Below are positions 1-64,000 of a DNA stretch of 64,000 nucleotides, one piece after another. The number at the start of each line of letters is the position of its first letter. Position 1 is the stretch's first letter. This DNA is from Halovenus aranensis (GTDB taxonomy: Archaea > Halobacteriota > Halobacteria > Halobacteriales > Haloarculaceae): contig NZ_FNFC01000004.1 of the NCBI RefSeq assembly GCF_900100385.1, positions 124,001 through 188,000 of the forward strand, in the 5' to 3' direction. A program made the translations under genes and the position numbers. Below the pieces are notes generated by a model, which did no database searches, had not been told where the DNA came from, and worked only from the letters and a program-made list of their open reading frames with translations.

Positions 1-2096
1 AGCGGGGCGTCTTCGTGGGTCGTCAGGAGGTCTGCCTCCTCGCCGGCCGCCAGTACCATCCCGTTCGACTCGACCCCGAATAGCTCCGCTTTCTCCATGT
101 TCGCCAGCAAGACGACGCGCGTCTCTGGCAGGTCGTCGGCGTCGTGTAACTGTTTGATGCCGGCGACGACCTGACGCGTCTCGACCCCGATGTCGACTTC
201 GAGTCTGACGAGGTCGTCGGAGTCCTCGATTGGGTCGGCAGTGACGATTTCGCCGACTCGCATGTCGATGTCCTGGAACTGTTCGAATCCGATACGCTCG
301 TCCTCGATTGGGTCGATGTCTGTCATGGTTGCTGTTTCGCTGTCGTCTTGGTCGTCAGTTTCCTCTTGGGCCGTCTCGACGCGCTCGCGGAGCTGTTCGT
401 TGAGGTCCTCGATTGTCTCGTCTTCGACCTGTGTGAACAGCTCAGTCGGCTCGTCGAAGTCGGCCGCTGGCGGTTCGAGCGCCGCCGACAGCTCTGCGTC
501 GGCCACGTCGCCGTCCTCGCCGAGTTGCGCCCAGAGGTCGGCCGCCTTGCCGGGCATCACCGGCTGCATGAAGACGGCACAGGCTTTCGCAAGCTGGACG
601 CAGTCCCTGATAACGACCGCCGCCGCCTCGGGGTCGTCGCCGATGAGATTCCAGGGCTCGTTGCGCTGGATGTACTCGTTGCCGAAGTCCGCGAGGTCGA
701 GCGCCACCTCGCCGACCGTGCGAACGTCGTACTCTCGGACGGCCTGCTCGAAGGTCTCGGTGGCCTGCTCGATGCGCTCGCGGACCTCCTCGCTGGGGTC
801 GGCATCGGGCGTGCCGTCGTAGTTGCGCTCGGCAAAGAGCAGCGCACGATAACAGAAGTTCCCGAGGTTGCCGACGAGTTCGCCGTTGACACGCTCGGCA
901 AAGCGGTCCCACGAGAAGTCGATATCTGATTCGACCCCTGACCCAGTGGTGAGATAGTACCGCAACAGGTCCGGGTCGAAACCGGCGTCGAGGTACTCCG
1001 TGGCCCAGACCGCCCGGTTGCGCGAGGTCGAGAGCGACTTGCCGTCGATACCGACGAAGCCGGTCGCGATGACTGCACGAGGTTCGTTGAAGCCCGCGCC
1101 TCGGAGCATCGCCGGCCAGTAGACGCAGTGGTGTTGAATGATGTCGGTCCCGATGACGTGGATGATTTCGCCGTTGTCCTGGCTCCAGTCGTCGGTCCAC
1201 GACGTATCGGGACGAGTCTGGCCGTCGAGTTTCCAGGCGGCCTCCCAGTCGAACTCGTCTGTTCCGACCTGCTCTGAGTACTGTTTCGTCGAGGCGACGT
1301 ACTCGATTGGCGCGTCAACCCAGACGTAGAGGACGAGGTCCTCGCGGTCCTCGCCCGGGTAGTCGACACCCCAGTCCATGTCGCGGGTGATACAGAGGTC
1401 CTGTAACTCGCCTTCAATCCACTCCCGTGGCTGATTGCGGGCCTTCTCGGTCCCCTCCAGGCGGTCGATGAACTCTTGGAGGTACTCCTGGAAGTCCGAA
1501 AGCCGCAGAAACTTGTGTGGCTGTTTGCGGTACTCGGCAGGGTTGCCCGTCGTCACACTCACCGGGTCCTCGATTTCGCCCGGTTCGAGGTGGCGCTGAC
1601 AGCCCTCGTCACACTCGTCGCCCCGGGCCTTCTCGCCACAGTACGGACAGGTCCCTTCGACGTACCGGTCGGGCAGTGGGTCGTCGGTCTCGGTATCGAA
1701 GGCCACTTCGATTTCCTTCTCGACGACGTGGTCCTGCTCAATCCAGGTTTCGACGAACTCCTGGGTGAGTTCGGTGTTGGTCTCGTCGTGGGTATGGCCG
1801 TAGTTGTCGAACTCGACGTTGAACGACGGGAACCGCTGTTCGTACTGTTCGTGGTGGTCCATCGCCAGCGCTTCCGGTTCCCGGTCCTGTTTTGCCGCGT
1901 TGACCGCGACGGGTGTGCCGTGCATGTCAGAGCCACAGACGAACGCTGTCTGTTGGCCGAGACGCCGGAGTCCACGGGCGTACGTATCCCCCGTAATGTA
2001 GCCAAGCAGGTGGCCGACGTGGAGGTCGCCGTTCGCGTAGGGCAACCCTACCGTCACCACCGCTGGCTGGTCCGTGGGAAAGTCCTCCTGACTCAT
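1..2096 (-). CDS. metG: Methionyl-tRNA synthetase (C-terminal end cut by window edge)
   Basis: Charges tRNA-Met with methionine in the cytoplasm. The start gives MSQEDFPTDQPAVVTVG; the class I HIGH-type motif is HVGH at residues 26-29. A zinc knuckle CPYC...C...C lies at about residues 150-166, and the KMSKS-type loop reads KSLSTSR near residue 345. The visible C-terminal part (about residue 610 on, window positions 1-270) is an EMAP/Arc1p-like tRNA-binding domain with RVGEIV and NGMVLAA motifs, so the enzyme is the long form with a fused tRNA-binding module. The stop codon lies outside the window. A TATA-like element (CTTTTTACGG on the minus strand, about 2117-2127) sits about 25 bases before the ATG, so the mRNA is probably leaderless. 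The gene diverges from the lipoprotein gene at 2212. Confidence 0.97.
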   Translation of the reverse strand, partial: MSQEDFPTDQPAVVTVGLPYANGDLHVGHLLGYITGDTYARGLRRLGQQTAFVCGSDMHGTPVAVNAAKQDREPEALAMDHHEQYEQRFPSFNVEFDNYGHTHDETNTELTQEFVETWIEQDHVVEKEIEVAFDTETDDPLPDRYVEGTCPYCGEKARGDECDEGCQRHLEPGEIEDPVSVTTGNPAEYRKQPHKFLRLSDFQEYLQEFIDRLEGTEKARNQPREWIEGELQDLCITRDMDWGVDYPGEDREDLVLYVWVDAPIEYVASTKQYSEQVGTDEFDWEAAWKLDGQTRPDTSWTDDWSQDNGEIIHVIGTDIIQHHCVYWPAMLRGAGFNEPRAVIATGFVGIDGKSLSTSRNRAVWATEYLDAGFDPDLLRYYLTTGSGVESDIDFSWDRFAERVNGELVGNLGNFCYRALLFAERNYDGTPDADPSEEVRERIEQATETFEQAVREYDVRTVGEVALDLADFGNEYIQRNEPWNLIGDDPEAAAVVIRDCVQLAKACAVFMQPVMPGKAADLWAQLGEDGDVADAELSAALEPPAADFDEPTELFTQVEDETIEDLNEQLRERVETAQEETDDQDDSETATMTDIDPIEDERIGFEQFQDIDMRVGEIVTADPIEDSDDLVRLEVDIGVETRQVVAGIKQLHDADDLPETRVVLLANMEKAELFGVESNGMVLAAGEEADLLTTHEDAP

Positions 2097-2211
2097 ACCA
2101 CAATGTGGGGTAGCCGCCGTAAAAAGCCAGCCGGTTCGAAGAAGGGGCAACAAGAGCCGCAAAAAATGTGTGGCAATGCTTTTTCGTCTTGGTCACGTTC
2201 GATAACCACGG
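2097..2211. promoter_or_regulatory. Divergent promoter region metG / lipoprotein gene
   Basis: Two back-to-back archaeal promoters are visible. One T-rich element at about 2117-2127 faces metG. Another (TGCTTTTTCG, about 2178-2187) lies about 25 bases before the ATG at 2212. Neither gene has a clear Shine-Dalgarno sequence, which fits leaderless transcription. Confidence 0.5.
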
Positions 2212-2703
2212 ATGGACGACCCATTGACGAAGCGACGACGACTCATTCAGACGGCCGGTGCCGGCGGCGCAGCCCTCCTCGCCGGCTGTTCTGGGATACT
2301 CGACTCACAGGACGGCAGCGACAGCGAAGACGGTACCGATGGCGACGACGGCAGCGACGGCGACAGCGGTATCGAGTCCGGTGACGGCGACACTCGTGAG
2401 GTCGGCATGGTCGCAGAGCCAGACCAGCAGGCGCTGTCAGCCCTCCAACAGGAGCTCCAGTCAGGCAACCTCACCCAGCAGGAGGCCGTACAGCAACAAC
2501 AGGAGATTATCGCGAAGTCTATCGAAGACCTGAAGACCGTTCTGTCGGCCGAAACGAGCATCGAAGTGACCGAAGAACTCCCACAGCTTGGTGCCCTCCG
2601 CGTCGACGGTGACCCGTACGAACTCGTTGACGCCATGACCGCAGACCGCGTGTCTGCGCTCGTCCCGGCCGGTTCACTCGACGTACAGCAGCCGACCGGA
2701 TAA
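2212..2703 (+). CDS. Tat lipoprotein with Asp/Ser/Gly-rich linker
   Basis: Protein of 163 residues of unknown function, predicted to be lipid-anchored outside the cell. The N-terminus has a twin-arginine signal (RRRLIQTAG) and a lipobox LLAGC with Cys near residue 26. Residues about 32-62 are a repetitive acidic linker of D, G, S and E. The C-terminal domain (about 65-163) is a Q-rich helix followed by ITEELPQLG-type beta/alpha/beta sequence ending VSALVPAGSLDVQQ. That shape resembles peptidase-inhibitor I9 or subtilisin propeptide domains, but this is only an impression. It converges with the RND gene, the two stops being about 9 bases apart, so there is no room for separate terminators. Confidence 0.75.
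   Translation: MDDPLTKRRRLIQTAGAGGAALLAGCSGILDSQDGSDSEDGTDGDDGSDGDSGIESGDGDTREVGMVAEPDQQALSALQQELQSGNLTQQEAVQQQQEIIAKSIEDLKTVLSAETSIEVTEELPQLGALRVDGDPYELVDAMTADRVSALVPAGSLDVQQPTG
2311..2390 (+). repeat. Low-complexity DG/SD-coding repeat
   Basis: Degenerate tandem GAC-GGC/AGC-GAC units encode the acidic, glycine- and serine-rich spacer between the lipid anchor and the folded domain of the lipoprotein. The tract lies within the reading frame and is of the kind that varies in length between strains. Confidence 0.6.
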
Positions 2704-2712
2704 CCGCCCTTC

Positions 2713-5256
2713 TTACCGGTAGCCGGCCCAGCGACTCCAGAGAACGAGTAGGCTCGGCAACGCGAGAACACTCGCTAGGAACGCAGCGACTAGCGTAAGT
2801 GCAATCAGTAGCCCGAACTGCTGTATAACAGGCAGAATGGCGAACGCGAGTACGCCGAATCCGCCTGCCGTGGTTGCGGCACTGCCAAGCAGTGCACCCC
2901 CAGTCCCGACGACACTCTCTTCGAGCGCGCGCTCCACGTCACCGTCGCTGTCGAGTTCGTGACCGAACCGTTCGCTCATGTGGATGGCGTAGTCGACGCC
3001 GAGTCCGATAGCGATACTCCCGATAAGCGCAGTGGCGAAACTGAATGGAAGGTCGACCACGTACATGGCACCGAGAATCCACGTGAGCCCGAAGAGGACG
3101 GGCGCAAGCGTCAGCGCACCGAGACTTCCCAACGACCGTCCATACCGGAACGTAACCACGAGGACAGCGAAGACGGTCACGAGCGTGACCGCCAGCCCCT
3201 CGACAGTCGTCGTCGCCAGTTGCCGCTGGACGAGTTCGTTGGTGATTGCGTCGCCGGTCACTGTGACTGCACTCCCGTTTCTCTCTGTCAGGTCTCCGAC
3301 TGCACGCATCTGTTCGGCGACGACTGAGGGGTCTTCTGCACCGTCGACGACGACTGTGACCTGTGCGCCCTCGTAGCCGCCCTCACTCCTGTCCAGCAAC
3401 TGGTCGGCACGGTCGGGCGACGCCTCGTAGAAACTATCGAGGACAGTTTCGAGATGACGGTCGGGGACGCCGTCGTCGTCCGTATCCGATGCAGCAAGCG
3501 TCGACTGGAACCGCTCGTTACTCGCTGCGAGGGTCTGCATCGCTCCCACGGGACCGGTGACGGCTGGCTCACCAGTCGGCCCGTCGACTGTCACCGGACG
3601 GGTCGCAGCATCCTGTTCCGCCGCTGCGAGGCGTTCCAGTGTCGCCGGCGTCACGGCCGTCTCGCTGACAATATGGACACGCTGGCCCGGTGACTGGAAG
3701 GAGCTGTAGAGGATGTCACGCGTCTCTCTGAGTTCGTAGTCGCCGGGTGCCAGCGACTCCGGCAGTTCCTGTGTCCAGTCTGGCGCATCCTCTGCGATGT
3801 AGTCGTCGGTCGAGAAGCTCGTATCGAGCTGTGTCGCACCGGCGGCACCCAGAGAACTGACGAGCAAGACGATGGCCAAGATTGCGACAGGCCGCCGATA
3901 GCTGACCCGGGCGAGCCGCCGCAAGCCAGCGCCCATTGTCCCGGTGGTTCCGACAGCTCTGTGCCGGCGCTCGTGGCCTCTCGTGACCAGCCACTCTTCG
4001 AGTACGACCTTGCAAGCGGGGACGAGCGACCCGAAGACGACGAGTGCTCCGACGATGCCAGCGGCCGTCGCCACTCCGAAGTCGGTGAGTGTCGGAACGC
4101 CGCTCACCCGAGTCGAGAGGAATCCGAGCATCGCCGTCACGGTGACAAGGGCAAGCGCCGGCCCCAGTCCGACGAGTGTCTCGTGCATGGCTTCGGCCAC
4201 CGACGCGCCTCGCTGTTCGGTGACGCCGTTCCCCGCCCGGTTCTCCCGGTAGCGCATCACGACGTGAATGGAGTAGTCGATAGAGAGGCCGATGAGCAGT
4301 ATCGGCACCGCTATCATCATGAGGTTGAAGTTGATTCCGAGCCACCCCATGACGCCGAAGGTCCACACCAAAACGAGCAGGATGCCGACGAGTCCGAGCA
4401 CGACATCTATCAGGTCCCGGTACGCCAGCGCGAGCGTCCCGACGACGAACAGGAGCGCGAGCGGCCCGACGAGGCGCAGACTGTCACTAATTGAGGCCTG
4501 CTCCTCGACCAGTAAGAGCCCGTAGCCAGAGAGGCGATACTCGTCACGCGAGGTGTCCTCAGCGAGTTCGTCTGCCGCGACCTGTCCTTCTCTGACTGCC
4601 TCCGATAGCTCCGGAACCGACACCACCAGGCCGTCGGTCCGGTATGTCACGATGGTGATTCGGCCATCGGCGTCGGGCGACCCCGGCTCGTAGTCCTGTG
4701 GGAGCAAGCTGAGTGCGGCCTCGGTCAGGGCACTCTCACTCGTCGGGTCGAGGAGGTCCGTAACTGCTGCCTGTACCTCGGCGTCAGTCATCGATTCGAG
4801 CTGTGTCACCTGGGCTGAAAGCGGCGGCAACGCATCGCGTGTCAGCGGCCCCGTGGTGTCGCCGCGTTCCGACTGAATAGCCCCGGTCGCGACGAGATTC
4901 TCGATGCCGAACATCGCACCGCTGTCCAGCAGCGTGGCGTTTACCGTCTCGTTTTGCCGCAGCGTCTGCTGGTACCGGAGCGATTCGAGCAACGACGCTC
5001 TGTCGAGAACACTCCCCGACTCGTTGCGGACCATCACGACCAGTTCTGTGGTGTTTCCCTCGTGGGGTGTAAACTCCGACTGGACGTACTCCTGTGCGGT
5101 GACTTCCGGTGGGTCCTCAGAGAACAGTTCCATCTCCGGGGACTTCTCGATGTTCGCCGCGCCTGTCCCGACGAGGGCAATCAGGACGACCAGAACGGCG
5201 ATAACTGTCTTTGGCCGACCGGTAACCGTACCGACCAGAGTATCGAGTCGACTCAC
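2713..5256 (-). CDS. RND superfamily exporter, MMPL family
   Basis: Integral membrane transporter of about 847 residues, probably proton-driven export of an unknown hydrophobic substrate. It has the two-fold RND layout: one membrane helix, a large extracellular loop, five helices, then the same again. The helix-4 signature occurs in both halves (GLSIDYSIHVVMRYRE and GLGVDYAIHMSERF), each with the conserved Asp of MMPL proteins. I prefer the GTG at 5256 (SRLDTLVGTVTG) because GAGG lies about 10 bases upstream; a GTG at 5265 is also in frame, and the frame stays open further upstream with non-membrane, low-quality sequence. It lies downstream of the Bat-type regulator, 230 bases apart, in the same orientation. 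A TATA-like GGTATATG (about 5390-5397) may be its own promoter. Confidence 0.9.
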   Translation of the reverse strand: MSRLDTLVGTVTGRPKTVIAVLVVLIALVGTGAANIEKSPEMELFSEDPPEVTAQEYVQSEFTPHEGNTTELVVMVRNESGSVLDRASLLESLRYQQTLRQNETVNATLLDSGAMFGIENLVATGAIQSERGDTTGPLTRDALPPLSAQVTQLESMTDAEVQAAVTDLLDPTSESALTEAALSLLPQDYEPGSPDADGRITIVTYRTDGLVVSVPELSEAVREGQVAADELAEDTSRDEYRLSGYGLLLVEEQASISDSLRLVGPLALLFVVGTLALAYRDLIDVVLGLVGILLVLVWTFGVMGWLGINFNLMMIAVPILLIGLSIDYSIHVVMRYRENRAGNGVTEQRGASVAEAMHETLVGLGPALALVTVTAMLGFLSTRVSGVPTLTDFGVATAAGIVGALVVFGSLVPACKVVLEEWLVTRGHERRHRAVGTTGTMGAGLRRLARVSYRRPVAILAIVLLVSSLGAAGATQLDTSFSTDDYIAEDAPDWTQELPESLAPGDYELRETRDILYSSFQSPGQRVHIVSETAVTPATLERLAAAEQDAATRPVTVDGPTGEPAVTGPVGAMQTLAASNERFQSTLAASDTDDDGVPDRHLETVLDSFYEASPDRADQLLDRSEGGYEGAQVTVVVDGAEDPSVVAEQMRAVGDLTERNGSAVTVTGDAITNELVQRQLATTTVEGLAVTLVTVFAVLVVTFRYGRSLGSLGALTLAPVLFGLTWILGAMYVVDLPFSFATALIGSIAIGLGVDYAIHMSERFGHELDSDGDVERALEESVVGTGGALLGSAATTAGGFGVLAFAILPVIQQFGLLIALTLVAAFLASVLALPSLLVLWSRWAGYR

Positions 5257-5485
5257 GGCTGACACACCTCTGTTCTCGCGGTTCGTCTGGTAAACACACC
5301 GAGCGACAATCTGCAAGTAGTCATCACCTATACTGTGACGGTCGACAGCAATCGGACTGACGTGCCACATGTGAGTAGGGTTCATATACCGGTGCCCGTT
5401 GTTCACACCCGTCACCAGACCGTTCGAACACCGTATCACGCGGCGAGACGGCAGACCGATAGCGTGGCCGAGACAACGCAGAAGG
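5257..5485 (-). promoter_or_regulatory. Intergenic region upstream of the RND exporter gene
   Basis: About 230 bases separate the regulator stop from the RND start. On the minus strand a GGTATATG box lies near 5390-5397, and a perfect palindrome CACATGTG lies at about 5368-5375 just downstream. These could be a promoter and an operator for the exporter. No RNA gene was recognised here. Confidence 0.35.
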
Positions 5486-6142
5486 TCAGGGGACGTACTT
5501 CTCGAATACTTTTGACTCGATGGAGCGAACGTGTTGACCGACGGTGCCGACAGAGATATCAAGCTCGGTCGCTATCTCGTCGAGTGTGGTCTCGCGGGGG
5601 TTCTCGTAGTACCCCAGGCGGAGTGCAGTTTCGAGCACTTCGCGTTGTCGGTCGGTCAGGTCGCCGAACACGCCCCGTGATTCAGGCGAGTACGGCCCCA
5701 TCGAGACGAGTTCGATATCGGTCTCACCGACGCCAATCATCTCCGACATTTCGAGGAGTGACTCCTCAGTGCCGATAACAGTCACTTTTCTGGCGCTGTC
5801 TTCGGTGTACTCGATTGGCATATCGATGATGAAATCGCCTGCTTCCCGGTGTTCGAGCATCTCGCGTGTCTGTTCTGAGGCCTCGAAGTGACTGTAGACG
5901 TAGCCAGACTCGTCCCCCGAGACAGTGAACCCCTCGACGACGGGCGAGTCCTGCATGATTTCGCGGTACCTGTCGAGGTCCCCCTCTATCTCGCCCAGCA
6001 GAGCTATCGTATCGTCGTCGACGAGTTTGATGGAGTGAATCGCTTTGCGCTGAATCGAGGGTTCGCGGTCGAGTTCGTGGGCTATTGGATGGAACGCGCG
6101 TTCGTTCTGGTCGAGGATGACAGTCGCATAGCGCATCGACAC
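5486..6142 (-). CDS. HTH_10 (Bat-type) transcriptional regulator
   Basis: DNA-binding regulator of 218 residues of a family that is very abundant in haloarchaea. Residues about 1-150 form a two-part sensory region seen in the family (MRYATVILD..., TVSGDESGYVYSHFEA). Residues about 160-215 are the HTH_10 domain (LTDRQREVLETALRLGYYENPR, then TLDEIATELDISVGTVGQH). The gene starts at GTG 6142, with an ATG two codons in; TATATAA at 6163-6168 places the transcript start at the GTG, so the mRNA is leaderless. Its position upstream of the RND exporter makes that gene a candidate target. The ligand is unknown. Confidence 0.88.
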   Translation of the reverse strand: MSMRYATVILDQNERAFHPIAHELDREPSIQRKAIHSIKLVDDDTIALLGEIEGDLDRYREIMQDSPVVEGFTVSGDESGYVYSHFEASEQTREMLEHREAGDFIIDMPIEYTEDSARKVTVIGTEESLLEMSEMIGVGETDIELVSMGPYSPESRGVFGDLTDRQREVLETALRLGYYENPRETTLDEIATELDISVGTVGQHVRSIESKVFEKYVP

Positions 6143-6160
6143 CTGTAGTTGTAGAATCAG

Positions 6161-6170
6161 CTATATAAGA
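6161..6170 (-). promoter_or_regulatory. TATA box of the HTH_10 regulator gene
   Basis: The minus strand reads TCTTATATAG, about 25 bases before the GTG start at 6142. This is the best haloarchaeal TATA match in the first 10 kb and indicates a leaderless transcript. Confidence 0.6.
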
Positions 6171-6229
6171 GTACTCGACCGAGACGTCTCCCGGTCCATT
6201 TTTCAGGGGACTCCGCCTACCCTCGCCCG

Positions 6230-6901
6230 ATGACAGATTCGGTCGAAGCCGTGGTTTTCGATATCGACGGCACAATCTGTGAGTACGAGCGGACGACTGC
6301 AGACCTGCTCCCGCTCGCCTTCGAGCGCGCCGGCGTCGACCCATTTTTCTCGACCTCGGAATACGTCTCGCGGTACGAGACGTTTCTGGACAGCAGTGAC
6401 GGGGTCGACGACCACCGCGAACGCTGTTTCGTCGATATCGCACGCGAGAAAGGTCGCGACCCGGACCTGGCTCGCGAGGTGGCCGCCGCCTACGCCGCCG
6501 AGCGTGACCACTCGCGCGTGCGGTTTCTCGACGGCGCACAGGAGCTACTCGAAACGCTTGCGGGGACGTACCCTCTCGCGGCAGTCACCAACGGCGACCC
6601 GGAGATGCAGTCCCAGAAACTCGCGTCCCTCGGTGTCGACTGTTTCGAGACGGTCGTTCACGCGGGCTACGACGCGCCTGCCAAGCCCAGTCCAGAACCC
6701 TTCGAGCTGGCACTGTCGGCAATCGAAACGCCACCGGAGCGAGCGATGTACGTCGGCAACAGTCTGCAGGCAGACATCGCTGGGGCTCGTAACGTCGGGA
6801 TGCACGCGGCCTGGATAGCCAACGGTGAGACGAACGACCCCGAGCCGGTGCCGGACTACGAACTCGACTCCCCCGGAGCGCTGCTCGACGCGCTGGCGTG
6901 A
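6230..6901 (+). CDS. HAD superfamily hydrolase
   Basis: Probable small-molecule phosphatase of 223 residues. HAD motif I is VVFDIDGTI (nucleophile Asp about residue 10, acid/base Asp two further on). Motif II is AVTNGD, motif III is AKPSPEPF (Lys), and motif IV is MYVGNSLQADIAGA. In motif IV the first acidic residue is Asn, with the metal-binding Asp retained later. A cap of about 80 residues follows motif I, so this is a subfamily I (C1-cap) enzyme. The substrate cannot be inferred; phosphoglycolate-phosphatase-like enzymes share this plan. Its stop lies 4 bases from the stop of the convergent metallophosphoesterase. Confidence 0.88.
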   Translation: MTDSVEAVVFDIDGTICEYERTTADLLPLAFERAGVDPFFSTSEYVSRYETFLDSSDGVDDHRERCFVDIAREKGRDPDLAREVAAAYAAERDHSRVRFLDGAQELLETLAGTYPLAAVTNGDPEMQSQKLASLGVDCFETVVHAGYDAPAKPSPEPFELALSAIETPPERAMYVGNSLQADIAGARNVGMHAAWIANGETNDPEPVPDYELDSPGALLDALA

Positions 6902-6905
6902 ACCG

Positions 6906-7652
6906 TCATTCGAGAGAAATTGTCTGCTGGTGGCTGTCGCGGACGAACAGGTCGGCGGTCAGCGGTCCGTCGAGGTCGAGTAACGCCCACGTCCCTGTGA
7001 CCGGCCGGTCTGGGTGTTCCTTACTGACGGCGTTGACCGAGAGGTGGGGGACGCCGCGGTGTTGGACCGCCGATGTCTGGTGGATATGTCCGTTGACCGT
7101 CGCTCTCGCGTCGGGACAGAGTACGTCGAGTACTGCCTGCTGGTCGCTCAGAAAGGCTCGTGCGGGCGCGTCCCAGAACCAGTGGTTGTCTGCGATGGGT
7201 GCAGGACCGGCCGGATGATGCAGGAGGACGACAGCGCCTGGCTCTAGCGCTTTTGTGAGCCACTCGCGTTGTTCCGTACCGACGTTACCGATGACCCGAT
7301 GGTCGGGCCGCTGTGTATCCAGATAGACAAATGGGGTCTCTCCTGTGTCGAGACGGCCACGGAACTCCGTCTGTCCCAGAATCTCGCCGATGTCCTCGCG
7401 CGAGAGCGAGACCGTGTCGTGGTTGCCGAGCAGATAGGTGACCGGAAGTCCGTCGAGTAAGTCGGCGACGCGGGCGACGTGGTTTCTGTCGGTGGCCGCA
7501 TCGTCGCTGTCTTGAATGATGTCGCCCAGCACGAAGACGTGTGCCGGCTCTTCCTGTTCGAGCCTGACGCGAATCGTCTTCAGGGTCTCGGTCACCGCCG
7601 ACCGATACTCCTCGCGCATGTGTACATCTGTGAGAATGGCGACCGTCGTCAC
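6906..7652 (-). CDS. Calcineurin-like metallophosphoesterase
   Basis: Phosphoesterase of 248 residues with the full dimetal site: ILTDVHMRE (Asp, His), VLGDIIQDSD (Asp), LLGNHDTVS (Asn, His, Asp), LLHHPAG (His) and NGHIHQTS (GHxH). This is the class III cyclic-nucleotide-phosphodiesterase-like arrangement (CpdA type), but the substrate may equally be another phosphodiester. There is no signal peptide, so it is cytoplasmic. It stands alone between a convergent HAD gene and mfnA. Confidence 0.88.
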   Translation of the reverse strand: MTTVAILTDVHMREEYRSAVTETLKTIRVRLEQEEPAHVFVLGDIIQDSDDAATDRNHVARVADLLDGLPVTYLLGNHDTVSLSREDIGEILGQTEFRGRLDTGETPFVYLDTQRPDHRVIGNVGTEQREWLTKALEPGAVVLLHHPAGPAPIADNHWFWDAPARAFLSDQQAVLDVLCPDARATVNGHIHQTSAVQHRGVPHLSVNAVSKEHPDRPVTGTWALLDLDGPLTADLFVRDSHQQTISLE

Positions 7653-7732
7653 GTCTCTCTCTCTCGGTGTGAACGTCTATAGGGGCTTTCGCTTCTGTCC
7701 TGGTAGTTCGCGGCGACAGTGCGTCGGCAGCG

Positions 7733-8806
7733 TCAGTACCAGTCCAAATCAGCAACGAACGACCGCAACATCGAGCGAGTGACGTGGGGCATGCATACGA
7801 TACGCATTTCGTCGCTACCGGTTTTCGAAACGCGCCAGCCACGGCTCCGGAGTTCGTCGGTCATCGGGACCGAGAGGTCGGCCGTCACGAGTGGCAGGAC
7901 AGGCCCGAACACGTCGTGACCGCGGGCGCGAAGCTGGTCGGCCAGCCACTCCGCGTTGTCCATCGAGACGCGGTACTGCTCGCGGTACCCCTCGGGCCAG
8001 AGCGCCTCCATCGCGGCGACGGCACTGGCGACGCCGGCCCCGCTCCGGGTGCCGGTAAGCGTGACCTGAGAGGTCGTTTCCAGATATGGCGTATCGATGG
8101 CGAGCGGGTCAAAGACCGACTCAGAGCGGGCGAGCAGCCCGCCCGAGGGAACGGCAGCCTGACCCACCTTGTGTGGGTCGATAGTCAGCGTGTCAATCTC
8201 GGCGTGGTCGAACTGCCACTCGAAGTCGGTGAACGGGAGATAGAAGCCACCCCAGGCGGCGTCGACGTGACAGAGCGCGCCGGCGTCGGTCGCGAGTTCG
8301 GCGATTTCTGGAATCGGGTCGACGACGCCGTACTCCGTCGAACCTGCGACACCGACGAGCGCGACGGTGTCCTCGTCGACGAGTTCGTTCATCGCGTCGA
8401 CGTTCGCACGGTGGTCCGTGGTGGGTGCAGTCCGGAGTTCGACGCCCAACAACTCGGCGGCTTTCCGGAAGCTGAAGTGGGCGCTTTTGGGTGCGACGAC
8501 GTTGGGGTCGTCCGTCTCGGCACGGTTGCGGGCGATGCGGACCGCCTGAATGTTCGCCTCGGTGCCGCCGCTGGTGATGTAGCCGGCAGGCTCGTCCAGG
8601 CCGGTGACGGCCCCCAGCAACTCGACCGCCCGGTCTTCGAGGTTGGCGACGGTCTGATAGGTGCCGGGGTCGCCGGGATTCGTCGCTAGAAAGCGCTCGG
8701 CAGCCTCGCGGGCCGCCGGGTGGGGTTCGGTACACATCGACGTGAGCACACGGTCGAAATCTTGGGGCTGCATCCCGTCGAGACCCGCCTGCTGTGCCTG
8801 CTGCAT
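7733..8806 (-). CDS. mfnA: L-aspartate/L-tyrosine decarboxylase (MfnA family)
   Basis: PLP-dependent group II decarboxylase of 357 residues. The PLP Lys is K213 in IDPHKVGQA, and [15 protein letters not shown] and [11 protein letters not shown] are family motifs. In archaea MfnA makes tyramine (methanogens) or, in organisms without methanofuran, beta-alanine from aspartate for coenzyme A. Haloarchaea lack methanofuran, so aspartate decarboxylation is the likely role; panB of the same pathway is in this window at 39.4 kb. A TATA-like AGATAAACC lies about 27 bases before the ATG, between this gene and the ppsA stop. Confidence 0.92.
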
Positions 8807-8847
8807 GGCAATTCATTCGAGCGGTGCCGGTTTATCTTCTGTGGTCT

Positions 8848-11136
8848 TCAGCGAACGGATTCGAGCAGCAGGCGCTGTTCGACGCGTTTGACCTCGTGTT
8901 GTACGTCCCGGACCGCGTCGATGTTCGCACTGATTGAGGTAATTCCCTCCTCGACGAGATAGCGGACCATCTCCGGGTCCGAGCCTGCCTGCCCACAGAT
9001 GCTCGTGTCTACGTCGTGTTCGCGACAGACTTCGATGGTGCGAGCGATGAGGTCGAGGACCGCGGGGTGCATCGCGTCGTAGCGGTCGGCAACCCGCTCG
9101 TTGTTGCGGTCGATGGCGAGCGTGTACTGGACGAGGTCGTTCGTGCCGAAGCTAACGAAGTCGACTCCGGCCTCCGCGATGCCCTCGACAGAGAGGGCGG
9201 CGGCCGGCGTCTCTATCATTGCCCCCCAGGTCCGCTTGTTGGTATCGATGCCGACCTCCTCCATGAGGCGTTTCGCTCGAAGCACGTCCTCGGCGTCGTT
9301 GACCAGTGGAAGCATGAGTTCGACGTTGTCGTAGCCGAGTTCGTACAGCTTCCGGAAGGCATCGAGTTCGTGTTTGAACGTCTCTGGTGTGTCGAGACTG
9401 CGCCGAATCCCGCGGTAGCCGAGCATCGGATTGTGTTCGACAGGCTCGGATTCGCCGCCTTCGAGCTGTCGGAACTCGTCGGTCGGCGCGTCGAGCGTTC
9501 GGACCCGCACCGGTCGCGGGTAGAACTCGTCGGCGACGGTCCGAACGCCGTCGACGAGGGCCTCGATGTACTCGCCCGTGCTGTTGTCTTCGATGAACTG
9601 CTCGGGTGTCTTGCCGAGCGAGAGGATCATGTGCTCGACGCGAAGTAGCCCGACCCCGTCTGCCCCGGTCGCGGCCGCGCGCTCGGCCGCCGACGAGATG
9701 GAGACGTTTACCTTCACCTCGGTTGCGGTCATCGGCTTGACCGGCGTATCCGGGCGCATTTGCTCGACAGCGTCTTCTTCGTCGTTGTGGGTTCCCGTCA
9801 CAGCACCGGCAGTAATCGTGCCCTTGTCGCCGTCGACAGTGATGAGCTGTCCGTCCTCGAGTTCCTCGGTGCCGGTCTCCGTACCAACCACCGCAGGCAC
9901 GCCGAGCTCGCGCGAGACGATAGCCGCGTGTGAGGTCGTGCCGCCCTCGTCGGTGACGATGCCCGCGGCGCGTTTCATCGCGGGCACCATGTCCGGCGTC
10001 GTCATCTCCGTGAGGATAATGTCACCCTCCTCTACTTTGTCGAGCTGGTCGAGCTTGCGGACGATTTTGCTGTTGCCCGACGCCGAACCGGGCGTCGCGC
10101 CAAGGCCGCTCAGGATTACCTCGCCACCCTCAGTGTCGCTGCTGTCGTCTGCTGTCCCACCGTCGGAGACGCCTCCCTGTACGGCCGTCGATTCGCTCCC
10201 GTCGATTGTCGTGATAGGGCGAGACTGGAGGAGGTAGACGTCGCCGTCGTAGATAGCCCACTCCACGTCCTGTGGCTGGCCGTAGTAGTCCTCTATCATT
10301 TCGCCGGTTTCGTGAAGCTCTGTGAGTTCCTCATCCGAGAGTACCCGCCGATTACGCTTATCGTCGGGGACTTCTCGCTCGACAGTCTCGCCGGTTTCGT
10401 CGTCGCGGACGAGCATGGTCTTCTTCTCGGCGATAGTCGTTGCTTTCAGTTCGCCGGTCGCCCTGTCGATAACGTAGTTGTCGGGCGTGACAGAACCAGA
10501 GACGACGGCCTCACCCAACCCCCACGCGGACTCGATGGTGATTTCAGGCGCACCCGTCGAAGGGTTGCTCGTGAACATGACGCCGCTTTTGTCGGCATCG
10601 ACCATCCGCTGGACGACGACAGCGATATCGACCTCGTGGTGGTTGAAACCCTGCTCACTGCGGTAATACAGCGCCCGATGAGTGAACAGTGAGGCCCAGC
10701 ATTCTCGAACACAGTCGACGACGCGCTCTCGTGTGACGTTCAGGAACGTCTCCTGTTGGCCGGCGAAAGAGGCGTCGTCGAGGTCCTCGAGCGTCGCAGA
10801 CGAGCGAACTGCGACGGAAGCGTCTGACCCGATTGTGTCGAAGGCATCGAGAATCTCCTCCTCGATACTCTCGGGCATCGAGGTCTCCGTGATGAGTTCC
10901 TGTGCGGCCTCGGCGGCATCCCCGAGGTCGGGGTCGTCGGCCCGCAGGTCGACGATGTCGAACAGTTCCTCGTCGATACCAGTTTCCTCGATAAACGAGC
11001 GGTACGTCGCGGTCGGGACGACAAAGGCCGGCGGAACGGGCAAGTCTGCGGCCCACATCTCCCCAAGCGAAGCGGCTTTCCCACCGACGGTATCGAGGTC
11101 ATCGCCCCCGATGTCGTCCAGCCAGAGTACAGCCAT
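8848..11136 (-). CDS. ppsA: Phosphoenolpyruvate synthase
   Basis: Converts pyruvate and ATP to PEP, AMP and phosphate, for gluconeogenesis. Its 762 residues have the usual order: N-terminal ATP-grasp domain (TVGGKAASLGEM at the start, VAVRSSATLEDLDDASFAGQQ), a swivelling phosphohistidine domain (GGTTSHAAIVSRELG, His403), and a C-terminal TIM barrel (GADGVGLLRVEH, LGYRGIRRSL, FGTNDLVQYTL, and the active-site ICGQAGSD). An acidic linker of variable sequence, near residues 325-345, precedes the His domain. A TATA-like element lies in the 63-base gap to the PhzF gene, so it is probably transcribed separately. Confidence 0.96.
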   Translation of the reverse strand: MAVLWLDDIGGDDLDTVGGKAASLGEMWAADLPVPPAFVVPTATYRSFIEETGIDEELFDIVDLRADDPDLGDAAEAAQELITETSMPESIEEEILDAFDTIGSDASVAVRSSATLEDLDDASFAGQQETFLNVTRERVVDCVRECWASLFTHRALYYRSEQGFNHHEVDIAVVVQRMVDADKSGVMFTSNPSTGAPEITIESAWGLGEAVVSGSVTPDNYVIDRATGELKATTIAEKKTMLVRDDETGETVEREVPDDKRNRRVLSDEELTELHETGEMIEDYYGQPQDVEWAIYDGDVYLLQSRPITTIDGSESTAVQGGVSDGGTADDSSDTEGGEVILSGLGATPGSASGNSKIVRKLDQLDKVEEGDIILTEMTTPDMVPAMKRAAGIVTDEGGTTSHAAIVSRELGVPAVVGTETGTEELEDGQLITVDGDKGTITAGAVTGTHNDEEDAVEQMRPDTPVKPMTATEVKVNVSISSAAERAAATGADGVGLLRVEHMILSLGKTPEQFIEDNSTGEYIEALVDGVRTVADEFYPRPVRVRTLDAPTDEFRQLEGGESEPVEHNPMLGYRGIRRSLDTPETFKHELDAFRKLYELGYDNVELMLPLVNDAEDVLRAKRLMEEVGIDTNKRTWGAMIETPAAALSVEGIAEAGVDFVSFGTNDLVQYTLAIDRNNERVADRYDAMHPAVLDLIARTIEVCREHDVDTSICGQAGSDPEMVRYLVEEGITSISANIDAVRDVQHEVKRVEQRLLLESVR

Positions 11137-11199
11137 GGCGTATGTGATGCAACTTCAGGTATTGTAATGAAGCTTCTGGACGGTGCAATTCAGGCCGGG

Positions 11200-12081
11200 T
11201 TAGACTTCGATGATGTCGTCGCCGTCGTCTTCCGGCAGCGAGAGTGTCGTTTCGAGCGCAGTGAGTCCGTGTCCGCCGACCTGTACCGGCGCGAGGAGTG
11301 TCGTCTCGACGGTCGCTGGCCGGTCGATGAACCGTCCGCATTCGACAGAAACTGTCTCACGTCCGCCTTCGAAGGCGTCGTGCTGTTCGAGATACTGTCC
11401 ACAGCCCGCGGTTGCGACGCCACTTGCGGGGCGCTCACACCCTTCGACGCTCGGGTCGAAGACGCGGGCGTGCAGGTCGGCCCGCCGCGAGACGGTATCG
11501 AAGGTAAACGCGAAGACTCGCGCTGTGTCTGTTTCGGTCAAGACTGCCGCTAGCGCGTCCCGGTTGGGCGCGCAGTTGCTCAGGTCGTCGAGGAACCCGA
11601 CCGGGACGAACAGTGTCCCGCCAAATGCCGTCGACCGGGAGACCGGCAGTTCTCGACCGACGTTTTCCAGGCCCGCGGCCTCGACACCGAGCACCGCGGC
11701 GAGCCGGTCGAACGAAACAGAAACTGAGTCAACGCTCTGACTCGGAACCTCGACGTGTACGTCTCCGGTCTCGTGTTCGACGGGGTAGGACCGTTCAGCC
11801 CCGTCGGACCCGAGGACGCTCATCTGGTCGCCGAGGTCGGCCCGGTTACGGTCGTGCCCGGCAGTCAGTCCCGCGACAGCGGCTTCGACGACGTTGTTGG
11901 CGGGCACACGCTCGACGTAGCGGAACCCCTCTCCCAGCGACACCGCGCCGCTGGCACCGAATTCGGCGGCGACAGTCTGAAGCTGGTCCGGTGTCGCGCC
12001 GTCGGTGACCACGGGTACCGGAACCCCGCCCAGTGGCTCGTCGGCGAACGTATCGACCAGCAGTACTGATTTCGTCTCCAT
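11200..12081 (-). CDS. PhzF-fold protein, divergent
   Basis: Protein of 293 residues with the two-domain PhzF/diaminopimelate-epimerase fold. It starts SVLLVDTFADEPLGGVPVPVV, like PhzF (VDVFT...GNPLAV), and the second half keeps ARVFDPSVEGCERPASG, matching the RxFxP...DPATGSA block. The catalytic Glu of PhzF isomerases, normally in a SETAF-type motif, aligns with ASGAV here, and the CGHAT motif aligns with PANNVVEAAVAG. The active site therefore looks altered. Function is unknown; the enzyme may be non-isomerising or may use other residues. It follows a small membrane protein gene on the same strand, 63 bases apart. Confidence 0.75.
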   Translation of the reverse strand: METKSVLLVDTFADEPLGGVPVPVVTDGATPDQLQTVAAEFGASGAVSLGEGFRYVERVPANNVVEAAVAGLTAGHDRNRADLGDQMSVLGSDGAERSYPVEHETGDVHVEVPSQSVDSVSVSFDRLAAVLGVEAAGLENVGRELPVSRSTAFGGTLFVPVGFLDDLSNCAPNRDALAAVLTETDTARVFAFTFDTVSRRADLHARVFDPSVEGCERPASGVATAGCGQYLEQHDAFEGGRETVSVECGRFIDRPATVETTLLAPVQVGGHGLTALETTLSLPEDDGDDIIEV

Positions 12082-12144
12082 GCAGGCTTCTCTCCCCGTG
12101 CGGTGAAGAAAGCTCCCCTCCAGCCCGGGGCCACAGTGCCATCG

Positions 12145-12360
12145 TCACTCCCGCGCCGACTGGTACAGCGCCGCGAGCGCAATCAATATCAACCATCCTG
12201 CGCCAGCTACCGCTGCCACGACCGGGTCGAACCACAGGGGACCGGATCCAATCGTGTACTCGCCGGTAGTTCCCAGAAAGAAACCTCCCGTCAGTACGAC
12301 AACGCCGACGCCGAGATAGAAGTAGGCGTTCGACCCTGTCGGAAGCGTTGACTCTCCCAT
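12145..12360 (-). CDS. Small two-helix membrane protein
   Basis: Hypothetical protein of 71 residues. Two hydrophobic segments are clear: AYFYLGVGVVVLTGGFFLG (about 12-31) and VVAAVAGAGWLILIALAALY (about 47-66). A short loop separates them and the C-terminus is charged (QSARE). No family was recognised. It lies between phaC and the PhzF-like gene on the same strand, with short gaps. Confidence 0.65.
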   Translation of the reverse strand: MGESTLPTGSNAYFYLGVGVVVLTGGFFLGTTGEYTIGSGPLWFDPVVAAVAGAGWLILIALAALYQSARE

Positions 12361-12393
12361 CGCTGTGTCACTGCGCGGCCCAGTGATAAGGGG

Positions 12394-13485
12394 TTACCCC
12401 CCCGTTTCAGGCTGGGAAACATCCCGCTGTGCGAGCCAGGAACAGACCTCCGGCCAGAGCTGTTCGTGTGCCCGCTCGGAGACGGAGATGCCGATGTGAC
12501 CCGCTGAGAACGATATCAGACGCTCGTCCTCGCTTCCGACAACCTCGTTGAGCGGTTTGCTGGAGGCCGGCGGGACGATATGGTCGTATTCGCCGACAAT
12601 CTGGAGCAGGGGTACCTCGACATCGGCGGGGTCAACCCGCTCTCCGGCGAGGGTTATCTGACCGTCGATGAGGTCGTTGTTCCGGTAGACGTCGTCGACG
12701 AACTGCGTGAACACGCGTCCGGCAACGTCGACACCGTCCCATGTCCAGCGCTCCATGCGTGCGAACATCTCGACGAACGCCTCGTCGTCGAGGCGCTCGA
12801 AAAACCGGACGTACTTCGTGAGCAGGTTCTCGACGGGCTCCATCATCGCGAACTGGGCGGCGAGCAACTCGGCAGGGACGTTCCCGTAGGTTTTGGCGAC
12901 TGTCTCGGGGTCGTAAAACCGCGCCCACCGCTCCAGGAGGCCGCCAGTGTCGTCGAAGACGATTGGCGTCGCCATCAGCGAGAGGGTCCGCACCCGCTGC
13001 TGGAACCGCGCGGTGTACATGAGCGCTAGACTCCCGCCCATACAGTAGCCAAGCAGATGTACGTCCTCCGTAGTCGAACGGTCGGTGACAGCCGAGATAC
13101 AGTTATCGAGATAGCGACAGATATAATCCTCCAACCCGAGCGACGTGTCCAGGCCGGAGGGTTCGCCCCAGTCGACGAGATACACCTCGAAACCGTCCGC
13201 AAGCAACTGTCCGATGACGCTTCTGTCGGGTTGTAAATCCAGAATGTAGGGCCGATTGACCAGGGCGTAAACGAGACAGATTGGCGCCTCGTGGCGTTTC
13301 TCCGGGGGCTCGTAGCGACGGAGTTCGAGTTTGTTCTCCTCGTAGACCACCTCACTGTCGGTGTGTCCAACATCGGCCCGAAACAGCGCAGCGAGCCTGT
13401 CGGGCGGGCCTGCCCCCTGTTCGATAGCCCTGGCAGCGAGATGTACGAGCCGGCGTCTGAGGTGTGCCGGCATGTCGTCTCTCAT
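12394..13485 (-). CDS. phaC: Poly(3-hydroxyalkanoate) synthase PhaC, class III type, lacking a C-terminal tail
   Basis: Polymerises 3-hydroxyacyl-CoA into PHA. The 363-residue alpha/beta-hydrolase has the lipase-like box GYCMGG with nucleophile Cys148, catalytic Asp301 in GEYDHIVPP and His330 in AGHIGISV. The haloarchaeal N-terminal block VVYEENKLELRRYEPP, followed by ILDLQPDRSV, is well conserved. Characterised haloarchaeal PhaC proteins are about 100 residues longer, with an acidic C-terminal tail; this one stops soon after WPEVCSWLAQRD. The usual partner gene phaE is not adjacent. The start overlaps (ATGA) a 25-codon ORF. It may be a cryptic synthase or a depolymerase-like paralogue. Confidence 0.88.
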   Translation of the reverse strand: MRDDMPAHLRRRLVHLAARAIEQGAGPPDRLAALFRADVGHTDSEVVYEENKLELRRYEPPEKRHEAPICLVYALVNRPYILDLQPDRSVIGQLLADGFEVYLVDWGEPSGLDTSLGLEDYICRYLDNCISAVTDRSTTEDVHLLGYCMGGSLALMYTARFQQRVRTLSLMATPIVFDDTGGLLERWARFYDPETVAKTYGNVPAELLAAQFAMMEPVENLLTKYVRFFERLDDEAFVEMFARMERWTWDGVDVAGRVFTQFVDDVYRNNDLIDGQITLAGERVDPADVEVPLLQIVGEYDHIVPPASSKPLNEVVGSEDERLISFSAGHIGISVSERAHEQLWPEVCSWLAQRDVSQPETGG

Positions 13486-13559
13486 GCCGGTCGCCCCCGA
13501 CCCAACTGTTCCGACGCGACGGCAGGCAGGCGGATGTCGTCCACCTCGCTGTGGTCCAT
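13482..13559 (-). CDS. Possible 25-residue leaderless small ORF coupled to phaC
   Basis: The ATG at 13559 opens a 25-codon frame (MDHSEVDDIRLPAVASE...) whose TGA overlaps the phaC ATG as ATGA. A TATA-like CTACTACAAT at 13581-13590 lies about 25 bases upstream, which puts the transcript start at this ATG rather than at phaC. phaC itself has no strong Shine-Dalgarno, so translation may be coupled. The peptide could equally be an accidental frame. No homologue was recognised. Confidence 0.35.
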   Translation of the reverse strand: MDHSEVDDIRLPAVASEQLGRGRPA

Positions 13560-13580
13560 AGACGGGTTTCGTCCACCTGT

Positions 13581-13590
13581 ATTGTAGTAG
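13581..13590 (-). promoter_or_regulatory. TATA-like element upstream of the small ORF and phaC
   Basis: The minus strand reads CTACTACAAT about 25 bases before the ATG at 13559. This is about 100 bases from phaC, so the primary transcript probably begins at the small ORF. Confidence 0.4.
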
Positions 13591-13605
13591 TTTTCTTCTG
13601 ACCTA

Positions 13606-14304
13606 TCAGGGGACAAATGTCTCGGCTCGGCGTGTCGTCTCGACACCGTACTCAGCGGCTTCGACGCTCTCGGGGTACTCTCGGTCTGGGTACCGAGAGC
13701 GGAGACTGGCCTGAACTGCGTCCCGCGTGCAGGCGCGGGCGGCCGCGCCGACTTCAGTCGCCGCGCCAGTGTACTCTACTGGCTCGCCGGCAGGGTCGGT
13801 AGCGACGACGACCGCGTCGGTCGTGGTTCCGGGAAAGCCCGCCTCGGCCAACAGCGTCGCGCTCTTTGCCTCTGCGACCACCGTACTCAGGTTGGCGAGC
13901 GCACCGTCGCCGAGGGCTCGCGTCGTGCCGAGGATGATATTGACAGTTCCCGGTGGCGTCGCGGGGGAGTCACCAGTCCCGTCGTCGCCCGAAGGGTTGG
14001 CTGGCAGCGCCGCCGGGTTCGAAATGCCGGCCGTGGCGTAGGCTACGACAGGGCCATCTCGTGCGCCCCGTGCATGATTAAGATTGACACCAGTGAGAAG
14101 CGCCGGCCCTGCCGTCGAAAACTCTGCCCGACTGCGGCGGGTTTCGACGTATGTATCGAGGTCAGTCCGTCCCCACCCTTCGGGGACCGAAATGTTGTAC
14201 GCGGCTCCGGCTTCAGTGATACCGCCGTCGTAGCCGCCGGACAGCCACCGAGTCCCGTCCCGTGTCACCTGCAACACCCCCTCGCGCACGGTCGTCTCAA
14301 ACAT
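13606..14304 (-). CDS. cbiZ: Adenosylcobinamide amidohydrolase CbiZ
   Basis: Cleaves the aminopropanol amide of adenosylcobinamide or adenosylpseudocobalamin to give adenosylcobyric acid, so that imported corrinoids can be rebuilt with the cell's own lower ligand. The 232 residues include VNLNHARGARDGPVVAYATAGISNPAA, written here only as its core NLNHA...TAGISNPA, and NIILGTTRALGDGAL, both typical of CbiZ. A small insert rich in Gly, Asp and Pro follows the NPAA block. I chose the ATG at 14304 (MFETTVREGVL), which overlaps the cobD stop by 8 bases; the frame extends further upstream but only inside cobD. It is the last gene of the cobalamin operon. Confidence 0.92.
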   Translation of the reverse strand: MFETTVREGVLQVTRDGTRWLSGGYDGGITEAGAAYNISVPEGWGRTDLDTYVETRRSRAEFSTAGPALLTGVNLNHARGARDGPVVAYATAGISNPAALPANPSGDDGTGDSPATPPGTVNIILGTTRALGDGALANLSTVVAEAKSATLLAEAGFPGTTTDAVVVATDPAGEPVEYTGAATEVGAAARACTRDAVQASLRSRYPDREYPESVEAAEYGVETTRRAETFVP

Positions 14305-15301
14305 CTCCGAGCACCTCCAGCAGTCGGTCGTTCTCTCGGGGCAGACGCACCGCGACCCTGATGTGTGAGTCGAGTCCACGGAAGCTTCGAGCGTCACGAA
14401 CTGCGATTCCGTCGTCTCTGGCGGCCTCGAGGACGGCATCGACCGAACGCTCGCCTATGTCGAGCAACAAGAAAGGCGCAGCAGAGTCGAACACATCGAA
14501 CGCCTCGCCGAGTGTTGCCGCCATCCGGTCGCGCTCTGCCCGGACTCTCGCCCGCGTCTGCTCGACGAACTCACGCCGGGTCAGACAGTATTCGCCGACA
14601 GCGATAGCTGGCGCGCCGAGATTCCAGGTCTGTCTGGCAGTACCCAACCGCCGGCGCATCTCGCCGGTTGCGGCCAGAAACCCGGCGCGAATGCCGGGAA
14701 GACCGAACATCTTGGTCAGCGAGCGCGCGACGACGACGCCCTCTGTTCCCGCCAGTGAGGGGCGGTCCGTGAAATCCAGGAACGCCTCGTCTACCAGCAA
14801 GCGGGTATCGCTCTCTCGGCACCGACTGGCGAACTCACGAAGTGCTGCGTCGTCGTAGGCCTCGCCAGTCGGGTTGTTCGGGTGACAGACGACAGCCATC
14901 TCGTGCTCGCTCGGGTCGGCGTCCAGTACCGCGTCGTGGTCGACGAAAACGGGCTCGGCTCCCTGAAGCCGAACCTCGCGACTGTACTCGCCGAAGCTCG
15001 GTGCGGGAAGCAGCGCCGAATCTCCCGGCGTGAGCGTCACTTCGGCGGTGAGTCGTATCCCGGCCAGTCCACCCGGCATGGGCAGGACCTCCTGACGCGA
15101 ACAGCCCACGCAGTCGGCGGCAGCAACACGGAACTCGGCAGGTAGGTCTGGCGGGTACGACTGTGCGTCCGCCAGCGCCGACCGGTACACGTCGGCAACA
15201 CCCTCAGGCGTCTCGGGGTTCGTGTTCGCACTGAAATCGAGAACGTCGGCCTCGCCGCCGTGTTCGACCCGTCCAACTTCGTCGACCGCATCAGGCTCCA
15301 T
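14297..15301 (-). CDS. cobD: L-threonine-O-3-phosphate decarboxylase CobD-like aminotransferase
   Basis: Class I/II PLP enzyme of 334 residues that supplies (R)-1-amino-2-propanol O-2-phosphate to CbiB. Visible motifs are LDFSANTNPETP, VVCHPNNPTGEAY, LLVDEAFLDFTDRP, and the PLP lysine in ARSLTKMFGLPGIRAGF. Histidinol-phosphate aminotransferase has the same fold, but the operon context and the short length favour CobD. Bacterial CobD sometimes carries an extra zinc-binding C-terminal extension, which is absent here. It overlaps cobT by 11 bases and cbiZ by 8, indicating translational coupling. Confidence 0.9.
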   Translation of the reverse strand: MEPDAVDEVGRVEHGGEADVLDFSANTNPETPEGVADVYRSALADAQSYPPDLPAEFRVAAADCVGCSRQEVLPMPGGLAGIRLTAEVTLTPGDSALLPAPSFGEYSREVRLQGAEPVFVDHDAVLDADPSEHEMAVVCHPNNPTGEAYDDAALREFASRCRESDTRLLVDEAFLDFTDRPSLAGTEGVVVARSLTKMFGLPGIRAGFLAATGEMRRRLGTARQTWNLGAPAIAVGEYCLTRREFVEQTRARVRAERDRMAATLGEAFDVFDSAAPFLLLDIGERSVDAVLEAARDDGIAVRDARSFRGLDSHIRVAVRLPRENDRLLEVLGDV

Positions 15302-16298
15302 CTATCGCTCCTCCTGTGTCTGTGAGGTTACCGTACACCGATTCGATTTGCCCGCGCACGTCACGCATCGACACGTCGCTCTCGGCTGCGAGCGCCAACG
15401 CACCGCCCATGCCAACGCCCTCCTTGGCCTCGCCCTGGCAGTACTGCTGCATTGCGACGTGGTCGGTGGTCTCGAATCCGGGGTCGGTCACCGTCAAATC
15501 GAGTCCGAAAGCGTCCGTCGCCTCCCGGAGGTCGTCTGTGTCTTCGTCGACGAACACTGTCGTCGCGAGCGCGAGGTCAGCATCAACCCCGAGGTGTCTG
15601 AGCAACGCTGCCACCGCGACCATCTGTGTTCCGCCTGCCAGTGTCACGTCGACGCCTGTGTCAATTGCTCCGGCGGCCACGCCCATGACAGCCGGCATCA
15701 CCGGGTCACCCACCAGCCGGACCGCCCGTAGCGGGTCCTCAGCCGCCTCGCCCGCGGCAATTCCACTCGCCTCGAGTGCGGTGTCGACGACCGCTCCCTT
15801 CCGGCCGAGCGGGTTCTCGGGGAGTGAGGAGGAGACGCCGTATGGCTCGCCGAGCGCTCGCAGGACGCCGAGGGCAGTCGTTGTCCCACCGGGGACGCTC
15901 TCGCCGATAGAGACTGCATCATTAGAGAACGTTCGGCCGACTGCCCTGGCGCGGTCGAATATCTGGCGCGCGTCTGGCACTGCCTCCGCCTCTCGAATAT
16001 CTGCGCCGGCCTGGTCTCCCACTTGGACTATCGGTGCGGCGGTGTCGACGGTGAGGCCGGCCTCGATGGCGACAGTCTCGAACGCCAGCAGGTCGCGAAC
16101 AGCACGCGTAATGACTGCGGGTGTCGGACACCCGGTCGGACTCATCGGAACGACATCTGTGAACACCGGGCGACCGTACGTCACGAGTTCGAGGTCCGCG
16201 GCTGGCGTGTGATAGGTGCGGTCGGGGTTTGCACCGGCGGCACTGATGCCGTCTATCGTCGCCGTCGCCGTCGACCCCGCAACCAGAACAAACGTCAC
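15291..16298 (-). CDS. cobT: CobT-like nicotinate-nucleotide:DMB phosphoribosyltransferase family
   Basis: Protein of 335 residues of the archaeal CobT-like (UPF0284) family, thought to activate the lower-ligand base as alpha-ribazole phosphate. The family's features are MSPTGCPTPAVITRA, GQVGDQAGADIR-like sequence (PIVQVGDQAGADIR), SIGESVPGGTTTALGVL, and LAGGTQMVAVAAL. The CobT fold normally uses a catalytic Glu near the C-terminus; QGEAKEGVGMGGAL is the corresponding segment. Biochemical proof for this archaeal branch is thin, so the base used is uncertain. It overlaps cobY by 4 bases. Confidence 0.85.
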   Translation of the reverse strand: MTFVLVAGSTATATIDGISAAGANPDRTYHTPAADLELVTYGRPVFTDVVPMSPTGCPTPAVITRAVRDLLAFETVAIEAGLTVDTAAPIVQVGDQAGADIREAEAVPDARQIFDRARAVGRTFSNDAVSIGESVPGGTTTALGVLRALGEPYGVSSSLPENPLGRKGAVVDTALEASGIAAGEAAEDPLRAVRLVGDPVMPAVMGVAAGAIDTGVDVTLAGGTQMVAVAALLRHLGVDADLALATTVFVDEDTDDLREATDAFGLDLTVTDPGFETTDHVAMQQYCQGEAKEGVGMGGALALAAESDVSMRDVRGQIESVYGNLTDTGGAIDGA

Positions 16299-16852
16299 AG
16301 CAACGCCTCCGCTATCTGTCCGTCTCGTCGTCTGTTCACGTTCACGGCAAATCTAAAGTCCTCGGTCACGTGTCTACTGTCCTCTCTATCGCCCACGACG
16401 TTAATTCCGCTCGGTACGAGCGTCCGCTCGCCGGCCTCGACCGTGATATCGTATCCGAGACCGAGCGCCGTCTTCACCTCGGAAGGCGTGTAAACGCTCA
16501 GCGAGCCGCCCTCGTGGATTTCTAGCACGTAGTCAACAGCCTTGCCGTCGAGTAGCGGGAGGTCGGCAGCGACGGTCAACACCGGCAGTTCACGGCCATC
16601 GAGAACGTGCTGGAGGTCCTCGACGTACCCCGTCCCTGGGGTGTCAATAATCGCGACGTGCTCGGCGGCGAGCCTCTCGCGTGTTTCCGGCGTGGCCGGC
16701 GAAACCGCTGCGTGAATGTGCTCGACGGCGCTGGCTTCGAGCGCGTTGAGGACCCGACAGACCATCGGGTCACCGCCGATTTCGTACAGCGGCTTCTCGA
16801 CGGGCGTGTCCAGTCGGGTTCCCTCACCGCCACACATCACAACTGCGTCCAC
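16295..16852 (-). CDS. cobY: Adenosylcobinamide-phosphate guanylyltransferase CobY
   Basis: Archaeal replacement for CobU: transfers GMP from GTP to adenosylcobinamide phosphate. The 185-residue nucleotidyltransferase has the N-terminal signature MDAVVMCGGEGTRL with K in PVEKPLYEIGG, and the metal-site region LTVAADLPLLDG. There is no kinase domain, consistent with CbiB producing the phosphorylated intermediate directly. Its start lies 16 bases inside cobS. Confidence 0.92.
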   Translation of the reverse strand: MDAVVMCGGEGTRLDTPVEKPLYEIGGDPMVCRVLNALEASAVEHIHAAVSPATPETRERLAAEHVAIIDTPGTGYVEDLQHVLDGRELPVLTVAADLPLLDGKAVDYVLEIHEGGSLSVYTPSEVKTALGLGYDITVEAGERTLVPSGINVVGDREDSRHVTEDFRFAVNVNRRRDGQIAEALL

Positions 16853-17580
16853 GCAATCACCCCCGCGTGGAGTGCGACGGCGCGGGCTATCTCGTTTGCC
16901 GCGCCGAAGATATCACCGTTGACGCCGCCGAGTCGGCTGCGCGCCACTCGGAAGACGACCAGCGCCGAGAGCAACCCGGCGACGACAGCGACGGCACCGG
17001 CCGGATGTGGCCAGGTGATGACTGTCGCTGGAACCGCCGCGAAAGCCGGGAGTGCCAGGTCACGCGGCCCCGACTCGCCGGTCAATGTCGCTGCCATCCC
17101 TTCGTGTATTGCGGTGCCAACACAGACCAGGGTTGCCATCCCGAGTTTCGCGGACACCTCCGCAGCGATGACCAGACGCAGGCCGACGAGTGGGTCCGCC
17201 GCTACACTCACGACAGCCAGCGCCAGCCCAGAGACCAGCACGACGACAGTGACGACAGCGCCGACGCCGACAGTCGTGTCTTTCAGTACGTCCCGGCGTT
17301 TCTCGGCCGAACCGTGGACGACAAGGGCATCACCGAGGTCTGCGAGCCCGTCGATGTGCGTGATGCCGGTGAGCAGGTAGAGCCATGCGACCACCATCGC
17401 GGCGGCGGTCGGCTCGGGAGCAGGGACGAAAAGCGGGAGCGCCACCAGCGCACCGACGGCGTACCCCGCCAGCGGGAAGGTAACTGGCGACTGTCTGAAC
17501 GCGTTCCAGGCGCGCTCGGTATGACCGACTGGAATCCGGGTCAAAAATCCAATAGCACCCCGGAGTGCCTGTAGCGTCAC
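16837..17580 (-). CDS. cobS: Adenosylcobinamide-GDP ribazoletransferase (cobalamin synthase) CobS
   Basis: Integral membrane enzyme of 247 residues that joins the GDP-activated corrinoid to alpha-ribazole (phosphate). The Mg-binding motif ITHIDGLADLGDAL is typical of the family, followed by KDTTVGVGAV. Several hydrophobic segments are visible (LPLFV, AAAMVVAWLYLLTG, VVTVVVLVSGLALAVVSV). It begins MTLQALRGAIGFLTRIPVG. The start overlaps the cbiB stop by 4 bases. Confidence 0.94.
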   Translation of the reverse strand: MTLQALRGAIGFLTRIPVGHTERAWNAFRQSPVTFPLAGYAVGALVALPLFVPAPEPTAAAMVVAWLYLLTGITHIDGLADLGDALVVHGSAEKRRDVLKDTTVGVGAVVTVVVLVSGLALAVVSVAADPLVGLRLVIAAEVSAKLGMATLVCVGTAIHEGMAATLTGESGPRDLALPAFAAVPATVITWPHPAGAVAVVAGLLSALVVFRVARSRLGGVNGDIFGAANEIARAVALHAGVIAWTQL

Positions 17581-18524
17581 GCGACCACCTCCGACCGGGC
17601 GACGACGACCGCGAGTACGACAGCCAACAGCCCGGCAATTGCGACGATTCGGACACAGGCGTCTGCACGGTCGACGGTTGGGTAACTGGCGATCTCATTC
17701 AGCGTGTACGCACCGGGCTTCGAGAGTTTGACACTCGCTGCTGCCGCGAGTGTCGCCATTGGCCACCCTGAGTTAGGGGAGGCAGGCCTGTCTGCCCAGG
17801 GCCGTCCGCGCCGGATTGCGCCTGGGTCCCAGGCCGCCACTGCGAGCAGGAGTGCACTGACCCGGGCCGGGAGCCACATCGCCATGTCGTCGAGTCGTGC
17901 GGCCGCCGTGCCGACCGACTTCGATCGATAGCCGAGCATCGAGTCCATCGTGTTAACTGCCTTCAGTGTCGCCGCCGCGCCGACGCCAGCGGCGAGGGAG
18001 AGCTGTGCGCCGACGGCAAACGCGAGTACCGGCCCAACGAGTCCGTCGGCCAGGTTCTCGGCCGCGCTCTCGACGGCCCCACTACGAAGCTGTGCCGGTG
18101 ACAGCGACCCGGCGTCTCTGCCGACGAGAGCTTTGACTCTGCTCCTCGCAGTATCGGGGTCGGACGCTGTAAGCGTGATTACTTCTCGGGCCGTGTCGAG
18201 CAACATCCGGTAGCTGAACGTGCTGAACAAGGCGAGAGCGGCGACAGCGACACCCACAATTGTCCCAAGTCGAAGGGCAAGGGCCGTCACGGCCCAGAGC
18301 GCTCCGCCAGCCGCGAGCGGCAGGGCCACTGCGAGTCCGAGGCCGACGGCTCGAGGGTGTCGCCACTCGCTGTCGAATGCGCCCACGACCCGTCCGAACC
18401 AGACGACCGGGTGGACCCGCTGTGGGAACTCCGACACTGTCACATCGAGGGCGAACGCGAGTGCCAGCACCACCGTCGAGAGTTCGACGGCCCCGGGTAT
18501 TCGTATCAGACTGTCGACAACCAT
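17577..18524 (-). CDS. cbiB: Adenosylcobinamide-phosphate synthase CbiB
   Basis: Membrane enzyme of 315 residues that links aminopropanol phosphate from CobD to adenosylcobyric acid. Family signatures are PQRVHPVVWFGRVVGA, SRVKALVGRD, ESAAENLADGLVGP, and AVNTMDSMLGYRS. There are about five hydrophobic segments. It starts MVVDSLIRIPGAVELS; the codon at 18524 follows the HAD stop by 6 bases. It belongs to the cobalamin operon. Confidence 0.94.
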   Translation of the reverse strand: MVVDSLIRIPGAVELSTVVLALAFALDVTVSEFPQRVHPVVWFGRVVGAFDSEWRHPRAVGLGLAVALPLAAGGALWAVTALALRLGTIVGVAVAALALFSTFSYRMLLDTAREVITLTASDPDTARSRVKALVGRDAGSLSPAQLRSGAVESAAENLADGLVGPVLAFAVGAQLSLAAGVGAAATLKAVNTMDSMLGYRSKSVGTAAARLDDMAMWLPARVSALLLAVAAWDPGAIRRGRPWADRPASPNSGWPMATLAAAASVKLSKPGAYTLNEIASYPTVDRADACVRIVAIAGLLAVVLAVVVARSEVVA

Positions 18525-18530
18525 CGCTCG

Positions 18531-19187
18531 TTACGTGTCGTTTGGTCGGCCATCGCTTATAAACGCTGGTAGCGAACTCAGCGGAAGGTCATCGAGGAGC
18601 ACCGCAGTCGCGCCGGCCGACTCCGCGCCGCCGTCGGTCTCGGGGTCGTCACCGACATGCACCAGTGCCGACGGCGATACACCCAGCCGGTTGGCGACGG
18701 TCTCGAAGGCGCGTTCGTCCGGTTTCCGCCAGCCACAACCGACGCTAGTCACCACTGCATCGAACCAGCTGTCATCGAGTGCTGACTCCGATAGGGCGTG
18801 CTCGACGAGCCCCGGGACACTGCAGTTCGAGAGGATGCCGACCGGTCCTTGGCCGCCGAGGGTACGTACCACGTCGACGGCACTCGCCCGGGTCGTTACG
18901 TCGGTCTCGAACGCGGCGCGGACAGCATCGTCGACGATGCCCGTCTGTGCTGGTGGGGCCTCGATACCGCTATCAGCGAGGGCTGCCCGGACGTGGGCCG
19001 ACAGTGAAATCTCGGTGCCGGGTGGGGAGTCGACCTGTGGCTCGCGATAGCGCTGTTGCCAGTCGTCGGGCACGTCTATGCCCCGTGCCGCAAGCTCGTC
19101 GGCGACCAGCGTCGCTGGCTCTCCCGGCGTTTCGACGGTCACGAGCGTCCCGAAGAGGTCGAAACTGACGGCTCCGTCCTGACTCAC
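18531..19187 (-). CDS. HAD hydrolase inside the cobalamin operon
   Basis: Predicted phosphatase of 218 residues with intact HAD motifs: SFDLFGTLV (nucleophile Asp), [17 protein letters not shown] (Lys) and [13 protein letters not shown]. Its start overlaps the cbiP stop by 4 bases and its stop lies 6 bases before cbiB, so it is co-translated with late cobalamin genes. The operon encodes all late steps except removal of the 5'-phosphate from alpha-ribazole phosphate or cobalamin phosphate, done by CobC in bacteria and CobZ in Methanosarcina. The best inference is that this HAD protein fills that role; an unrelated housekeeping activity is possible. Confidence 0.85.
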
Positions 19188-20689
19188 GCGTCACTCACCG
19201 GTTGTGTGTAACCGAGTTCCGTTGCGAGCCAGTCATCGTCGATGCGAGCGACAAGTGTGGCGGCTGCGTCGTAGGGAGACGTATCCTGTGTTGTCTCGGT
19301 CGGTCGCTGTTTTCCTGCATGCTCGAACACCACGTCGAGGAACGCGTCGCGGACGGTATGGTTCTCGAACAGGCCGTGGAGGTACGTGCCCAGCACCGAC
19401 TCGGTTGCCGTACTCCCCTCGTCGAGTGGCTCGGCAGCTCCACTCAGGCGTCTGGTTCGACCCATATGTATCTCGTAGCCCGTTGCCGTCCCGGTCGCGC
19501 CCGCAATCGGACCAGTCCCGTCGACCGACACTGTTGTTTGCTTTACTTGCTTGTCAGCCTCGAATCTGGTCTCGACGGGCAAAAGCCCCAGCCCACTGAC
19601 CCGCTCGTGTGCCGCCGTCGACTCCACGGACGCGTTGGTAATCGCCTGCCCGAGCATCTGATACCCGCCACAGATGCCCACAATCGGTCCCCCGAAGGCA
19701 GTCAGGTGTTCGTCGAAACCCGCCTCGCGAAGCGCCAGCAGGTCGTCGACGGTGTTTTTCGTCCCTGGAACGACCACGGCGTCTACCGCGAGACCGTCCG
19801 CTTCGAGCGGGAGGTAGGCGACCCTGACACCTGGCGTGTCACGGAGCGGTTCCATGTCGGTGAAATTCGAGATATGCGGGAGCCGGGGGACGCCGATGGT
19901 GACTGTTTGCCCTGGCGGGTACTCGTCGTCGCCCTGCACTGCTCGCGTATCGGTCGCTGGCAGGTCGACGCTGTCCTCGGCGGGCAGTCCGGGGTCCTCG
20001 TATGGAAGGATGCCGACGACCGGGATATCCGTCAGCGATTCGAGTTCCGTGACGCCGGCATCAAGCAGGCTCGGGTCGCCCCTGAATTTCGTGATGACTG
20101 TTCCGCTGACGCGCTCGCGCAGGTCCGCGGGCATGAGTTCGATTGTGCCGTAGAGACTGGCAAAGACGCCGCCCCGTTCGATATCGCCGAGCAACAGAAC
20201 GGTAGCGTCGGCGAAACGAGCCGTTTCGACGTTCGCCAGGTCCCGTTCGTGGAGGTTTATTTCGGCGATGCTGCCAGCCCCTTCTGCGACGATGACATCG
20301 TGGGCCGCTGCGAGGCGGGCGTGGGCGTCGGCGGCGGCCTCACGGGCCCGCTCCCAGTGGTCCTCGTAGTACGACCCCGTGTCGTAGTGGCCGACAGCCT
20401 CGCCGTCGATGACGAGTTGACTCTCGGTGTCACCGCGAGGTTTCAACAGCACCGGATTCAGGTCGGTCGTCGGATTGATGCCGGCCGCTCGGGCCTGGAC
20501 GTACTGTGAGACACCGATTTCGCCCCAGCCGTCGTCGGCGACCACTGCTCGTGCGTTGTTGCTCATGTTCTGTGCCTTGAACGGCGCAACGTCGACGCCG
20601 GCGTCGGCGAGAAGCCTGCAGAGTCCGGCGACGACAGTGCTTTTGCCGACGTGGCTCGCTGTCCCGGCGACGAGCAGTGTGTCTGTCAT
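19184..20689 (-). CDS. cbiP: Adenosylcobyric acid synthase CbiP/CobQ
   Basis: Amidates four side chains of adenosylcobyrinate diamide using glutamine and ATP. The 501 residues comprise an N-terminal dethiobiotin-synthetase-like ATPase domain ([32 protein letters not shown]) and a C-terminal triad glutaminase domain with [10 protein letters not shown] carrying the nucleophile Cys and a late [10 protein letters not shown] His region. Length and order match the family. The gene lies 7 bases downstream of cobA. Confidence 0.96.
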
Positions 20690-20696
20690 CTGCGCT

Positions 20697-21389
20697 TCAG
20701 AACTCCGTTCCCTTCCTGGCTCGATGCCCCGAGGAGAACGGATGCTGCTCTTTGCTTACTTCCGTGACGAGGTCTGCGTGGTCGTAGAGATAGTCGGGCT
20801 TCTCGTGGCTCCCAGTGAGCACGAGTTCGAGGTTCGACGGTTTCTCCTCGACGAGGTCGAGGACGCTATCGGGGCTGATGAGCCCACGGTTGGCTGCGTA
20901 CAGTATCTCGTCGAGAATCAGCATGTGAACGCCGTCCTCGGGGTCACCATCCAGCGTGAGTGGCTCGTCAAGGTCGGCGTCCCCCGCTGCCTCGACCAGT
21001 TCGCGGGCGCGTTCGAGTCCCTGCTGTGCCTCGCGCTCGTGGTCGTCGTCACTGGAGTTGTCGAGGCGCCCGTGCCAGCCGTAGTGACCCGCGTTTTCGT
21101 ACGAGATAGCCGGCATCGCCGCGATAGCGTTGTACTCCCCTCGCACGTCTTCGACGCTCCCGGTCCCGCCTTTCATGAACTGTAGAACGTGGACGCGGTA
21201 GCCGTGTCCGGCGGCCCGGAACCCCATCCCCAGCGCGGCCGTCGTCTTCCCTTTGCCGTCGCCCCACCAGGCCTGGACGAGGCCGAATGACTCCGGTTCG
21301 CCCGGTCGAATCTCACGGTCGTCGAGTGGTGCCTGTCCTGGTTGTTCGCCCTGTGCGTGTGTGCTCTCGGCGTCTGTCTGTTCAGTCAT
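20697..21389 (-). CDS. cobA: Cob(I)alamin adenosyltransferase CobA
   Basis: Attaches the 5'-deoxyadenosyl group to Co(I) of corrinoids. The CobA/BtuR-type enzyme (230 residues) has the P-loop [12 protein letters not shown], the [11 protein letters not shown] segment and the [15 protein letters not shown] segment. About 35 N-terminal residues ([13 protein letters not shown]...) are an acidic, low-complexity haloarchaeal extension. It overlaps the end of cbiE by 8 bases. Confidence 0.95.
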
Positions 21390-22125
21390 CGGTATCAGTT
21401 GCTCGTACTGTCAGTATCGTCCGGTCAGAGTATCGGTCTTGTGCTGTCGCTTCCACTGCCGCAAGCTCGCCCAGCGTCGTTCGCTCGATGGACTCGTCGG
21501 GGAGCGTCAACTCCTCTAAGACAAGCGCAGGTGTTTCGGAATCTACACCGCGCTCGAGTATCGCTCGTGCGATGTCCGGTGGCATCCAGTCGTATGGCCT
21601 GACGATGACGACGAGATGCCGACCCCGGGCGAGGCTGTCGGCGAGTCGGTCGAACTCGCCTGCCAGGTCGCCGCGGCGGTGCAGGCTGGCAAACGTCGCG
21701 TGTTCGAACGGAATCCGCGACCGAGAGGCGGCAATCTGCACCGACGAGATGCCGGGAACGACCCGGACCGGTCGGTCAACCGCGCGCTCGACCCGGCCGA
21801 GAAACTGGTATCCCGAGATGTTGGGGTCGCCCCAGAGCACCGCGACGCCGCGCTTGCCGCTGGCAATCCGCTCGCCGAACTCCGCCAGACGTGCCGTCTG
21901 GTTGTCGTACGAACAGCGGAGTATCTCTGGGTCGCCGATGTCGGTGATTCTGTCGACCACCGTGTCGAACCCGACGACGATGTCGGCGTCGGATAGCAGG
22001 TGGTGTGCCCGCTGCGTGAGAAACGCCTCGTCTCCGGGGCCGACACCGACCGCATACACCGGCTCTGTCTGCTGGTCCCGTTCTGGACTGCTGGCCGCGT
22101 GCCGGGCGGGATTATCTGGTGTCAT
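21382..22125 (-). CDS. cbiE: Cobalt-precorrin-7 C5-methyltransferase CbiE
   Basis: SAM-dependent tetrapyrrole methylase of 247 residues. The start VYAVGVGPGDEAFLTQRA and the region RVVPGISSVQIAASR are the family's SAM-binding motifs. The sequence best fits CbiE (C5 methylation before CbiT). I start it at the ATG 22125, which has GGAGGT 11 bases upstream; an in-frame TTG further out is less convincing. It is the first gene of the cobalamin operon, and the only corrin-ring-synthesis gene here, so the rest of the ring pathway must lie elsewhere. It shares a divergent AT-rich promoter with btuF. Confidence 0.85.
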   Translation of the reverse strand: MTPDNPARHAASSPERDQQTEPVYAVGVGPGDEAFLTQRAHHLLSDADIVVGFDTVVDRITDIGDPEILRCSYDNQTARLAEFGERIASGKRGVAVLWGDPNISGYQFLGRVERAVDRPVRVVPGISSVQIAASRSRIPFEHATFASLHRRGDLAGEFDRLADSLARGRHLVVIVRPYDWMPPDIARAILERGVDSETPALVLEELTLPDESIERTTLGELAAVEATAQDRYSDRTILTVRATDTDD

Positions 22126-22227
22126 TCCGTACCAATACCTCCTCGACCCGCTCGTGGCGGCAGTCGCATTGGACAAAATTCACTTGTTATAATTAAATAT
22201 TTATTGTTTTGTTCGCAACCGGGTGAC
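22126..22227. promoter_or_regulatory. Divergent AT-rich promoter of the cobalamin operon and btuF
   Basis: Positions 22174-22212 are almost pure AT in an otherwise GC-rich window. They hold TTATAATTA, a palindrome AAATATTT at 22195-22202, and outer arms ACAAAA (22173-22178) and TTTTGT (22207-22212) that are inverted copies. TATA-like boxes face both ways: about 25 bases before the btuF GTG at 22228, and about 60 bases before the cbiE ATG. The symmetry suggests an operator for a shared regulator. No cobalamin riboswitch was recognised. Confidence 0.55.
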
Positions 22228-23415
22228 GTGCAACGCACAATCAGTGCCATCGTGACAATGCTGTTGGTCGTGGGAGCGGCCAGCGGCATGGTAGTGACAG
22301 ACGGTATCGTTGGCGAAACAACGGCACAAGACTCAGACGAGTGTACGTTCCCCGTCTCGGCGACGGATGCGACGGGAACCGAGGTGACCGTCGACGAAGA
22401 GCCAGAGTCGGTCGTCACGCTCAATCCGAGCGCGGCACAGACGCTGTGGGAAATTGGGGCAAAGGACAAAGTCACTGGTGTGACCAAACACGCCTCGAAC
22501 CTGGAGGGAGCCAGTGAGCGAACGAACATCTCGACGGCCGGGCAAACGATTACCCACGAGGTTGTCGTCGACCTCGAGCCCGACCTCGTTCTCGCTCCGC
22601 TGTCGGCAGTGACGACCGAGGAAGATGTCGAGACGCTTCGCGACGCCGGCCTGACGGTGTTCGCCTATCCGACCGCCGAGTCCATCGACGAGGTCAGACA
22701 GCGCACGCTCCAGACCGGCGAGTTCGTCGGCGAGTGCGAGGGTGCCACCGAGACTGTCGAGTGGATGGACGAGAAGCTCTCGGTGGTCGAAGATGCCGTC
22801 GACGAGCAGGAAAAGCCAAAGGTCCTGTACACCTTCTTCGGCTACACCTCCGGTACTAACACGTTCATTCACGAAATACTCGAAACCGCCGGCGGCGTGA
22901 ACATCGCCGCAGAGGCAGGCATCGAGGGGTACCAGCAGATTAATCAGGAAGTTGTCGTCACCGAGGACCCCGAGTGGATTGTCCTCAACTCGGATTCAAC
23001 AGAGGTGCCCGACGGCAACGGCTTCCAGGAGACGACCGCGGTCAAACAGAACCAGACTGTAGTCATCGACACAAACCGGCTGAACAGACCCGCACCGCGA
23101 ATCGTCTACGCGGTGACAGAGCTGGCAGAGACATTCCACCCTGACGCCTACGAGGAGGCCGTCAAAGCTGCACAGTCGACACCGACGCCGACACCGACAG
23201 AGTCACCGACTGAGACAGAGCCGACACCAACCGAAACGGAGCCGACTGCGACGGCAACCCAGACGCCTGCGGCTACGGAGACACCGACGGCAACCCAGAC
23301 CCCGGAGAACTCCGACGGCGACGGCGCAGGGTTCGGGGTTCTCGCCGTGGTGGGTTCCGTCGTGCTCGTGAACGCCCTCGTGCTCGGCGCTCGCCGCCGA
23401 AACGACGGTCACTGA
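22228..23415 (+). CDS. btuF: Exported corrinoid-binding protein, BtuF type, surface-anchored
   Basis: Periplasmic-binding-fold protein of 395 residues, probably the vitamin B12/corrinoid receptor. From the GTG start (VQRTISAIVTMLLVVGAASG) it has a Sec signal peptide. The binding domain shows VVTLNPSAAQTLWEIGAKDKV-type sequence (core LNPSAAQTLWEIGA), DLEPDLVLAPL, and YTFFGYTSGTNTFIHEIL. A Thr/Pro/Glu-rich stalk (about residues 317-360) and a final hydrophobic helix GFGVLAVVGSVVLVNALVLG with GARRR resemble a PGF-CTERM surface anchor, although the tripeptide here is AGF. Permease and ATPase genes (btuC, btuD) are not adjacent. Promoter and first base are shared with the divergent cobalamin operon. 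Confidence 0.87.
   Translation: MQRTISAIVTMLLVVGAASGMVVTDGIVGETTAQDSDECTFPVSATDATGTEVTVDEEPESVVTLNPSAAQTLWEIGAKDKVTGVTKHASNLEGASERTNISTAGQTITHEVVVDLEPDLVLAPLSAVTTEEDVETLRDAGLTVFAYPTAESIDEVRQRTLQTGEFVGECEGATETVEWMDEKLSVVEDAVDEQEKPKVLYTFFGYTSGTNTFIHEILETAGGVNIAAEAGIEGYQQINQEVVVTEDPEWIVLNSDSTEVPDGNGFQETTAVKQNQTVVIDTNRLNRPAPRIVYAVTELAETFHPDAYEEAVKAAQSTPTPTPTESPTETEPTPTETEPTATATQTPAATETPTATQTPENSDGDGAGFGVLAVVGSVVLVNALVLGARRRNDGH
23177..23302 (+). repeat. Thr/Pro/Glu-coding low-complexity stalk in btuF
   Basis: Repeated ACACCGAC, ACCGAAAC and GAGACA units encode a TPTPTE-type stalk that spaces the receptor from its membrane anchor. Such stalks are commonly O-glycosylated in haloarchaeal surface proteins (inference). 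Confidence 0.65.
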
Positions 23416-24317
23416 TGCGAGTCGTCTCCACGTCACCGTCGTCGACGGAAATCCTGTACGCGCTGGGCGTCCAGCCGGTCGCGGTGTCACACGCCTGTGA
23501 CTATCCGCCAGCTGTCGAGAACCGACCGGTCATCGATGTCTCGAAAGTCGACGCAAAAGCGAGTGCAGACCGCCACGAGCAGGTCCAGGCAGCGACGGCT
23601 GACGGCCACGTCTATCGGATGGACGCCGACACCCTGGATACAGTCGAGCCAGACCTCATCGTCACCCAGGGCGTCTGTGGCGTCTGTGCTGTCGACGAGG
23701 TGCTCGTCGACGAGACAGTGGCCGAACTCGACGCAGACCCCGACGTGGTGGCCCTCCAGGCGCATACTCTCGACGACGTACTGGCGTGTATCCGTGATGT
23801 CGGAGAGGAAACAGACACCGACGACCGGGCAAGGGCGCTCGTCGAGGACTTGCGGCGCCGTATCGAGGCAGTCGAGCGCCAGCGGCCGGCAGACGACCGG
23901 CCACGGACCGCCGTGCTGGAGTGGCTGGACCCACCCAGACCGGCCGGGAGTTGGGTTCCCGATGTCGTCACAGCCGCTGGTGGCGAGTACGGCCTCGGGG
24001 AGGCCGGCGAGCGGTCGCAGGCAGTCGAGTGGGAGGCGGTCCGCGAGTACGACCCGGAGCGACTCGTCGTCGCACCCTGTGGATTCGACCTCGAACGGAC
24101 GCGCCGGCGACTCCACGAGTTGACCGACCGACCAGGCTGGGACGAGATTACCGCGGTCCAGACGGGACAGGTGTACGCACTCGACGGGAGCGCGTACCTG
24201 ACCCGGTGGACGCCCCGGATTGTCGACGCGGTCGAACACCTCGCCCGAATCTGCCATCCGGAGACGTTCGGAAGCCCTGTGGAGACGATGGGCGTCGCGA
24301 GACTACGACGCGAGTAG
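23415..24317 (+). CDS. Second BtuF-like corrinoid-binding protein without signal peptide
   Basis: Protein of 300 residues of the cobalamin-binding-protein family that lacks any signal sequence, so it is probably cytoplasmic. It begins MRVVSTSPSSTEILYALG, with the same SPS.TE.LYALG motif as BtuF, then VEPDLIVTQGVCGVCAVDE and AGGEYGLGEAG. The CGVCAV motif is characteristic of this cytosolic branch. Its ATG overlaps the btuF stop (TGATG), so the two are translationally coupled. It might hand corrinoids to CobA/CbiZ or act as a sensor or store; this is untested. Its stop lies 4 bases from the convergent hisH stop. Confidence 0.82.
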   Translation: MRVVSTSPSSTEILYALGVQPVAVSHACDYPPAVENRPVIDVSKVDAKASADRHEQVQAATADGHVYRMDADTLDTVEPDLIVTQGVCGVCAVDEVLVDETVAELDADPDVVALQAHTLDDVLACIRDVGEETDTDDRARALVEDLRRRIEAVERQRPADDRPRTAVLEWLDPPRPAGSWVPDVVTAAGGEYGLGEAGERSQAVEWEAVREYDPERLVVAPCGFDLERTRRRLHELTDRPGWDEITAVQTGQVYALDGSAYLTRWTPRIVDAVEHLARICHPETFGSPVETMGVARLRRE

Positions 24318-24321
24318 CCAC

Positions 24322-25002
24322 TCAGCGCCCGTCAGCGCACAGGTCGACGAAGTTTCGCAGAATCTGGAGGCCGGTCTCGCCCGATTTCTCGGGGTGGAAC
24401 TGAGTACCGAAGACGTTGCCCGCGTCGTTGGCGATGACACTCGGGAATTCGAGCCCGTAGTCTGTTGTTGCGACGACAGCCTGTTCGTCGTCAGGGTCGG
24501 CGTAGTAGGAGTGGACGAAGTAGGCGTACTCGTCGTCGACGTTGCCGCCCTCGTGTCGGTCTCTGTCGCCACCAGTCACCAGCCGGTGGTCTCGGGCGAC
24601 GGAGAGTCGGTTCCAGCCCATCTGTGGAACCTTGACTGTCCCGGGAAAGCGGCGGTTGGTTCCTGGAATCAAGTCGAGGCCACGCGCCTCGCCTTCGCCC
24701 GCGTGTTCGGCCTCCTCGCTCGACGTGAGCAGCATCTGCATCCCCAGACAGATGCCGAACAGCGGCGTCCCGGCCGCTGCTTCCTCGACGAGCAACTCGC
24801 GGAAGGGACCAGCGTTTTCCATCCCTTCACTGAACGCCCCGACGCCAGGCAGGACGATGCCGTCGGCGTCTGCAATCGCGTCCCGGTCGTCAGTCACGTC
24901 GACCGCTGCCCCGGCGCGTTCGAGTCCGCGGGTGACACTCCGGAGATTTCCCAGTCCGTAGTCCACGACAGCGACCTCGGCGGCAGTCTGTCTCGTGCCC
25001 AT
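24322..25002 (-). CDS. hisH: Imidazole glycerol phosphate synthase glutaminase subunit HisH
   Basis: Glutaminase that supplies ammonia to HisF in histidine synthesis. The triad is Cys85 in FGICLGMQML, and His203 and Glu205 in GTQFHPEKSGETG. Other motifs are VAVVDYGLGNLRSV and GIVLPGVGAFSEGM. I chose the ATG at 25002 (MGTRQTAAEVAVVD); 15 further in-frame codons upstream look non-native. TATA-like CATTTACAC lies about 25 bases upstream. No other his gene is near, so it is scattered from its pathway. Confidence 0.95.
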   Translation of the reverse strand: MGTRQTAAEVAVVDYGLGNLRSVTRGLERAGAAVDVTDDRDAIADADGIVLPGVGAFSEGMENAGPFRELLVEEAAAGTPLFGICLGMQMLLTSSEEAEHAGEGEARGLDLIPGTNRRFPGTVKVPQMGWNRLSVARDHRLVTGGDRDRHEGGNVDDEYAYFVHSYYADPDDEQAVVATTDYGLEFPSVIANDAGNVFGTQFHPEKSGETGLQILRNFVDLCADGR

Positions 25003-25103
25003 GGACGTTACGTGGGGTGCCCGGTGTAAATGAATTCGTTTTGGCACCGAACGTCCACGCGCTTCGATTGACTTATTCCTGCCCGGAGGCTAGTCTCGTA
25101 AGG
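25003..25103. promoter_or_regulatory. Divergent promoter region hisH / AAA ATPase
   Basis: Facing hisH there is CATTTACAC at about 25025-25033. Facing the ATPase there is a CTTATTCC box at about 25071-25078, about 30 bases before the ATG at 25104. Both distances fit short or absent leaders. Confidence 0.4.
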
Positions 25104-26420
25104 ATGACTGATTCGGACTTTGCCGTCGTCGAGTTCGTGTTGACCGCGCTCACGTACAACGAGGACGATGAACTCGACCCCGACGACCTGCCGCCCGCCT
25201 ACCGGACGCCGTTCTGGAGTGAAGGGGCAATCGAACGGCCGCTGGCGGTCACTGTAGACACAGTCGCGAAGGCAACGGGGGTTTCACATCCGTGGGAAGC
25301 TGTTTCGGGTCTGATGTTTACCGACTACGACGACTTCACCGGGGAAATCCAGTTCACCGACCGGTCGATGGCCGACGACTGGTATCTCGACCGCGTCAGG
25401 GACGACGACCTCGAAGAGAACCCCGTGCTCACAGCAGCCTACGAGGGCGACCGAGACGTGAGCTACACCCGGGCGAGAGAAAACAACCGCCCGGCGAGAG
25501 CCGACCGGGCGTTTATCGACGCGCTGCTGGAGGAGTACTTCGACGACGACGAGGAAGACGAGATGCTCGACCTCGTCGACGTTCGCGCGCCCGAAGAAAT
25601 CGAGATGACACTCGACGACATCGTCCTGACGGGCGAGCAGGAGGGCGAAATCCAGAAAATCGTCAAGGCAATCGAACACCGCGAGTACCTCGCGAACATC
25701 GGGCTCCGCGAAATCGGGAAGCTGCTGTTTGTCGGGCCGCCAGGAACTGGGAAGACCTCTGTCGCACGTGCGCTCGCGAGCAAGCTCGGCCTCCCGTCGG
25801 TCGAGGTGAAGCTGTCGATGATTACGAGCCAGTACCTCGGCGAGACGGCCAAAAACGTCGAGAAGACCTTCGAGGTGGCCAAGCGGCTCTCTCCGTGTAT
25901 CCTCTTTATCGACGAATTCGACTTTGTGGCCAAGACCCGCGCAAGCGACGAACACGCCGCAATCAAGCGCGCTGTCAACACGCTGCTCAAGAGCATCGAC
26001 GAAGTGTCGCTCATCCGTGACGAGGTGTTGCTCATCGGGGCGACCAACCACCCCGACCAGCTCGACGCAGCGGCCTGGCGGCGCTTCGACGAGATCGTAA
26101 ACTTCCCCAAGCCCGACGCACCGATGCGCGCCGACATCCTCGAAATCGTCACCCGTGACATGGAGATTGTCGACTTCGAGCCCGAAGAACTCGCGGAGTT
26201 GACCGAAGGACTGACCGGTAGCGACCTCCGTCTGGTGCTCCGGGAAGCGGTGCTCGAAGCGCTCACCGAGGAGCGGACCACACTCACACAACAGGACCTC
26301 GTCGACGCTGTCGCTGACTTCGAGGAGCGAGACACGCTCAAGAACCTGGACATGATAGAGGGAGACCACGATGCGCTCGTTGCCGGTGGGAGCTTCGATA
26401 ACGACGGGCACGACCACTGA
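25104..26420 (+). CDS. AAA-family ATPase with haloarchaeal N-domain
   Basis: Protein of 438 residues with a single AAA module. Residues about 1-190 are an acidic N-domain without recognised homology (begins MTDSDFAVVEFVLTALTYN). The ATPase core has Walker A GPPGTGKTS (about residue 211), the pore-loop-type segment SQYLGETAKNVEK, Walker B CILFIDEFD, sensor 1 LIGATNHPDQL and an arginine-finger region AAWRRFDEIV. The C-terminus ends in a His/Asp-rich tail. It most resembles single-ring CDC48/FtsH-like AAA proteins of haloarchaea whose substrates are unknown. I start at 25104 because the frame upstream is not protein-like. Confidence 0.85.
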   Translation: MTDSDFAVVEFVLTALTYNEDDELDPDDLPPAYRTPFWSEGAIERPLAVTVDTVAKATGVSHPWEAVSGLMFTDYDDFTGEIQFTDRSMADDWYLDRVRDDDLEENPVLTAAYEGDRDVSYTRARENNRPARADRAFIDALLEEYFDDDEEDEMLDLVDVRAPEEIEMTLDDIVLTGEQEGEIQKIVKAIEHREYLANIGLREIGKLLFVGPPGTGKTSVARALASKLGLPSVEVKLSMITSQYLGETAKNVEKTFEVAKRLSPCILFIDEFDFVAKTRASDEHAAIKRAVNTLLKSIDEVSLIRDEVLLIGATNHPDQLDAAAWRRFDEIVNFPKPDAPMRADILEIVTRDMEIVDFEPEELAELTEGLTGSDLRLVLREAVLEALTEERTTLTQQDLVDAVADFEERDTLKNLDMIEGDHDALVAGGSFDNDGHDH

Positions 26421-26598
26421 ACGGCCTCGCCGAGGAGTTCCGCATGTAGTTCGGGGTCGGTCCGCGCTGCTTTGCCTTCGCCGGGAACTAGCCTGGGCGT
26501 GCGTGAGGGCTGGAGAACTGGGAGACAACGCAGACCTATAACAGAGGCGACTATTGTCTGACGTACGTTTATGTGGAGTGGCAGTTTCTGTCATTATT
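26421..26598 (+). promoter_or_regulatory. Intergenic region upstream of the smc operon
   Basis: A T-rich element (CGTTTATGTG, about 26566-26575) lies about 25 bases before the ATG at 26599, giving a leaderless start for the coiled-coil gene and probably for smc and scpA too. Nothing else was recognised in these 178 bases. Confidence 0.4.
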
Positions 26599-26880
26599 AT
26601 GTGTGGCAACAGAGTCGAGGAACTGGAAGCGCGAGTGAAGGAACTTGAGGCCTCAGTCGAGGGTCTGACCGACGAACTGGTTGAATGCAAGGTTCGTCTG
26701 CGCGAACTGGAGAACGCGGTCGACGACGAACTCGGGTTCGTCCCGGAGACCGACAGCGAGGAAGAACGTGTCGGGACAGAGCGCGTCCAATCGCCAGACA
26801 CAGGCGAAGCATCTAAAACCGAGGCCGCCGACGAGGAAGATAACACGGAGGAGTCGGACAGCGATATCATCGTCGCCTGA
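26599..26880 (+). CDS. Small acidic coiled-coil protein (DUF7518-like) preceding smc
   Basis: Protein of 93 residues. Residues about 4-45 (NRVEELEARVKELEASVEGL and the following heptads) form a leucine-zipper-like coiled coil, which contains one additional Cys. Residues about 50-93 are an acidic disordered tail rich in E, D and S. It is 26 bases upstream of smc and in the same direction, with no separate promoter visible for smc. The family is haloarchaeal and uncharacterised; the location suggests a role with the Smc-ScpA complex. The family label comes from overall resemblance only. Confidence 0.75.
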   Translation: MCGNRVEELEARVKELEASVEGLTDELVECKVRLRELENAVDDELGFVPETDSEEERVGTERVQSPDTGEASKTEAADEEDNTEESDSDIIVA

Positions 26881-26906
26881 GGCCGACGCTCCTCCGCGAG
26901 CACCCC

Positions 26907-29900
26907 ATGTATATCAAAGAGCTCGTCCTCGACAATTTCAAGAGTTTCGGCCAGAAGACTCGCATCCCGTTTTACGAGGACTTCACGACCGTGACCGGCC
27001 CCAACGGGTCGGGGAAATCGAACGTCATCGACTCGGTGCTGTTCGCGCTCGGCCTCGCCCGCACCTCTGGTATCCGGGCTGAGAAACTGACTGACCTCAT
27101 CTACAACCCCGGCCATCAAGAAGGCGAATCGTTCCAGGGCCAGCGCGAGGCGAGTGTCGAAGTCGTGATGGACAACGCGAACCGGACGCTCGACCGCGCT
27201 CAGGTCGTCAACGCCGCCGGGAGCGACGACATCGGCGACATCGACGAGATTACGATCAAGCGACGCGTCAAGGAGACTGAAGACAACTACTACTCTTATT
27301 ACTACATCAACGGCCGCTCGGTCAATCTCTCCGATATTCAGGACCTGCTCGCACAGGCCGGCATCACTCCCGAGGGGTACAACGTCGTGATGCAGGGCGA
27401 CGTGACCGAGATTATCAACATGACACCGGGCTCTCGGCGGGAGATAATCGACGAGATTGCCGGTGTCGCCCAGTTCGACGAGAAAAAAGAGGCTGCATTC
27501 GAGGAACTCGATGTGGTCGAAGAGCGAATCGACGAAGCCGACCTCCGAATCGAGGAGAAGACAGAACGCCTCGACCAGCTCGAAGACGAACGGCAGACTG
27601 CACTCCAGTATCAGGACCTCCGCGAGCAGAAAGAGACCTACGAAGGCTACCGAAAGGCGGCAGAACTCGAGAATAAGCGGGCAGAACGCGACGAGATAGA
27701 CGCTGAACTCGCAGAGGCAACAGAGACACTCGAAAAGCGTCAGGCGACGCTCGACGAACGGCAGGGAGAGCTGATGCGCCTGGAGAGCGACCTCGAGCAT
27801 CTCAACGGCGAAATCGAGCGGAAAGGCGAAGACGAACAACTCGCGCTCAAACGCGAGATGGAGGAGATAAAAGGCGACATTTCCCGCCTGAACGATAAAA
27901 TCGAGACACAGCGCGAGCGAATCGAAGACGCCGAAACCGAGCGCAAGCAGGCGTTCGTCGAAATCGACCGCAAACAGGAGGAACTCGACGAACTGGAGAG
28001 TGAGATTCGGGAGTTGAAAGTCGAAAAATCCTCGATTGCTGCCGACGTTCAAGAGAAAGAGGAGTCACTCGAAGCCGTCGAGGCCCGTATCGACGAAGTC
28101 GGCGAGGAGTTCGAGGAGGTTAAAGAACAGCTTCAAGAAAGGAAAACACAGCTCGAAGAGGCCAAAGCAGAGAAAAACGACCTCCAGCGCGAACAGGACC
28201 GGCTTCTCGACGAAGCGCGACGCCGCTCCTCAGAGAAACGCGAGAAACAGGAGGCAATCGAGGCCGCCCGAGAGCAGATTCCCGCCCTCGAAGCCGATAT
28301 CGACGACCTCGAAGTCGAGCTCGAAAAGGCGACCGAGAACCACGAGACGATTGGCGAGGTCGTCGACGACCTCCGCATCGAAAAGCGCGAGCGCCAGAGC
28401 GACCTCGACGAAATCGAGGACGAGCTCAACGCCGCCCAGCAGGAGTACGCCGAGCTAGAGGCAAAAGCCGGCCAGTCAGAGGGGTCGTACGGTCGGGCCG
28501 TAACGACGATTTTGAACGGCGGCATCGACGGCGTTCACGGCACCGTCGCCCAACTCGGGAGCGTCTCGAACCAGTACGCGACCGCGTGTGAGACCGCCGC
28601 GGGCGGGCGACTCGCCAACGTGGTGACCGACGACGACCAGGTCGGTCAGCGCTGTATCGAATACCTCAAATCTCGCAACGCCGGGCGGGCGACGTTCCTG
28701 CCGATTACGAAGATGCACCAGCGCTCGCTGCCGTCGCTGCCGAGTCACGACGGTGTCGTCGACTTCGCGTACAATCTCGTCGACTTCGACTCGGAGTACG
28801 CCGGCGTCTTCTCGTACGTGCTCGGCGACACGCTCGTCGTCGAGGACATCGAGACTGCCCGAGAACTGATGGGCGAGTTTCGAATCGTCACGCTCGAAGG
28901 AGACCTCGTGGAGAAATCCGGCGCGATGACCGGCGGTTCGAAGAAGGGGTCGCGGTACTCCTTCGAGGGAACCGACGGTAAACTCGAACGGGTCGCGGCC
29001 CGCATCAACGACCTCGAAGAACAGCGCCAGTCGATTCGCACCGAGGTCCGCGAACTGGAAGACCGCCTCGAAGACGCGCGAGACCGCGAAACCGAGGCCG
29101 CAGAACAGGTCAGAGACATCGAGTCGGAAATCGAGAAACGAGAGAGCGAAATCACAGAAACCGAGTCCCGAATTGAGACACTGACAGAGGAAGTGGCCGA
29201 CATCGAGTCCGAACGCGAGGAGGTCTCGGACAAGATGGACGAACTGGAAGCGGCTATCGCCGACCAGAACGAACGGATTGCCGACATCCAGTCCGACATC
29301 GAGGAGCTCGAGACCGAGGTCGAAGACTCGGAACTCCCCGAGCTCACGGCCAGAGCCGAGTCCATCCGCGAGGATATCGACGACGCGAACGCACGTATCG
29401 ACGACCTCGACGGACAACTCAATCAGCTCTCGCTCGAAAAGCAGTACGCCGAGGAGGCAATCGAGGAACGCAACGAGGACATCGAGGCGGCACAGAACCG
29501 TAAGGCCGACGCCGAGGAGACAATCGAGGAACTCGAAGCGGATATCGGGGAAAACGAGGCGAAACTCGAAGAGAAAGAGGCAGAGGTCGCAGAGCTCGAA
29601 TCCGAGCTTGCAGACCTGAAAGCCGAACGCGAGGAGCTACGAGACGCGGTCGAGGAGGCACGGACAGAGCGCGACGAGGCCAAAGAGCGCGTCTCGACTA
29701 TCGAGGACGAACTCGCCGAGTTGCGCCAGGAACGCGAAACCCTCGACTGGGAAATCGAAGAACTCGAAGCCGAGGTTGGCGACTACGACCCAGACGAAAT
29801 TCCTGACCACGACGAGGTCGAGGCCGAAATCGCACGCCTGGAAGGCGAGATGACGGCACTGGAGCCGGTCAACATGCTCGCTATCGAGGAGTACGACAGC

Positions 29901-30476
29901 GTCAAAGGGGACCTCGACGAGCTACAGGACCGAAAGGCGACACTGGTCGAAGAGGCCGAGGGAATCCGCGAGCGTATCGACACCTTCGAGGCACGCAAAA
30001 AGGAGACGTTCATGGACGCATACGAGGCAATCGACGAGCAGTTCCGGGACATTTTCGAGCGCCTCTCGAATGGAACAGGGCGACTCCACCTCGAAGACGA
30101 GGACGACCCGTTCAACGGCGGCCTGACGATGAAAGCCCAACCCGGCGACAAGCCTATCCAGCGCCTCAACGCGATGAGCGGCGGCGAAAAGTCGTTGACT
30201 GCGCTGGCGTTCATCTTCGCAATCCAGCGACACAACCCCGCGCCCTTCTATGCGCTCGATGAGGTAGACGCGTTCCTCGATGCGGCAAACGCCGAACTCG
30301 TCGGCGAAATGGTCGACGAACTCGCAGGAGAGGCTCAGTTCGTCGTCGTCTCGCACCGGTCGGCGATGCTCGAACGGTCAGAGCGGGCAATCGGCGTTAC
30401 GATGCAAGATGACAACGTCTCTGCGGTGACCGGTATCGACCTCTCGGGCAGCGAGGAGGTGCCCGCGGATGACTGA
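26907..30476 (+). CDS. smc: Chromosome segregation protein Smc
   Basis: Condensin ATPase of 1189 residues that folds and segregates the chromosome. The N-terminal head has Walker A GPNGSGKSN (residues 31-39). Two long coiled coils (about 170-510 and 680-1030) flank a hinge (about 520-660) with the GGRLANVV and GRATFLPI sequences. The C-terminal head has signature MSGGEKSL and Walker B FYALDEVDAFLD. The length is standard. It lies between the small coiled-coil gene and scpA, whose start is 5 to 14 bases beyond the smc stop. Confidence 0.97.
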   Translation: MYIKELVLDNFKSFGQKTRIPFYEDFTTVTGPNGSGKSNVIDSVLFALGLARTSGIRAEKLTDLIYNPGHQEGESFQGQREASVEVVMDNANRTLDRAQVVNAAGSDDIGDIDEITIKRRVKETEDNYYSYYYINGRSVNLSDIQDLLAQAGITPEGYNVVMQGDVTEIINMTPGSRREIIDEIAGVAQFDEKKEAAFEELDVVEERIDEADLRIEEKTERLDQLEDERQTALQYQDLREQKETYEGYRKAAELENKRAERDEIDAELAEATETLEKRQATLDERQGELMRLESDLEHLNGEIERKGEDEQLALKREMEEIKGDISRLNDKIETQRERIEDAETERKQAFVEIDRKQEELDELESEIRELKVEKSSIAADVQEKEESLEAVEARIDEVGEEFEEVKEQLQERKTQLEEAKAEKNDLQREQDRLLDEARRRSSEKREKQEAIEAAREQIPALEADIDDLEVELEKATENHETIGEVVDDLRIEKRERQSDLDEIEDELNAAQQEYAELEAKAGQSEGSYGRAVTTILNGGIDGVHGTVAQLGSVSNQYATACETAAGGRLANVVTDDDQVGQRCIEYLKSRNAGRATFLPITKMHQRSLPSLPSHDGVVDFAYNLVDFDSEYAGVFSYVLGDTLVVEDIETARELMGEFRIVTLEGDLVEKSGAMTGGSKKGSRYSFEGTDGKLERVAARINDLEEQRQSIRTEVRELEDRLEDARDRETEAAEQVRDIESEIEKRESEITETESRIETLTEEVADIESEREEVSDKMDELEAAIADQNERIADIQSDIEELETEVEDSELPELTARAESIREDIDDANARIDDLDGQLNQLSLEKQYAEEAIEERNEDIEAAQNRKADAEETIEELEADIGENEAKLEEKEAEVAELESELADLKAEREELRDAVEEARTERDEAKERVSTIEDELAELRQERETLDWEIEELEAEVGDYDPDEIPDHDEVEAEIARLEGEMTALEPVNMLAIEEYDSVKGDLDELQDRKATLVEEAEGIRERIDTFEARKKETFMDAYEAIDEQFRDIFERLSNGTGRLHLEDEDDPFNGGLTMKAQPGDKPIQRLNAMSGGEKSLTALAFIFAIQRHNPAPFYALDEVDAFLDAANAELVGEMVDELAGEAQFVVVSHRSAMLERSERAIGVTMQDDNVSAVTGIDLSGSEEVPADD

Positions 30477-30490
30477 CGGGGGTGACGGCC

Positions 30491-31432
30491 GTGACTGACG
30501 AGATACCGCTCGATATCACCGGCCACGAGGACCGTGACCCGCCCTCGGGAGCAGATGGACTTCTCGAAGAGCCCGTAGAGACTGAGAGCGAACAGGCAGA
30601 GAACACAGACGAGGCGACCGAGCAAGTCGACGACCAGGCGGCCGAGACAGACGAGGAGGAAGTCGAACCGGTCGAGGTGCTGGTTCAGCTCGCCGAAGAC
30701 GGCGCTATCGACCCATGGGATATCGACATCGTCGAGGTCACAGACAAGTTCCTCGACCGACTCGACGAGGCCGACCTCCGGACCTCTGGACGGGCGCTGT
30801 TTTACGCGAGCGTCCTCCTGCGGATGAAAAGTGACGTGATACTCGAGGACGACGAGCCTGAAGCGGAATCGGCCGAGCCCTGGGAACAGGCGATGAACGG
30901 GGGAGATGTCCCCGAGGAGGCCGACCCGTTTGCCACTCTCGAACAGGAGATGGACCGTCGCCTCGAACGAAAGCGCGCACGGGGGATGCCACAGACACTG
31001 GACGAACTGGTGCGTGACCTCCGCGACGCAGAACGTGACACCTGGTGGAAGGAGTCACGCGAGTACGACACCAGCGACTCGCCCCAGCGGTACGACCGTG
31101 GCACTCAGGAACTCGATTACCGGTCGACAGACCAGCTTCGGATGGACGACGAACCCACGGAGGCCGAAGTCACCGAGAAGACCCACGGCGAGGATATCGA
31201 TGCCGTCATCGACGACGTTCAGGCCGCGGTTCGCGACCAGTACGACCAAGGACGTCCGGAGGTGCTGTTCAGGGAAGTTGCACGCGTCGGCGGCTCGCGG
31301 GTCCAAACCTATCTCGGGGTGCTCTTTCTCTCCCACCGCGGAGCGGTCCGACTTCAGCAGGACGACCTCTTTGGCGACCTCTGGATACAGGACCCGAACG
31401 CAGTCGAGCGCGAGGAAGCACTCGCCGACTGA
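30491..31432 (+). CDS. scpA: Segregation and condensation protein ScpA (kleisin)
   Basis: Kleisin that bridges Smc heads. The 313 residues start with a long acidic haloarchaeal extension (about residues 20-60), followed by the ScpA core VEVLVQLAEDGAIDPWDIDI, here given as PWDIDIVEVTDKFLDRLDE. The family's SGRALFYASVLLRMKS motif comes next, and the C-terminal winged helix spans about residues 240-300 (LFREVARVGGSRVQTYLGVL). I prefer the GTG at 30491 because GGGGGTGA lies 6 bases upstream; GTG 30482 is also possible. No scpB gene is visible beside it. Confidence 0.92.
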   Translation: MTDEIPLDITGHEDRDPPSGADGLLEEPVETESEQAENTDEATEQVDDQAAETDEEEVEPVEVLVQLAEDGAIDPWDIDIVEVTDKFLDRLDEADLRTSGRALFYASVLLRMKSDVILEDDEPEAESAEPWEQAMNGGDVPEEADPFATLEQEMDRRLERKRARGMPQTLDELVRDLRDAERDTWWKESREYDTSDSPQRYDRGTQELDYRSTDQLRMDDEPTEAEVTEKTHGEDIDAVIDDVQAAVRDQYDQGRPEVLFREVARVGGSRVQTYLGVLFLSHRGAVRLQQDDLFGDLWIQDPNAVEREEALAD

Positions 31433-31492
31433 GATACCAGTCTCGCTGTCGCTGTGCAACAGATATATTCCTCCTGTGTCGGAATCTGAGGT

Positions 31493-32296
31493 ATGGACCG
31501 ACGTGGGTTTCTGGCGGCAGGTGCCGGCTTGGCGGCGGCGACGGCTGGTTGTCTCGGGACTGACGAGGAGGTCGACACGGGTCGAGTCGCTGCCGGCGGG
31601 ACCATCGGCGACGAGGGCGAGACAGTCGCGAGCGGAGCGGTCGTCGAGGTCGATGGCGGGACGATGCGTCTCACCGCGACAGACGTACAGCGGTCGGTCG
31701 TCTCGCCACAGGAGGGAAACACCGTCTACGAACCTACAGACACACAGTTTCTCGTCGTCGGGCTGGACACCTCCGACCTGCTTATCGAAAGTCCACTAGA
31801 GGATATGAGCCTCCTGCTCGACGGCGAGCGGCCGGACATCCCACAGCGCGTGCCGCGTCTGGTAAATCTCGACCGGGGCGATATAACAGCGACCCGAGGG
31901 AGCGCAGACATCGCCTTCGCTGTCCCGACGGCGACGCCGTCGACGGCACGCATACGGTACGATACGCTGACGAACGTCTCCTGGCGGGTACCCGACGCAC
32001 TGGTCGATATCTTCGAGACCGCACCGGAGTTCGCCTTGGAATCGGCCGCAGTTGTCGAGGACAACGGCGAGACAGCACTGGCACTGACAGTCGAGAACCG
32101 CGGCGACAGGGACGGCGTCTTCCGGTGTACCACAGCGAGCGGGGACGGTACCCCAGAGGTCGTCCGGTTTACTGTCAGTGCCGACCGTCAGGCGAATGTC
32201 ACGATTACGAACGCGGCGGTCAGCGAGTGGCCGGCAGGGGCGGATTTCGCGCACCCGGTCGACCCAGACACCCGGGCGTTCGCTGTCGACATCTGA
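31493..32296 (+). CDS. Tat-exported lipoprotein, unknown function
   Basis: Protein of 267 residues with a twin-arginine signal (MDRRGFLAAGAGLAAA) and a lipobox TAGC (Cys about residue 19). The rest is predicted beta-rich, with segments such as FLVVGLDTSDLL and LALTVENRGDRDGVFRC that resemble Ig-like or CARDB-type extracellular domains. A surface substrate-binding or stress role is possible but unproven. It sits alone between scpA and thrS. Confidence 0.75.
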   Translation: MDRRGFLAAGAGLAAATAGCLGTDEEVDTGRVAAGGTIGDEGETVASGAVVEVDGGTMRLTATDVQRSVVSPQEGNTVYEPTDTQFLVVGLDTSDLLIESPLEDMSLLLDGERPDIPQRVPRLVNLDRGDITATRGSADIAFAVPTATPSTARIRYDTLTNVSWRVPDALVDIFETAPEFALESAAVVEDNGETALALTVENRGDRDGVFRCTTASGDGTPEVVRFTVSADRQANVTITNAAVSEWPAGADFAHPVDPDTRAFAVDI

Positions 32297-32492
32297 ACGA
32301 AGCCACGGTTGACAGCGACAGGGCACGAGCGCAATCTTTTTGACCGGTGGCGAGATAGGGGGAGGTATGATGGTAGGTGTCCGTTTTACAGGCCCGCTGT
32401 GAGCAACACCTGCCAGTTCTGTCGTGCGCTGGTCCCGAGCAGCCACGGCGTCAGCGCGGTCCTGAACGCGTTCTCTCGGGGGAGGTATACTG
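32297..32492 (+). promoter_or_regulatory. Structured leader of thrS with duplicated ribosome-binding module
   Basis: An 11-base element GGGGGAGGTAT occurs at 32358-32368 and again at 32478-32488, exactly 120 bases apart, each just upstream of an ATG. Between them are two hairpins. In the first, GGTAGGTGT (32372-32380) pairs with ACACCTGCC (32406-32414), with an inner ACAG/CTGT stem (32388-32391/32397-32400). In the second, TGCGCTG (32425-32431) pairs with CAGCGCG (32452-32458). A T-rich promoter-like box is at about 32335-32342. The layout suggests a regulated leader. Confidence 0.55.
32367..32402 (+). CDS. Possible 11-residue upstream ORF in the thrS leader
   Basis: The frame reads ATGATGGTAGG and on to TGA, giving MMVGVRFTGPL. 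Its start is embedded in the first GGAGGT module and lies about 25 bases after the T-rich box, so it could be translated leaderless. The stop falls in the first hairpin, so ribosome position would affect folding. It contains one threonine codon. It may be a regulatory leader peptide or an accident. Confidence 0.3.
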   Translation: MMVGVRFTGPL

Positions 32493-34433
32493 ATGTCACG
32501 ACAAGCGTCTACCATAACTGTCGTCCTCCCGGACGGCTCGGAGATGGAAGTTGAGCAGGGTGCAACGGTCGAGGATGTCGCCCACGAAATCGGTCCTGGA
32601 CTGGGCCGGGATACGGTCGCGGGCGTCGTCGACGGTGACTTGGTCGACAAAGCGACACCGCTGACCGAGGACTGTCGGATCGAAATCGTCACAGAGAGCA
32701 GTGACGAGTATCTCGACGTGCTCCGTCACACCGGCGCTCACGTCTTCGGGCAGGCTCTCCAGCGACTGTACCCCGAGGCAAAGCTGGCTATCGGTCCCCC
32801 GACCGACGATGGGTTCTACTACGATATTGCAGGCGTCGAACTCGACGAGGACGACCTCGAAGACATCGAAGCCGAGATGGAGAATATTGTCGAGGCGGAC
32901 TACGAACTGCAGCGAGAGATTCGCTCCCACGACGAGGCCGTCGATGCCTACGACGATAACCCCTTCAAGCAGGACATTCTCGCCGACGAAGCCGCCGGCG
33001 AAGACACCGTTTCCTTCTACGTCCAGGACGACTGGGAAGACCTCTGTCAGGGCCCTCACGTCGACTCGACGGGCGATATCGGCGCGATTACGCTGCTCGA
33101 AATGTCGGCTGCCTACTGGCGGGGCGAGGAGGAAAACGACCAGCTCACCCGCGTCTACGGTACCGCGTTCGAGAGCGAAGACGACCTCGAGGCGTTCATC
33201 GAGCGCCGCGAGAAGGCAAAAGAGCGCGACCACCGGAAAATCGGCCGTGAGATGGATCTGTTCTCGATTCCAGACCACTCGCCGGGCTGTGTGCACTTCC
33301 ACCCTAACGGGATGGAGATTCGCCGCGAACTCGAAGACTACATTCGGAACAAAAACGACGAACTCGGCTACGACGAGGTCTGGACGCCGGAGCTAAACAA
33401 GGCAGAGCTCTGGAAGCCGACCGGCCACTACGACAACTTCAAAGAGAACGGCGAGATGTTCGCCTGGGAGCAAGACGAGACCGAATACGGTCTCAAGCCG
33501 ATGAACTGCGCGAACCACGCCCACGTCTACCAGGAGGGGCAGTACTCCTATCGGGACCTTCCGGTCCGGTTCTCGGAGTTTGGCACCTGCTACCGAAACG
33601 AGCAGTCCGGAGAGCTGTCGGGACTGCTCCGGGTCCGTGGGTTTACCCAGGACGACGGCCACGCGTTCATCCGACGCGACCAGATTGAGGACGAAATCAC
33701 GCAGACGCTATCGAGCATCGAAGACATCTACGACAGATTTGGCATCGAGATTGCCTACAAACTGGAGACTCAGGGCGACAACGCCGTCGGAAGCGACGAC
33801 ATCTGGGAGGAGGCGACGGAGGGTCTGCGGGACTCGCTCGAATCGCTCGGACTCGACTACGACGTCGAGCACGGCGAGGCTGCGTTCTACGGCCCGAAAA
33901 TCGCACTCAACGGTATCGACGCGCTCGGTCGCGAGTGGACCATCGGCACCGTTCAACTCGATTTCAACATTCCGGAGCGTCTGGACTTGAGCTATGTCGG
34001 TAAAGACAACGAGGACCACCGGCCGGTGATGGTCCACCGCGCGCTCCTCGGTAGTATCGAGCGCTTCATGGGCGTGATGATAGAGCACTTCAACGGGAAC
34101 TTCCCGACCTGGCTCGCGCCAGAGCAGGTCCGGATTCTGCCGGTGTCTGACGACAACATCGGCTATGCCAAGCGGCTCAAAAACGCCGACCTCGGTGACT
34201 TCCGGGTCGAAATCGAAGACCGCTCGTGGACGGTCGGGAAGAAAATCCAGCAGGCCCACGACGACCGAGTGCCCTACATGCTCATCGTCGGCGACAACGA
34301 GGAGGAGGCAGGTACGGTCTCTGTCCGTGACCGCTTCGAGAACGAATCCAAAGACATCGAAGTCGAGGCGTTCCGCAACCACCTCGCTGACGAGGTCGAG
34401 AGTCGACGCGTCGAACCCGACTTCCTGGAATAG
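32493..34433 (+). CDS. thrS: Threonyl-tRNA synthetase, bacterial-type with editing domain
   Basis: Charges tRNA-Thr and edits mischarged serine. The order of the 646 residues is: TGS domain (about 5-68), second-additional editing domain with His79 and His83 ([11 protein letters not shown]) and the CQGPH motif (Cys185, His189), class II catalytic core (motif 2 near [17 protein letters not shown], zinc ligand in [11 protein letters not shown], motif 3 near [14 protein letters not shown]), and a C-terminal anticodon domain. Haloarchaea carry this bacterial/eukaryotic kind rather than the archaeal editing-deacylase form. The start has GGAGGTATACTG upstream. Regulation may involve the preceding leader. 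Confidence 0.96.
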
Positions 34434-34483
34434 GTCCTGTCTGCTGCGATGATATAAGTGGGCACATCCCCACGTATCGGACA

Positions 34484-35215
34484 ATGCCAGCAGTGGAGAC
34501 ACAGCAGTTGACCAAAGAGTACGGCGCAGTACACGCGCTCGACGGCCTGGATTTGACAATCGAGCGGGGCGAACTCTACGGGTTGCTCGGCCCGAACGGC
34601 TCGGGCAAGACCACTACTATCGAGATTCTGACCGGCCAGCGTGTCCCCACATCGGGTGAGGTGTCGGTGCTCGATATCGACCCGGTCGAGAACCCGCTCG
34701 ACGTTCGCCGCGCGGTCGGCATCCTCCCCGAGCGAGAGGACCCGCCCAGTTTTCTGACGCCGCGTGAGTATCTCCAGTTCGTCGGCGACGTGCGCGATAT
34801 CGCGGACGTCGACGCGCGCATCGAGGAGTGGTCGACGAAACTGGAGTTTCGCGGGATTCTCGATACGCTCTCGACGGACCTCTCTGAGGGGGAACGCCAG
34901 CGGGTGATGCTCGCACAGGTGTTCATCCACGAGCCGGAACTCGTGTTCATCGACGAGCCACTGGTGAATCTAGACCCGCTGATGCAGGCCGAAGTCAGAG
35001 ACATTCTCACAGCCTACTGCGAGGCCGGCAACACGCTCTTTCTCTCGACGCATTTCATGGAGGTCGCAGAGGACCTGTGCAGCCGTGTCGGCATCATCGC
35101 CGACGGGAAACTGGTCACCGAGCGCGACCCACAGAGCCTCGACGAAGACGGACTGCTCGAAACCTTCGCGACCGAACTCGGCGGCGAGTCCGCCGTGGAG
35201 GCTGGTCGACCGTGA
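34484..35215 (+). CDS. ABC transporter ATP-binding protein
   Basis: ATPase subunit of 243 residues. Walker A is LLGPNGSGKTTT (about residues 37-48), the signature is LSEGERQRVMLAQ, Walker B is LVFIDEPLVNLDP, and the switch is STHFMEVAED. The acidic start MPAVETQQLTKEYGAV fits an exporter of the ABC-2 type. The stop overlaps the permease start (GTGA), so the two proteins are made together. The cargo is unknown. Confidence 0.93.
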   Translation: MPAVETQQLTKEYGAVHALDGLDLTIERGELYGLLGPNGSGKTTTIEILTGQRVPTSGEVSVLDIDPVENPLDVRRAVGILPEREDPPSFLTPREYLQFVGDVRDIADVDARIEEWSTKLEFRGILDTLSTDLSEGERQRVMLAQVFIHEPELVFIDEPLVNLDPLMQAEVRDILTAYCEAGNTLFLSTHFMEVAEDLCSRVGIIADGKLVTERDPQSLDEDGLLETFATELGGESAVEAGRP

Positions 35216-36618
35216 CGCTGAATCGAACGCTGTTCCGGCGGATGCTCGTCGAGGAGTTCCGGATGCACACCTCGCTGTTTGGGGTTCGACGGTTTTTGCT
35301 CTTCCCCGTCTTCGTGGCCGTCGTCGTCACAGCCAGTGCGTGGCTGCTCGGGCTGACCGGCACGGCGATGGAGACCGTGGTGGCCGGCGTCCACCTGCTC
35401 GTCTTTTTCTTCGGCTTGCAGGTCGGTACCGCAGGTCTGGTGGGACGTGACGCGATGCGTAACGTGCTCGGTGAGATGACGCTCCTCGTCTTCTCGGGGC
35501 GAACGCTGCCTGTCTCGCGGCGACGGTTGCTGAGTGTCTTTCTCCTCAAGGACCTGGCGTACTACTTCCTGTTCTTTCTCACGCCGATTACCGCCGGCTT
35601 CCTGCCGCTGGTCGCCGTGGGCGAACTCTCGGCGGCGAATCTGGTCGTGTTGTGGCTCTCGGTCACCGGAACTTTCGGTCTCGGAGCGGCGACGAGCCTA
35701 ACTCTCGTCGGTGTTCTCAGTCGGAGCCAAGTCGCGGTCCTCGGCATCGTCGCTGCTGTGGCCGCCGGTATCGTCGCCGAGGGGATTACACTCGTCTCGT
35801 ACACGCCATACGGTGCGTATCTCGACCAGACTGTGGTCGGTGCCGTCGGTGGATTCCTGCCGTTTGCCGTCCTGCTCGTCGTCGGCCCACTGGCTTTCGA
35901 ACCGACGGCCAGCCGGCGGGTCAGGCGCTTCGAGTCGGGCCGGTTCGACCGGCTTCGCTCGCTTGGCGACGGCCTCACCGCGCGGCCGCTGCTCGAAATT
36001 ACGCGCTCCAGTGGCTCCGTCTGGAAGGTCGTATTCTCCCTCGGTGTGCTCTTTGGCGTGGCCGCACTCCTGTTAGACCGGGTCGCCGTTGCGACGAGAA
36101 TCGAGCCGTCGGCAGGTATCGCCTTCGGGACGCTGCTCGCGCTCGGTACCTTCACCACCTACAACTGGGTGACGCAGTTCGACGAGCCTCGGGAGTACCT
36201 GCGGTACCCGGTCGGTATGGACGCGGTCTTCCGTGGGAAACGCCGCGCCTTTCTCGCGCTCTCGTTGCCGACCGGCGTGGCGTACCTGACCCTTGCGGCA
36301 GTCTGGTATCCGGTCGTCGACCTGTTGGTCGGGCTGGTCGTCTTCCCGCTCGTCTCGGTGTACGTCTTCGGTGTTACCGCCTACCTGACGGGACTTTCAG
36401 CAAACGAGTTACTGTTCGATACGGCACTGTTCGCCTTGTACGGCGCTGCCCTCGCTGTCGTCGCAACGCCGTTACTCGTGGCTGCGCTCGCACACGGGAG
36501 CGCGCCGGTCCCATCGCTCGCCGTTGCTGTTGCTCTCTCGGTCGTTGCGGCGGCTGTCGGCGCTGTCCTCTCGCGACGGGTGGGAGTCCGCTGGCACAGT
36601 CGGCTACGCACCGAGTGA
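35212..36618 (+). CDS. ABC transporter permease
   Basis: Membrane subunit of 468 residues, partner of the preceding ATPase. The GTG at 35212 (MTLNRTLFRRMLVEEF) overlaps the ATPase stop. Roughly ten hydrophobic helices are visible, for example FLLFPVFVAVVVTASAWLLG, LVVLWLSVTGTFGLGAATSL and GLVVFPLVSVYVFGVTAYL. About 40 polar residues near the middle (residues about 230-270) form a cytoplasmic loop. No domain was recognised; haloarchaeal ABC-2-type permeases look like this. Confidence 0.88.
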   Translation: MTLNRTLFRRMLVEEFRMHTSLFGVRRFLLFPVFVAVVVTASAWLLGLTGTAMETVVAGVHLLVFFFGLQVGTAGLVGRDAMRNVLGEMTLLVFSGRTLPVSRRRLLSVFLLKDLAYYFLFFLTPITAGFLPLVAVGELSAANLVVLWLSVTGTFGLGAATSLTLVGVLSRSQVAVLGIVAAVAAGIVAEGITLVSYTPYGAYLDQTVVGAVGGFLPFAVLLVVGPLAFEPTASRRVRRFESGRFDRLRSLGDGLTARPLLEITRSSGSVWKVVFSLGVLFGVAALLLDRVAVATRIEPSAGIAFGTLLALGTFTTYNWVTQFDEPREYLRYPVGMDAVFRGKRRAFLALSLPTGVAYLTLAAVWYPVVDLLVGLVVFPLVSVYVFGVTAYLTGLSANELLFDTALFALYGAALAVVATPLLVAALAHGSAPVPSLAVAVALSVVAAAVGAVLSRRVGVRWHSRLRTE

Positions 36619-36656
36619 ATCACTGCCGTTATACCACTCCAGTCGTCCGGCTAGGT

Positions 36657-37439
36657 ATGGACGGTGTCATCGTCGACCTCGACGGAACCGTGTACCGCGG
36701 CGAAACGCTGCTCCCGGGGGCGGCAGACGGTGTCGACGCCCTCCGGTCTGTGGGTCTCGATGTTCTTTTCTTCTCGAATAATCCAGTTCGGGACAGCGAG
36801 GCATACGCCACGCGTCTCACCGAGTTCGGGATACCGACCGAGCCACACGAAGCCTGTTCTTCGGGCGTCGTAACCACGGAGTATCTTCGCAAGAATCACC
36901 CTGCTGAGGACATTTTCCTCATCGGCGACGACGGACTCCGCGACCAGTTCCTCGATGCCGGTCTGGAACTCACTGCGACGCCCGAGGATGCAGACGTACT
37001 CCTGGCGTCGTGGACCGCGGAGTTCGGGTACACCGACCTGCAGGCAGCACTCGATGCGACCGAGAAACAGATACCGTTCTACGGCACCGACCCCGACAGG
37101 ACCTTCCCGGATGAGAATGGCAGAGACGTACCTGGCTCGGGCGCAATAATCGGGTCCGTGGCCAGAACAATCGGGCGAGAGCCCGACGAGGTGCTCGGCA
37201 AGCCTTCGACAGTCGCCTTGGAGTATGCGCTCGGGCGACTCGACACGAACCCTGAGTCCTGTCTCGTCGTCGGCGACCGACTCGATACCGACCTTCTGCT
37301 GGGCGACCGCGCGGGGATGACGACTGTCCTGGTCGAAACTGGTATCGCCGACAGCGCGGATATCGACGACAGCCCTGTAACGCCGGACTTCGTCGTCGAT
37401 TCGCTCGGCGATATCGAGAGTGTGCTGAGCCAGCTTTAG
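36657..37439 (+). CDS. NagD-type HAD hydrolase
   Basis: HAD phosphatase of 260 residues with a C2 cap. Motif I is MDGVIVDLDGTVYRG at the N-terminus, motif II is LFFSNNPVRD, motif III is LGKPSTVALEYALG, and motif IV is LVVGDRLDTDLLLG. Related archaeal enzymes act on sugar phosphates, glycerol phosphate or nucleotides; the substrate here is unknown. A TATA-like GTTATACCAC lies about 25 bases before the ATG. A hairpin (37438-37472) begins at its stop codon. Confidence 0.9.
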   Translation: MDGVIVDLDGTVYRGETLLPGAADGVDALRSVGLDVLFFSNNPVRDSEAYATRLTEFGIPTEPHEACSSGVVTTEYLRKNHPAEDIFLIGDDGLRDQFLDAGLELTATPEDADVLLASWTAEFGYTDLQAALDATEKQIPFYGTDPDRTFPDENGRDVPGSGAIIGSVARTIGREPDEVLGKPSTVALEYALGRLDTNPESCLVVGDRLDTDLLLGDRAGMTTVLVETGIADSADIDDSPVTPDFVVDSLGDIESVLSQL

Positions 37440-37472
37440 TGGTGGAGTAATCAAAAGTAGTATGCTACCACT
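37438..37472 (+). promoter_or_regulatory. Inverted repeat between the NagD-type gene and the SHOCT gene
   Basis: AGTGGTGG (37438-37445) pairs with CTACCACT (37465-37472) as an 8-base stem with one G-U pair and a 19-base A-rich loop. It begins within the TAG stop. It could end transcription of the upstream gene or act as an operator or leader element for the SHOCT gene at 37494. Confidence 0.35.
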
Positions 37473-37493
37473 CAACAAATAGGAGAGCGAAGA

Positions 37494-37880
37494 ATGTCAG
37501 GTGAAACGAACGATACGGACCCACTAGAGGAGACGGTCGCCGGTGCGGTGACCGGACTGACGCTGCTGGTCGCGTTCGGGCTGTTGTTCGCGGGCGTCGA
37601 GTTCTTCTGGGTTGCCTTTCCCGTCGGCTTCGGGGGCGTGTTGCCGATGAGCATCGGTCTCACACGGTACTATCAACAGCAGGCAAAACCAGCAGAGACC
37701 GCCACCGAGACAGCGGACGCACTCGAATCGTTACGGGAGCGATATGCCCGCGGTGAGCTGTCCGACGAGGCGTTCGAGCAACGGGTCGAGCGACTGCTTG
37801 AGACGGAGTCTGTCGAAGACGCACAGGAGTATGTAACACGCGGCGACACCGAGACAGACCGGATACTCGACCGCGAATAA
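37494..37880 (+). CDS. Membrane protein with SHOCT-like C-terminal domain
   Basis: Protein of 128 residues. Two hydrophobic helices lie near residues 15-55 (VTGLTLLVAFGLLFAGVEFF and WVAFPVGFGGVLPMSIGL). The C-terminal part carries a SHOCT motif, LESLRERYARGELSDEAFEQ, a short oligomerisation element often found at protein ends. GGAGAG lies 7 bases before the ATG. Function is unknown; haloarchaea have many such proteins. Confidence 0.78.
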   Translation: MSGETNDTDPLEETVAGAVTGLTLLVAFGLLFAGVEFFWVAFPVGFGGVLPMSIGLTRYYQQQAKPAETATETADALESLRERYARGELSDEAFEQRVERLLETESVEDAQEYVTRGDTETDRILDRE

Positions 37881-37934
37881 GACACGACCTTTCGCAACCT
37901 AAAGGCATAATAGGCCACGCCCGAACATTTCTGC

Positions 37935-39101
37935 ATGCTGGATTACTTCGACATCGACGCGAAACTGTCTCAGGAGGAACGCCTCATCCGGGATGAGGCC
38001 CGCAAGTTCGTCGACGAACGGGTTCGCCCGGACATCGCCGAACACTACGAGGAGGCGACCTTCCCGACTGAGCTCATCCCAGAGATGGGGGAGATGGGGT
38101 TCTACGCCCCGAACCTCGACGGCTACGGCCTGCCGGGGGTCAGTGAAACCGCGTACGGACTGTTGATGCAGGAACTCGAAGCCTGTGACTCCGGGCTGCG
38201 CTCGATGGCCAGCGTCCAGGGGGCGCTGGTGATGTACCCGATACACGCCTACGGCTCCGACGAGCAGAAAGACGAGTGGCTGCCAAAACTCGGAGAAGGG
38301 GAAGCAGTGGGCTGTTTCGGACTCACCGAACCAGAACACGGCTCGAACCCCTCAGCGATGGAGACTCAGGCCGAGAAGACAGACGAAGGCTACGTCCTCA
38401 ACGGCTCGAAGACCTGGATTACGAATTCGCCGATTGCCGACGTTGCCGTCGTCTGGGCGCGTGACAAATCCGAGGCGGACACGCCCATCCGTGGTTTCCT
38501 CGTCGAAACCGAGCGAGACGGCGTGACGACGAACAAAATCGACGAGAAACTCTCGCTCCGTGCTTCGATTACGGGCGAGATTGACCTCAACGATGTGTGG
38601 GTGCCCGAGGCGAACCGGCTCCCCGGCGTCGAGGGGATGAAAGGGCCGCTGTCGTGTCTCACTCAGGCCCGCTACGGCATCGCGTGGGGTGCGGTCGGCG
38701 CAGCACGAGACAGCTTCGAACAGGCCCGAGACTACGCCCTCGAACGCGACCAGTTCGGCGGTCCGATTGCGCGCTTCCAGATGCAACAGGAGAAACTCGC
38801 CGAGATGGCGACCCAAATTACGCTCAGTCAACTGCTCGCGTTCCGGCTGGCTGAACTCAAAGAGGCCGACGAGATGCGTCCCCAGCACGTCTCGATGGCC
38901 AAACGCAACAACGTCCGGATGGCCCGTGACCAGTCTCGCGTCGCCCGGGAGATGCTCGGCGGTAACGGGATTACGCTCGACTACTCGCCGATGCGCCACA
39001 TGTCGAACATGGAGACCGTCTACACCTACGAGGGGACCCACGACATCCACACGCTGATTCTGGGCGAAGACCTCACCGGCATCCCCGCTTACAACCAGTA
39101 A
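37935..39101 (+). CDS. Acyl-CoA dehydrogenase, glutaryl-CoA dehydrogenase-like
   Basis: FAD-dependent dehydrogenase of 388 residues. Family motifs are GCFGLTEPEHGSNP (signature 1), TWITNSPIADVAVVWA (FAD/CoA site), ARYGIAWGAVGAA, and the catalytic base Glu366 in YTYEGTHDIH. The block LRSMASVQGALVMYP is typical of glutaryl-CoA dehydrogenases, so it may act on lysine/tryptophan-derived glutaryl-CoA, but substrate choice cannot be settled from sequence alone. No electron-transfer flavoprotein genes are adjacent. Confidence 0.92.
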   Translation: MLDYFDIDAKLSQEERLIRDEARKFVDERVRPDIAEHYEEATFPTELIPEMGEMGFYAPNLDGYGLPGVSETAYGLLMQELEACDSGLRSMASVQGALVMYPIHAYGSDEQKDEWLPKLGEGEAVGCFGLTEPEHGSNPSAMETQAEKTDEGYVLNGSKTWITNSPIADVAVVWARDKSEADTPIRGFLVETERDGVTTNKIDEKLSLRASITGEIDLNDVWVPEANRLPGVEGMKGPLSCLTQARYGIAWGAVGAARDSFEQARDYALERDQFGGPIARFQMQQEKLAEMATQITLSQLLAFRLAELKEADEMRPQHVSMAKRNNVRMARDQSRVAREMLGGNGITLDYSPMRHMSNMETVYTYEGTHDIHTLILGEDLTGIPAYNQ

Positions 39102-39181
39102 CACACAGCCCGGTGGTTTCTCCGAGTACAGTCACGGCATCGAATCGGGAGACTCAAACCGGGCCATCAGTAAGTACCGGC

Positions 39182-39379
39182 ATGCCCATTCCAGCAGTCG
39201 ACCGAATCGACGTGGCGACGTACGGATTCATGCTCGGTCTGCTGGCGTTCGTCTATTTCATCTATCCACGCCATTTCCTGCAGGTAGTGGCGTGGTACAC
39301 GAACATCATGGTGTTCACTTGCTGGACCGGGTACTTCGTCTATCGGCTGGCTTTTGGTGAGGCCGAGTTCTGGGAGTGA
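39182..39379 (+). CDS. Small two-helix membrane protein
   Basis: Protein of 65 residues starting MPIPAVDRIDVATYGF. Two hydrophobic helices are visible (FMLGLLAFVYFIYP, about 16-29, and YTNIMVFTCWTGYFVYRLAF, about 39-58), with a charged end EAEFWE. No family was recognised. It lies 80 bases downstream of the acyl-CoA dehydrogenase gene and 51 bases before panB, on the same strand. Confidence 0.6.
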   Translation: MPIPAVDRIDVATYGFMLGLLAFVYFIYPRHFLQVVAWYTNIMVFTCWTGYFVYRLAFGEAEFWE

Positions 39380-39430
39380 CACCCTCCAGGGATGCGATGT
39401 TTTACAATCACACCCGTCGAAGCCACCGCC

Positions 39431-40276
39431 ATGCAGGAACGAACGTCAGTAAGTGATATCTGGACACGATACGAGGACGGTGAGACGCTGACGATGCTGA
39501 CGGCGTACGACGCACCGATTGCGGCCCAGGTTGACGCTGGTGGCGTGGACATGATTCTCGTCGGAGACTCTGCTGCCGACAACCACCTCGGCCACGACGA
39601 CACGCTCCCGCTGACGATGGAGGAAGCGCTCTCGAACACCGCTGCGGTCGACCGGGCGGTCGACGACGCGATGGTCGTCGGCGACATGCCGTTTCTGTCC
39701 TACGGCGCGTCGATGGAGGAGTCAGTCGAGAACGCCGGCCGATTCATGAAAGAGGCCGGCGCCGACGCGGTCAAACTCGAAACAGCGCCACACGGCGAGA
39801 CGACAATCGAGATTATCGACCGACTGACCGAACTGGGCATCCCGACGATGGGCCACATCGGCTTTACCCCACAGCGGATGCACCAGATTGGCGGCCCCTA
39901 TATCCAGGGTCGCGGCCAGACGACCTCCGCTGCGGCCGACGAACTCGTCGAGACAGCAGAGCGCCTGGAGGAAGCGGGCGTGTTCACAATCGTCCTCGAA
40001 ACGGTGACCGAGGAGGTGGGCAGACGTGTCACCGAGGCCGTCGACGTTCCCACAATCGGTATCGGCGCGGGCCGATACGTCGACGGACAGGTACTCGTCA
40101 TCACAGACATGCTCGGCCTGGGCGGAGAGGCATTCAAACTCTCGAAACAGTACGCAGACCTCGACAGTGAAATCGAAAGCGCAGTCGAGTCCTACGTCGA
40201 CGAGGTGAAAGGCGGGGAGTTCCCGGCCGAGGAGAACACCTACGACCCACTGCCGGAGGGGCCGGACGAGGACTAA
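39431..40276 (+). CDS. panB: 3-methyl-2-oxobutanoate hydroxymethyltransferase PanB
   Basis: Makes ketopantoate from 2-ketoisovalerate and 5,10-methylenetetrahydro(methano)pterin, the first step to pantoate and coenzyme A. The 281-residue TIM barrel has VGDSAADNHLGHDDT (metal Asp46), VVGDMPFLSYG (metal Asp about 85), KLETAPHG, HIGFTPQR and IGIGAGRYVDGQVLVI. I use the ATG at 39431 (MQERTSVSDI) rather than the earlier in-frame codons. The next gene, samp2, follows after 48 bases. Confidence 0.94.
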   Translation: MQERTSVSDIWTRYEDGETLTMLTAYDAPIAAQVDAGGVDMILVGDSAADNHLGHDDTLPLTMEEALSNTAAVDRAVDDAMVVGDMPFLSYGASMEESVENAGRFMKEAGADAVKLETAPHGETTIEIIDRLTELGIPTMGHIGFTPQRMHQIGGPYIQGRGQTTSAAADELVETAERLEEAGVFTIVLETVTEEVGRRVTEAVDVPTIGIGAGRYVDGQVLVITDMLGLGGEAFKLSKQYADLDSEIESAVESYVDEVKGGEFPAEENTYDPLPEGPDED

Positions 40277-40324
40277 TCGGTGCCGAACGATAGCGTAAAG
40301 GCCGGCGAGCATCGACAACAGGAC

Positions 40325-40528
40325 ATGGGAATCACGGTCGAACTCGTCGGTGAGAGAAGCCAGGAAGTCGAGGCTGAAGCGGGCTGTTACAGCGACCTTC
40401 TCTCGCCGTTCGACGTGAGCAAACACGAGGTCTCGATTTTCGTAGACGGGCGGCCAGTGCCCGAGGACGAACAGATAGACCCGTCGGTCGACCACGTCCG
40501 TGTTCTCCGCCTCATCAAGGGCGGCTAA
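40325..40528 (+). CDS. samp2: Ubiquitin-like small archaeal modifier protein SAMP2
   Basis: Ubiquitin-fold protein of 67 residues with C-terminal Gly-Gly, which is adenylated by UbaA (E1-like) and either joined to protein lysines or used as a sulfur carrier for tRNA thiolation. The sequence closely follows Haloferax volcanii SAMP2: GITVELVGE, HEVSIFVDGRPVPED and the ending VLRLIKGG. Lys65 corresponds to the SAMP2 lysine used for chains. The ATG at 40325 (MGITVEL) has a CGTAAAGG box about 25 bases upstream. It runs into a GNAT gene. Confidence 0.92.
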   Translation: MGITVELVGERSQEVEAEAGCYSDLLSPFDVSKHEVSIFVDGRPVPEDEQIDPSVDHVRVLRLIKGG

Positions 40529-40530
40529 CG

Positions 40531-40917
40531 ATGGACGTGCGTGCTGCGACAGTCGACGATACGCCCGTCGTACGGAACGTACTAGACGCGGGCCTGCTCG
40601 AACTCGACGGCTCGACACTCGAAGCGGCAATCGAACGCGAAGCTGTTTTGTTCGCGGTCAGCGAGCGCAGAGCGACGGTACTCGGCGTGCTGGTACTCGA
40701 TGGCGACGAGATTCTCGCAATCGCGGTTCGGAAACGACGGCAGGGACAAGGAATCGGGACGGCACTCGTCGAGGCTGCGGTGGCTCGCCGTGGCTCTCTG
40801 TCCGCGGAGTTTCACGAGCGTGTTCGCCCGTTCTGGGAATCGCTTGGATTCAGCATCGAGGAACGTGACGAGGCGAACCGCTACCGTGGGGAGTTGCTGA
40901 CAGTCACCGGCGAATAG
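40531..40917 (+). CDS. GNAT N-acetyltransferase coupled to samp2
   Basis: Acetyltransferase-fold protein of 128 residues. The acetyl-CoA loop is RKRRQGQGIGTALVEAAV (R-x-x-Q/G-x-G/A type), and RPFWESLGFSIEE is the end of the fold. It starts 2 bases after the SAMP2 stop (TAACGATGG), so both are on one mRNA. The acceptor is unknown; Lys/N-terminal acetylation in a SAMP context is an attractive but unproven idea. Its stop lies 7 bases from the convergent phosphomutase stop. Confidence 0.85.
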   Translation: MDVRAATVDDTPVVRNVLDAGLLELDGSTLEAAIEREAVLFAVSERRATVLGVLVLDGDEILAIAVRKRRQGQGIGTALVEAAVARRGSLSAEFHERVRPFWESLGFSIEERDEANRYRGELLTVTGE

Positions 40918-40924
40918 CGTCGTC

Positions 40925-42343
40925 TTACTGGGTGTCGACCAACGGGTCGACGATAGCTTTCCCTGCGTCGAGTAGCTCCGTCACGCGGGCGTCTGCAGTC
41001 GCTTCGGCGTAGATTCGCAGTTTCGGCTCGGTGCCGGAGGGTCGCACCAAAACCCACGTTCCGTCTTCGAGGACGAGCTTGACTCCATCGACCCCGCTCG
41101 CGTGTTCGACGGCTGTCCCGGCAAGCCGGTCGGGACGGTCGCCCTCCAACGCGTCGAGGACCGCCGTTTTCTCCTCGTCGGGGCAGTCGACGCTGCGTCG
41201 GCCCTGACGTATCTCACCGTAGGTGTCGAAGAGTTCGTCGATACGCTCGTCGAGTGGCTGCTCGACGTGAGCGGCCGCCGCGATGAGCGCGACCAGCACG
41301 CCGTCTTTGTTCCGGAGATGGGCAGTCACGCCGTACCCGCCGCTTTCCTCACCGCCAGCGAGTACGTCGTGGTCACCCATCGCCTCGGCGACCCACTTGA
41401 ATCCGACTGCCGTCTCGTGGACGCTACGGCCGTTGGCCGCCGCGATGCGGTCGACGAGACTGCTCGTCGGAACCGTCCTGACCACGTCGCCGTCACCGTA
41501 TTCGAGCAAGAAGTCGTACACCAGCGCCAGGACGACGTTCGGGTCGAGAAATCCGCGCTCTGTGGTGACGATACCGACGCGGTCGGAATCTCCGTCGTTG
41601 ACAAATCCGATGTCGGCACCGCCGGCTGTCACCTCATCGACGAGTCCGCTGGCGTTCTCGGGGGTTGGCTCCGGAGCCGTGCCCCCAAAGTCGGGCACCC
41701 GCTCGCACCGACGGCGGCTGACCGTCGCCCCGGCACGCGCTAGAACCTCGTCGGTGACGCCGCGACCGCTCCCGTGCATCGCGTCGTATGCGACGGTCAG
41801 CCCGTCGAGTGCAACATCGATGCCGAACTCCTCGCCGAGAAAGTCAGCGACGTGGTCGATGTACGGCCCCCGCAGGTCGCGCTCTCTGTGACTGCCGGGC
41901 GCGTCGCCTGTCTCCCGTGGCGGTTTTAACTGTCGTTCGAGTTCGTCCGTCACCGTAGCTACCGCCGGCGCACCGTCCGCAGGAACGAACTTCACACCGT
42001 TGTACGACGGCGGATTGTGCGAGGCGGTTACGACGAGCCCGCCGGCAAAGTCGCCGCTGGCGACAGTCCAGGCGAGAGCGGGCGTGGGACAGTCACGGTC
42101 GGAGAGGACGACATCACGACCGTTTGCCGTGAGCACGCTCGCGAGGTCCTCGGCGAAGCCACGTGAGTGTTCACGCGCGTCGTAGCCGATAGCAACTGCT
42201 CCCGGCTGTCTGTCTTCGAGATACGTGGCGACCGCTTGGCCGACCATGCGCACGCGCTCGCTCGTAAACGTAGAGAGCGGCGCACGCCATCCGTCCGTTC
42301 CGAAGGTTATCGGTTCACGCGTCCCAGGGTCCTCGTTTCCCAT
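40925..42343 (-). CDS. Phosphohexomutase (phosphoglucomutase/phosphomannomutase family)
   Basis: Alpha-D-phosphohexomutase of 472 residues with four domains. The phosphoserine is Ser108 in TASHNPPSYNG; the metal loop is NDGDSDRVG, sugar recognition is GGEESGGYG, and the phosphate site is RPSGTEPKLRIY. It interconverts the 1- and 6-phosphates of glucose, mannose or glucosamine. Haloarchaea have several paralogues, so the particular sugar is not settled. A TATA-like ATTTTAG (42367-42374) is about 25 bases upstream of the ATG, indicating a leaderless mRNA. Confidence 0.93.
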   Translation of the reverse strand: MGNEDPGTREPITFGTDGWRAPLSTFTSERVRMVGQAVATYLEDRQPGAVAIGYDAREHSRGFAEDLASVLTANGRDVVLSDRDCPTPALAWTVASGDFAGGLVVTASHNPPSYNGVKFVPADGAPAVATVTDELERQLKPPRETGDAPGSHRERDLRGPYIDHVADFLGEEFGIDVALDGLTVAYDAMHGSGRGVTDEVLARAGATVSRRRCERVPDFGGTAPEPTPENASGLVDEVTAGGADIGFVNDGDSDRVGIVTTERGFLDPNVVLALVYDFLLEYGDGDVVRTVPTSSLVDRIAAANGRSVHETAVGFKWVAEAMGDHDVLAGGEESGGYGVTAHLRNKDGVLVALIAAAAHVEQPLDERIDELFDTYGEIRQGRRSVDCPDEEKTAVLDALEGDRPDRLAGTAVEHASGVDGVKLVLEDGTWVLVRPSGTEPKLRIYAEATADARVTELLDAGKAIVDPLVDTQ

Positions 42344-42428
42344 AGGCGCTTTTCCCCGGCGATGGCACTAAAATCCCCGTTCGTCGGCACGGAAACGTAT
42401 AGCCAGGGGGGTCCGCGGAGTCGGTGCG

Positions 42429-42578
42429 TCAAGCTTCGTGGGCACGGCGTCGTGCCGCCTCGGCGATACCCGCGTTGGCCGAACAGCTTGGACAGGCACG
42501 GATGTGCCCAGCCTCGTCGGCGAATACGCGAGCGAAGCGGTCCGATACGTGTGCGCCACAGTGGTTACATTCAGGCAT
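42429..42578 (-). CDS. 49-residue zinc-ribbon protein (DUF7563-like)
   Basis: Very small protein encoded just upstream of the phosphomutase, same strand. It starts MPECNHCGAHVSDRF and has a second knuckle RACPSCSANAG, giving a CxxC...CxxC zinc ribbon over about 30 residues. The end is helical (IAEAARRRAHEA). Such tiny zinc proteins (often called DUF7563) are common in haloarchaea, and several have been linked to stress and surface adaptation, but this one is unassigned. The ATG at 42578 has no clear Shine-Dalgarno. Confidence 0.82.
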   Translation of the reverse strand: MPECNHCGAHVSDRFARVFADEAGHIRACPSCSANAGIAEAARRRAHEA

Positions 42579-42701
42579 TCGTCTGGCAACCGGCCTCGTG
42601 CTGCCGGCGTACAGTTGTAGGAGAGGACCGTAAATACAGATAGTGCCTAACAGGTTGGGTGTGTTGTACCAACCGTCGCTGTCGCTCGGTATGGCGGTCT
42701 G

Positions 42702-43523
42702 TCAGGACTCGTCGTGGCTGACGCTAACTGTCACGTCCTGGCCAGACTCTAGTTCTCCTGCTGTCGAGCCAACGAGTTTGAGACCGAACTGGTCTCGGGC
42801 GCAGTACAGCGCGACGCCTCGCACGGGCGTACCGTTCGCCTCGACAGTTACGTCGTCCCAGGTCACGGTCCTGTCCGAGGCGGTGCCGACCGCGGTGTCT
42901 GTAAACGTCGCTTCTGTCCCGTCACCGAGGACGCCGCCGCGCTCGTAGTGAGGGAAGCCGCCGTCGAGGACGCCGCCGTCGCTCGCTAGCCCGACGAACG
43001 TCGAGCCCGGGTTCGGGTGGGTTGGGCTGTCGAGGCGGGCCCACGTCTCGCCGGTTTCGACGACTGTCCCGGTGCCGTCCCACGCAAGCGGCGTCGGGTC
43101 GACCGACACAGTGAGGCCCAGCGAGCCACTCGCACGGTAGGGGTTGGTGTCGTGGTCTCTGAATCCGAGATGGATGTGATTCGGGACCCAGGGTGCGAAG
43201 AAGCCGGCTCTGACGAGTGTCCCCAAAGGGTCACCCTGCACAACGTGGTCACCGGCCTCGACGGCCGGGTCGACGTGGAGCAGTCTGGCGACGTGGGTTC
43301 CGGTATCGACGAGTATCAAGTGGTCGTGGGTCGCGGCGTACGGTTTCGGTGGCGCTTCGACGGTTCGGGTCTCGAGCACCTCGCCAGCCACCGGTGACGG
43401 GGCCGTTCCAGCCTCGGGATAGAGGTCTATCGCCGCGCCGGTATCGTGGGCTACGTACGGCGAGTTATACAGCGTGAACCGGCGATACTGAAAGAGGGTG
43501 TCACTGTCGATGGTGACCGTCAT
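42702..43523 (-). CDS. M23-like (LytM-fold) domain protein, cytoplasmic
   Basis: Protein of 273 residues whose residues about 20-150 match the M23/LytM layout: HDTGAAIDLYPEAGT, VAGEVLE, HVARLLHVDPAVEAGDHVVQGDPLG, and NHIHLGF (HxH). The first His (26) and Asp (33) are six residues apart rather than the usual three, so the metal site may be altered. There is no signal peptide. The C-terminal half has no recognised domain. Haloarchaea have no peptidoglycan, so a different role is expected. The ATG 43523 (MTVTIDSDTLF) is chosen because upstream codons look random. Confidence 0.65.
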   Translation of the reverse strand: MTVTIDSDTLFQYRRFTLYNSPYVAHDTGAAIDLYPEAGTAPSPVAGEVLETRTVEAPPKPYAATHDHLILVDTGTHVARLLHVDPAVEAGDHVVQGDPLGTLVRAGFFAPWVPNHIHLGFRDHDTNPYRASGSLGLTVSVDPTPLAWDGTGTVVETGETWARLDSPTHPNPGSTFVGLASDGGVLDGGFPHYERGGVLGDGTEATFTDTAVGTASDRTVTWDDVTVEANGTPVRGVALYCARDQFGLKLVGSTAGELESGQDVTVSVSHDES

Positions 43524-43663
43524 TACTGTGTTATTTGCCGAAGCCTGCATATGCTCGTCGGTCTTCACGGTGGCGAGGAATGAACAGTTCTAAGCCTGCG
43601 GCTCGGTGACTGTGAACCGATGGGAACTGGGAGACAGACCCCGGTAGTTCACAGGGCAGAGCC

Positions 43664-44647
43664 ATGACGACACACAGGGAGCCACTCGAATCCGTACTGG
43701 AGACGGTCGGCGAAACGCCGCTCGTCCGGGTCCAGGCGAGTCCGGACGACGTACCCGTCTACGCAAAACTCGAATCGTTCAACCCCGGCGCGAGTATCAA
43801 AGACCGGCTCGGCGTCTATCTCGTCGAGAAGCACCTCGAACGCGGCGATATCGAGCCAGGAGGGACGGTCATCGAGCCCACAGCCGGAAACACGGGCATC
43901 GGCATCGCACTGGCCGCGACACAGATGGACGTCGAGGCAGAGTTCGTCGTCCCCGAGCGGTTCAGCGTCGAAAAGCAGACGCTGATGCGTTCACTCGGTG
44001 CGACGATTGTCAACACCCCCACCGAGGAGGGCATGAAACGCGCTATCGAAGTCGCCCACGAGCGAGCCGAGCGCAAGGACAACGCAATCGTTCCACAGCA
44101 GTTTGCCTCGCCGCTGAACGCGGCGGCGCACGAGGCGACGACCGGGCCCGAAATCTGGGACGCCCTCGACGGCGAGGTCGGTGCCGTTGTCGCGGGTTGT
44201 GGAACTGCGGGAACGCTCATGGGTATTGCCGGCTACATCAGCGAGCGTCAGCCCGACGTGCACGTCACTGCCGTCGAGCCCGAAGGGTCGCTGTTTGCCC
44301 GGACCAAAGGCGCGGATGTCGACCACGAAGAGTACAACATCGAGGGAATCGGTACGAGCGACCTGGGGACAAACGAACTGTTCGACGAGTCTCTGGTCGA
44401 CGAGGTACGGCAGGTCAGCGACCGCGCTGCACAGGAGGAACTCAAACGCCTCGCCCGCGAAGAGGGACAGCTGGTGGCCTCCAGCGCCGGTGCTGCGAGC
44501 GTTGCCGCGCGCGACGTCGCCGACAGAATCGCCGACGGCGACCTCGATGTTCCACACGAGACAGTCGTCACCGTCTTCCCGGATTCGAGCGAGCGCTACC
44601 TCTCGAAAGGCATCTACGACGAGTACGAGGAATGGGTCGACGACTAA
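43664..44647 (+). CDS. Cysteine synthase / cystathionine beta-synthase family PLP enzyme
   Basis: Fold-type II PLP enzyme of 327 residues. PLP Lys47 is in NPGASIKDRLG; substrate loop is EPTAGNTGIGIA, the phosphate loop is GCGTAGTLMG. The NTG-rich loop and the DRLG context slightly favour cystathionine beta-synthase, but O-acetylserine/O-phosphoserine sulfhydrylase is equally consistent with the fold. No CBS regulatory domain is present. The next gene, a gamma-family enzyme, starts 14 bases later, so they form a transsulfuration pair. Confidence 0.9.
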   Translation: MTTHREPLESVLETVGETPLVRVQASPDDVPVYAKLESFNPGASIKDRLGVYLVEKHLERGDIEPGGTVIEPTAGNTGIGIALAATQMDVEAEFVVPERFSVEKQTLMRSLGATIVNTPTEEGMKRAIEVAHERAERKDNAIVPQQFASPLNAAAHEATTGPEIWDALDGEVGAVVAGCGTAGTLMGIAGYISERQPDVHVTAVEPEGSLFARTKGADVDHEEYNIEGIGTSDLGTNELFDESLVDEVRQVSDRAAQEELKRLAREEGQLVASSAGAASVAARDVADRIADGDLDVPHETVVTVFPDSSERYLSKGIYDEYEEWVDD

Positions 44648-44661
44648 CCAGACGATAATAC

Positions 44662-45846
44662 ATGACACGAGATACCGACGACGACGGTTATCGCTTCGAG
44701 ACGGACAGTATCCACGCCGGACAGGAACCTGACGCGGAGACGGGCGCGGTTATGCCGCCCATCTACGCGACCTCGACGTACGTGCAGGACGGCCCCGGAG
44801 ACGACCGCGGCTACGAGTACTCGCGGACGGGGAACCCGACGCGAACAGTCCTCGAAGACAACCTCGCTGCGCTCGAAGGCGCAGAGTACGGTCGCGCCTT
44901 CGCCAGCGGGATGGCAGGCATAAACACGGTGCTGAACCTGCTCGAATCCGGCGACCACGTCATCGCCGGTGACGACGTTTACGGCGGCACACACCGCCTT
45001 TTCCGGCAGGTCTACGAGGATTACGACCTCTCGTTTTCCTTTGTTGATACCACCGACCACGACGCGGTCAGAGAAGCGATTCGTCCCGAGACTGAGCTGC
45101 TGTGGGTCGAGACGCCGACGAATCCGCTGATGCGGGTCAACGACATCGAGACGCTCGCCGATATTGCCCACGACCACGACGCGCTCTGTGCCGTCGACAA
45201 CACGTTCGCGACGCCGTACCTCCAGCAGCCACTCACACACGGTGCCGACATCGTCTCGCACTCGCTGACGAAGTATCTCGGCGGACACTCTGACGTTGTC
45301 GGCGGTGCACTCATCACGGACGACCCAGAGCTGGACGAGCAGTTCGGCTTCTATCAGAACAGCGTCGGCGCGACGCCAGACCCCTTCGCGTGTTTCCTGG
45401 TGTTACGCGGCACGAAGACGCTCCCGGTCAGGATGGACCGTCACTGCGAGAACGCGCGAACGCTCGCAGAGCGCCTCGAAGCCCACGAAGCCGTCGATAC
45501 CGTCTACTATCCCGGTCTGGAGTCTCACCCCAGTTACGACCTGGCGCGCAAACAGATGGACGACTTCGGTGGCATGGTCAGTTTCGAGCTGGACGCGACG
45601 CTTGACGAAACCGCCGAGTTTGTCGCCGAGACCGACGTGTTTGCGCTGGCCGAGAGCCTCGGTGGTGTCGAGAGCCTCATCGAACAGCCCGCGACTATGA
45701 CCCACGCTTCGATTCCCAAAGAGGAGCGTCTCGCGGCTGGTCTAACCGACGGCCTCGTTCGCATCAGTGTCGGCATCGAACACGTCGACGACCTCTGGGC
45801 AGACCTCGACGGCGCAATCGAGAGTGCAGTCTCGTCAGAAATCTAA
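44662..45846 (+). CDS. Cystathionine gamma-synthase / gamma-lyase family enzyme
   Basis: Cys/Met-metabolism PLP enzyme of 394 residues. PLP Lys204 is in VSHSLTKYLGGHSD; other motifs are YATSTYVQDGPG, YEYSRTGNPT, FASGMAGINTVL, and GGVESLIEQPATMTHAS. It either makes cystathionine from an activated homoserine and cysteine or cleaves it to cysteine. Which direction operates cannot be told from sequence. With the upstream gene it converts between homocysteine and cysteine. Confidence 0.92.
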   Translation: MTRDTDDDGYRFETDSIHAGQEPDAETGAVMPPIYATSTYVQDGPGDDRGYEYSRTGNPTRTVLEDNLAALEGAEYGRAFASGMAGINTVLNLLESGDHVIAGDDVYGGTHRLFRQVYEDYDLSFSFVDTTDHDAVREAIRPETELLWVETPTNPLMRVNDIETLADIAHDHDALCAVDNTFATPYLQQPLTHGADIVSHSLTKYLGGHSDVVGGALITDDPELDEQFGFYQNSVGATPDPFACFLVLRGTKTLPVRMDRHCENARTLAERLEAHEAVDTVYYPGLESHPSYDLARKQMDDFGGMVSFELDATLDETAEFVAETDVFALAESLGGVESLIEQPATMTHASIPKEERLAAGLTDGLVRISVGIEHVDDLWADLDGAIESAVSSEI

Positions 45847-45892
45847 TATAGGCTGCCGACGGAGACCCAAGCTGTTAAAAGGGTTTCATCCA

Positions 45893-45902
45893 GATATATA
45901 GG
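45893..45902 (+). promoter_or_regulatory. TATA box of the response-regulator gene
   Basis: GATATATAGG lies in the 114-base gap before the gene at 45961. A second T-rich element (TTAAAAGG, about 45875-45882) is upstream of it. The TATA-to-ATG distance of about 65 bases leaves a leader of about 35 bases. Confidence 0.4.
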
Positions 45903-45960
45903 TAGACAGCCGACCGGGGGAAGCCGCCGAGATGGTCGGTACCTACAGTCAGACGAAACA

Positions 45961-46506
45961 ATGACAGAAACTGACGATGAACGTGTCCTCGTCGTCGACG
46001 ACGAGGCGGAACTGGCGAACCTGTACACGACGTTTCTCGAGCCCGAGTACGATGTCGTGACGGCAACGAGCGGGGAGGACGCACTCGATGCGGTCGACAG
46101 TACGGTCGATGTGGTGTTACTCGACCGCCGAATGCCGGAGATGTCCGGCGACGAGGTGCTCGCAAAACTCGCCGAACGTGGTATCGACATTCAAGTTGCG
46201 ATGCTCACTGCGGTCGAACCCGAGCGGGACATCGTCGACTTACCGTTCGACGAGTACAAGACAAAGCCAGTGACGCGCGACGAACTCCTCGCGCTGGTGC
46301 AGGTCCTGCTCGACCGAGCGGAGTACGACAAACACAGTCAGGAGTTTTTCAGTCTCGCAGTCAAGAAGGCGACACTCGAAGCAGTCAACGAACACGGGAC
46401 CGAGGAGTACGAGAAAGTCGTCGACCGGCTCGACGAGCTCCGTGAGGGTATCGACATGACCCTCGAAGAGGTAAGCGCAAACAGAATCGTCCTCGACGAC
46501 TCTTGA
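45961..46506 (+). CDS. Response regulator with HalX domain
   Basis: Two-domain protein of 181 residues. The receiver domain (about 1-120) has the acidic pocket VVDDEAE, phospho-acceptor Asp55 in VVLLDRRMPEMSG, Thr in MLTAVEP, and Lys102 in YKTKPV. The C-terminal domain (about 120-178) is the haloarchaeal HalX coiled module (FFSLAVKKATLEAVNE...). There is no DNA-binding domain. A cognate kinase is not in the window, so its input is unknown. Confidence 0.9.
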   Translation: MTETDDERVLVVDDEAELANLYTTFLEPEYDVVTATSGEDALDAVDSTVDVVLLDRRMPEMSGDEVLAKLAERGIDIQVAMLTAVEPERDIVDLPFDEYKTKPVTRDELLALVQVLLDRAEYDKHSQEFFSLAVKKATLEAVNEHGTEEYEKVVDRLDELREGIDMTLEEVSANRIVLDDS

Positions 46507-46567
46507 GGGCACTGTCACCGTCCTGGGATGCGAAACCACTTTCACCCAGCCTCGTCACCCTGTGAGT

Positions 46568-47065
46568 ATGGCGCGAGTCTGTCTCGTAGGAGAGGAAGAG
46601 ATAACGCTGCAGTACGAACTCCTCTCCAGAGAGACTTCGCGAAACGCGCTTGCGGCATACGACCTCGAGGAACCTTTCGCCAACTCGATAGCCGTCGAGA
46701 CGGTCAGTCTCGGGGCCGCTGTCGCGCTGTTGAACGACCTCGATTGGTATCTCGCCCGCTTCGTCGAGGCCGCCTTCGTTCGCGAACCCTCGGTAAGCGA
46801 CACAGAGTGGCTCTCACGTGCGATGGCGACCGCGATTCGAGACGGTGACGTTGCCCCCACAGACAGCGGGCGCTTCCTCAAAGTGTACGGGCTCGAGCCT
46901 GTCGAGACAACCGTTGACGACGAGTCTGGCGAGGATTCGCCACAGTACAGGCTCGTTGAACCGATGTTACTGGCCCGGACCGGCCAGACTATCCCGGAGT
47001 ACGACCTTCGCGACGTCGAACAGACGCTCACGGTCCGAGTCACGGAGTCCGAATTCGGCGCCTGA
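46568..47065 (+). CDS. DUF5804-like haloarchaeal protein
   Basis: Protein of 165 residues, cytoplasmic, unknown function. It begins MARVCLVGEEEITLQYELLS and has conserved blocks VSLGAAVALLNDLDWYLARF and YGLEPVETTVDD. A GTG six bases upstream (46562) would give two more residues. It lies between the response regulator and aglB on the same strand. The family label is from overall resemblance only. Confidence 0.72.
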   Translation: MARVCLVGEEEITLQYELLSRETSRNALAAYDLEEPFANSIAVETVSLGAAVALLNDLDWYLARFVEAAFVREPSVSDTEWLSRAMATAIRDGDVAPTDSGRFLKVYGLEPVETTVDDESGEDSPQYRLVEPMLLARTGQTIPEYDLRDVEQTLTVRVTESEFGA

Positions 47066-47150
47066 GCGCGCTCTGGCGGGCCGGGATTTTTCGAGAGCAC
47101 ATGGCTGTATTACATAAAACTTATCCCCCCCGTTCTGTTCTCATCTTGTA

Positions 47151-50100
47151 ATGAGCAACTGGCGGGAACAGCTCTCCGAGGAGTCGGAATCAAAGGCGCT
47201 GGCAGCGTGGCTGGAGGACTACTACCACTTGCCAGTCCTGCTCCTTCTCGTCGGATTTGTGGTGTGGAATCGCTTGCGGAACTACGGTAACTTCATCGTC
47301 GACGGAACGGTCTATCTCTCGGGGAACGACCCGTGGTATCACCTCCGGATGACCGAATACGCGGCGAACAACTTCCCGTCGACGCTGTCGTTTGACCCCT
47401 GGACGTACTTCCCGTACGGGTCGGCAACCCAGCAGTTCGGGACGATGTTCGACCAGATTGTGGCGCTCGTCGCACTGGTCGTCGGCCTCGGGAATCCCAG
47501 TACCGAGCTAATAAACACTGTGGCACTCATCACTCCGCCGTTCTTGGCTGCCCTCGTCTGTCTCCCCGGGTATGTCATCGGGCGCCGTCTCGGCGGCCGT
47601 ATCGGGGGACTCGTCGTCGTCGCGATGGTCGCGTTTATGCCCGACCGCCTGCTCGCAGTGACGATTGCCGGGACCTTCGACCACCACGGCTGGGAGGTCC
47701 TGGTGATGTCACTCAGCGTACTCGGCCTCATGGTCGCCCTCTCTGCGAGTGAACAGGAGAGGCCCGTGTTCGAACTCGTTCTGGCACGTGAGTTCGAGGC
47801 GATGCGCAAGACCATCGGCTACTCGATGCTCGCTGGCGTCGCGATGGCGATGTACGTCTGGACGTGGCCGCCCGCGGTGTGGATTTTCGGCATTCTGGCC
47901 ATCTTTTTCACCATCCAGATGAGCCTGGACCACCTCCGCGCGCGGAGTCCCGAACACGTCGCGTTCGTCGGTGTCATCAGTATGACTACCGCGGGACTGT
48001 TGGTCATGAGCACGACCCGGACGTTCGAGTTGACCGGCGTGACGAGTCGGTCGCTGCTCCAGCCGGGGCTGGCCTTCGTCGTCGCTGGCGGCGTCGCCAC
48101 GCTCGCCGTGCTCTCGCGTCAGTTCGACAGACAGAATCTCAGTCGGTACTACTACCCGCTGACCGTCGGTGGCACAATCCTGCTCGTTGGCGTCCTTTCG
48201 TCGCTCCTGTTGCCGGAGCTGTTCGATTTCTTCGTCGGTCAGGTCGACCGTGTCTTCGGCTTCGTGACCAGTCCTGGTACAGCCGCCGGAACCATCGGCG
48301 AAGCACAGCCGATGGAGTTCAGCCAACTGCGAGACACCTATCAGCTCGCCCTGTTCACGGGCGGCATCGGCGGTGCAATCGTGCTCGTCCGGCAGGTCAT
48401 CAACGACCAGCCCCGGAGTGAACAGCTGTTGATAGTCCTCTGGGGGCTGATGATGCTGTTGGCGACGCTCACCCAGCTTCGCTTTGCCTACTACATGACT
48501 ATCGTGGTGGGCGCACTCAACGCAGTGCTGGTCGGCTTCGTCTTCCAGTTCACCGGGAGTTCCGCGGAGAAATTCGAGTTCGAAACGTACCAGGTACTCA
48601 CCGTCGCGGTGCTGGTGCTCGTCATCTTCGCTCCCTTGCTTGGTCTCCCGGTTATCAGCGCAGATACGACCGCGACCGAGTTCGCGTCTGACCGCAGCTA
48701 CCCCGGTGATGTCGTCGCCTGGGACGACAGCCTGCAGTTCATGAGCGAGAACACGCCACAGCCCGGTCAGTTCGGTGCGCCCGACAACGACCCGATGGAG
48801 CTGTTTGGCTCCTTCGACCAGACTGACGACTACGACTATCCCGACAGCTCGTACGGCGTGTTGTCTTGGTGGGACTACGGTCACTGGATAACCGAACGCG
48901 GCGAGCGGATTCCGACAGCGAACCCGTTCCAGGAGGGGACCGACACCGCTGCGCGGTTCCTCCTCGCACAGACCGAAGAGCAGGGACTCGACGTGCTCTC
49001 GGAGATGAGCGACGGCGAGAGCGCACAGACTCGGTATGTCATGATCGACTGGCGAATGGTCGAAACCGAGTCTTCACGGCCAGTCAGAGGGAAGTTCTTC
49101 GCGCCGCCGGAGTTCCATCCTGATTTCGAGCAGAAAGACTTCACCACACAGCTGATGCAGGTCGGGGAGCGCGACCGGCTCCGACCGCTTGCGCGGATAC
49201 AGAAACAGCCGTACTTCAATTCGATGGTCTCGCGGCTCTATCACTACCACGGCAGCGCAAAGAGTCCGGAGCCGGTCGTCGTCGAGTGGAACGGGCAGGA
49301 ACGCGAGTTTCAGCGTGAGGAACTCGACGGCCGGTCGTACATCGAGGCACCGTCGGGCGGAAGTACACAGGTGTTCGAAACGGTCGAACAAGCCCGTGAT
49401 TACGTCGAAAACACGACCTCCGCACAGCTGGGTGGTATCGGCGCGATGCCGAGCGAGCGAGTCTCTGGGCTCGAACACTTCCGGCTGGTTCACATGAGCA
49501 ACACGACGGCCATCCCGCAGACAAGGCAGGACCGCCAGATGGCCAGCTACGGCGTCAATCTCGCGATGCGGCTGTCGTACCGCCAGAACTTCAGAAACAC
49601 TGGCTTTGGACAGGCACTCATCGAGCAACTCGATAACGGCGAGATGAGCGACGAGCAACTCCGGCAACGGGCTGCTCTCAGGGCCATCAATATGATGTAT
49701 CCCACGACGCCTGCGTTCACGAAAACCTTCGAGCGCGTCCCCGGTGCAACGATTCAGGGTACTGGACCGGCGAACGAAATCGTCGACGTGTCGGTCGACC
49801 TGCAGCCAGAGAACGGTCAGCGGTTCACCTATCGTCGCCAGGTGGCCACCGACAGCGAGGGTAACTTCGAACTCACTGTCCCGTACGCCACGACCGGGTA
49901 CGACGAGTACGGCGTTGAAGAGGGGTACACCGACACCGCTGTCAAGGCAGTCGGCGAGTATCAGTTCACCGTCGGCACACCGGAGCGCGTCGACAACAGC
50001 ACTATCGTCCGCCAGCAGGCGACTGCGAACGTCTCTGAGGCGAAGGTCATCGGTGAGGATACCGACCCGGTGACCGTCGAAATCGAAGAACAAGAGCTGG

Positions 50101-50264
50101 ATCTCGGGGGGCAAGACGGCAACGAGTCGAGTGACGGCACAACTAACGGCGGAGCGAGCGATGGCGAAACCGACGACTCGGGTGGTGACGGAAGTAACAA
50201 CGAAACACAACATATTGCGCTGTCGACCGGAGTGACAGCCGTGGCACCGGCAGCGAGAACGTAG
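47151..50264 (+). CDS. aglB: Oligosaccharyltransferase AglB (STT3)
   Basis: Membrane enzyme of 1037 residues that transfers the lipid-linked glycan to Asn of N-X-S/T sequons outside the cell. It has about 13 N-terminal helices. The first luminal loop has GNDPWYHLR (the DxD-type motif region), then FDHHGWEV. The acceptor motif WWDYG lies at residues 573-577 (SWWDYGHWI). A C-terminal domain of beta strands and a Gly/Asp/Ser/Thr-rich tail follows. The next gene (DUF368) starts 2 bases later, so the two share an mRNA. Confidence 0.95.
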   Translation: MSNWREQLSEESESKALAAWLEDYYHLPVLLLLVGFVVWNRLRNYGNFIVDGTVYLSGNDPWYHLRMTEYAANNFPSTLSFDPWTYFPYGSATQQFGTMFDQIVALVALVVGLGNPSTELINTVALITPPFLAALVCLPGYVIGRRLGGRIGGLVVVAMVAFMPDRLLAVTIAGTFDHHGWEVLVMSLSVLGLMVALSASEQERPVFELVLAREFEAMRKTIGYSMLAGVAMAMYVWTWPPAVWIFGILAIFFTIQMSLDHLRARSPEHVAFVGVISMTTAGLLVMSTTRTFELTGVTSRSLLQPGLAFVVAGGVATLAVLSRQFDRQNLSRYYYPLTVGGTILLVGVLSSLLLPELFDFFVGQVDRVFGFVTSPGTAAGTIGEAQPMEFSQLRDTYQLALFTGGIGGAIVLVRQVINDQPRSEQLLIVLWGLMMLLATLTQLRFAYYMTIVVGALNAVLVGFVFQFTGSSAEKFEFETYQVLTVAVLVLVIFAPLLGLPVISADTTATEFASDRSYPGDVVAWDDSLQFMSENTPQPGQFGAPDNDPMELFGSFDQTDDYDYPDSSYGVLSWWDYGHWITERGERIPTANPFQEGTDTAARFLLAQTEEQGLDVLSEMSDGESAQTRYVMIDWRMVETESSRPVRGKFFAPPEFHPDFEQKDFTTQLMQVGERDRLRPLARIQKQPYFNSMVSRLYHYHGSAKSPEPVVVEWNGQEREFQREELDGRSYIEAPSGGSTQVFETVEQARDYVENTTSAQLGGIGAMPSERVSGLEHFRLVHMSNTTAIPQTRQDRQMASYGVNLAMRLSYRQNFRNTGFGQALIEQLDNGEMSDEQLRQRAALRAINMMYPTTPAFTKTFERVPGATIQGTGPANEIVDVSVDLQPENGQRFTYRRQVATDSEGNFELTVPYATTGYDEYGVEEGYTDTAVKAVGEYQFTVGTPERVDNSTIVRQQATANVSEAKVIGEDTDPVTVEIEEQELDLGGQDGNESSDGTTNGGASDGETDDSGGDGSNNETQHIALSTGVTAVAPAART

Positions 50265-50266
50265 CC

Positions 50267-51253
50267 GTGCAACCCTCCGAAACCATCGGGACCGAAGAGA
50301 CCCGACCCGCCGTTGTCGGCCTCGTCGTCGTCTACTGCAAGGGGCTGGCGATGGGTGCTGCAGACGCCGTCCCCGGCGTCTCCGGCGGAACTATCGCCTT
50401 CATTACCGGCATCTACGAGCGCCTCATCCGGGCGGTCACCTCACTCGACCCGTCGGTGATACTGCTGGTACCCTCGCTACGTCGCCAGCGTGGCCGTCAA
50501 GAGTTCGTTGCAGAGCTCCAGCGGATGGACGTTCCGTTCCTTATGGCCGTCGGGACTGGAATGGTGACGGCTGTCGCCATCCTTGCTCGCCTGGTCCAGT
50601 TCGCGCTATCGGCACTGCCGGGGCCGACCTTCGCGTTTTTCTTCGGTCTCATCGGCGCGTCGGCAGTTGCGCTCTTCGAGCGAGGGTGGGTATATCAGTC
50701 CGGTCCTGCGGTTGCGGCACTGGTCGGGTTCAGCGCCGCCTTCCTCGTTGCCGGCGAGACTGCGACCGGGACGTTCCCGCACAGTTTCCCCGTCATATTC
50801 GGTGCCGGCGTGCTCGCCATCTCTGGGATGGTACTCCCGGGCATTTCGGGAGCGTTCATCCTGCTCTTGTTGGGGCAGTACGACTACATGACGACGACAC
50901 TCAACGAGTTCATCGACGAGTTTATCGCAGTGTTACAGGGTAGTTCGCCCGACGCGTTCCTGGATGCAGCGCTGACTGTCGTCGTCTTCGTCAGCGGCGC
51001 ACTCATCGGGCTCTTTACGATCGCCTTTGCGGTCCGGGCCGCACTGGAGCGGTACCGCATGGCGACACTCGCATTCCTGGTGAGCCTGATGCTCGGAGCG
51101 CTTCGCTACCCAGCGATTCAGGTAACGGAGACGACATCGGCGTGGACGGTGCCCCGCGTCGCCGCTCTCTTTGCTGCGCTTGTTGCCGGTCTCGGGGCAG
51201 TGTTACTCCTCGATTATTACACCGAGGACTTCGGCTACGAAGCCGACGCCTGA
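50267..51253 (+). CDS. DUF368 membrane protein (PopT-like polyprenyl-phosphate translocase)
   Basis: Polytopic protein of 328 residues (about 8-10 helices). The hallmark CKGLAMGAADAVPGVSGGT (residues about 26-44) and TGIYERLIRAV match DUF368; a second glycine-rich repeat, ISGMVLPGISGAFILLLLGQ, lies near residue 190. In bacteria DUF368 proteins (PopT) help return undecaprenyl phosphate to the cytoplasmic face. Directly after aglB it is likely to recycle dolichyl phosphate released by glycan transfer. Start is GTG. Confidence 0.85.
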   Translation: MQPSETIGTEETRPAVVGLVVVYCKGLAMGAADAVPGVSGGTIAFITGIYERLIRAVTSLDPSVILLVPSLRRQRGRQEFVAELQRMDVPFLMAVGTGMVTAVAILARLVQFALSALPGPTFAFFFGLIGASAVALFERGWVYQSGPAVAALVGFSAAFLVAGETATGTFPHSFPVIFGAGVLAISGMVLPGISGAFILLLLGQYDYMTTTLNEFIDEFIAVLQGSSPDAFLDAALTVVVFVSGALIGLFTIAFAVRAALERYRMATLAFLVSLMLGALRYPAIQVTETTSAWTVPRVAALFAALVAGLGAVLLLDYYTEDFGYEADA

Positions 51254-51379
51254 GCCGAGACACAAACAACTATCATCCCGGTGGACGCACTGATAGCTGA
51301 GTATGCGACGGGAGTTGACCGGCGTCGAGAGCGAATCGAGAGACGACCGCACCCGAGGCGGCGTCCGCTGGAGGTAACG

Positions 51380-52447
51380 ATGGTGGTTTCCGAGTTGACT
51401 GTCGAGATTTTGATTGCAGGGTTTGCCGGCGGAATGGTCGGCGCGGCCATCGGTGCGCTCCCCGCACTGAGCCTGTCGGGTATCGCTATCGTTGTCGGCG
51501 AGATGACTGGAACGCTCGGCGATATCGAGGGGACAGCAATCGCCGGCGTCTTCGGGGTCGACCCAGCAACGGTCGACGTTCTCGGCCTCGGCGGCGCTAT
51601 CGGCTTCGGGCCGGTACTTGGCCCACACGTCGCTTTTGCCGGCGGCGTAGCTGCAACGGCGTTTTTGGGCAGACGAGAGACGTTCGATACCACGTTCCGG
51701 TACCACCAGGCCAAAAACATCACCAAACCGCTCGGTTCGGAGCCGGCGACACTTCTGGTCGGCGGCGCATTCGGCGTCTTCGGCGTCCTCGTGGCTCGCC
51801 TCGCCGTCTCAGCCGAGGTGCCGGTCGACCCAATCTTCTTCGCGGTGGTTCTCTCTGCGTTCGTCCACCGCCTCGCACTTGGTTATCCGCTGGTCGGTCG
51901 GGTGCGTGGAATGAGCCGTTCGATGCTCGATATGACTCCACACGTCCGTGACGAGCGCTGGGGCGAAGAGCCATACGAGACTGAACAGGGAACCGAAGGA
52001 CGGCTGGTCGTCGAGGTGTGGCTCCCGGACCATTACGAGCCGGCAAACGTCGCCGTGCTCGGGCTGGCCGTCGGTCTCGCCTCTGGCTACATCGCACTGG
52101 TGAGTGATAGCGCCTTCTTGGCCTTTGGTATCTCGCTTTTCAGCCTCGCATTCCTCGCGCTTGGCCAGTACAGGTTCCCAGTCACACACCACATGGCGCT
52201 CCCGGCCGGAATCGCAGCTCTCGCCGTTGCAAGCGAGTTCGACCCGACAGTCGGCCTCATCGCAGCGGGTGTGTTCGGCGTCCTCGGTAGTCTGCTCGGT
52301 GAAGGAGCTCAGCGCCTCTTCTACGCTCACGGCGACACTCACGTCGACCCGCCAGCCGTCTCTATCGTTGTAACGACGCTGCTGTTGGGCTTGCTCGCGA
52401 CCGCTGGCGTCATTGACCCCGAGTTGATTCCGTACCCGACTCTGTAG
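51380..52447 (+). CDS. Polytopic membrane protein, unknown
   Basis: Protein of 355 residues with about eight hydrophobic segments (for example ILIAGFAGGMVGAAIGALPAL, AFAGGVAATAFLG, LVGGAFGVFGVLVARLA). A polar segment near residues 195-240 (MTPHVRDERWGEEPYETEQG) is cytoplasmic or external. I use ATG 51380, which has GGAGGT about 5 bases upstream; an earlier ATG lacks this signal. It follows the DUF368 gene by 126 bases on the same strand. No family was recognised (DUF7973 type is possible). Confidence 0.7.
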   Translation: MVVSELTVEILIAGFAGGMVGAAIGALPALSLSGIAIVVGEMTGTLGDIEGTAIAGVFGVDPATVDVLGLGGAIGFGPVLGPHVAFAGGVAATAFLGRRETFDTTFRYHQAKNITKPLGSEPATLLVGGAFGVFGVLVARLAVSAEVPVDPIFFAVVLSAFVHRLALGYPLVGRVRGMSRSMLDMTPHVRDERWGEEPYETEQGTEGRLVVEVWLPDHYEPANVAVLGLAVGLASGYIALVSDSAFLAFGISLFSLAFLALGQYRFPVTHHMALPAGIAALAVASEFDPTVGLIAAGVFGVLGSLLGEGAQRLFYAHGDTHVDPPAVSIVVTTLLLGLLATAGVIDPELIPYPTL

Positions 52448-52450
52448 CCC

Positions 52451-52543
52451 TCAGGAACTGGTTTCTTCCTGTACCCACTCGCCGACGGGGTCGAACCGCT
52501 CTGCCCCGTCGAAGCGCAGTGATGTATACCGTCGGTATCGTGG
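52451..52543 (-). pseudogene. Protein-like relic in frame after the HEWD gene stop
   Basis: Directly after the HEWD TGA, in the same frame, 30 codons continue with haloarchaeal-looking sequence (SLRFDGAERFDPVGEWVQEE) to a second TGA. No ATG, GTG or TTG lies in front of it. It could be a decayed gene, a lost fusion, or a readthrough extension. Confidence 0.25.
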
Positions 52544-52726
52544 TCACTGAACGCCGGTCGGGTTGTAGTTTCCCGTGATGTCCCATTCGTGGACGCAGTG
52601 GGGCCGGCCGCGCCGTGTCTCACCATCGACCGTCGCCGCAACCCACGACGTGCGGTCCTCGTCCCACGTTTCGATGCGGCCACAACGAAGACACTCCCGC
52701 TCGGTCGGGGGTGCTATCGTACTCAT
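52544..52726 (-). CDS. HEWD family small zinc-binding protein
   Basis: Protein of 60 residues. CLRCGR near residue 12 and HCVHEWDITGNY near residue 43 give two Cys and His clusters; the HEWD block names the family. Such proteins are conserved in haloarchaea without known function, and a zinc-binding role is likely. I chose the ATG at 52726 (MSTIAPPTEREC). It is divergent to the DUF2237 gene at 52809. Confidence 0.8.
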   Translation of the reverse strand: MSTIAPPTERECLRCGRIETWDEDRTSWVAATVDGETRRGRPHCVHEWDITGNYNPTGVQ

Positions 52727-52808
52727 ACATCCGGGTACGAGGGAGAGAGACTTGAATCGTGTGTCTGGCACCCACAGCGGTTATCAGCGGGCTCTCCCTA
52801 GGACGGCT

Positions 52809-53198
52809 ATGAGCGAGGAGACGAACGTGCTTGGCACAGAGCTGGAACCCTGTAGCATGGACCCGACGACAGGCTACAAGCGTGACGGCTGTTGTCGGCA
52901 CGTCGACGACGACCCCGGCAGACACGAGGTGTGTGCGGTGATGACCGCGGAGTTCCTCGACTACAGTAAACAGAAAGGAAACGACTTGATAACACCCCGA
53001 CCGGAACTGGATTTCCCTGGCCTCGAACCCGGTGACCGGTGGTGTCTCTGTCTGGGGCGCTGGATAGAGGCGCTTGAAGCCGATGTCGCGCCGCCGGTGA
53101 TTCTCGAAGCGACAAACGAGTCTGTTCTCGATTCACTGTACTTTTCGACACTCACCGAACACGAGTACGAGGGGGAGACAGGCGAGGACGCATCCTGA
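52809..53198 (+). CDS. DUF2237 family protein
   Basis: Protein of 129 residues. Conserved blocks are VLGTELEPCSMDPTTGYKRD, GCCRHVDDDPGRHEVCAVMT, and RPELDFPGLEPGDRWCLCLG; the six Cys suggest metal or cluster binding. The family is spread over bacteria and archaea with no firm function. It starts at ATG 52809. Nearby genes on the other strand are unrelated. Confidence 0.85.
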   Translation: MSEETNVLGTELEPCSMDPTTGYKRDGCCRHVDDDPGRHEVCAVMTAEFLDYSKQKGNDLITPRPELDFPGLEPGDRWCLCLGRWIEALEADVAPPVILEATNESVLDSLYFSTLTEHEYEGETGEDAS

Positions 53199-53266
53199 CT
53201 TATCGTGGTTGGTGTGACAAGGCCTCTCTGGTATACGCTGAGATGGGTTCGAAACCGGAATCCGCA

Positions 53267-53722
53267 CTATCGGCTGCCGTCTGGGGCCTCGAATTCGACG
53301 AGGGTAAGCTCGCGGTCGAGCACGCAGTAATCGTGTGGCGGGTCCCCGACAACCTCGTCGATGCGGTACTCCTCGTCGAAGGCGGCACCTGCCGGTTCGC
53401 AGTACTCGTGGCTCGGACAGCTCGTGTGTGGGCACGGTCCCTCAAGCGAGGCCTTGCTGCCAGAATAAGCGCTGCTCGATGCGACGTTTGCCCGCACCGG
53501 TGTCGGCTCGACCTCGACTGCGGTAACTCCCGTGTCGTGAACCGCACAGTCGAGCGTGCTCGCATCCTCACGAATCGAGGTGACACGGTACTTGCGTCCT
53601 TCGGTCAGATTGAGACACTGACTCCGATAGGGACACCCCTCACAAGCGGTTGACTCCCCGTTGTACACGAATTCGACCCCCTCCTCAGCGAGTCGCGTCC
53701 CGATAAGTGTCACCGTCGTCAT
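53267..53722 (-). CDS. UPF0179 family protein
   Basis: Protein of 151 residues. Two Cys clusters (CEGCPYRSQCLNL and CPHTSCPSHEYC) suggest zinc or iron-sulfur binding. The remaining blocks (VTLIGTRLAEEGVEFVY; CAVHDTGVTAVEVE) match an archaeal family of unknown function. It follows the phosphomevalonate decarboxylase gene after 39 bases on the same strand, so it could be co-transcribed with it. Confidence 0.85.
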   Translation of the reverse strand: MTTVTLIGTRLAEEGVEFVYNGESTACEGCPYRSQCLNLTEGRKYRVTSIREDASTLDCAVHDTGVTAVEVEPTPVRANVASSSAYSGSKASLEGPCPHTSCPSHEYCEPAGAAFDEEYRIDEVVGDPPHDYCVLDRELTLVEFEAPDGSR

Positions 53723-53761
53723 TGGGTGCTGTAGGGCCCCTGGTGGATTAAGTCCCCCGCC

Positions 53762-54742
53762 TCAAAACAGTGCGTTCTCCTCGGGCAACACCTCTGCGGG
53801 ACCGCCGACGTGCCAGCGACGAGTCTCGACACCGCAGTCGGCGATGGCGTCCTCGACACGGTCGGCGTACTCTGCAGTTGTGTTGACGTAGACGCTCGCG
53901 CCGGTGTCTGCAGAGAAGTAGACAGGCACCTCCTCCTCAGTCCGGAGCCGTCTGACCGTGTTGAACACCTCGATGGTCTCGGGCTGCCAGTAGACCCACC
54001 CCGAAGGCCCGGTCATCGTCGTTGCAGTCAGCGAGAGCGTGTCGTGCTCGGCGAGTTCGAAGGTGCGATGGAAGTTCCCTTCCTGCAACGCGTCGCGCAT
54101 TTTCGCAATCTGGCCGTGGATGTGAGCCATCCGCGCCTCGAACATGTGACTCGCAGCCGCTTCCTCGTGGGCGTGCTCGGTCTCTTTGTATGAGGGGACG
54201 AGCGCACCGATGACACGGAGGTCTTCCTCGAAGGCCTCGGGCGAGGAGACCGTCTCCGAACGGCAGTCAGCGTCGTTGAGTCCAGAACGGAGATGCGAGA
54301 AGCCGCCAGTGACCGCCCGCGCCGCCGAACAGGAGCCACGCCGGGCGATTGTTGAGATTTCCGGCAACGTCAGGTCCAGTCCCGCGGCGTCTGCGAGCGC
54401 CGTTGCGGCGGCCGCAAAGCCAGAGGCAGACGAACCAAAGCCGACGTTCGTCGGGAAGGAGTTCTCCGATTCGAACCGGACTCGGTGGTCAATGCCTGCC
54501 AGCTCGCGGACGTGGTCGACGACGTGACAGACGCGTTCGGCCGCCCGACCGTCGACTTCCTCGCCATCGATGACGTAGCGGTCCTCCGTGAGTGAGGTAT
54601 CGAACTCGACGGTCGTCGTCGTGTTGCTCGGTGCGGTACAGAGGCTGATGGAGTCGTGATACGGGAGCCGAAGTTCCTCGTCACGCATCCCGTGGTATTT
54701 GACGAGCCCCTCGATTGGGTGGGCTCTCGCAGTCGCCTTCAT
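53762..54742 (-). CDS. mvaD: Phosphomevalonate decarboxylase (haloarchaeal MvaD type)
   Basis: GHMP-fold enzyme of 326 residues that decarboxylates mevalonate phosphate to isopentenyl phosphate in the haloarchaeal form of the mevalonate route to lipids. The start KATARAHPIEGLVKYHG and the motif NSFPTNVGFGSSASGFAAAA (the GHMP phosphate loop) are visible. In Haloferax the corresponding enzyme was shown to be a phosphomevalonate decarboxylase. The long open frame upstream of 54742 is not protein-like and overlaps the divergent gene. Confidence 0.9.
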   Translation of the reverse strand: MKATARAHPIEGLVKYHGMRDEELRLPYHDSISLCTAPSNTTTTVEFDTSLTEDRYVIDGEEVDGRAAERVCHVVDHVRELAGIDHRVRFESENSFPTNVGFGSSASGFAAAATALADAAGLDLTLPEISTIARRGSCSAARAVTGGFSHLRSGLNDADCRSETVSSPEAFEEDLRVIGALVPSYKETEHAHEEAAASHMFEARMAHIHGQIAKMRDALQEGNFHRTFELAEHDTLSLTATTMTGPSGWVYWQPETIEVFNTVRRLRTEEEVPVYFSADTGASVYVNTTAEYADRVEDAIADCGVETRRWHVGGPAEVLPEENALF

Positions 54743-54847
54743 ACCCTGAGCAATTCGGCGTCGGTACTTGGCAGTTTTGAACCGCACCGTCGCAGGCGGT
54801 CCCAGCTCCGCCAGCAGATTTTTGACCGAATCGGCCGTACGAGCGCC
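54743..54847. promoter_or_regulatory. Divergent promoter region of mvaD and the secreted protein gene
   Basis: A GATTTTTGA box (54817-54825) is about 25 bases upstream of the ATG at 54848. On the other strand an AAAACT element (54773-54778) lies about 31-36 bases from the mvaD ATG. Both starts probably have short or no leaders. Confidence 0.35.
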
Positions 54848-55339
54848 ATGCGCAAACGGTTTCTCGTCGTTATGGCCATCCTGACGGTGCTGCTGTTCCT
54901 TTTGGTTCCAAGCGACGGTTCGGCGCCGACTATCACGGACCAAATCGAGTCTGCTGACGGTGATTGCTATACAGACACCTCCGTCGGTGACCCCGTGCCG
55001 ACGTACTGTCTGGTCTCCGAGAAACCGCCAGACATTAGGGTCATCAACGACCACGGCGAGCAACACGAGGTCTTCGTCGAGGTCATCGAAAACGGGACCA
55101 CGCGGTACGCAGAGACGGTTTCGCTTTCCGGCGCGGACAGCGGTCAACGGCGCCAGATTCTCGAAGACGTAACACGGAGCTCAGGCAACTACACGATTCG
55201 GGCGACTCTCGACGGTGGCCGACGTGCGTCGCTCGTCTGGCGTCTCGAGGAGGGGTATCTCGGTGAAGGTGGTCCGACGTGGGTCGTCAGAATCGGCGCA
55301 GACGAGTCACTGGCAGTCCGTCACATCAAGGAAAGCTAA
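54848..55339 (+). CDS. Secreted/anchored protein of unknown function
   Basis: Protein of 163 residues. The N-terminus has an uncleaved or cleaved Sec segment (RFLVVMAILTVLLFLLVPS). The rest is a beta-rich domain with two Cys (GDCYTDTSVG, PTYCLVSE), GEQHEVFVEVIENGTTRYAE and SGNYTIRATLDGG, reminiscent of extracellular Ig-like domains. N-X-S/T sequons (NGT, NYT) could be glycosylated by AglB. No family was recognised. The stop converges with nuoN, 10 bases apart. Confidence 0.72.
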   Translation: MRKRFLVVMAILTVLLFLLVPSDGSAPTITDQIESADGDCYTDTSVGDPVPTYCLVSEKPPDIRVINDHGEQHEVFVEVIENGTTRYAETVSLSGADSGQRRQILEDVTRSSGNYTIRATLDGGRRASLVWRLEEGYLGEGGPTWVVRIGADESLAVRHIKES

Positions 55340-55349
55340 CCCACAGGCG

Positions 55350-56849
55350 TCAGGGGACGACGAGTTTTGCCGCCGTGTTGGCGAACTCGACCGCGATGCC
55401 AAAGCCAGGCAACAGCAGGACAGTGACCAGCGCCGCCAGCGCGAGCGCGGTGTACAGTCCGACGGGCTGGCTCTCGATTTCGAGGTCGTCGCTTGGGTCC
55501 TCGACCCACATAGCCTTGATGACTCGCGTGTAGTAAAACAGCGAGACGACGCTGTTGAGCACCAGCGCAACCGCAAGCAGCGCAACGTCGGCCCTAACTG
55601 ACGCTATCAGCAGATACAGCTTCGAGAAGAAGCCGCCGCCGATTGGCAGGCCAGCAAGCGAGAGCAAAAACAGCGTCATCGCACCACAGGCGAAGGGTGC
55701 CTGTGTTGCGAGCCCGTTGAAGTCCTCGATGCGCCGTCCGATACCCCAGTGTTCGGCAAGCGCGATGAAGAGGAACGCCCCGGTGTTCATGAACGCGTAC
55801 ACCATGAGGTGGACCATGCCCGAGCCGAGGACGAAGGCACCGCTGGCCTCGCCGGTAAGCGCCGCCACCGCGATGAGAACGTACCCCGCGTGCCCGACAG
55901 AGGAGTACGCGAGCATGCGTTTGACCTTCTCTTGTCTGAGCGCCGCGAAGTTGGCGACGGTCATCGTCACGATGGCGATTGCCTGGAACGCCATCACCCA
56001 GTCGACGGTGCCTTCGACGACTTCGTACGGGAAGACATCGACGAAGACGCGGAAGAGAATCACGAATCCAGCGGCCTTCGAGGCCGAGGAGATGAACGCA
56101 GACACTGGGCCAGGTGCCCCTTCGTAGGCCTCGGGTGCCCAGAAGTGAAATGGCACGGCAGCGATTTTGAAGCCGAAGCCGGCCAGAATCATCACGATTC
56201 CGAGCCCGAGAATACCACCGACGCCCCCGGAGAGTGCCTCGGTGACCGCACCGAACTGGAGGGAGCCAGTCGAGACGTAGACCAGTGAGATGCCGTAGGC
56301 CAGAATTGCCGACGAGAGCGCACCGATGAGGAAGTACTTCAATCCGCCTTCGATACTCCCGCGGTTCTCTTTCAGCGAGGCTACGAGCGCGTAGGAGGGG
56401 AGCGACGAGAGTTCGATGGCAATGAAGGCGGTGACGAAGCTGTTTGACATTCCGACCATCACCATCCCCGTGGCTGCGAGCAGTGTCAGCGAGTAGATTT
56501 CGGCCTGATGTGGGTGATCGACGAGGTAGTCGTAGCTCGCCAGCGTGACGAGGACGACGACGCTGGTGACGATAGTCGCGAAAAACAGCGACATCCCGTC
56601 GACGACCAGCGTTCCTTCGAACAGTTGGATTGCGCCGCCGCTCTCGGCCTGGCCGGTGCCAGCGACGAGATACCAGACGCTGAGAGCGAGTCCGGCGAGG
56701 CCGCCGGTAACCGAGATGCCGGCGAACAACTCTCTTTGGGGCCTTTTGGGATAGACCATATCGGCGACAAACAGCGCGAGCGCGGTGAACCCAAGCGCCA
56801 GCGCCGGACCAAGTGCCGCCCAGTCGGGGAGCGTTCCGAAGTCCGTCAT
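55350..56849 (-). CDS. nuoN: NADH-dehydrogenase-like complex subunit NuoN
   Basis: Antiporter-like subunit of 499 residues. About 14 helices are seen, with EL...SSLPSYALVASLKEN (glutamate helix), IGALSSAILAYGISLVY, AVPFHFWAPEAYEGAPGPV and KVKRMLAYSSVGHAGYVLI as signatures. It pumps ions in the membrane arm. The gene overlaps nuoM by 4 bases. Haloarchaea lack NuoEFG, so the electron donor to the complex is not NADH-bound in the bacterial way. Confidence 0.95.
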   Translation of the reverse strand: MTDFGTLPDWAALGPALALGFTALALFVADMVYPKRPQRELFAGISVTGGLAGLALSVWYLVAGTGQAESGGAIQLFEGTLVVDGMSLFFATIVTSVVVLVTLASYDYLVDHPHQAEIYSLTLLAATGMVMVGMSNSFVTAFIAIELSSLPSYALVASLKENRGSIEGGLKYFLIGALSSAILAYGISLVYVSTGSLQFGAVTEALSGGVGGILGLGIVMILAGFGFKIAAVPFHFWAPEAYEGAPGPVSAFISSASKAAGFVILFRVFVDVFPYEVVEGTVDWVMAFQAIAIVTMTVANFAALRQEKVKRMLAYSSVGHAGYVLIAVAALTGEASGAFVLGSGMVHLMVYAFMNTGAFLFIALAEHWGIGRRIEDFNGLATQAPFACGAMTLFLLSLAGLPIGGGFFSKLYLLIASVRADVALLAVALVLNSVVSLFYYTRVIKAMWVEDPSDDLEIESQPVGLYTALALAALVTVLLLPGFGIAVEFANTAAKLVVP

Positions 56850-58414
56850 CGCAGCTCACCTCCGAGGTCGACGACGAGCGCAAGTGGGTCGTTCAGCGGG
56901 TTGACAGCGTTCTGGATTGTCTCGTAGATGATATCGGGTTGGACGCCGAGCGCGATAATCAGCGCGATGAGGACGAACATCGGGGCAATGTCGTGAAGCG
57001 GTGCGCGCCCGATTTCGTAGTCGGTTTCGACGGCGAACTCACCGAACAGCGTCCGCTGCATCGCCCACAGCAGGTAGCCCGCGACGATGACGATACCGAA
57101 CATCGCGGCGGCGGTGAACAGCGGTGCGCCCCCGATAACCGTCGATTCGAAGGCACCGATGAATATCAGCACTTCGGCAGCAAAGCCGCTCATCAACGGC
57201 AGTCCCATGTACCCGAACGCACCGACGAGGAGGATACCGACCGCGTATGGCATCCGGTCGGCCAGCCCGGACATGTCACCGACCATCCGGGTGTGGGTCG
57301 CGTTGTAGATGACGCCGACGGCCATGAACATCAGCCCCGAGATGAGGCCGTGACTGACCATCTGGAATGTCGCCCCACCCATACCGTGAGGTGAGAACGC
57401 GACCAGCCCGAGGATGACATAGCCCATCGAGGATATCGAGGAGTACGCGACGATGCGTTTCAGGTCACGCTGTGCGAGCGCGAGCAGGGCACCGTAAATA
57501 ACACTGAAGACGCCGATTGCGGCGATAAGTTCGGCGTTTGCGCGTGCCACGTCCGGGAGCATCGTGAAGTTGAACCGCAAGAGTGCGTAGGTCCCCATCT
57601 TCAACAAGACGCCTGCAAGCATGACCGACACGGGTGTCGGGGCCTGAACGTGAGCGTCGGGTAGCCAGGTGTGGAACGGTACCACCGGCACCTTGACCGC
57701 GAACCCGAGAAAGAGCAAGACGAACGCGAACAACCGCAGTGTGTCGGGTTCCATCCCAGCGAAACCACTCAGTTCGCCCCCCCGCAGCGCCTGTGCGATT
57801 TCGGCGAAGCCGAGCGTCGAAATAGCGTCGCCGAGTCCGAAGATGAGGGCGAACATCCCGACGAACATCACGAGCGATGCCAGATTCGTGTACAGCAGGA
57901 ACTTGATGGCGGCGTACTTCCGGCGAGGCCCGCCCCAGATGGCGATGAGGAAGTACATCGGAATCAGGACGGCCTCCCAGAACACGAACCATAGCAGAAA
58001 GTCAAGCGTCGTGAAGACGCCGATGAGCGCCGTCTCCATCAACAGCATGAGGCCGTAGAACTGCGACTGGCGGCCGTCGATTGGCGTCCACGAGGAGACC
58101 AGCGCGAGCGTCGTCAACACCGTCGCAAGCACCAACAGCGGGAGGCTCACGCCGTCGACGCCGACGTTCCACTGGAGTGTCCACTCGTAGGTGTCGAACG
58201 TGAACCTGAACCAGTCGACCGTGTTGCCAAACGCGACAGTGTCGTCCGCGAGCAGCGCGTTCCCGTCACTGGAAAACTCGCTCCACATCCAGAGGCTGCC
58301 AAGCAGTGGAACGGCGCTCAGGCCGGTCGCGAGTTTCCCCGCGTACCGGTCAGGGACGCCAAAGACAAGCATCGAACTGGCGAGTGTGAACGCAAGCAGT
58401 GCCTCGATTATCAT
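56846..58414 (-). CDS. nuoM: NADH-dehydrogenase-like complex subunit NuoM
   Basis: Antiporter-like subunit of 522 residues. Signatures are FWEAVLIPMYFLIAIWG (glutamate helix), VPVVPFHTWLPDAHVQAPTP, DLKRIVAYSSISSMGYVILG and AGVLLKMGTYALLRF. About 14 helices. Its start touches the nuoL stop (positions 58412-58417) and its end overlaps nuoN. Confidence 0.95.
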   Translation of the reverse strand: MIIEALLAFTLASSMLVFGVPDRYAGKLATGLSAVPLLGSLWMWSEFSSDGNALLADDTVAFGNTVDWFRFTFDTYEWTLQWNVGVDGVSLPLLVLATVLTTLALVSSWTPIDGRQSQFYGLMLLMETALIGVFTTLDFLLWFVFWEAVLIPMYFLIAIWGGPRRKYAAIKFLLYTNLASLVMFVGMFALIFGLGDAISTLGFAEIAQALRGGELSGFAGMEPDTLRLFAFVLLFLGFAVKVPVVPFHTWLPDAHVQAPTPVSVMLAGVLLKMGTYALLRFNFTMLPDVARANAELIAAIGVFSVIYGALLALAQRDLKRIVAYSSISSMGYVILGLVAFSPHGMGGATFQMVSHGLISGLMFMAVGVIYNATHTRMVGDMSGLADRMPYAVGILLVGAFGYMGLPLMSGFAAEVLIFIGAFESTVIGGAPLFTAAAMFGIVIVAGYLLWAMQRTLFGEFAVETDYEIGRAPLHDIAPMFVLIALIIALGVQPDIIYETIQNAVNPLNDPLALVVDLGGELR

Positions 58415-60460
58415 CTAGAACCACCCCCCGAGGAATCCAAAGACCAGCAGCAACAACACGAGGCCAAGCGATAGCAGGGCGGCGTAGTTGGTTACGATAC
58501 CGGTCTGTATCCGCCGGAACCGCTCTCCGGTGAACATGCTCACGCTGCCGGCACCGTTGACCACGCCGTCGATGCCGCTTTGGTCGAACTTGTTCGCCGC
58601 GCGGGCGAGCGGTGCAGTCACGCCGGTTGCCAGCCAGACCTGGAACTCGTCGAGATAGTAGTTGTTCATGAGTAGCGTGCGAATGCGGCCGAGTTTCGTC
58701 ATGTGCGGCGTCGGCTCCGGAGCGCGATAGAGCGCCACGGCGGCTCCGAGACCGACCAGCCCGAGAACGAGCGCGAGCGCGCCGGGACCGAGCGGTGAAA
58801 GCTCAGTAACCTCGTAGCCGGCGGCAAAATCGCTTTCGAGGATGTGATGATACTCCTCTGCCGAAAGCGGGCCGAGTTCGCCGCTGATAGTTTTGCCTTC
58901 GAGCCACTTCTTCAGAAAGAGGTTTTCTGACCCGATGAAGTCCTTGAGAACGCCCATGTTGAGGACGCCACCGACGACCGAGAGCGCACCGAGAACGACG
59001 AGCGGGAACTTCATGCTCCAGCCGATGGGTTCGGGCGACGCTGCGGTGTCAGTCCGGGGCTCACCGTGGAAGGTGAGATAGACCATCCGGAACGTGTAAA
59101 ACGCCGTCATGACGACGGCAAGCAGTCCGAAGGCGTAGCCGACCAGAAGCAGCGGCTCACCTGAGAGGGCGTGCTGAAGCGTCTCGAACAGCACCTCGTC
59201 TTTCGACCAGAACCCTGCAAACGGGAAGATGCCCGCGAGCGCGAGCGACCCGAACAGGAACGTCCAGTAGGTGACCGGCATCCGCGATTTCAGGCCGCCC
59301 ATGTCCCACATGTTCTCGTTGTGGTGCATGGCGATGATGACCGCACCGGCACCGAGGAACAGCAACGCCTTGAAGATGGCGTGGGTCGTGAGGTGGAAGA
59401 CTGCCCCGACGTAGCCGCCACCACCCAACGCGAGCATCATGTAGCCGTACTGTGAGACAGTCGAGTACGCAAGTACCTGCTTGAGTTCCTGTTTGACCAG
59501 CGCCATCGTCGCCGCGAAAAACGCGGTGAAGCCGCCGACGAGCGCGATGACGCCGAGTGCGGTCGGCGAGAGCGCATAGAAGCCGTACATCCGCATGACG
59601 AGATAGACGCCGGCGGCGACCATCGTCGCGGCGTGAATCAGCGCCGAGACCGGCGTCGGACCTTCCATCGCGTCAGGAAGCCAGGTGTGTAGCGGGAACT
59701 GTGCGGACTTGCCCATCACGCCACCGAGCACCAGCAGACCAACGACCGTAATCCAGGCCTGCTCACCGAGGCCGAGGAAGGTGTTCATCTCTCCCGTGGC
59801 GTCGGGTTCGAGGACGTGTGTCGCCTCGACGATGAACGAGTGGTCACCCGCGAAGGCTGTCGTTCCGAAGGTGGCAAAGACGGCGACGACCCCGACGAGG
59901 AAGAAGTAATCCCCGAAGCGGGTCACCAGAAACGCCTTCTTCGCGGCGCTTGGCGGGCCAGCCTCCCGGAACCAGAAGCCGATAAGGAGGAACGAACACA
60001 GCCCCACCAGCTCGAAGAACATGAAGGCCATCAGGAGATTGTCGCTGTAGACGAACGCAAGCATCGAAAACGTGAACAGGCTGAGACTCGCGTAGTAGCG
60101 TCGTAGCCCGATTTCGCCCTCGTCGTTCATGTAGCCAAGCGAGAAGATGTGAACCAGGAACGAGATGAGCGAGACGATGGTCAACATCAGGGCCGCCAGC
60201 GGGTCCACGAGCAGACCGAAGGAGAGTTCGACGCCTGCGCCGTCGCCAGCGACGAACGTGAACAGCTCCTCGTGATAGACCTCGCCGCCGGTCGCGAGGT
60301 CGAGAACGACCAGCAGTGAGATAGCCAGCGAGAAGCCGGTCGCGGCAATCCCAGAGAGCGCGCCCTTCTTGGGCATCCGGTTCCCGAGGGCGAGAACCAG
60401 GAGGAACGATACGAGCGGAACCAGTGCAATCGCCTCGACAACGTTGAAGACATCTACCAT
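58415..60460 (-). CDS. nuoL: NADH-dehydrogenase-like complex subunit NuoL
   Basis: Largest antiporter-like subunit, 681 residues. Signatures are FMFFELVGLCSFLLIGFWF, SAQFPLHTWLPDAMEGPTPV and ELKQVLAYSTVSQYGYMML. The C-terminal part carries the lateral helix extension (ALYRAPEPTPHMTKLG) that ties the membrane arm together. It starts MVDVFNVVEAIALV, 3 bases after nuoK. Confidence 0.95.
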   Translation of the reverse strand: MVDVFNVVEAIALVPLVSFLLVLALGNRMPKKGALSGIAATGFSLAISLLVVLDLATGGEVYHEELFTFVAGDGAGVELSFGLLVDPLAALMLTIVSLISFLVHIFSLGYMNDEGEIGLRRYYASLSLFTFSMLAFVYSDNLLMAFMFFELVGLCSFLLIGFWFREAGPPSAAKKAFLVTRFGDYFFLVGVVAVFATFGTTAFAGDHSFIVEATHVLEPDATGEMNTFLGLGEQAWITVVGLLVLGGVMGKSAQFPLHTWLPDAMEGPTPVSALIHAATMVAAGVYLVMRMYGFYALSPTALGVIALVGGFTAFFAATMALVKQELKQVLAYSTVSQYGYMMLALGGGGYVGAVFHLTTHAIFKALLFLGAGAVIIAMHHNENMWDMGGLKSRMPVTYWTFLFGSLALAGIFPFAGFWSKDEVLFETLQHALSGEPLLLVGYAFGLLAVVMTAFYTFRMVYLTFHGEPRTDTAASPEPIGWSMKFPLVVLGALSVVGGVLNMGVLKDFIGSENLFLKKWLEGKTISGELGPLSAEEYHHILESDFAAGYEVTELSPLGPGALALVLGLVGLGAAVALYRAPEPTPHMTKLGRIRTLLMNNYYLDEFQVWLATGVTAPLARAANKFDQSGIDGVVNGAGSVSMFTGERFRRIQTGIVTNYAALLSLGLVLLLLVFGFLGGWF

Positions 60461-60463
60461 CTG

Positions 60464-60769
60464 TTACCACCTCATCGTGACTGCTTCAGTGACATCGATA
60501 TCGTCGAAGTTGCGGTTCAACACGAGGATGATTCCGATGCCGATAGCGACTTCAGCGGCAGCCAGCGCGATGCCAAAGAGCGCGAACACCTGCCCCGTCA
60601 GATTGCCGTGTTCGAGCGAGAACGCGACGAGATTGATGTTCGCGGCGTTGAGCATCAACTCGACTGCCATCACGAAATGCAGGGCCGACTGTCGGACGAG
60701 AACGCCGAACAGACCGGCACAGAAGACGCCGGCCGAGAGTACGAGATACCACTCCAGGGGAGCGGTCAC
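60464..60769 (-). CDS. nuoK: NADH-dehydrogenase-like complex subunit NuoK
   Basis: Three-helix subunit of 101 residues. The two conserved glutamates of NuoK are in FVMAVELMLNAANINL and AAAEVAIGIGIILVLNRN. It overlaps nuoJ2 by 4 bases (GTGA-type coupling). Confidence 0.94.
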   Translation of the reverse strand: MTAPLEWYLVLSAGVFCAGLFGVLVRQSALHFVMAVELMLNAANINLVAFSLEHGNLTGQVFALFGIALAAAEVAIGIGIILVLNRNFDDIDVTEAVTMRW

Positions 60770-61092
60770 TGACCCTCACCTCCGTCGTCTCGCTTCGCGA
60801 GCATCAGTGCGCCGTCGAGTGCCGCGTCCAACAAGACGGCGATGAGGATGAGCGCGACGACGAAGTTCTCGGTCGCCTCGACACCCTGCTCGGCTGCCCC
60901 GATGAGCGCGTACCCGATGCCGCCGACGATGCTCGTGTCAGGGAATCCTGCCGGGTCGGTGAATACCCACTCGAAGAGACCCGTTCCGTCCGCAGTCAGG
61001 AACACAGCGGACATGATGCCAAAGAGTACGAAGGCGATGAGTCCCGGGACGAGACTCCGGTCTATCTCGATGAGACGCGGTCCCGTCGTCAT
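60766..61092 (-). CDS. nuoJ2: NuoJ second half (NuoJ2)
   Basis: Membrane subunit of 108 residues. Haloarchaea carry NuoJ as two genes, and this is the downstream half. Helices LIAFVLFGIMSAVFLT and NFVVALILIAVLLDAALDGAL are visible. The ATG at 61092 (MTTGPRLIEIDRSLVP) overlaps nuoJ1 by 4 bases. Confidence 0.88.
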   Translation of the reverse strand: MTTGPRLIEIDRSLVPGLIAFVLFGIMSAVFLTADGTGLFEWVFTDPAGFPDTSIVGGIGYALIGAAEQGVEATENFVVALILIAVLLDAALDGALMLAKRDDGGEGQ

Positions 61093-61358
61093 GCCGTGAC
61101 CTCCCCTGTTTCTTCCGTGTCGTCCTGCGTGAGCATGACACCGAACGCGATGAGTATGAGTACACCGCCGATGTAGACCAGAAGCTGCATCACGGCGATG
61201 AACTCGGCCTGTAACAGCACGTAGTGTATCGCCACGCTCGACAGCGCGACACCGAGCAACAGTGCCGCGTGCCACACGTCACGGACCAGAACGACACCCA
61301 GGCTGCTGGCGAGCGTCACCAGCGCGAAAAACCCGAATGCTAGTTGGTCGAGTACCAT
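61089..61358 (-). CDS. nuoJ1: NuoJ first half (NuoJ1)
   Basis: Membrane subunit of 89 residues (MVLDQLAFGFFALVTLASSL), three helices, with SSVAIHYVLLQAEFIAVMQ and LLVYIGGVLILIAFGVML. This is the upstream half of NuoJ. A CATAAAAAG box at 61400-61408 puts the transcript start near 61379, where a GTG is in frame; the ATG 61358 gives the N-terminus usual for the family. It is the first gene of this nuo operon; nuoA, B, CD, H and I are not upstream of it. Confidence 0.9.
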   Translation of the reverse strand: MVLDQLAFGFFALVTLASSLGVVLVRDVWHAALLLGVALSSVAIHYVLLQAEFIAVMQLLVYIGGVLILIAFGVMLTQDDTEETGEVTA

Positions 61359-61399
61359 TGTTACTGTAGTGGTGTACACGGCGTGCTTTTCAAGATTCC

Positions 61400-61408
61400 C
61401 TTTTTATG
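61400..61408 (-). promoter_or_regulatory. TATA-like box of the nuoJ1-N operon
   Basis: The minus strand reads CATAAAAAG. The +1 would fall at about 61379, so this half of the complex has its own promoter, diverging from the flavoprotein gene at 61544. Confidence 0.5.
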
Positions 61409-61543
61409 CCGCGCTCGTGTCAGAAAGTGGTGAGAAAGTAGCGCGCTGCGGTCGCTTGCCGGTTGCCTCGGACCCCTCTGGTGCGCCAGCCTGTCCCACT
61501 CGTAATCGTCTCGCTTAAGAGTCGGGCAGCCAAGGGTACGGAC

Positions 61544-62626
61544 ATGCACGATTTCGTCGTCGTGGGCGCTGGTCCCGCCGGCTCGCGGTTCGCACGCGGG
61601 GCCGCTCAGGCTGGCTACGACGTTGTCGCCTTCGAGCAGGGGGAGGTCGGCAAGCCACTGGCCTGCTCGGGACACGTCAGCACCGACATCTGGGAGTTCG
61701 TTCCCGAGGCGGCCCACGACCGCCTCTTTCAAAACGAGATTTACGGAGCCAGGTTCCACACGGGCGGTCCAGACAGCCAGCCCTATCAGTTCTACAAAGA
61801 CGAGGTCGTCTCCAACGTCATCGACAGAGTCGAACTGGACCGCCAGCTGGCCAAGGCCGCACGCGAGGCTGGCGCCGCCGTCCACGAGAATCATACCGTC
61901 GTCGACATAGCCGAGTACCGCGATTACGTCGACGTAACGGTTCGGGGCCCCGACGGCACTGAGACACACCGCGCCCGGATGGTCGCGGGCTGTGACGGAC
62001 CAAAATCCCGGGTCCGACACGCCGTTGGGCTGCCGGAACCGGACGAGTTGCTCCACGGCGTGCTCGGGTTCGACGAGGAGCCCGACCACGAGGAGTTCGT
62101 CGACGTTCACCTCACCGTGCCGCGGTTTTTCGCCTGGCGCATTCCACGAGGTGACGCCGGCGTCGAGTACGGGCTGGCAATGCCCCCGAGCAACAACGTG
62201 AGTGCACGCTTCGAGGAGTTTACCGACAACTACGGGGCTGAGACAGACCGGCGCTGTTCGGGACTCATCCCTATCGGACCGGCGAAGACGGTAACGACCG
62301 GACGCGTGTTTCTTATCGGGGACGCCGCAGCCCACAACAAACCCTTTACCGGCGGCGGCATCCTCTATGGGATGACAGCCGCGGACTGCGCGGTCGAGAC
62401 AATCGACCCAACGGAGCCGGAGACCCTCGACGCCTACGAGTCGGCCTGGCGGTCGGAACTGCTCGGGGACATCCAGCTTGGCCATCTCATCCGCAAAGGG
62501 TACTCGGCTCCCGAGACGATCCAGGAGACTGGGATGGGACTGTTCGAGGGGGAAATCGGCGTCCACATGGACCGACCGACGACGCTGTTTTCTGCAGATC
62601 AGTTCCGCGCGATGCTTCCGCGGTGA
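61544..62626 (+). CDS. Geranylgeranyl-reductase-like FAD-dependent oxidoreductase
   Basis: Flavoprotein of 360 residues. It has an N-terminal Rossmann motif VVVGAGPAGSRFARGAA, the GG-reductase-type ACSGHVSTDIW block, the AGCDGPKSRVRHAVGL block and the FAD-phosphate region FLIGDAAAHNKPFTGGGILYG. Family members saturate the isoprenoid chains of archaeal lipids or menaquinone, or act on other polyprenyl compounds. The ATG at 61544 (MHDFVVVGAG) is used. The gene diverges from nuoJ1. Confidence 0.9.
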   Translation: MHDFVVVGAGPAGSRFARGAAQAGYDVVAFEQGEVGKPLACSGHVSTDIWEFVPEAAHDRLFQNEIYGARFHTGGPDSQPYQFYKDEVVSNVIDRVELDRQLAKAAREAGAAVHENHTVVDIAEYRDYVDVTVRGPDGTETHRARMVAGCDGPKSRVRHAVGLPEPDELLHGVLGFDEEPDHEEFVDVHLTVPRFFAWRIPRGDAGVEYGLAMPPSNNVSARFEEFTDNYGAETDRRCSGLIPIGPAKTVTTGRVFLIGDAAAHNKPFTGGGILYGMTAADCAVETIDPTEPETLDAYESAWRSELLGDIQLGHLIRKGYSAPETIQETGMGLFEGEIGVHMDRPTTLFSADQFRAMLPR

Positions 62627-62666
62627 GTGAGTGCTGTTTTTAGGTGGTGGGGTTGTACGAGCCTAC

Positions 62667-63512
62667 ATGACTACACACGACGCCGACCCCGGTTGGTTTG
62701 CGGGGCTCGACCCGGAGGACCTCGATTCCGGAGTCGACGCAATCCGAGACGGGTCAGCTACCGAGCCACGAGAGTGGCCCCAGGAAGCAGTCGAAGACGG
62801 AGCCATCGGCGACAAATCGACGTACTACGACTGGCTTCACGAGGCGACGGTTGCGGCCAGCGAGCGAGCGGTTGCCGAACGCGAGCGTGCCAGCGACCAG
62901 CAACTCATCCACGCTATCCGAGCGCTCGACGACTGCGAGCGAGTCACCAACGAGCTGACCGAGCGGGTCGCTGAGTGGGCGGGAACCCACGACTGCGACG
63001 CGACGGTCGACACCGAGTACGTACAGGAACTCGCCGAGCGAGAGCCCGAAGACGCCCTCGAGTCTCATATCGTGACCTTCGCCTCTCGGGTCGCGGCGCT
63101 CGACGACCAGGCCACCGAGCTACGGGCGTTCATCGAGCGATGGACGCCCGACGTTGCGCCGAATCTGTCGGCGCTGGCCGGTTCAGAACTCGCGGCTCGG
63201 CTCATCGCACTCGCAGGCGGACTGGGAGACCTGGCCAAAAAACCCAGTGGAACGGTCCAGGTACTCGGGGCTGAAGACGCGCTGTTCGCGCACCTGCGTG
63301 GCGGGGCAACCTCGCCGAAACACGGCGTCATCTACCTTCACGAGGCCGTCCGCGGCACCTCGCCGGAACACCGCGGCTCGGCGGCCCGTGCACTCGCCGG
63401 AAAGCTCTCGATAGCCGCCCGAGTCGACCACTACTCGGGTGAACGGAAGCCGGAACTGGACGACGAACTCGCCGAGAGAATCGAGCGAATCCGCGCTCGT
63501 GATGAGTCGTGA
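62667..63512 (+). CDS. nop5: Nop5/Nop56-type box C/D RNP protein
   Basis: Scaffold of archaeal box C/D sRNPs that binds L7Ae-RNA and recruits fibrillarin for 2'-O-methylation. The 281 residues comprise an N-terminal fibrillarin-contact domain, a coiled coil (about 60-170) and the NOP domain with LGAEDALFAHLRGGATSPKHG and the HEAV helix. It starts MTTHDADPGWFAGLD. Its TGA overlaps the flpA GTG (GTGA). Confidence 0.95.
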   Translation: MTTHDADPGWFAGLDPEDLDSGVDAIRDGSATEPREWPQEAVEDGAIGDKSTYYDWLHEATVAASERAVAERERASDQQLIHAIRALDDCERVTNELTERVAEWAGTHDCDATVDTEYVQELAEREPEDALESHIVTFASRVAALDDQATELRAFIERWTPDVAPNLSALAGSELAARLIALAGGLGDLAKKPSGTVQVLGAEDALFAHLRGGATSPKHGVIYLHEAVRGTSPEHRGSAARALAGKLSIAARVDHYSGERKPELDDELAERIERIRARDES

Positions 63513-64000
63513 CGCTGCCCGACGGCGTCGAACGTCGCAGTATTGCCGGGGAGACTGGCCTCGCGACACGCGGTCAGCCGGTGTACGGCGAGCCGACAGA
63601 AGACGGCTGGCGGCGGTGGAACCCGAACCGCTCGAAGCTTGGCGCGATGCTCGAAACCGGAATGCAGACGGGGCTCTCCGGCGGCGAGACGGTACTCTAT
63701 CTCGGGGCCGCCTCGGGGACGACAGTGAGTCACGTGGCCGACTTTGCGGGGCCGACCTACGCCGTGGAGTTCGCGCCCCGGCCGATGCGCGACCTCCTGA
63801 CGGTCGCAACAGACCGGTCGCGCCTGTTCCCGTTGTTGAACGACGCCAGAGAGCCGACAGCGTACGCTCACGTCGTCGAGCCGGTCGACGTTATCGTCCA
63901 AGATGTTGCCACACGCGGCCAAGCACGCGTCGCTCTCGAAAACCGGCGGTTCCTCGACGATGGGCGACTTCTGCTGGCAATCAAGGCCCGAAGCGAAGAC
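63509..64000 (+). CDS. flpA: Fibrillarin-like rRNA/tRNA 2'-O-methyltransferase (C-terminus beyond window)
   Basis: SAM-dependent methyltransferase guided by box C/D RNAs. The visible 164 residues show RRWNPNRSKLGAML near the start, motif I LYLGAASGTTVSHVADF, AVEFAPRPMRDLL, and VDVIVQDVATRGQARVALEN. Starts at GTG 63509 inside the nop5 stop; the frame runs off the right edge. Confidence 0.96.
   Translation, partial: MTLPDGVERRSIAGETGLATRGQPVYGEPTEDGWRRWNPNRSKLGAMLETGMQTGLSGGETVLYLGAASGTTVSHVADFAGPTYAVEFAPRPMRDLLTVATDRSRLFPLLNDAREPTAYAHVVEPVDVIVQDVATRGQARVALENRRFLDDGRLLLAIKARSED

Follow-up and report, generated by a model that had tools for sequence, protein, structure and literature searches.

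In bacteria, synthetase and amino-acid genes are the classic targets of leader peptides and T-boxes. Leader-peptide attenuators such as thrL (thr operon) and pheM (pheST) of Escherichia coli belong to a class that usually carries runs of cognate codons, and thrS of the same species has a translational operator by which ThrRS represses its own synthesis. For archaea, no report of a synthetase leader peptide was found in the open-access literature searched, subscription papers lying mostly outside that search. In Haloferax volcanii, 72% of the protein-coding transcripts are leaderless, and the available part of the same report describes, for this one species, uORFs of 15-31 aa with unknown role in long 5'-UTRs (PMC4983044). 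Judging from sequence conservation, the thrS mRNA of many haloarchaea probably has at its start a very short and strongly conserved uORF that contains a Thr codon, with the consensus M-[VA]-G-x-[RCYH]-F-T-..., directly 5' of thrS.

The thrS leader of Halovenus

The window, a stretch of 64,000 nt from the genome of Halovenus aranensis, contains the following features at this locus:

32327..32342, + strand, predicted promoter GAGCGCAATCTTTTTG, with a BRE-like CGCAAT and a TATA-like CTTTTTG, found 5' of the uORF in Halovenus loci
32358..32368, + strand, first copy of GGGGGAGGTAT, overlapping the predicted transcript start and common only to Halovenus salina (locus L016)
32370..32402, + strand, uORF ATG GTA GGT GTC CGT TTT ACA GGC CCG CTG TGA (MVGVRFTGPL*)
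32372..32380, + strand, 5' arm of stem P1, GGUAGGUGU, overlapping uORF codons 1-4
32388..32390, + strand, invariant threonine codon ACA of the uORF
32406..32414, + strand, 3' arm of stem P1, ACACCUGCC, a few nt past the uORF stop
32421..32449, + strand, second hairpin P3, GUCGUG.GCUG (32421-32431) with CAGC.CACGGC (32440-32449), C32427 being bulged
32478..32485, + strand, Shine-Dalgarno-like GGGGGAGG of thrS, in the second copy
32493..34433, + strand, thrS, threonyl-tRNA synthetase, 646 aa

The layout that an earlier note had read from this DNA was confirmed. GGGGGAGGTAT occurs at 32358-32368 and 32478-32488, at a spacing of exactly 120 bases, each time directly 5' of ATG codons: the second copy is followed by ACTG and the ATG of thrS (32493), being within 4 nt of it, and the first overlaps the tandem ATGs at 32367 and 32370. 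From the first, additional in-frame ATG the uORF has the 11 codons noted before (MMVGVRFTGPL*), the conserved start being the second ATG (32370). The nested hairpin, P1, has 9 pairs including one G-U, with an inner ACAG/CUGU, and the stop of the uORF (32400-32402) falls within it. The second hairpin is also present between the two copies.

The same note took the repeat for a duplicated ribosome-binding module and suggested looking for a conserved 120-base spacing; the relatives bore out neither. GGGGGAGGTAT has only four copies in the whole 3.29 Mb genome, both strands considered. The predicted transcript start coincides with the first copy or follows it closely; among the relatives H. salina alone has this copy as well, and we therefore regard the duplication as a coincidence. 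The offset between uORF and thrS is 117 in H. salina vs 123 in the window, and the first GGGGGAGG is missing from H. rubra. The second-copy GGGGGAGG is found in both H. salina and H. rubra and, slightly altered, in another locus (L023). In family f7, most thrS genes showed no SD, and leaders such as that of L154 have a C/A-rich CAGCCACAGCC stretch before thrS when the SD is absent.

The closest thrS to that of the window encodes the chromosomal ThrRS of H. salina (92% identity). A second thrS of this species, on plasmid unnamed3 (NZ_CP112975.1), is 5'-truncated (residues 152-646, 93% identity) and has no leader.

A transcript start just 5' of the thrS ATG, which the earlier note had named as a finding that would speak against its leader, is not what the predicted promoter indicates, since this stands instead 5' of the uORF. 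The TATA-like box lies 30-33 nt from the uORF ATG in 90 genomes, and in relatives without the uORF, where thrS is apparently leaderless, it lies mostly 28-32 nt from the thrS ATG. Measured from the TATA box, the uORF AUG thus occupies the position that the start codon has in leaderless thrS genes, and the uORF is probably leaderless. Its ATG context has A at -3 in 86 of the 90 sites and G at +4 in all 90 (cf. PMC4574771).

Distribution and coding signature of the uORF

A DNA search of relatives retrieved the leader across the greater part of Halovenus, and a 24-base piece of the uORF in a different family with 96% identity; the plasmid collection gave no match. By ThrRS homology, a search blind to the leader, the uORF was found 5' of thrS in every Halovenus locus whose thrS start is intact, in two loci of Halosimplex type and, as a related uORF, in nanohaloarchaea. 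The uORF is likewise present, as MVGVRFTSRP*, in L010, a more diverged Halovenus locus. As a rule, the uORF has 10-14 codons.

A pattern combining a TATA box, a fixed gap and the uORF start was used order-wide. It matched in 119 of the 392 genomes, with about one site each, and in none of them when reversed as a control. All of the 90 sites opened precede thrS, at distances of 89-369 nt. Counted by hand, the pattern is present in 98 of the 102 f7 genomes (a family that is probably Natrialbaceae, judging from its size and by elimination), 9 of 9 of f6 and 1 of 3 of f10, as well as in 6 of 7 Halovenus genomes, in 3 of 3 of genus g14, which is Halosimplex by the tree, and in one genome each of f3 and genus g8. 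No matches were found in f4, f5, f12, f14 and f17 within this 392-genome sample. The family to which Haloferax volcanii belongs is among those without the leader in the genomes sampled.

Genomes missed by the pattern also carry uORFs. Halovenus G007 has MAEVSVTGRAL, and in two members of f10 MVGGYFTG.. follows a TATA box of a form outside the pattern. Two f7 genomes (G239 and G065; loci L251 and L252) have a 30-codon uORF ending in RFTRA[FV]ARF*, in which an in-frame insertion of 51 nt adds 17 codons N-terminally and moves the conserved Thr to codon 24. G211 and G350 (f7, genus g78) gave no match to this kind of ThrRS at E <= 1e-60 and probably use a different one. Since two of the f7 exceptions are extended and two are devoid of this ThrRS, the uORF is present in all 100 f7 genomes having this thrS.

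Thr stands at codon 7 in nearly all uORFs. Codon 7 is ACA in 104 of 104 haloarchaeal uORFs and codon 6 is TTT in 102 of them, under a pattern that itself demanded TTTAC[AG]; the two f7 exceptions to the pattern also have TTTACA, which therefore holds in all 100 f7 genomes. ACA makes up 2.5% of the Thr codons in f7 thrS and 21% in the genes of the window. Each uORF has a single conserved Thr codon and no run, which counts against a reading as a Thr attenuator.

Most thrS genes of Nanohaloarchaeota are preceded by a relative of this uORF, MK[GR]Gx[FLP]T. A ThrRS match was obtained in 24 of 28 genomes and, among those with a placeable thrS start, MK[GR][GA][CRYH][FLP]T uORFs are present in 15 and absent in six; in locus L239 the uORF is extended at its N-terminus. 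In 8 of 14 genomes tested (two of which haloarchaea), MK[GR]Gx[FP]T occurs a single time per genome, solely at thrS. The codon is Thr in 15 of 15 nanohaloarchaeal uORFs, being ACC in 7, ACT in 5 and ACA in 3, so that it is the amino acid that is conserved and not one triplet.

In 63 uORFs of f7, the two sense codons before the stop (R, F) have 14 and 13 third-position changes and 2-3 changes at first and second positions. Length changes preserve the frame, including the 51-nt insertion. By this third-position bias and the frame-preserving insertion, the uORF is under coding constraint, and the bias, the frame-preserving indels and the invariant Thr codon together suggest that it is translated. 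The G-x-[RCYH]-[FLP] preceding Thr is also conserved, and peptide or RNA sequence beyond Thr may matter. Taking the loci together, nearly every codon 5 is a YRY triplet, and codon 6 consists of pyrimidines (TTT, CTT, CCC, CCT) with no case of TTC, which may point to a constraint on the nucleotides ahead of the Thr codon.

Other synthetase genes were located with PF00133, PF00587 and PF00579 in two f7 genomes and one f6 genome, and scanned for a TATA box plus uORF. Only three isolated uORFs were detected, and none was common to more than one of the three genomes, whereas each of these gave a positive result at thrS. A general uORF rule for synthetases was consequently discarded for these genomes, as the uORFs there are sporadic and unshared.

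In a quick ThrRS tree, with a spurious long branch from a misoriented row (L108), the uORF label is strongly clustered, with 9 changes (at least 4 forced) vs 33.7 when shuffled. The uORF is seen in a Halovenus clade, itself placed within the leaderless thrS of haloarchaea, in a clade of f7, f6 and Halosimplex, and in nanohaloarchaea. This could be a result of an ancestral uORF followed by losses, or of transfer of thrS together with its leader. One locus (L135, genome G024) has a Halosimplex-type uORF (MAGDCFTGGPRAP), yet its ThrRS groups near Haloarcula, which suggests an exchange of leader or gene.

RNA stems and possible control of thrS

Folded as a single sequence, the leader is not unusually stable (z -0.13), and support for structure rests therefore on conservation. 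In the relatives, the 5' arm of P1 corresponds to uORF codons 1-4 and the 3' arm usually lies 3-9 nt past the uORF stop. P1 is paired in 248 of 248 cells of 31 f7 sequences, where it is mostly invariant. When arms are matched within the same leader, 57% reach at least 9 of 10 pairs vs 11% in shuffles (which, here and for P3, ignore relatedness), with compensatory classes, the clearest match being GGCAGAAGTC with GAGTTCTGCC. In a mixed alignment, P1 covariation is modest across lineages, 24-40 of 500 shuffles being as high. In L252 the arms of P1 look compensatory by eye, but this is matched by 20% of shuffles. For P3, tested in f7, there are 21 cells changed on both sides vs 7.9 in shuffles (0/500), a signal lost when the stem is slid; RNAalifold on the mixed alignment A2 loses the register of P3, and a P3-like hairpin was seen by eye in relatives. 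The earlier note had placed its leader in doubt should relatives share neither uORF nor stems nor covariation, and both the uORF and the stems are conserved. L154 and other f7 leaders have an extra hairpin 5' of thrS, GAACTTC-N5-GAAGTTC (GGACTTC..GGAGTCC in L153).

The best explanation, which we hold with moderate confidence, is a ribosome-mediated control of thrS through the supply of Thr-tRNA, via the uORF Thr codon inside P1. The computational results that it draws on are the conserved uORF, its specificity for thrS, its coding constraint, the promoter geometry, P1 and P3. The thrS transcript would begin at, or 1-2 nt 5' of, a leaderless regulatory uORF, whose Thr codon would be enclosed by P1, with the first uORF codons as 5' arm and the 3' arm just past the stop. 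As a stem enclosing the uORF forms only without a ribosome inside, P1 would read ribosome occupancy, a ribosome on the uORF holding it open. With scarce charged Thr-tRNA, the ribosome would stall at the Thr codon, and altered leader folding or downstream transcription would lead to more ThrRS. What we infer here is that the uORF is transcribed and translated, that ribosomes stall at Thr and in which direction thrS responds; given an invariant Thr codon and a strict attachment to thrS, a sensor of Thr-tRNA charge is the simplest reading.

The output could be thrS translation initiation or a factor-dependent termination by FttA/aCPSF1, a route of archaeal termination (PMC11616081). With a modelled ribosome at the Thr stall vs at the stop, the accessibility of the thrS start showed no consistent change in direction, and no terminator-type U-run was noticed by eye between uORF and thrS. 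Masking of the SD by the 3' arm of P1 was rejected as a general mechanism, since most f7 thrS have no SD and masked-ribosome folding was inconsistent.

Any uORF that opens the mRNA is bound to influence thrS, and ribosomes would be slowed at the rare TTT and ACA whatever the supply; poor reinitiation could simply fix a low thrS expression with no sensing of threonine. We consider this unlikely, as it leaves unexplained the invariant Thr codon with varying triplets, the occurrence only at thrS among the synthetases scanned and the conserved stems. It is also quite unlikely that the peptide itself is the sensor, M-x-G-x-[RCYH]-[FLP]-T arresting in the exit tunnel upon threonine or another ligand and not upon tRNA charge: Gly3 and position 6 (F/L/P) are conserved in haloarchaea and nanohaloarchaea, but six residues would make a very short arrest peptide, position 5 tolerates the chemically unlike R, C, Y and H, and the variants IQLT and VSVT occur in Halovenus.

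The earlier note had proposed a cis-acting control of ThrRS synthesis, either by ribosome position or by binding of ThrRS or tRNA to an operator. Control by ribosome position on the uORF is well supported, by the conserved uORF and stems and by the predicted promoter 5' of the uORF; operator binding finds no support, as no loop resembling an anticodon is conserved and conservation of the leader is highest in its coding sequence. Repression of translation by ThrRS or another protein bound to the hairpins, as by ThrRS in E. coli, appears very unlikely, even if P1 and P3 are conserved 5' of thrS and an SD open to masking is present in many leaders outside f7. By inspection, the P3 loops are variable with no conserved NGU, for which an operator of the E. 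coli type was rejected; nanohaloarchaea keep the uORF while P1 is not recognised there, and the coding signature would be left unexplained. The least probable reading is a T-box-like tRNA-binding or a ligand-binding riboswitch, in which the invariant ACN triplet would be a specifier and the open frame incidental, given the third-position bias, the frame-preserving insertion, the conserved start and stop, and the absence of any leader match, T-boxes included, when the window and ten relatives were run through cmscan against Rfam 15, even at E <= 1. The few hits obtained fall outside the leader, in the Halosimplex locus L048, where a Guanidine-II riboswitch model matched inside the thrS coding sequence (1860-1912; 36.4 bits, gathering 32), probably by chance.

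Comparison with known systems

If thrS is controlled by ribosomes responding to Thr-tRNA supply, the leader would represent a ribosome-mediated, amino-acid-sensing leader peptide in archaea, formed by a leaderless uORF in haloarchaea and nanohaloarchaea and acting without an intrinsic terminator, e.g. by FttA-dependent termination or re-initiation; we give this an even chance. A leader peptide with no 5'-UTR would, if true, make ribosome-position sensing independent of Shine-Dalgarno initiation. The thrS leader, carried by many of the sampled species, offers a defined and genetically tractable test of archaeal transcription-translation coupling.

The uORFs in the 5'-UTRs of Haloferax volcanii are likewise small ORFs 5' of haloarchaeal genes on the same transcript but, in the available part of that report, they are longer and their entries are not synthetase genes (PMC4983044). 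T-box riboswitches share with this locus a Thr triplet in a thrS leader and the proposed response to tRNA charging, and differ by their Rfam models, which have no match here, whereas our leader has a uORF under coding constraint and an archaeal host. The E. coli thrS operator precedes the same gene with a structured leader; the archaeal one has no conserved loop resembling the anticodon of tRNA-Thr, and its conserved core is a putatively translated uORF, absent from that operator. Like the thrL and pheM attenuators, the archaeal leader has a short uORF with cognate codon 5' of the gene, stems overlapping this uORF and, likely, a readout of ribosome position. Unlike them, it has no intrinsic terminator recognised, its uORF is probably leaderless with one conserved Thr codon, and P1 encloses the entire uORF.
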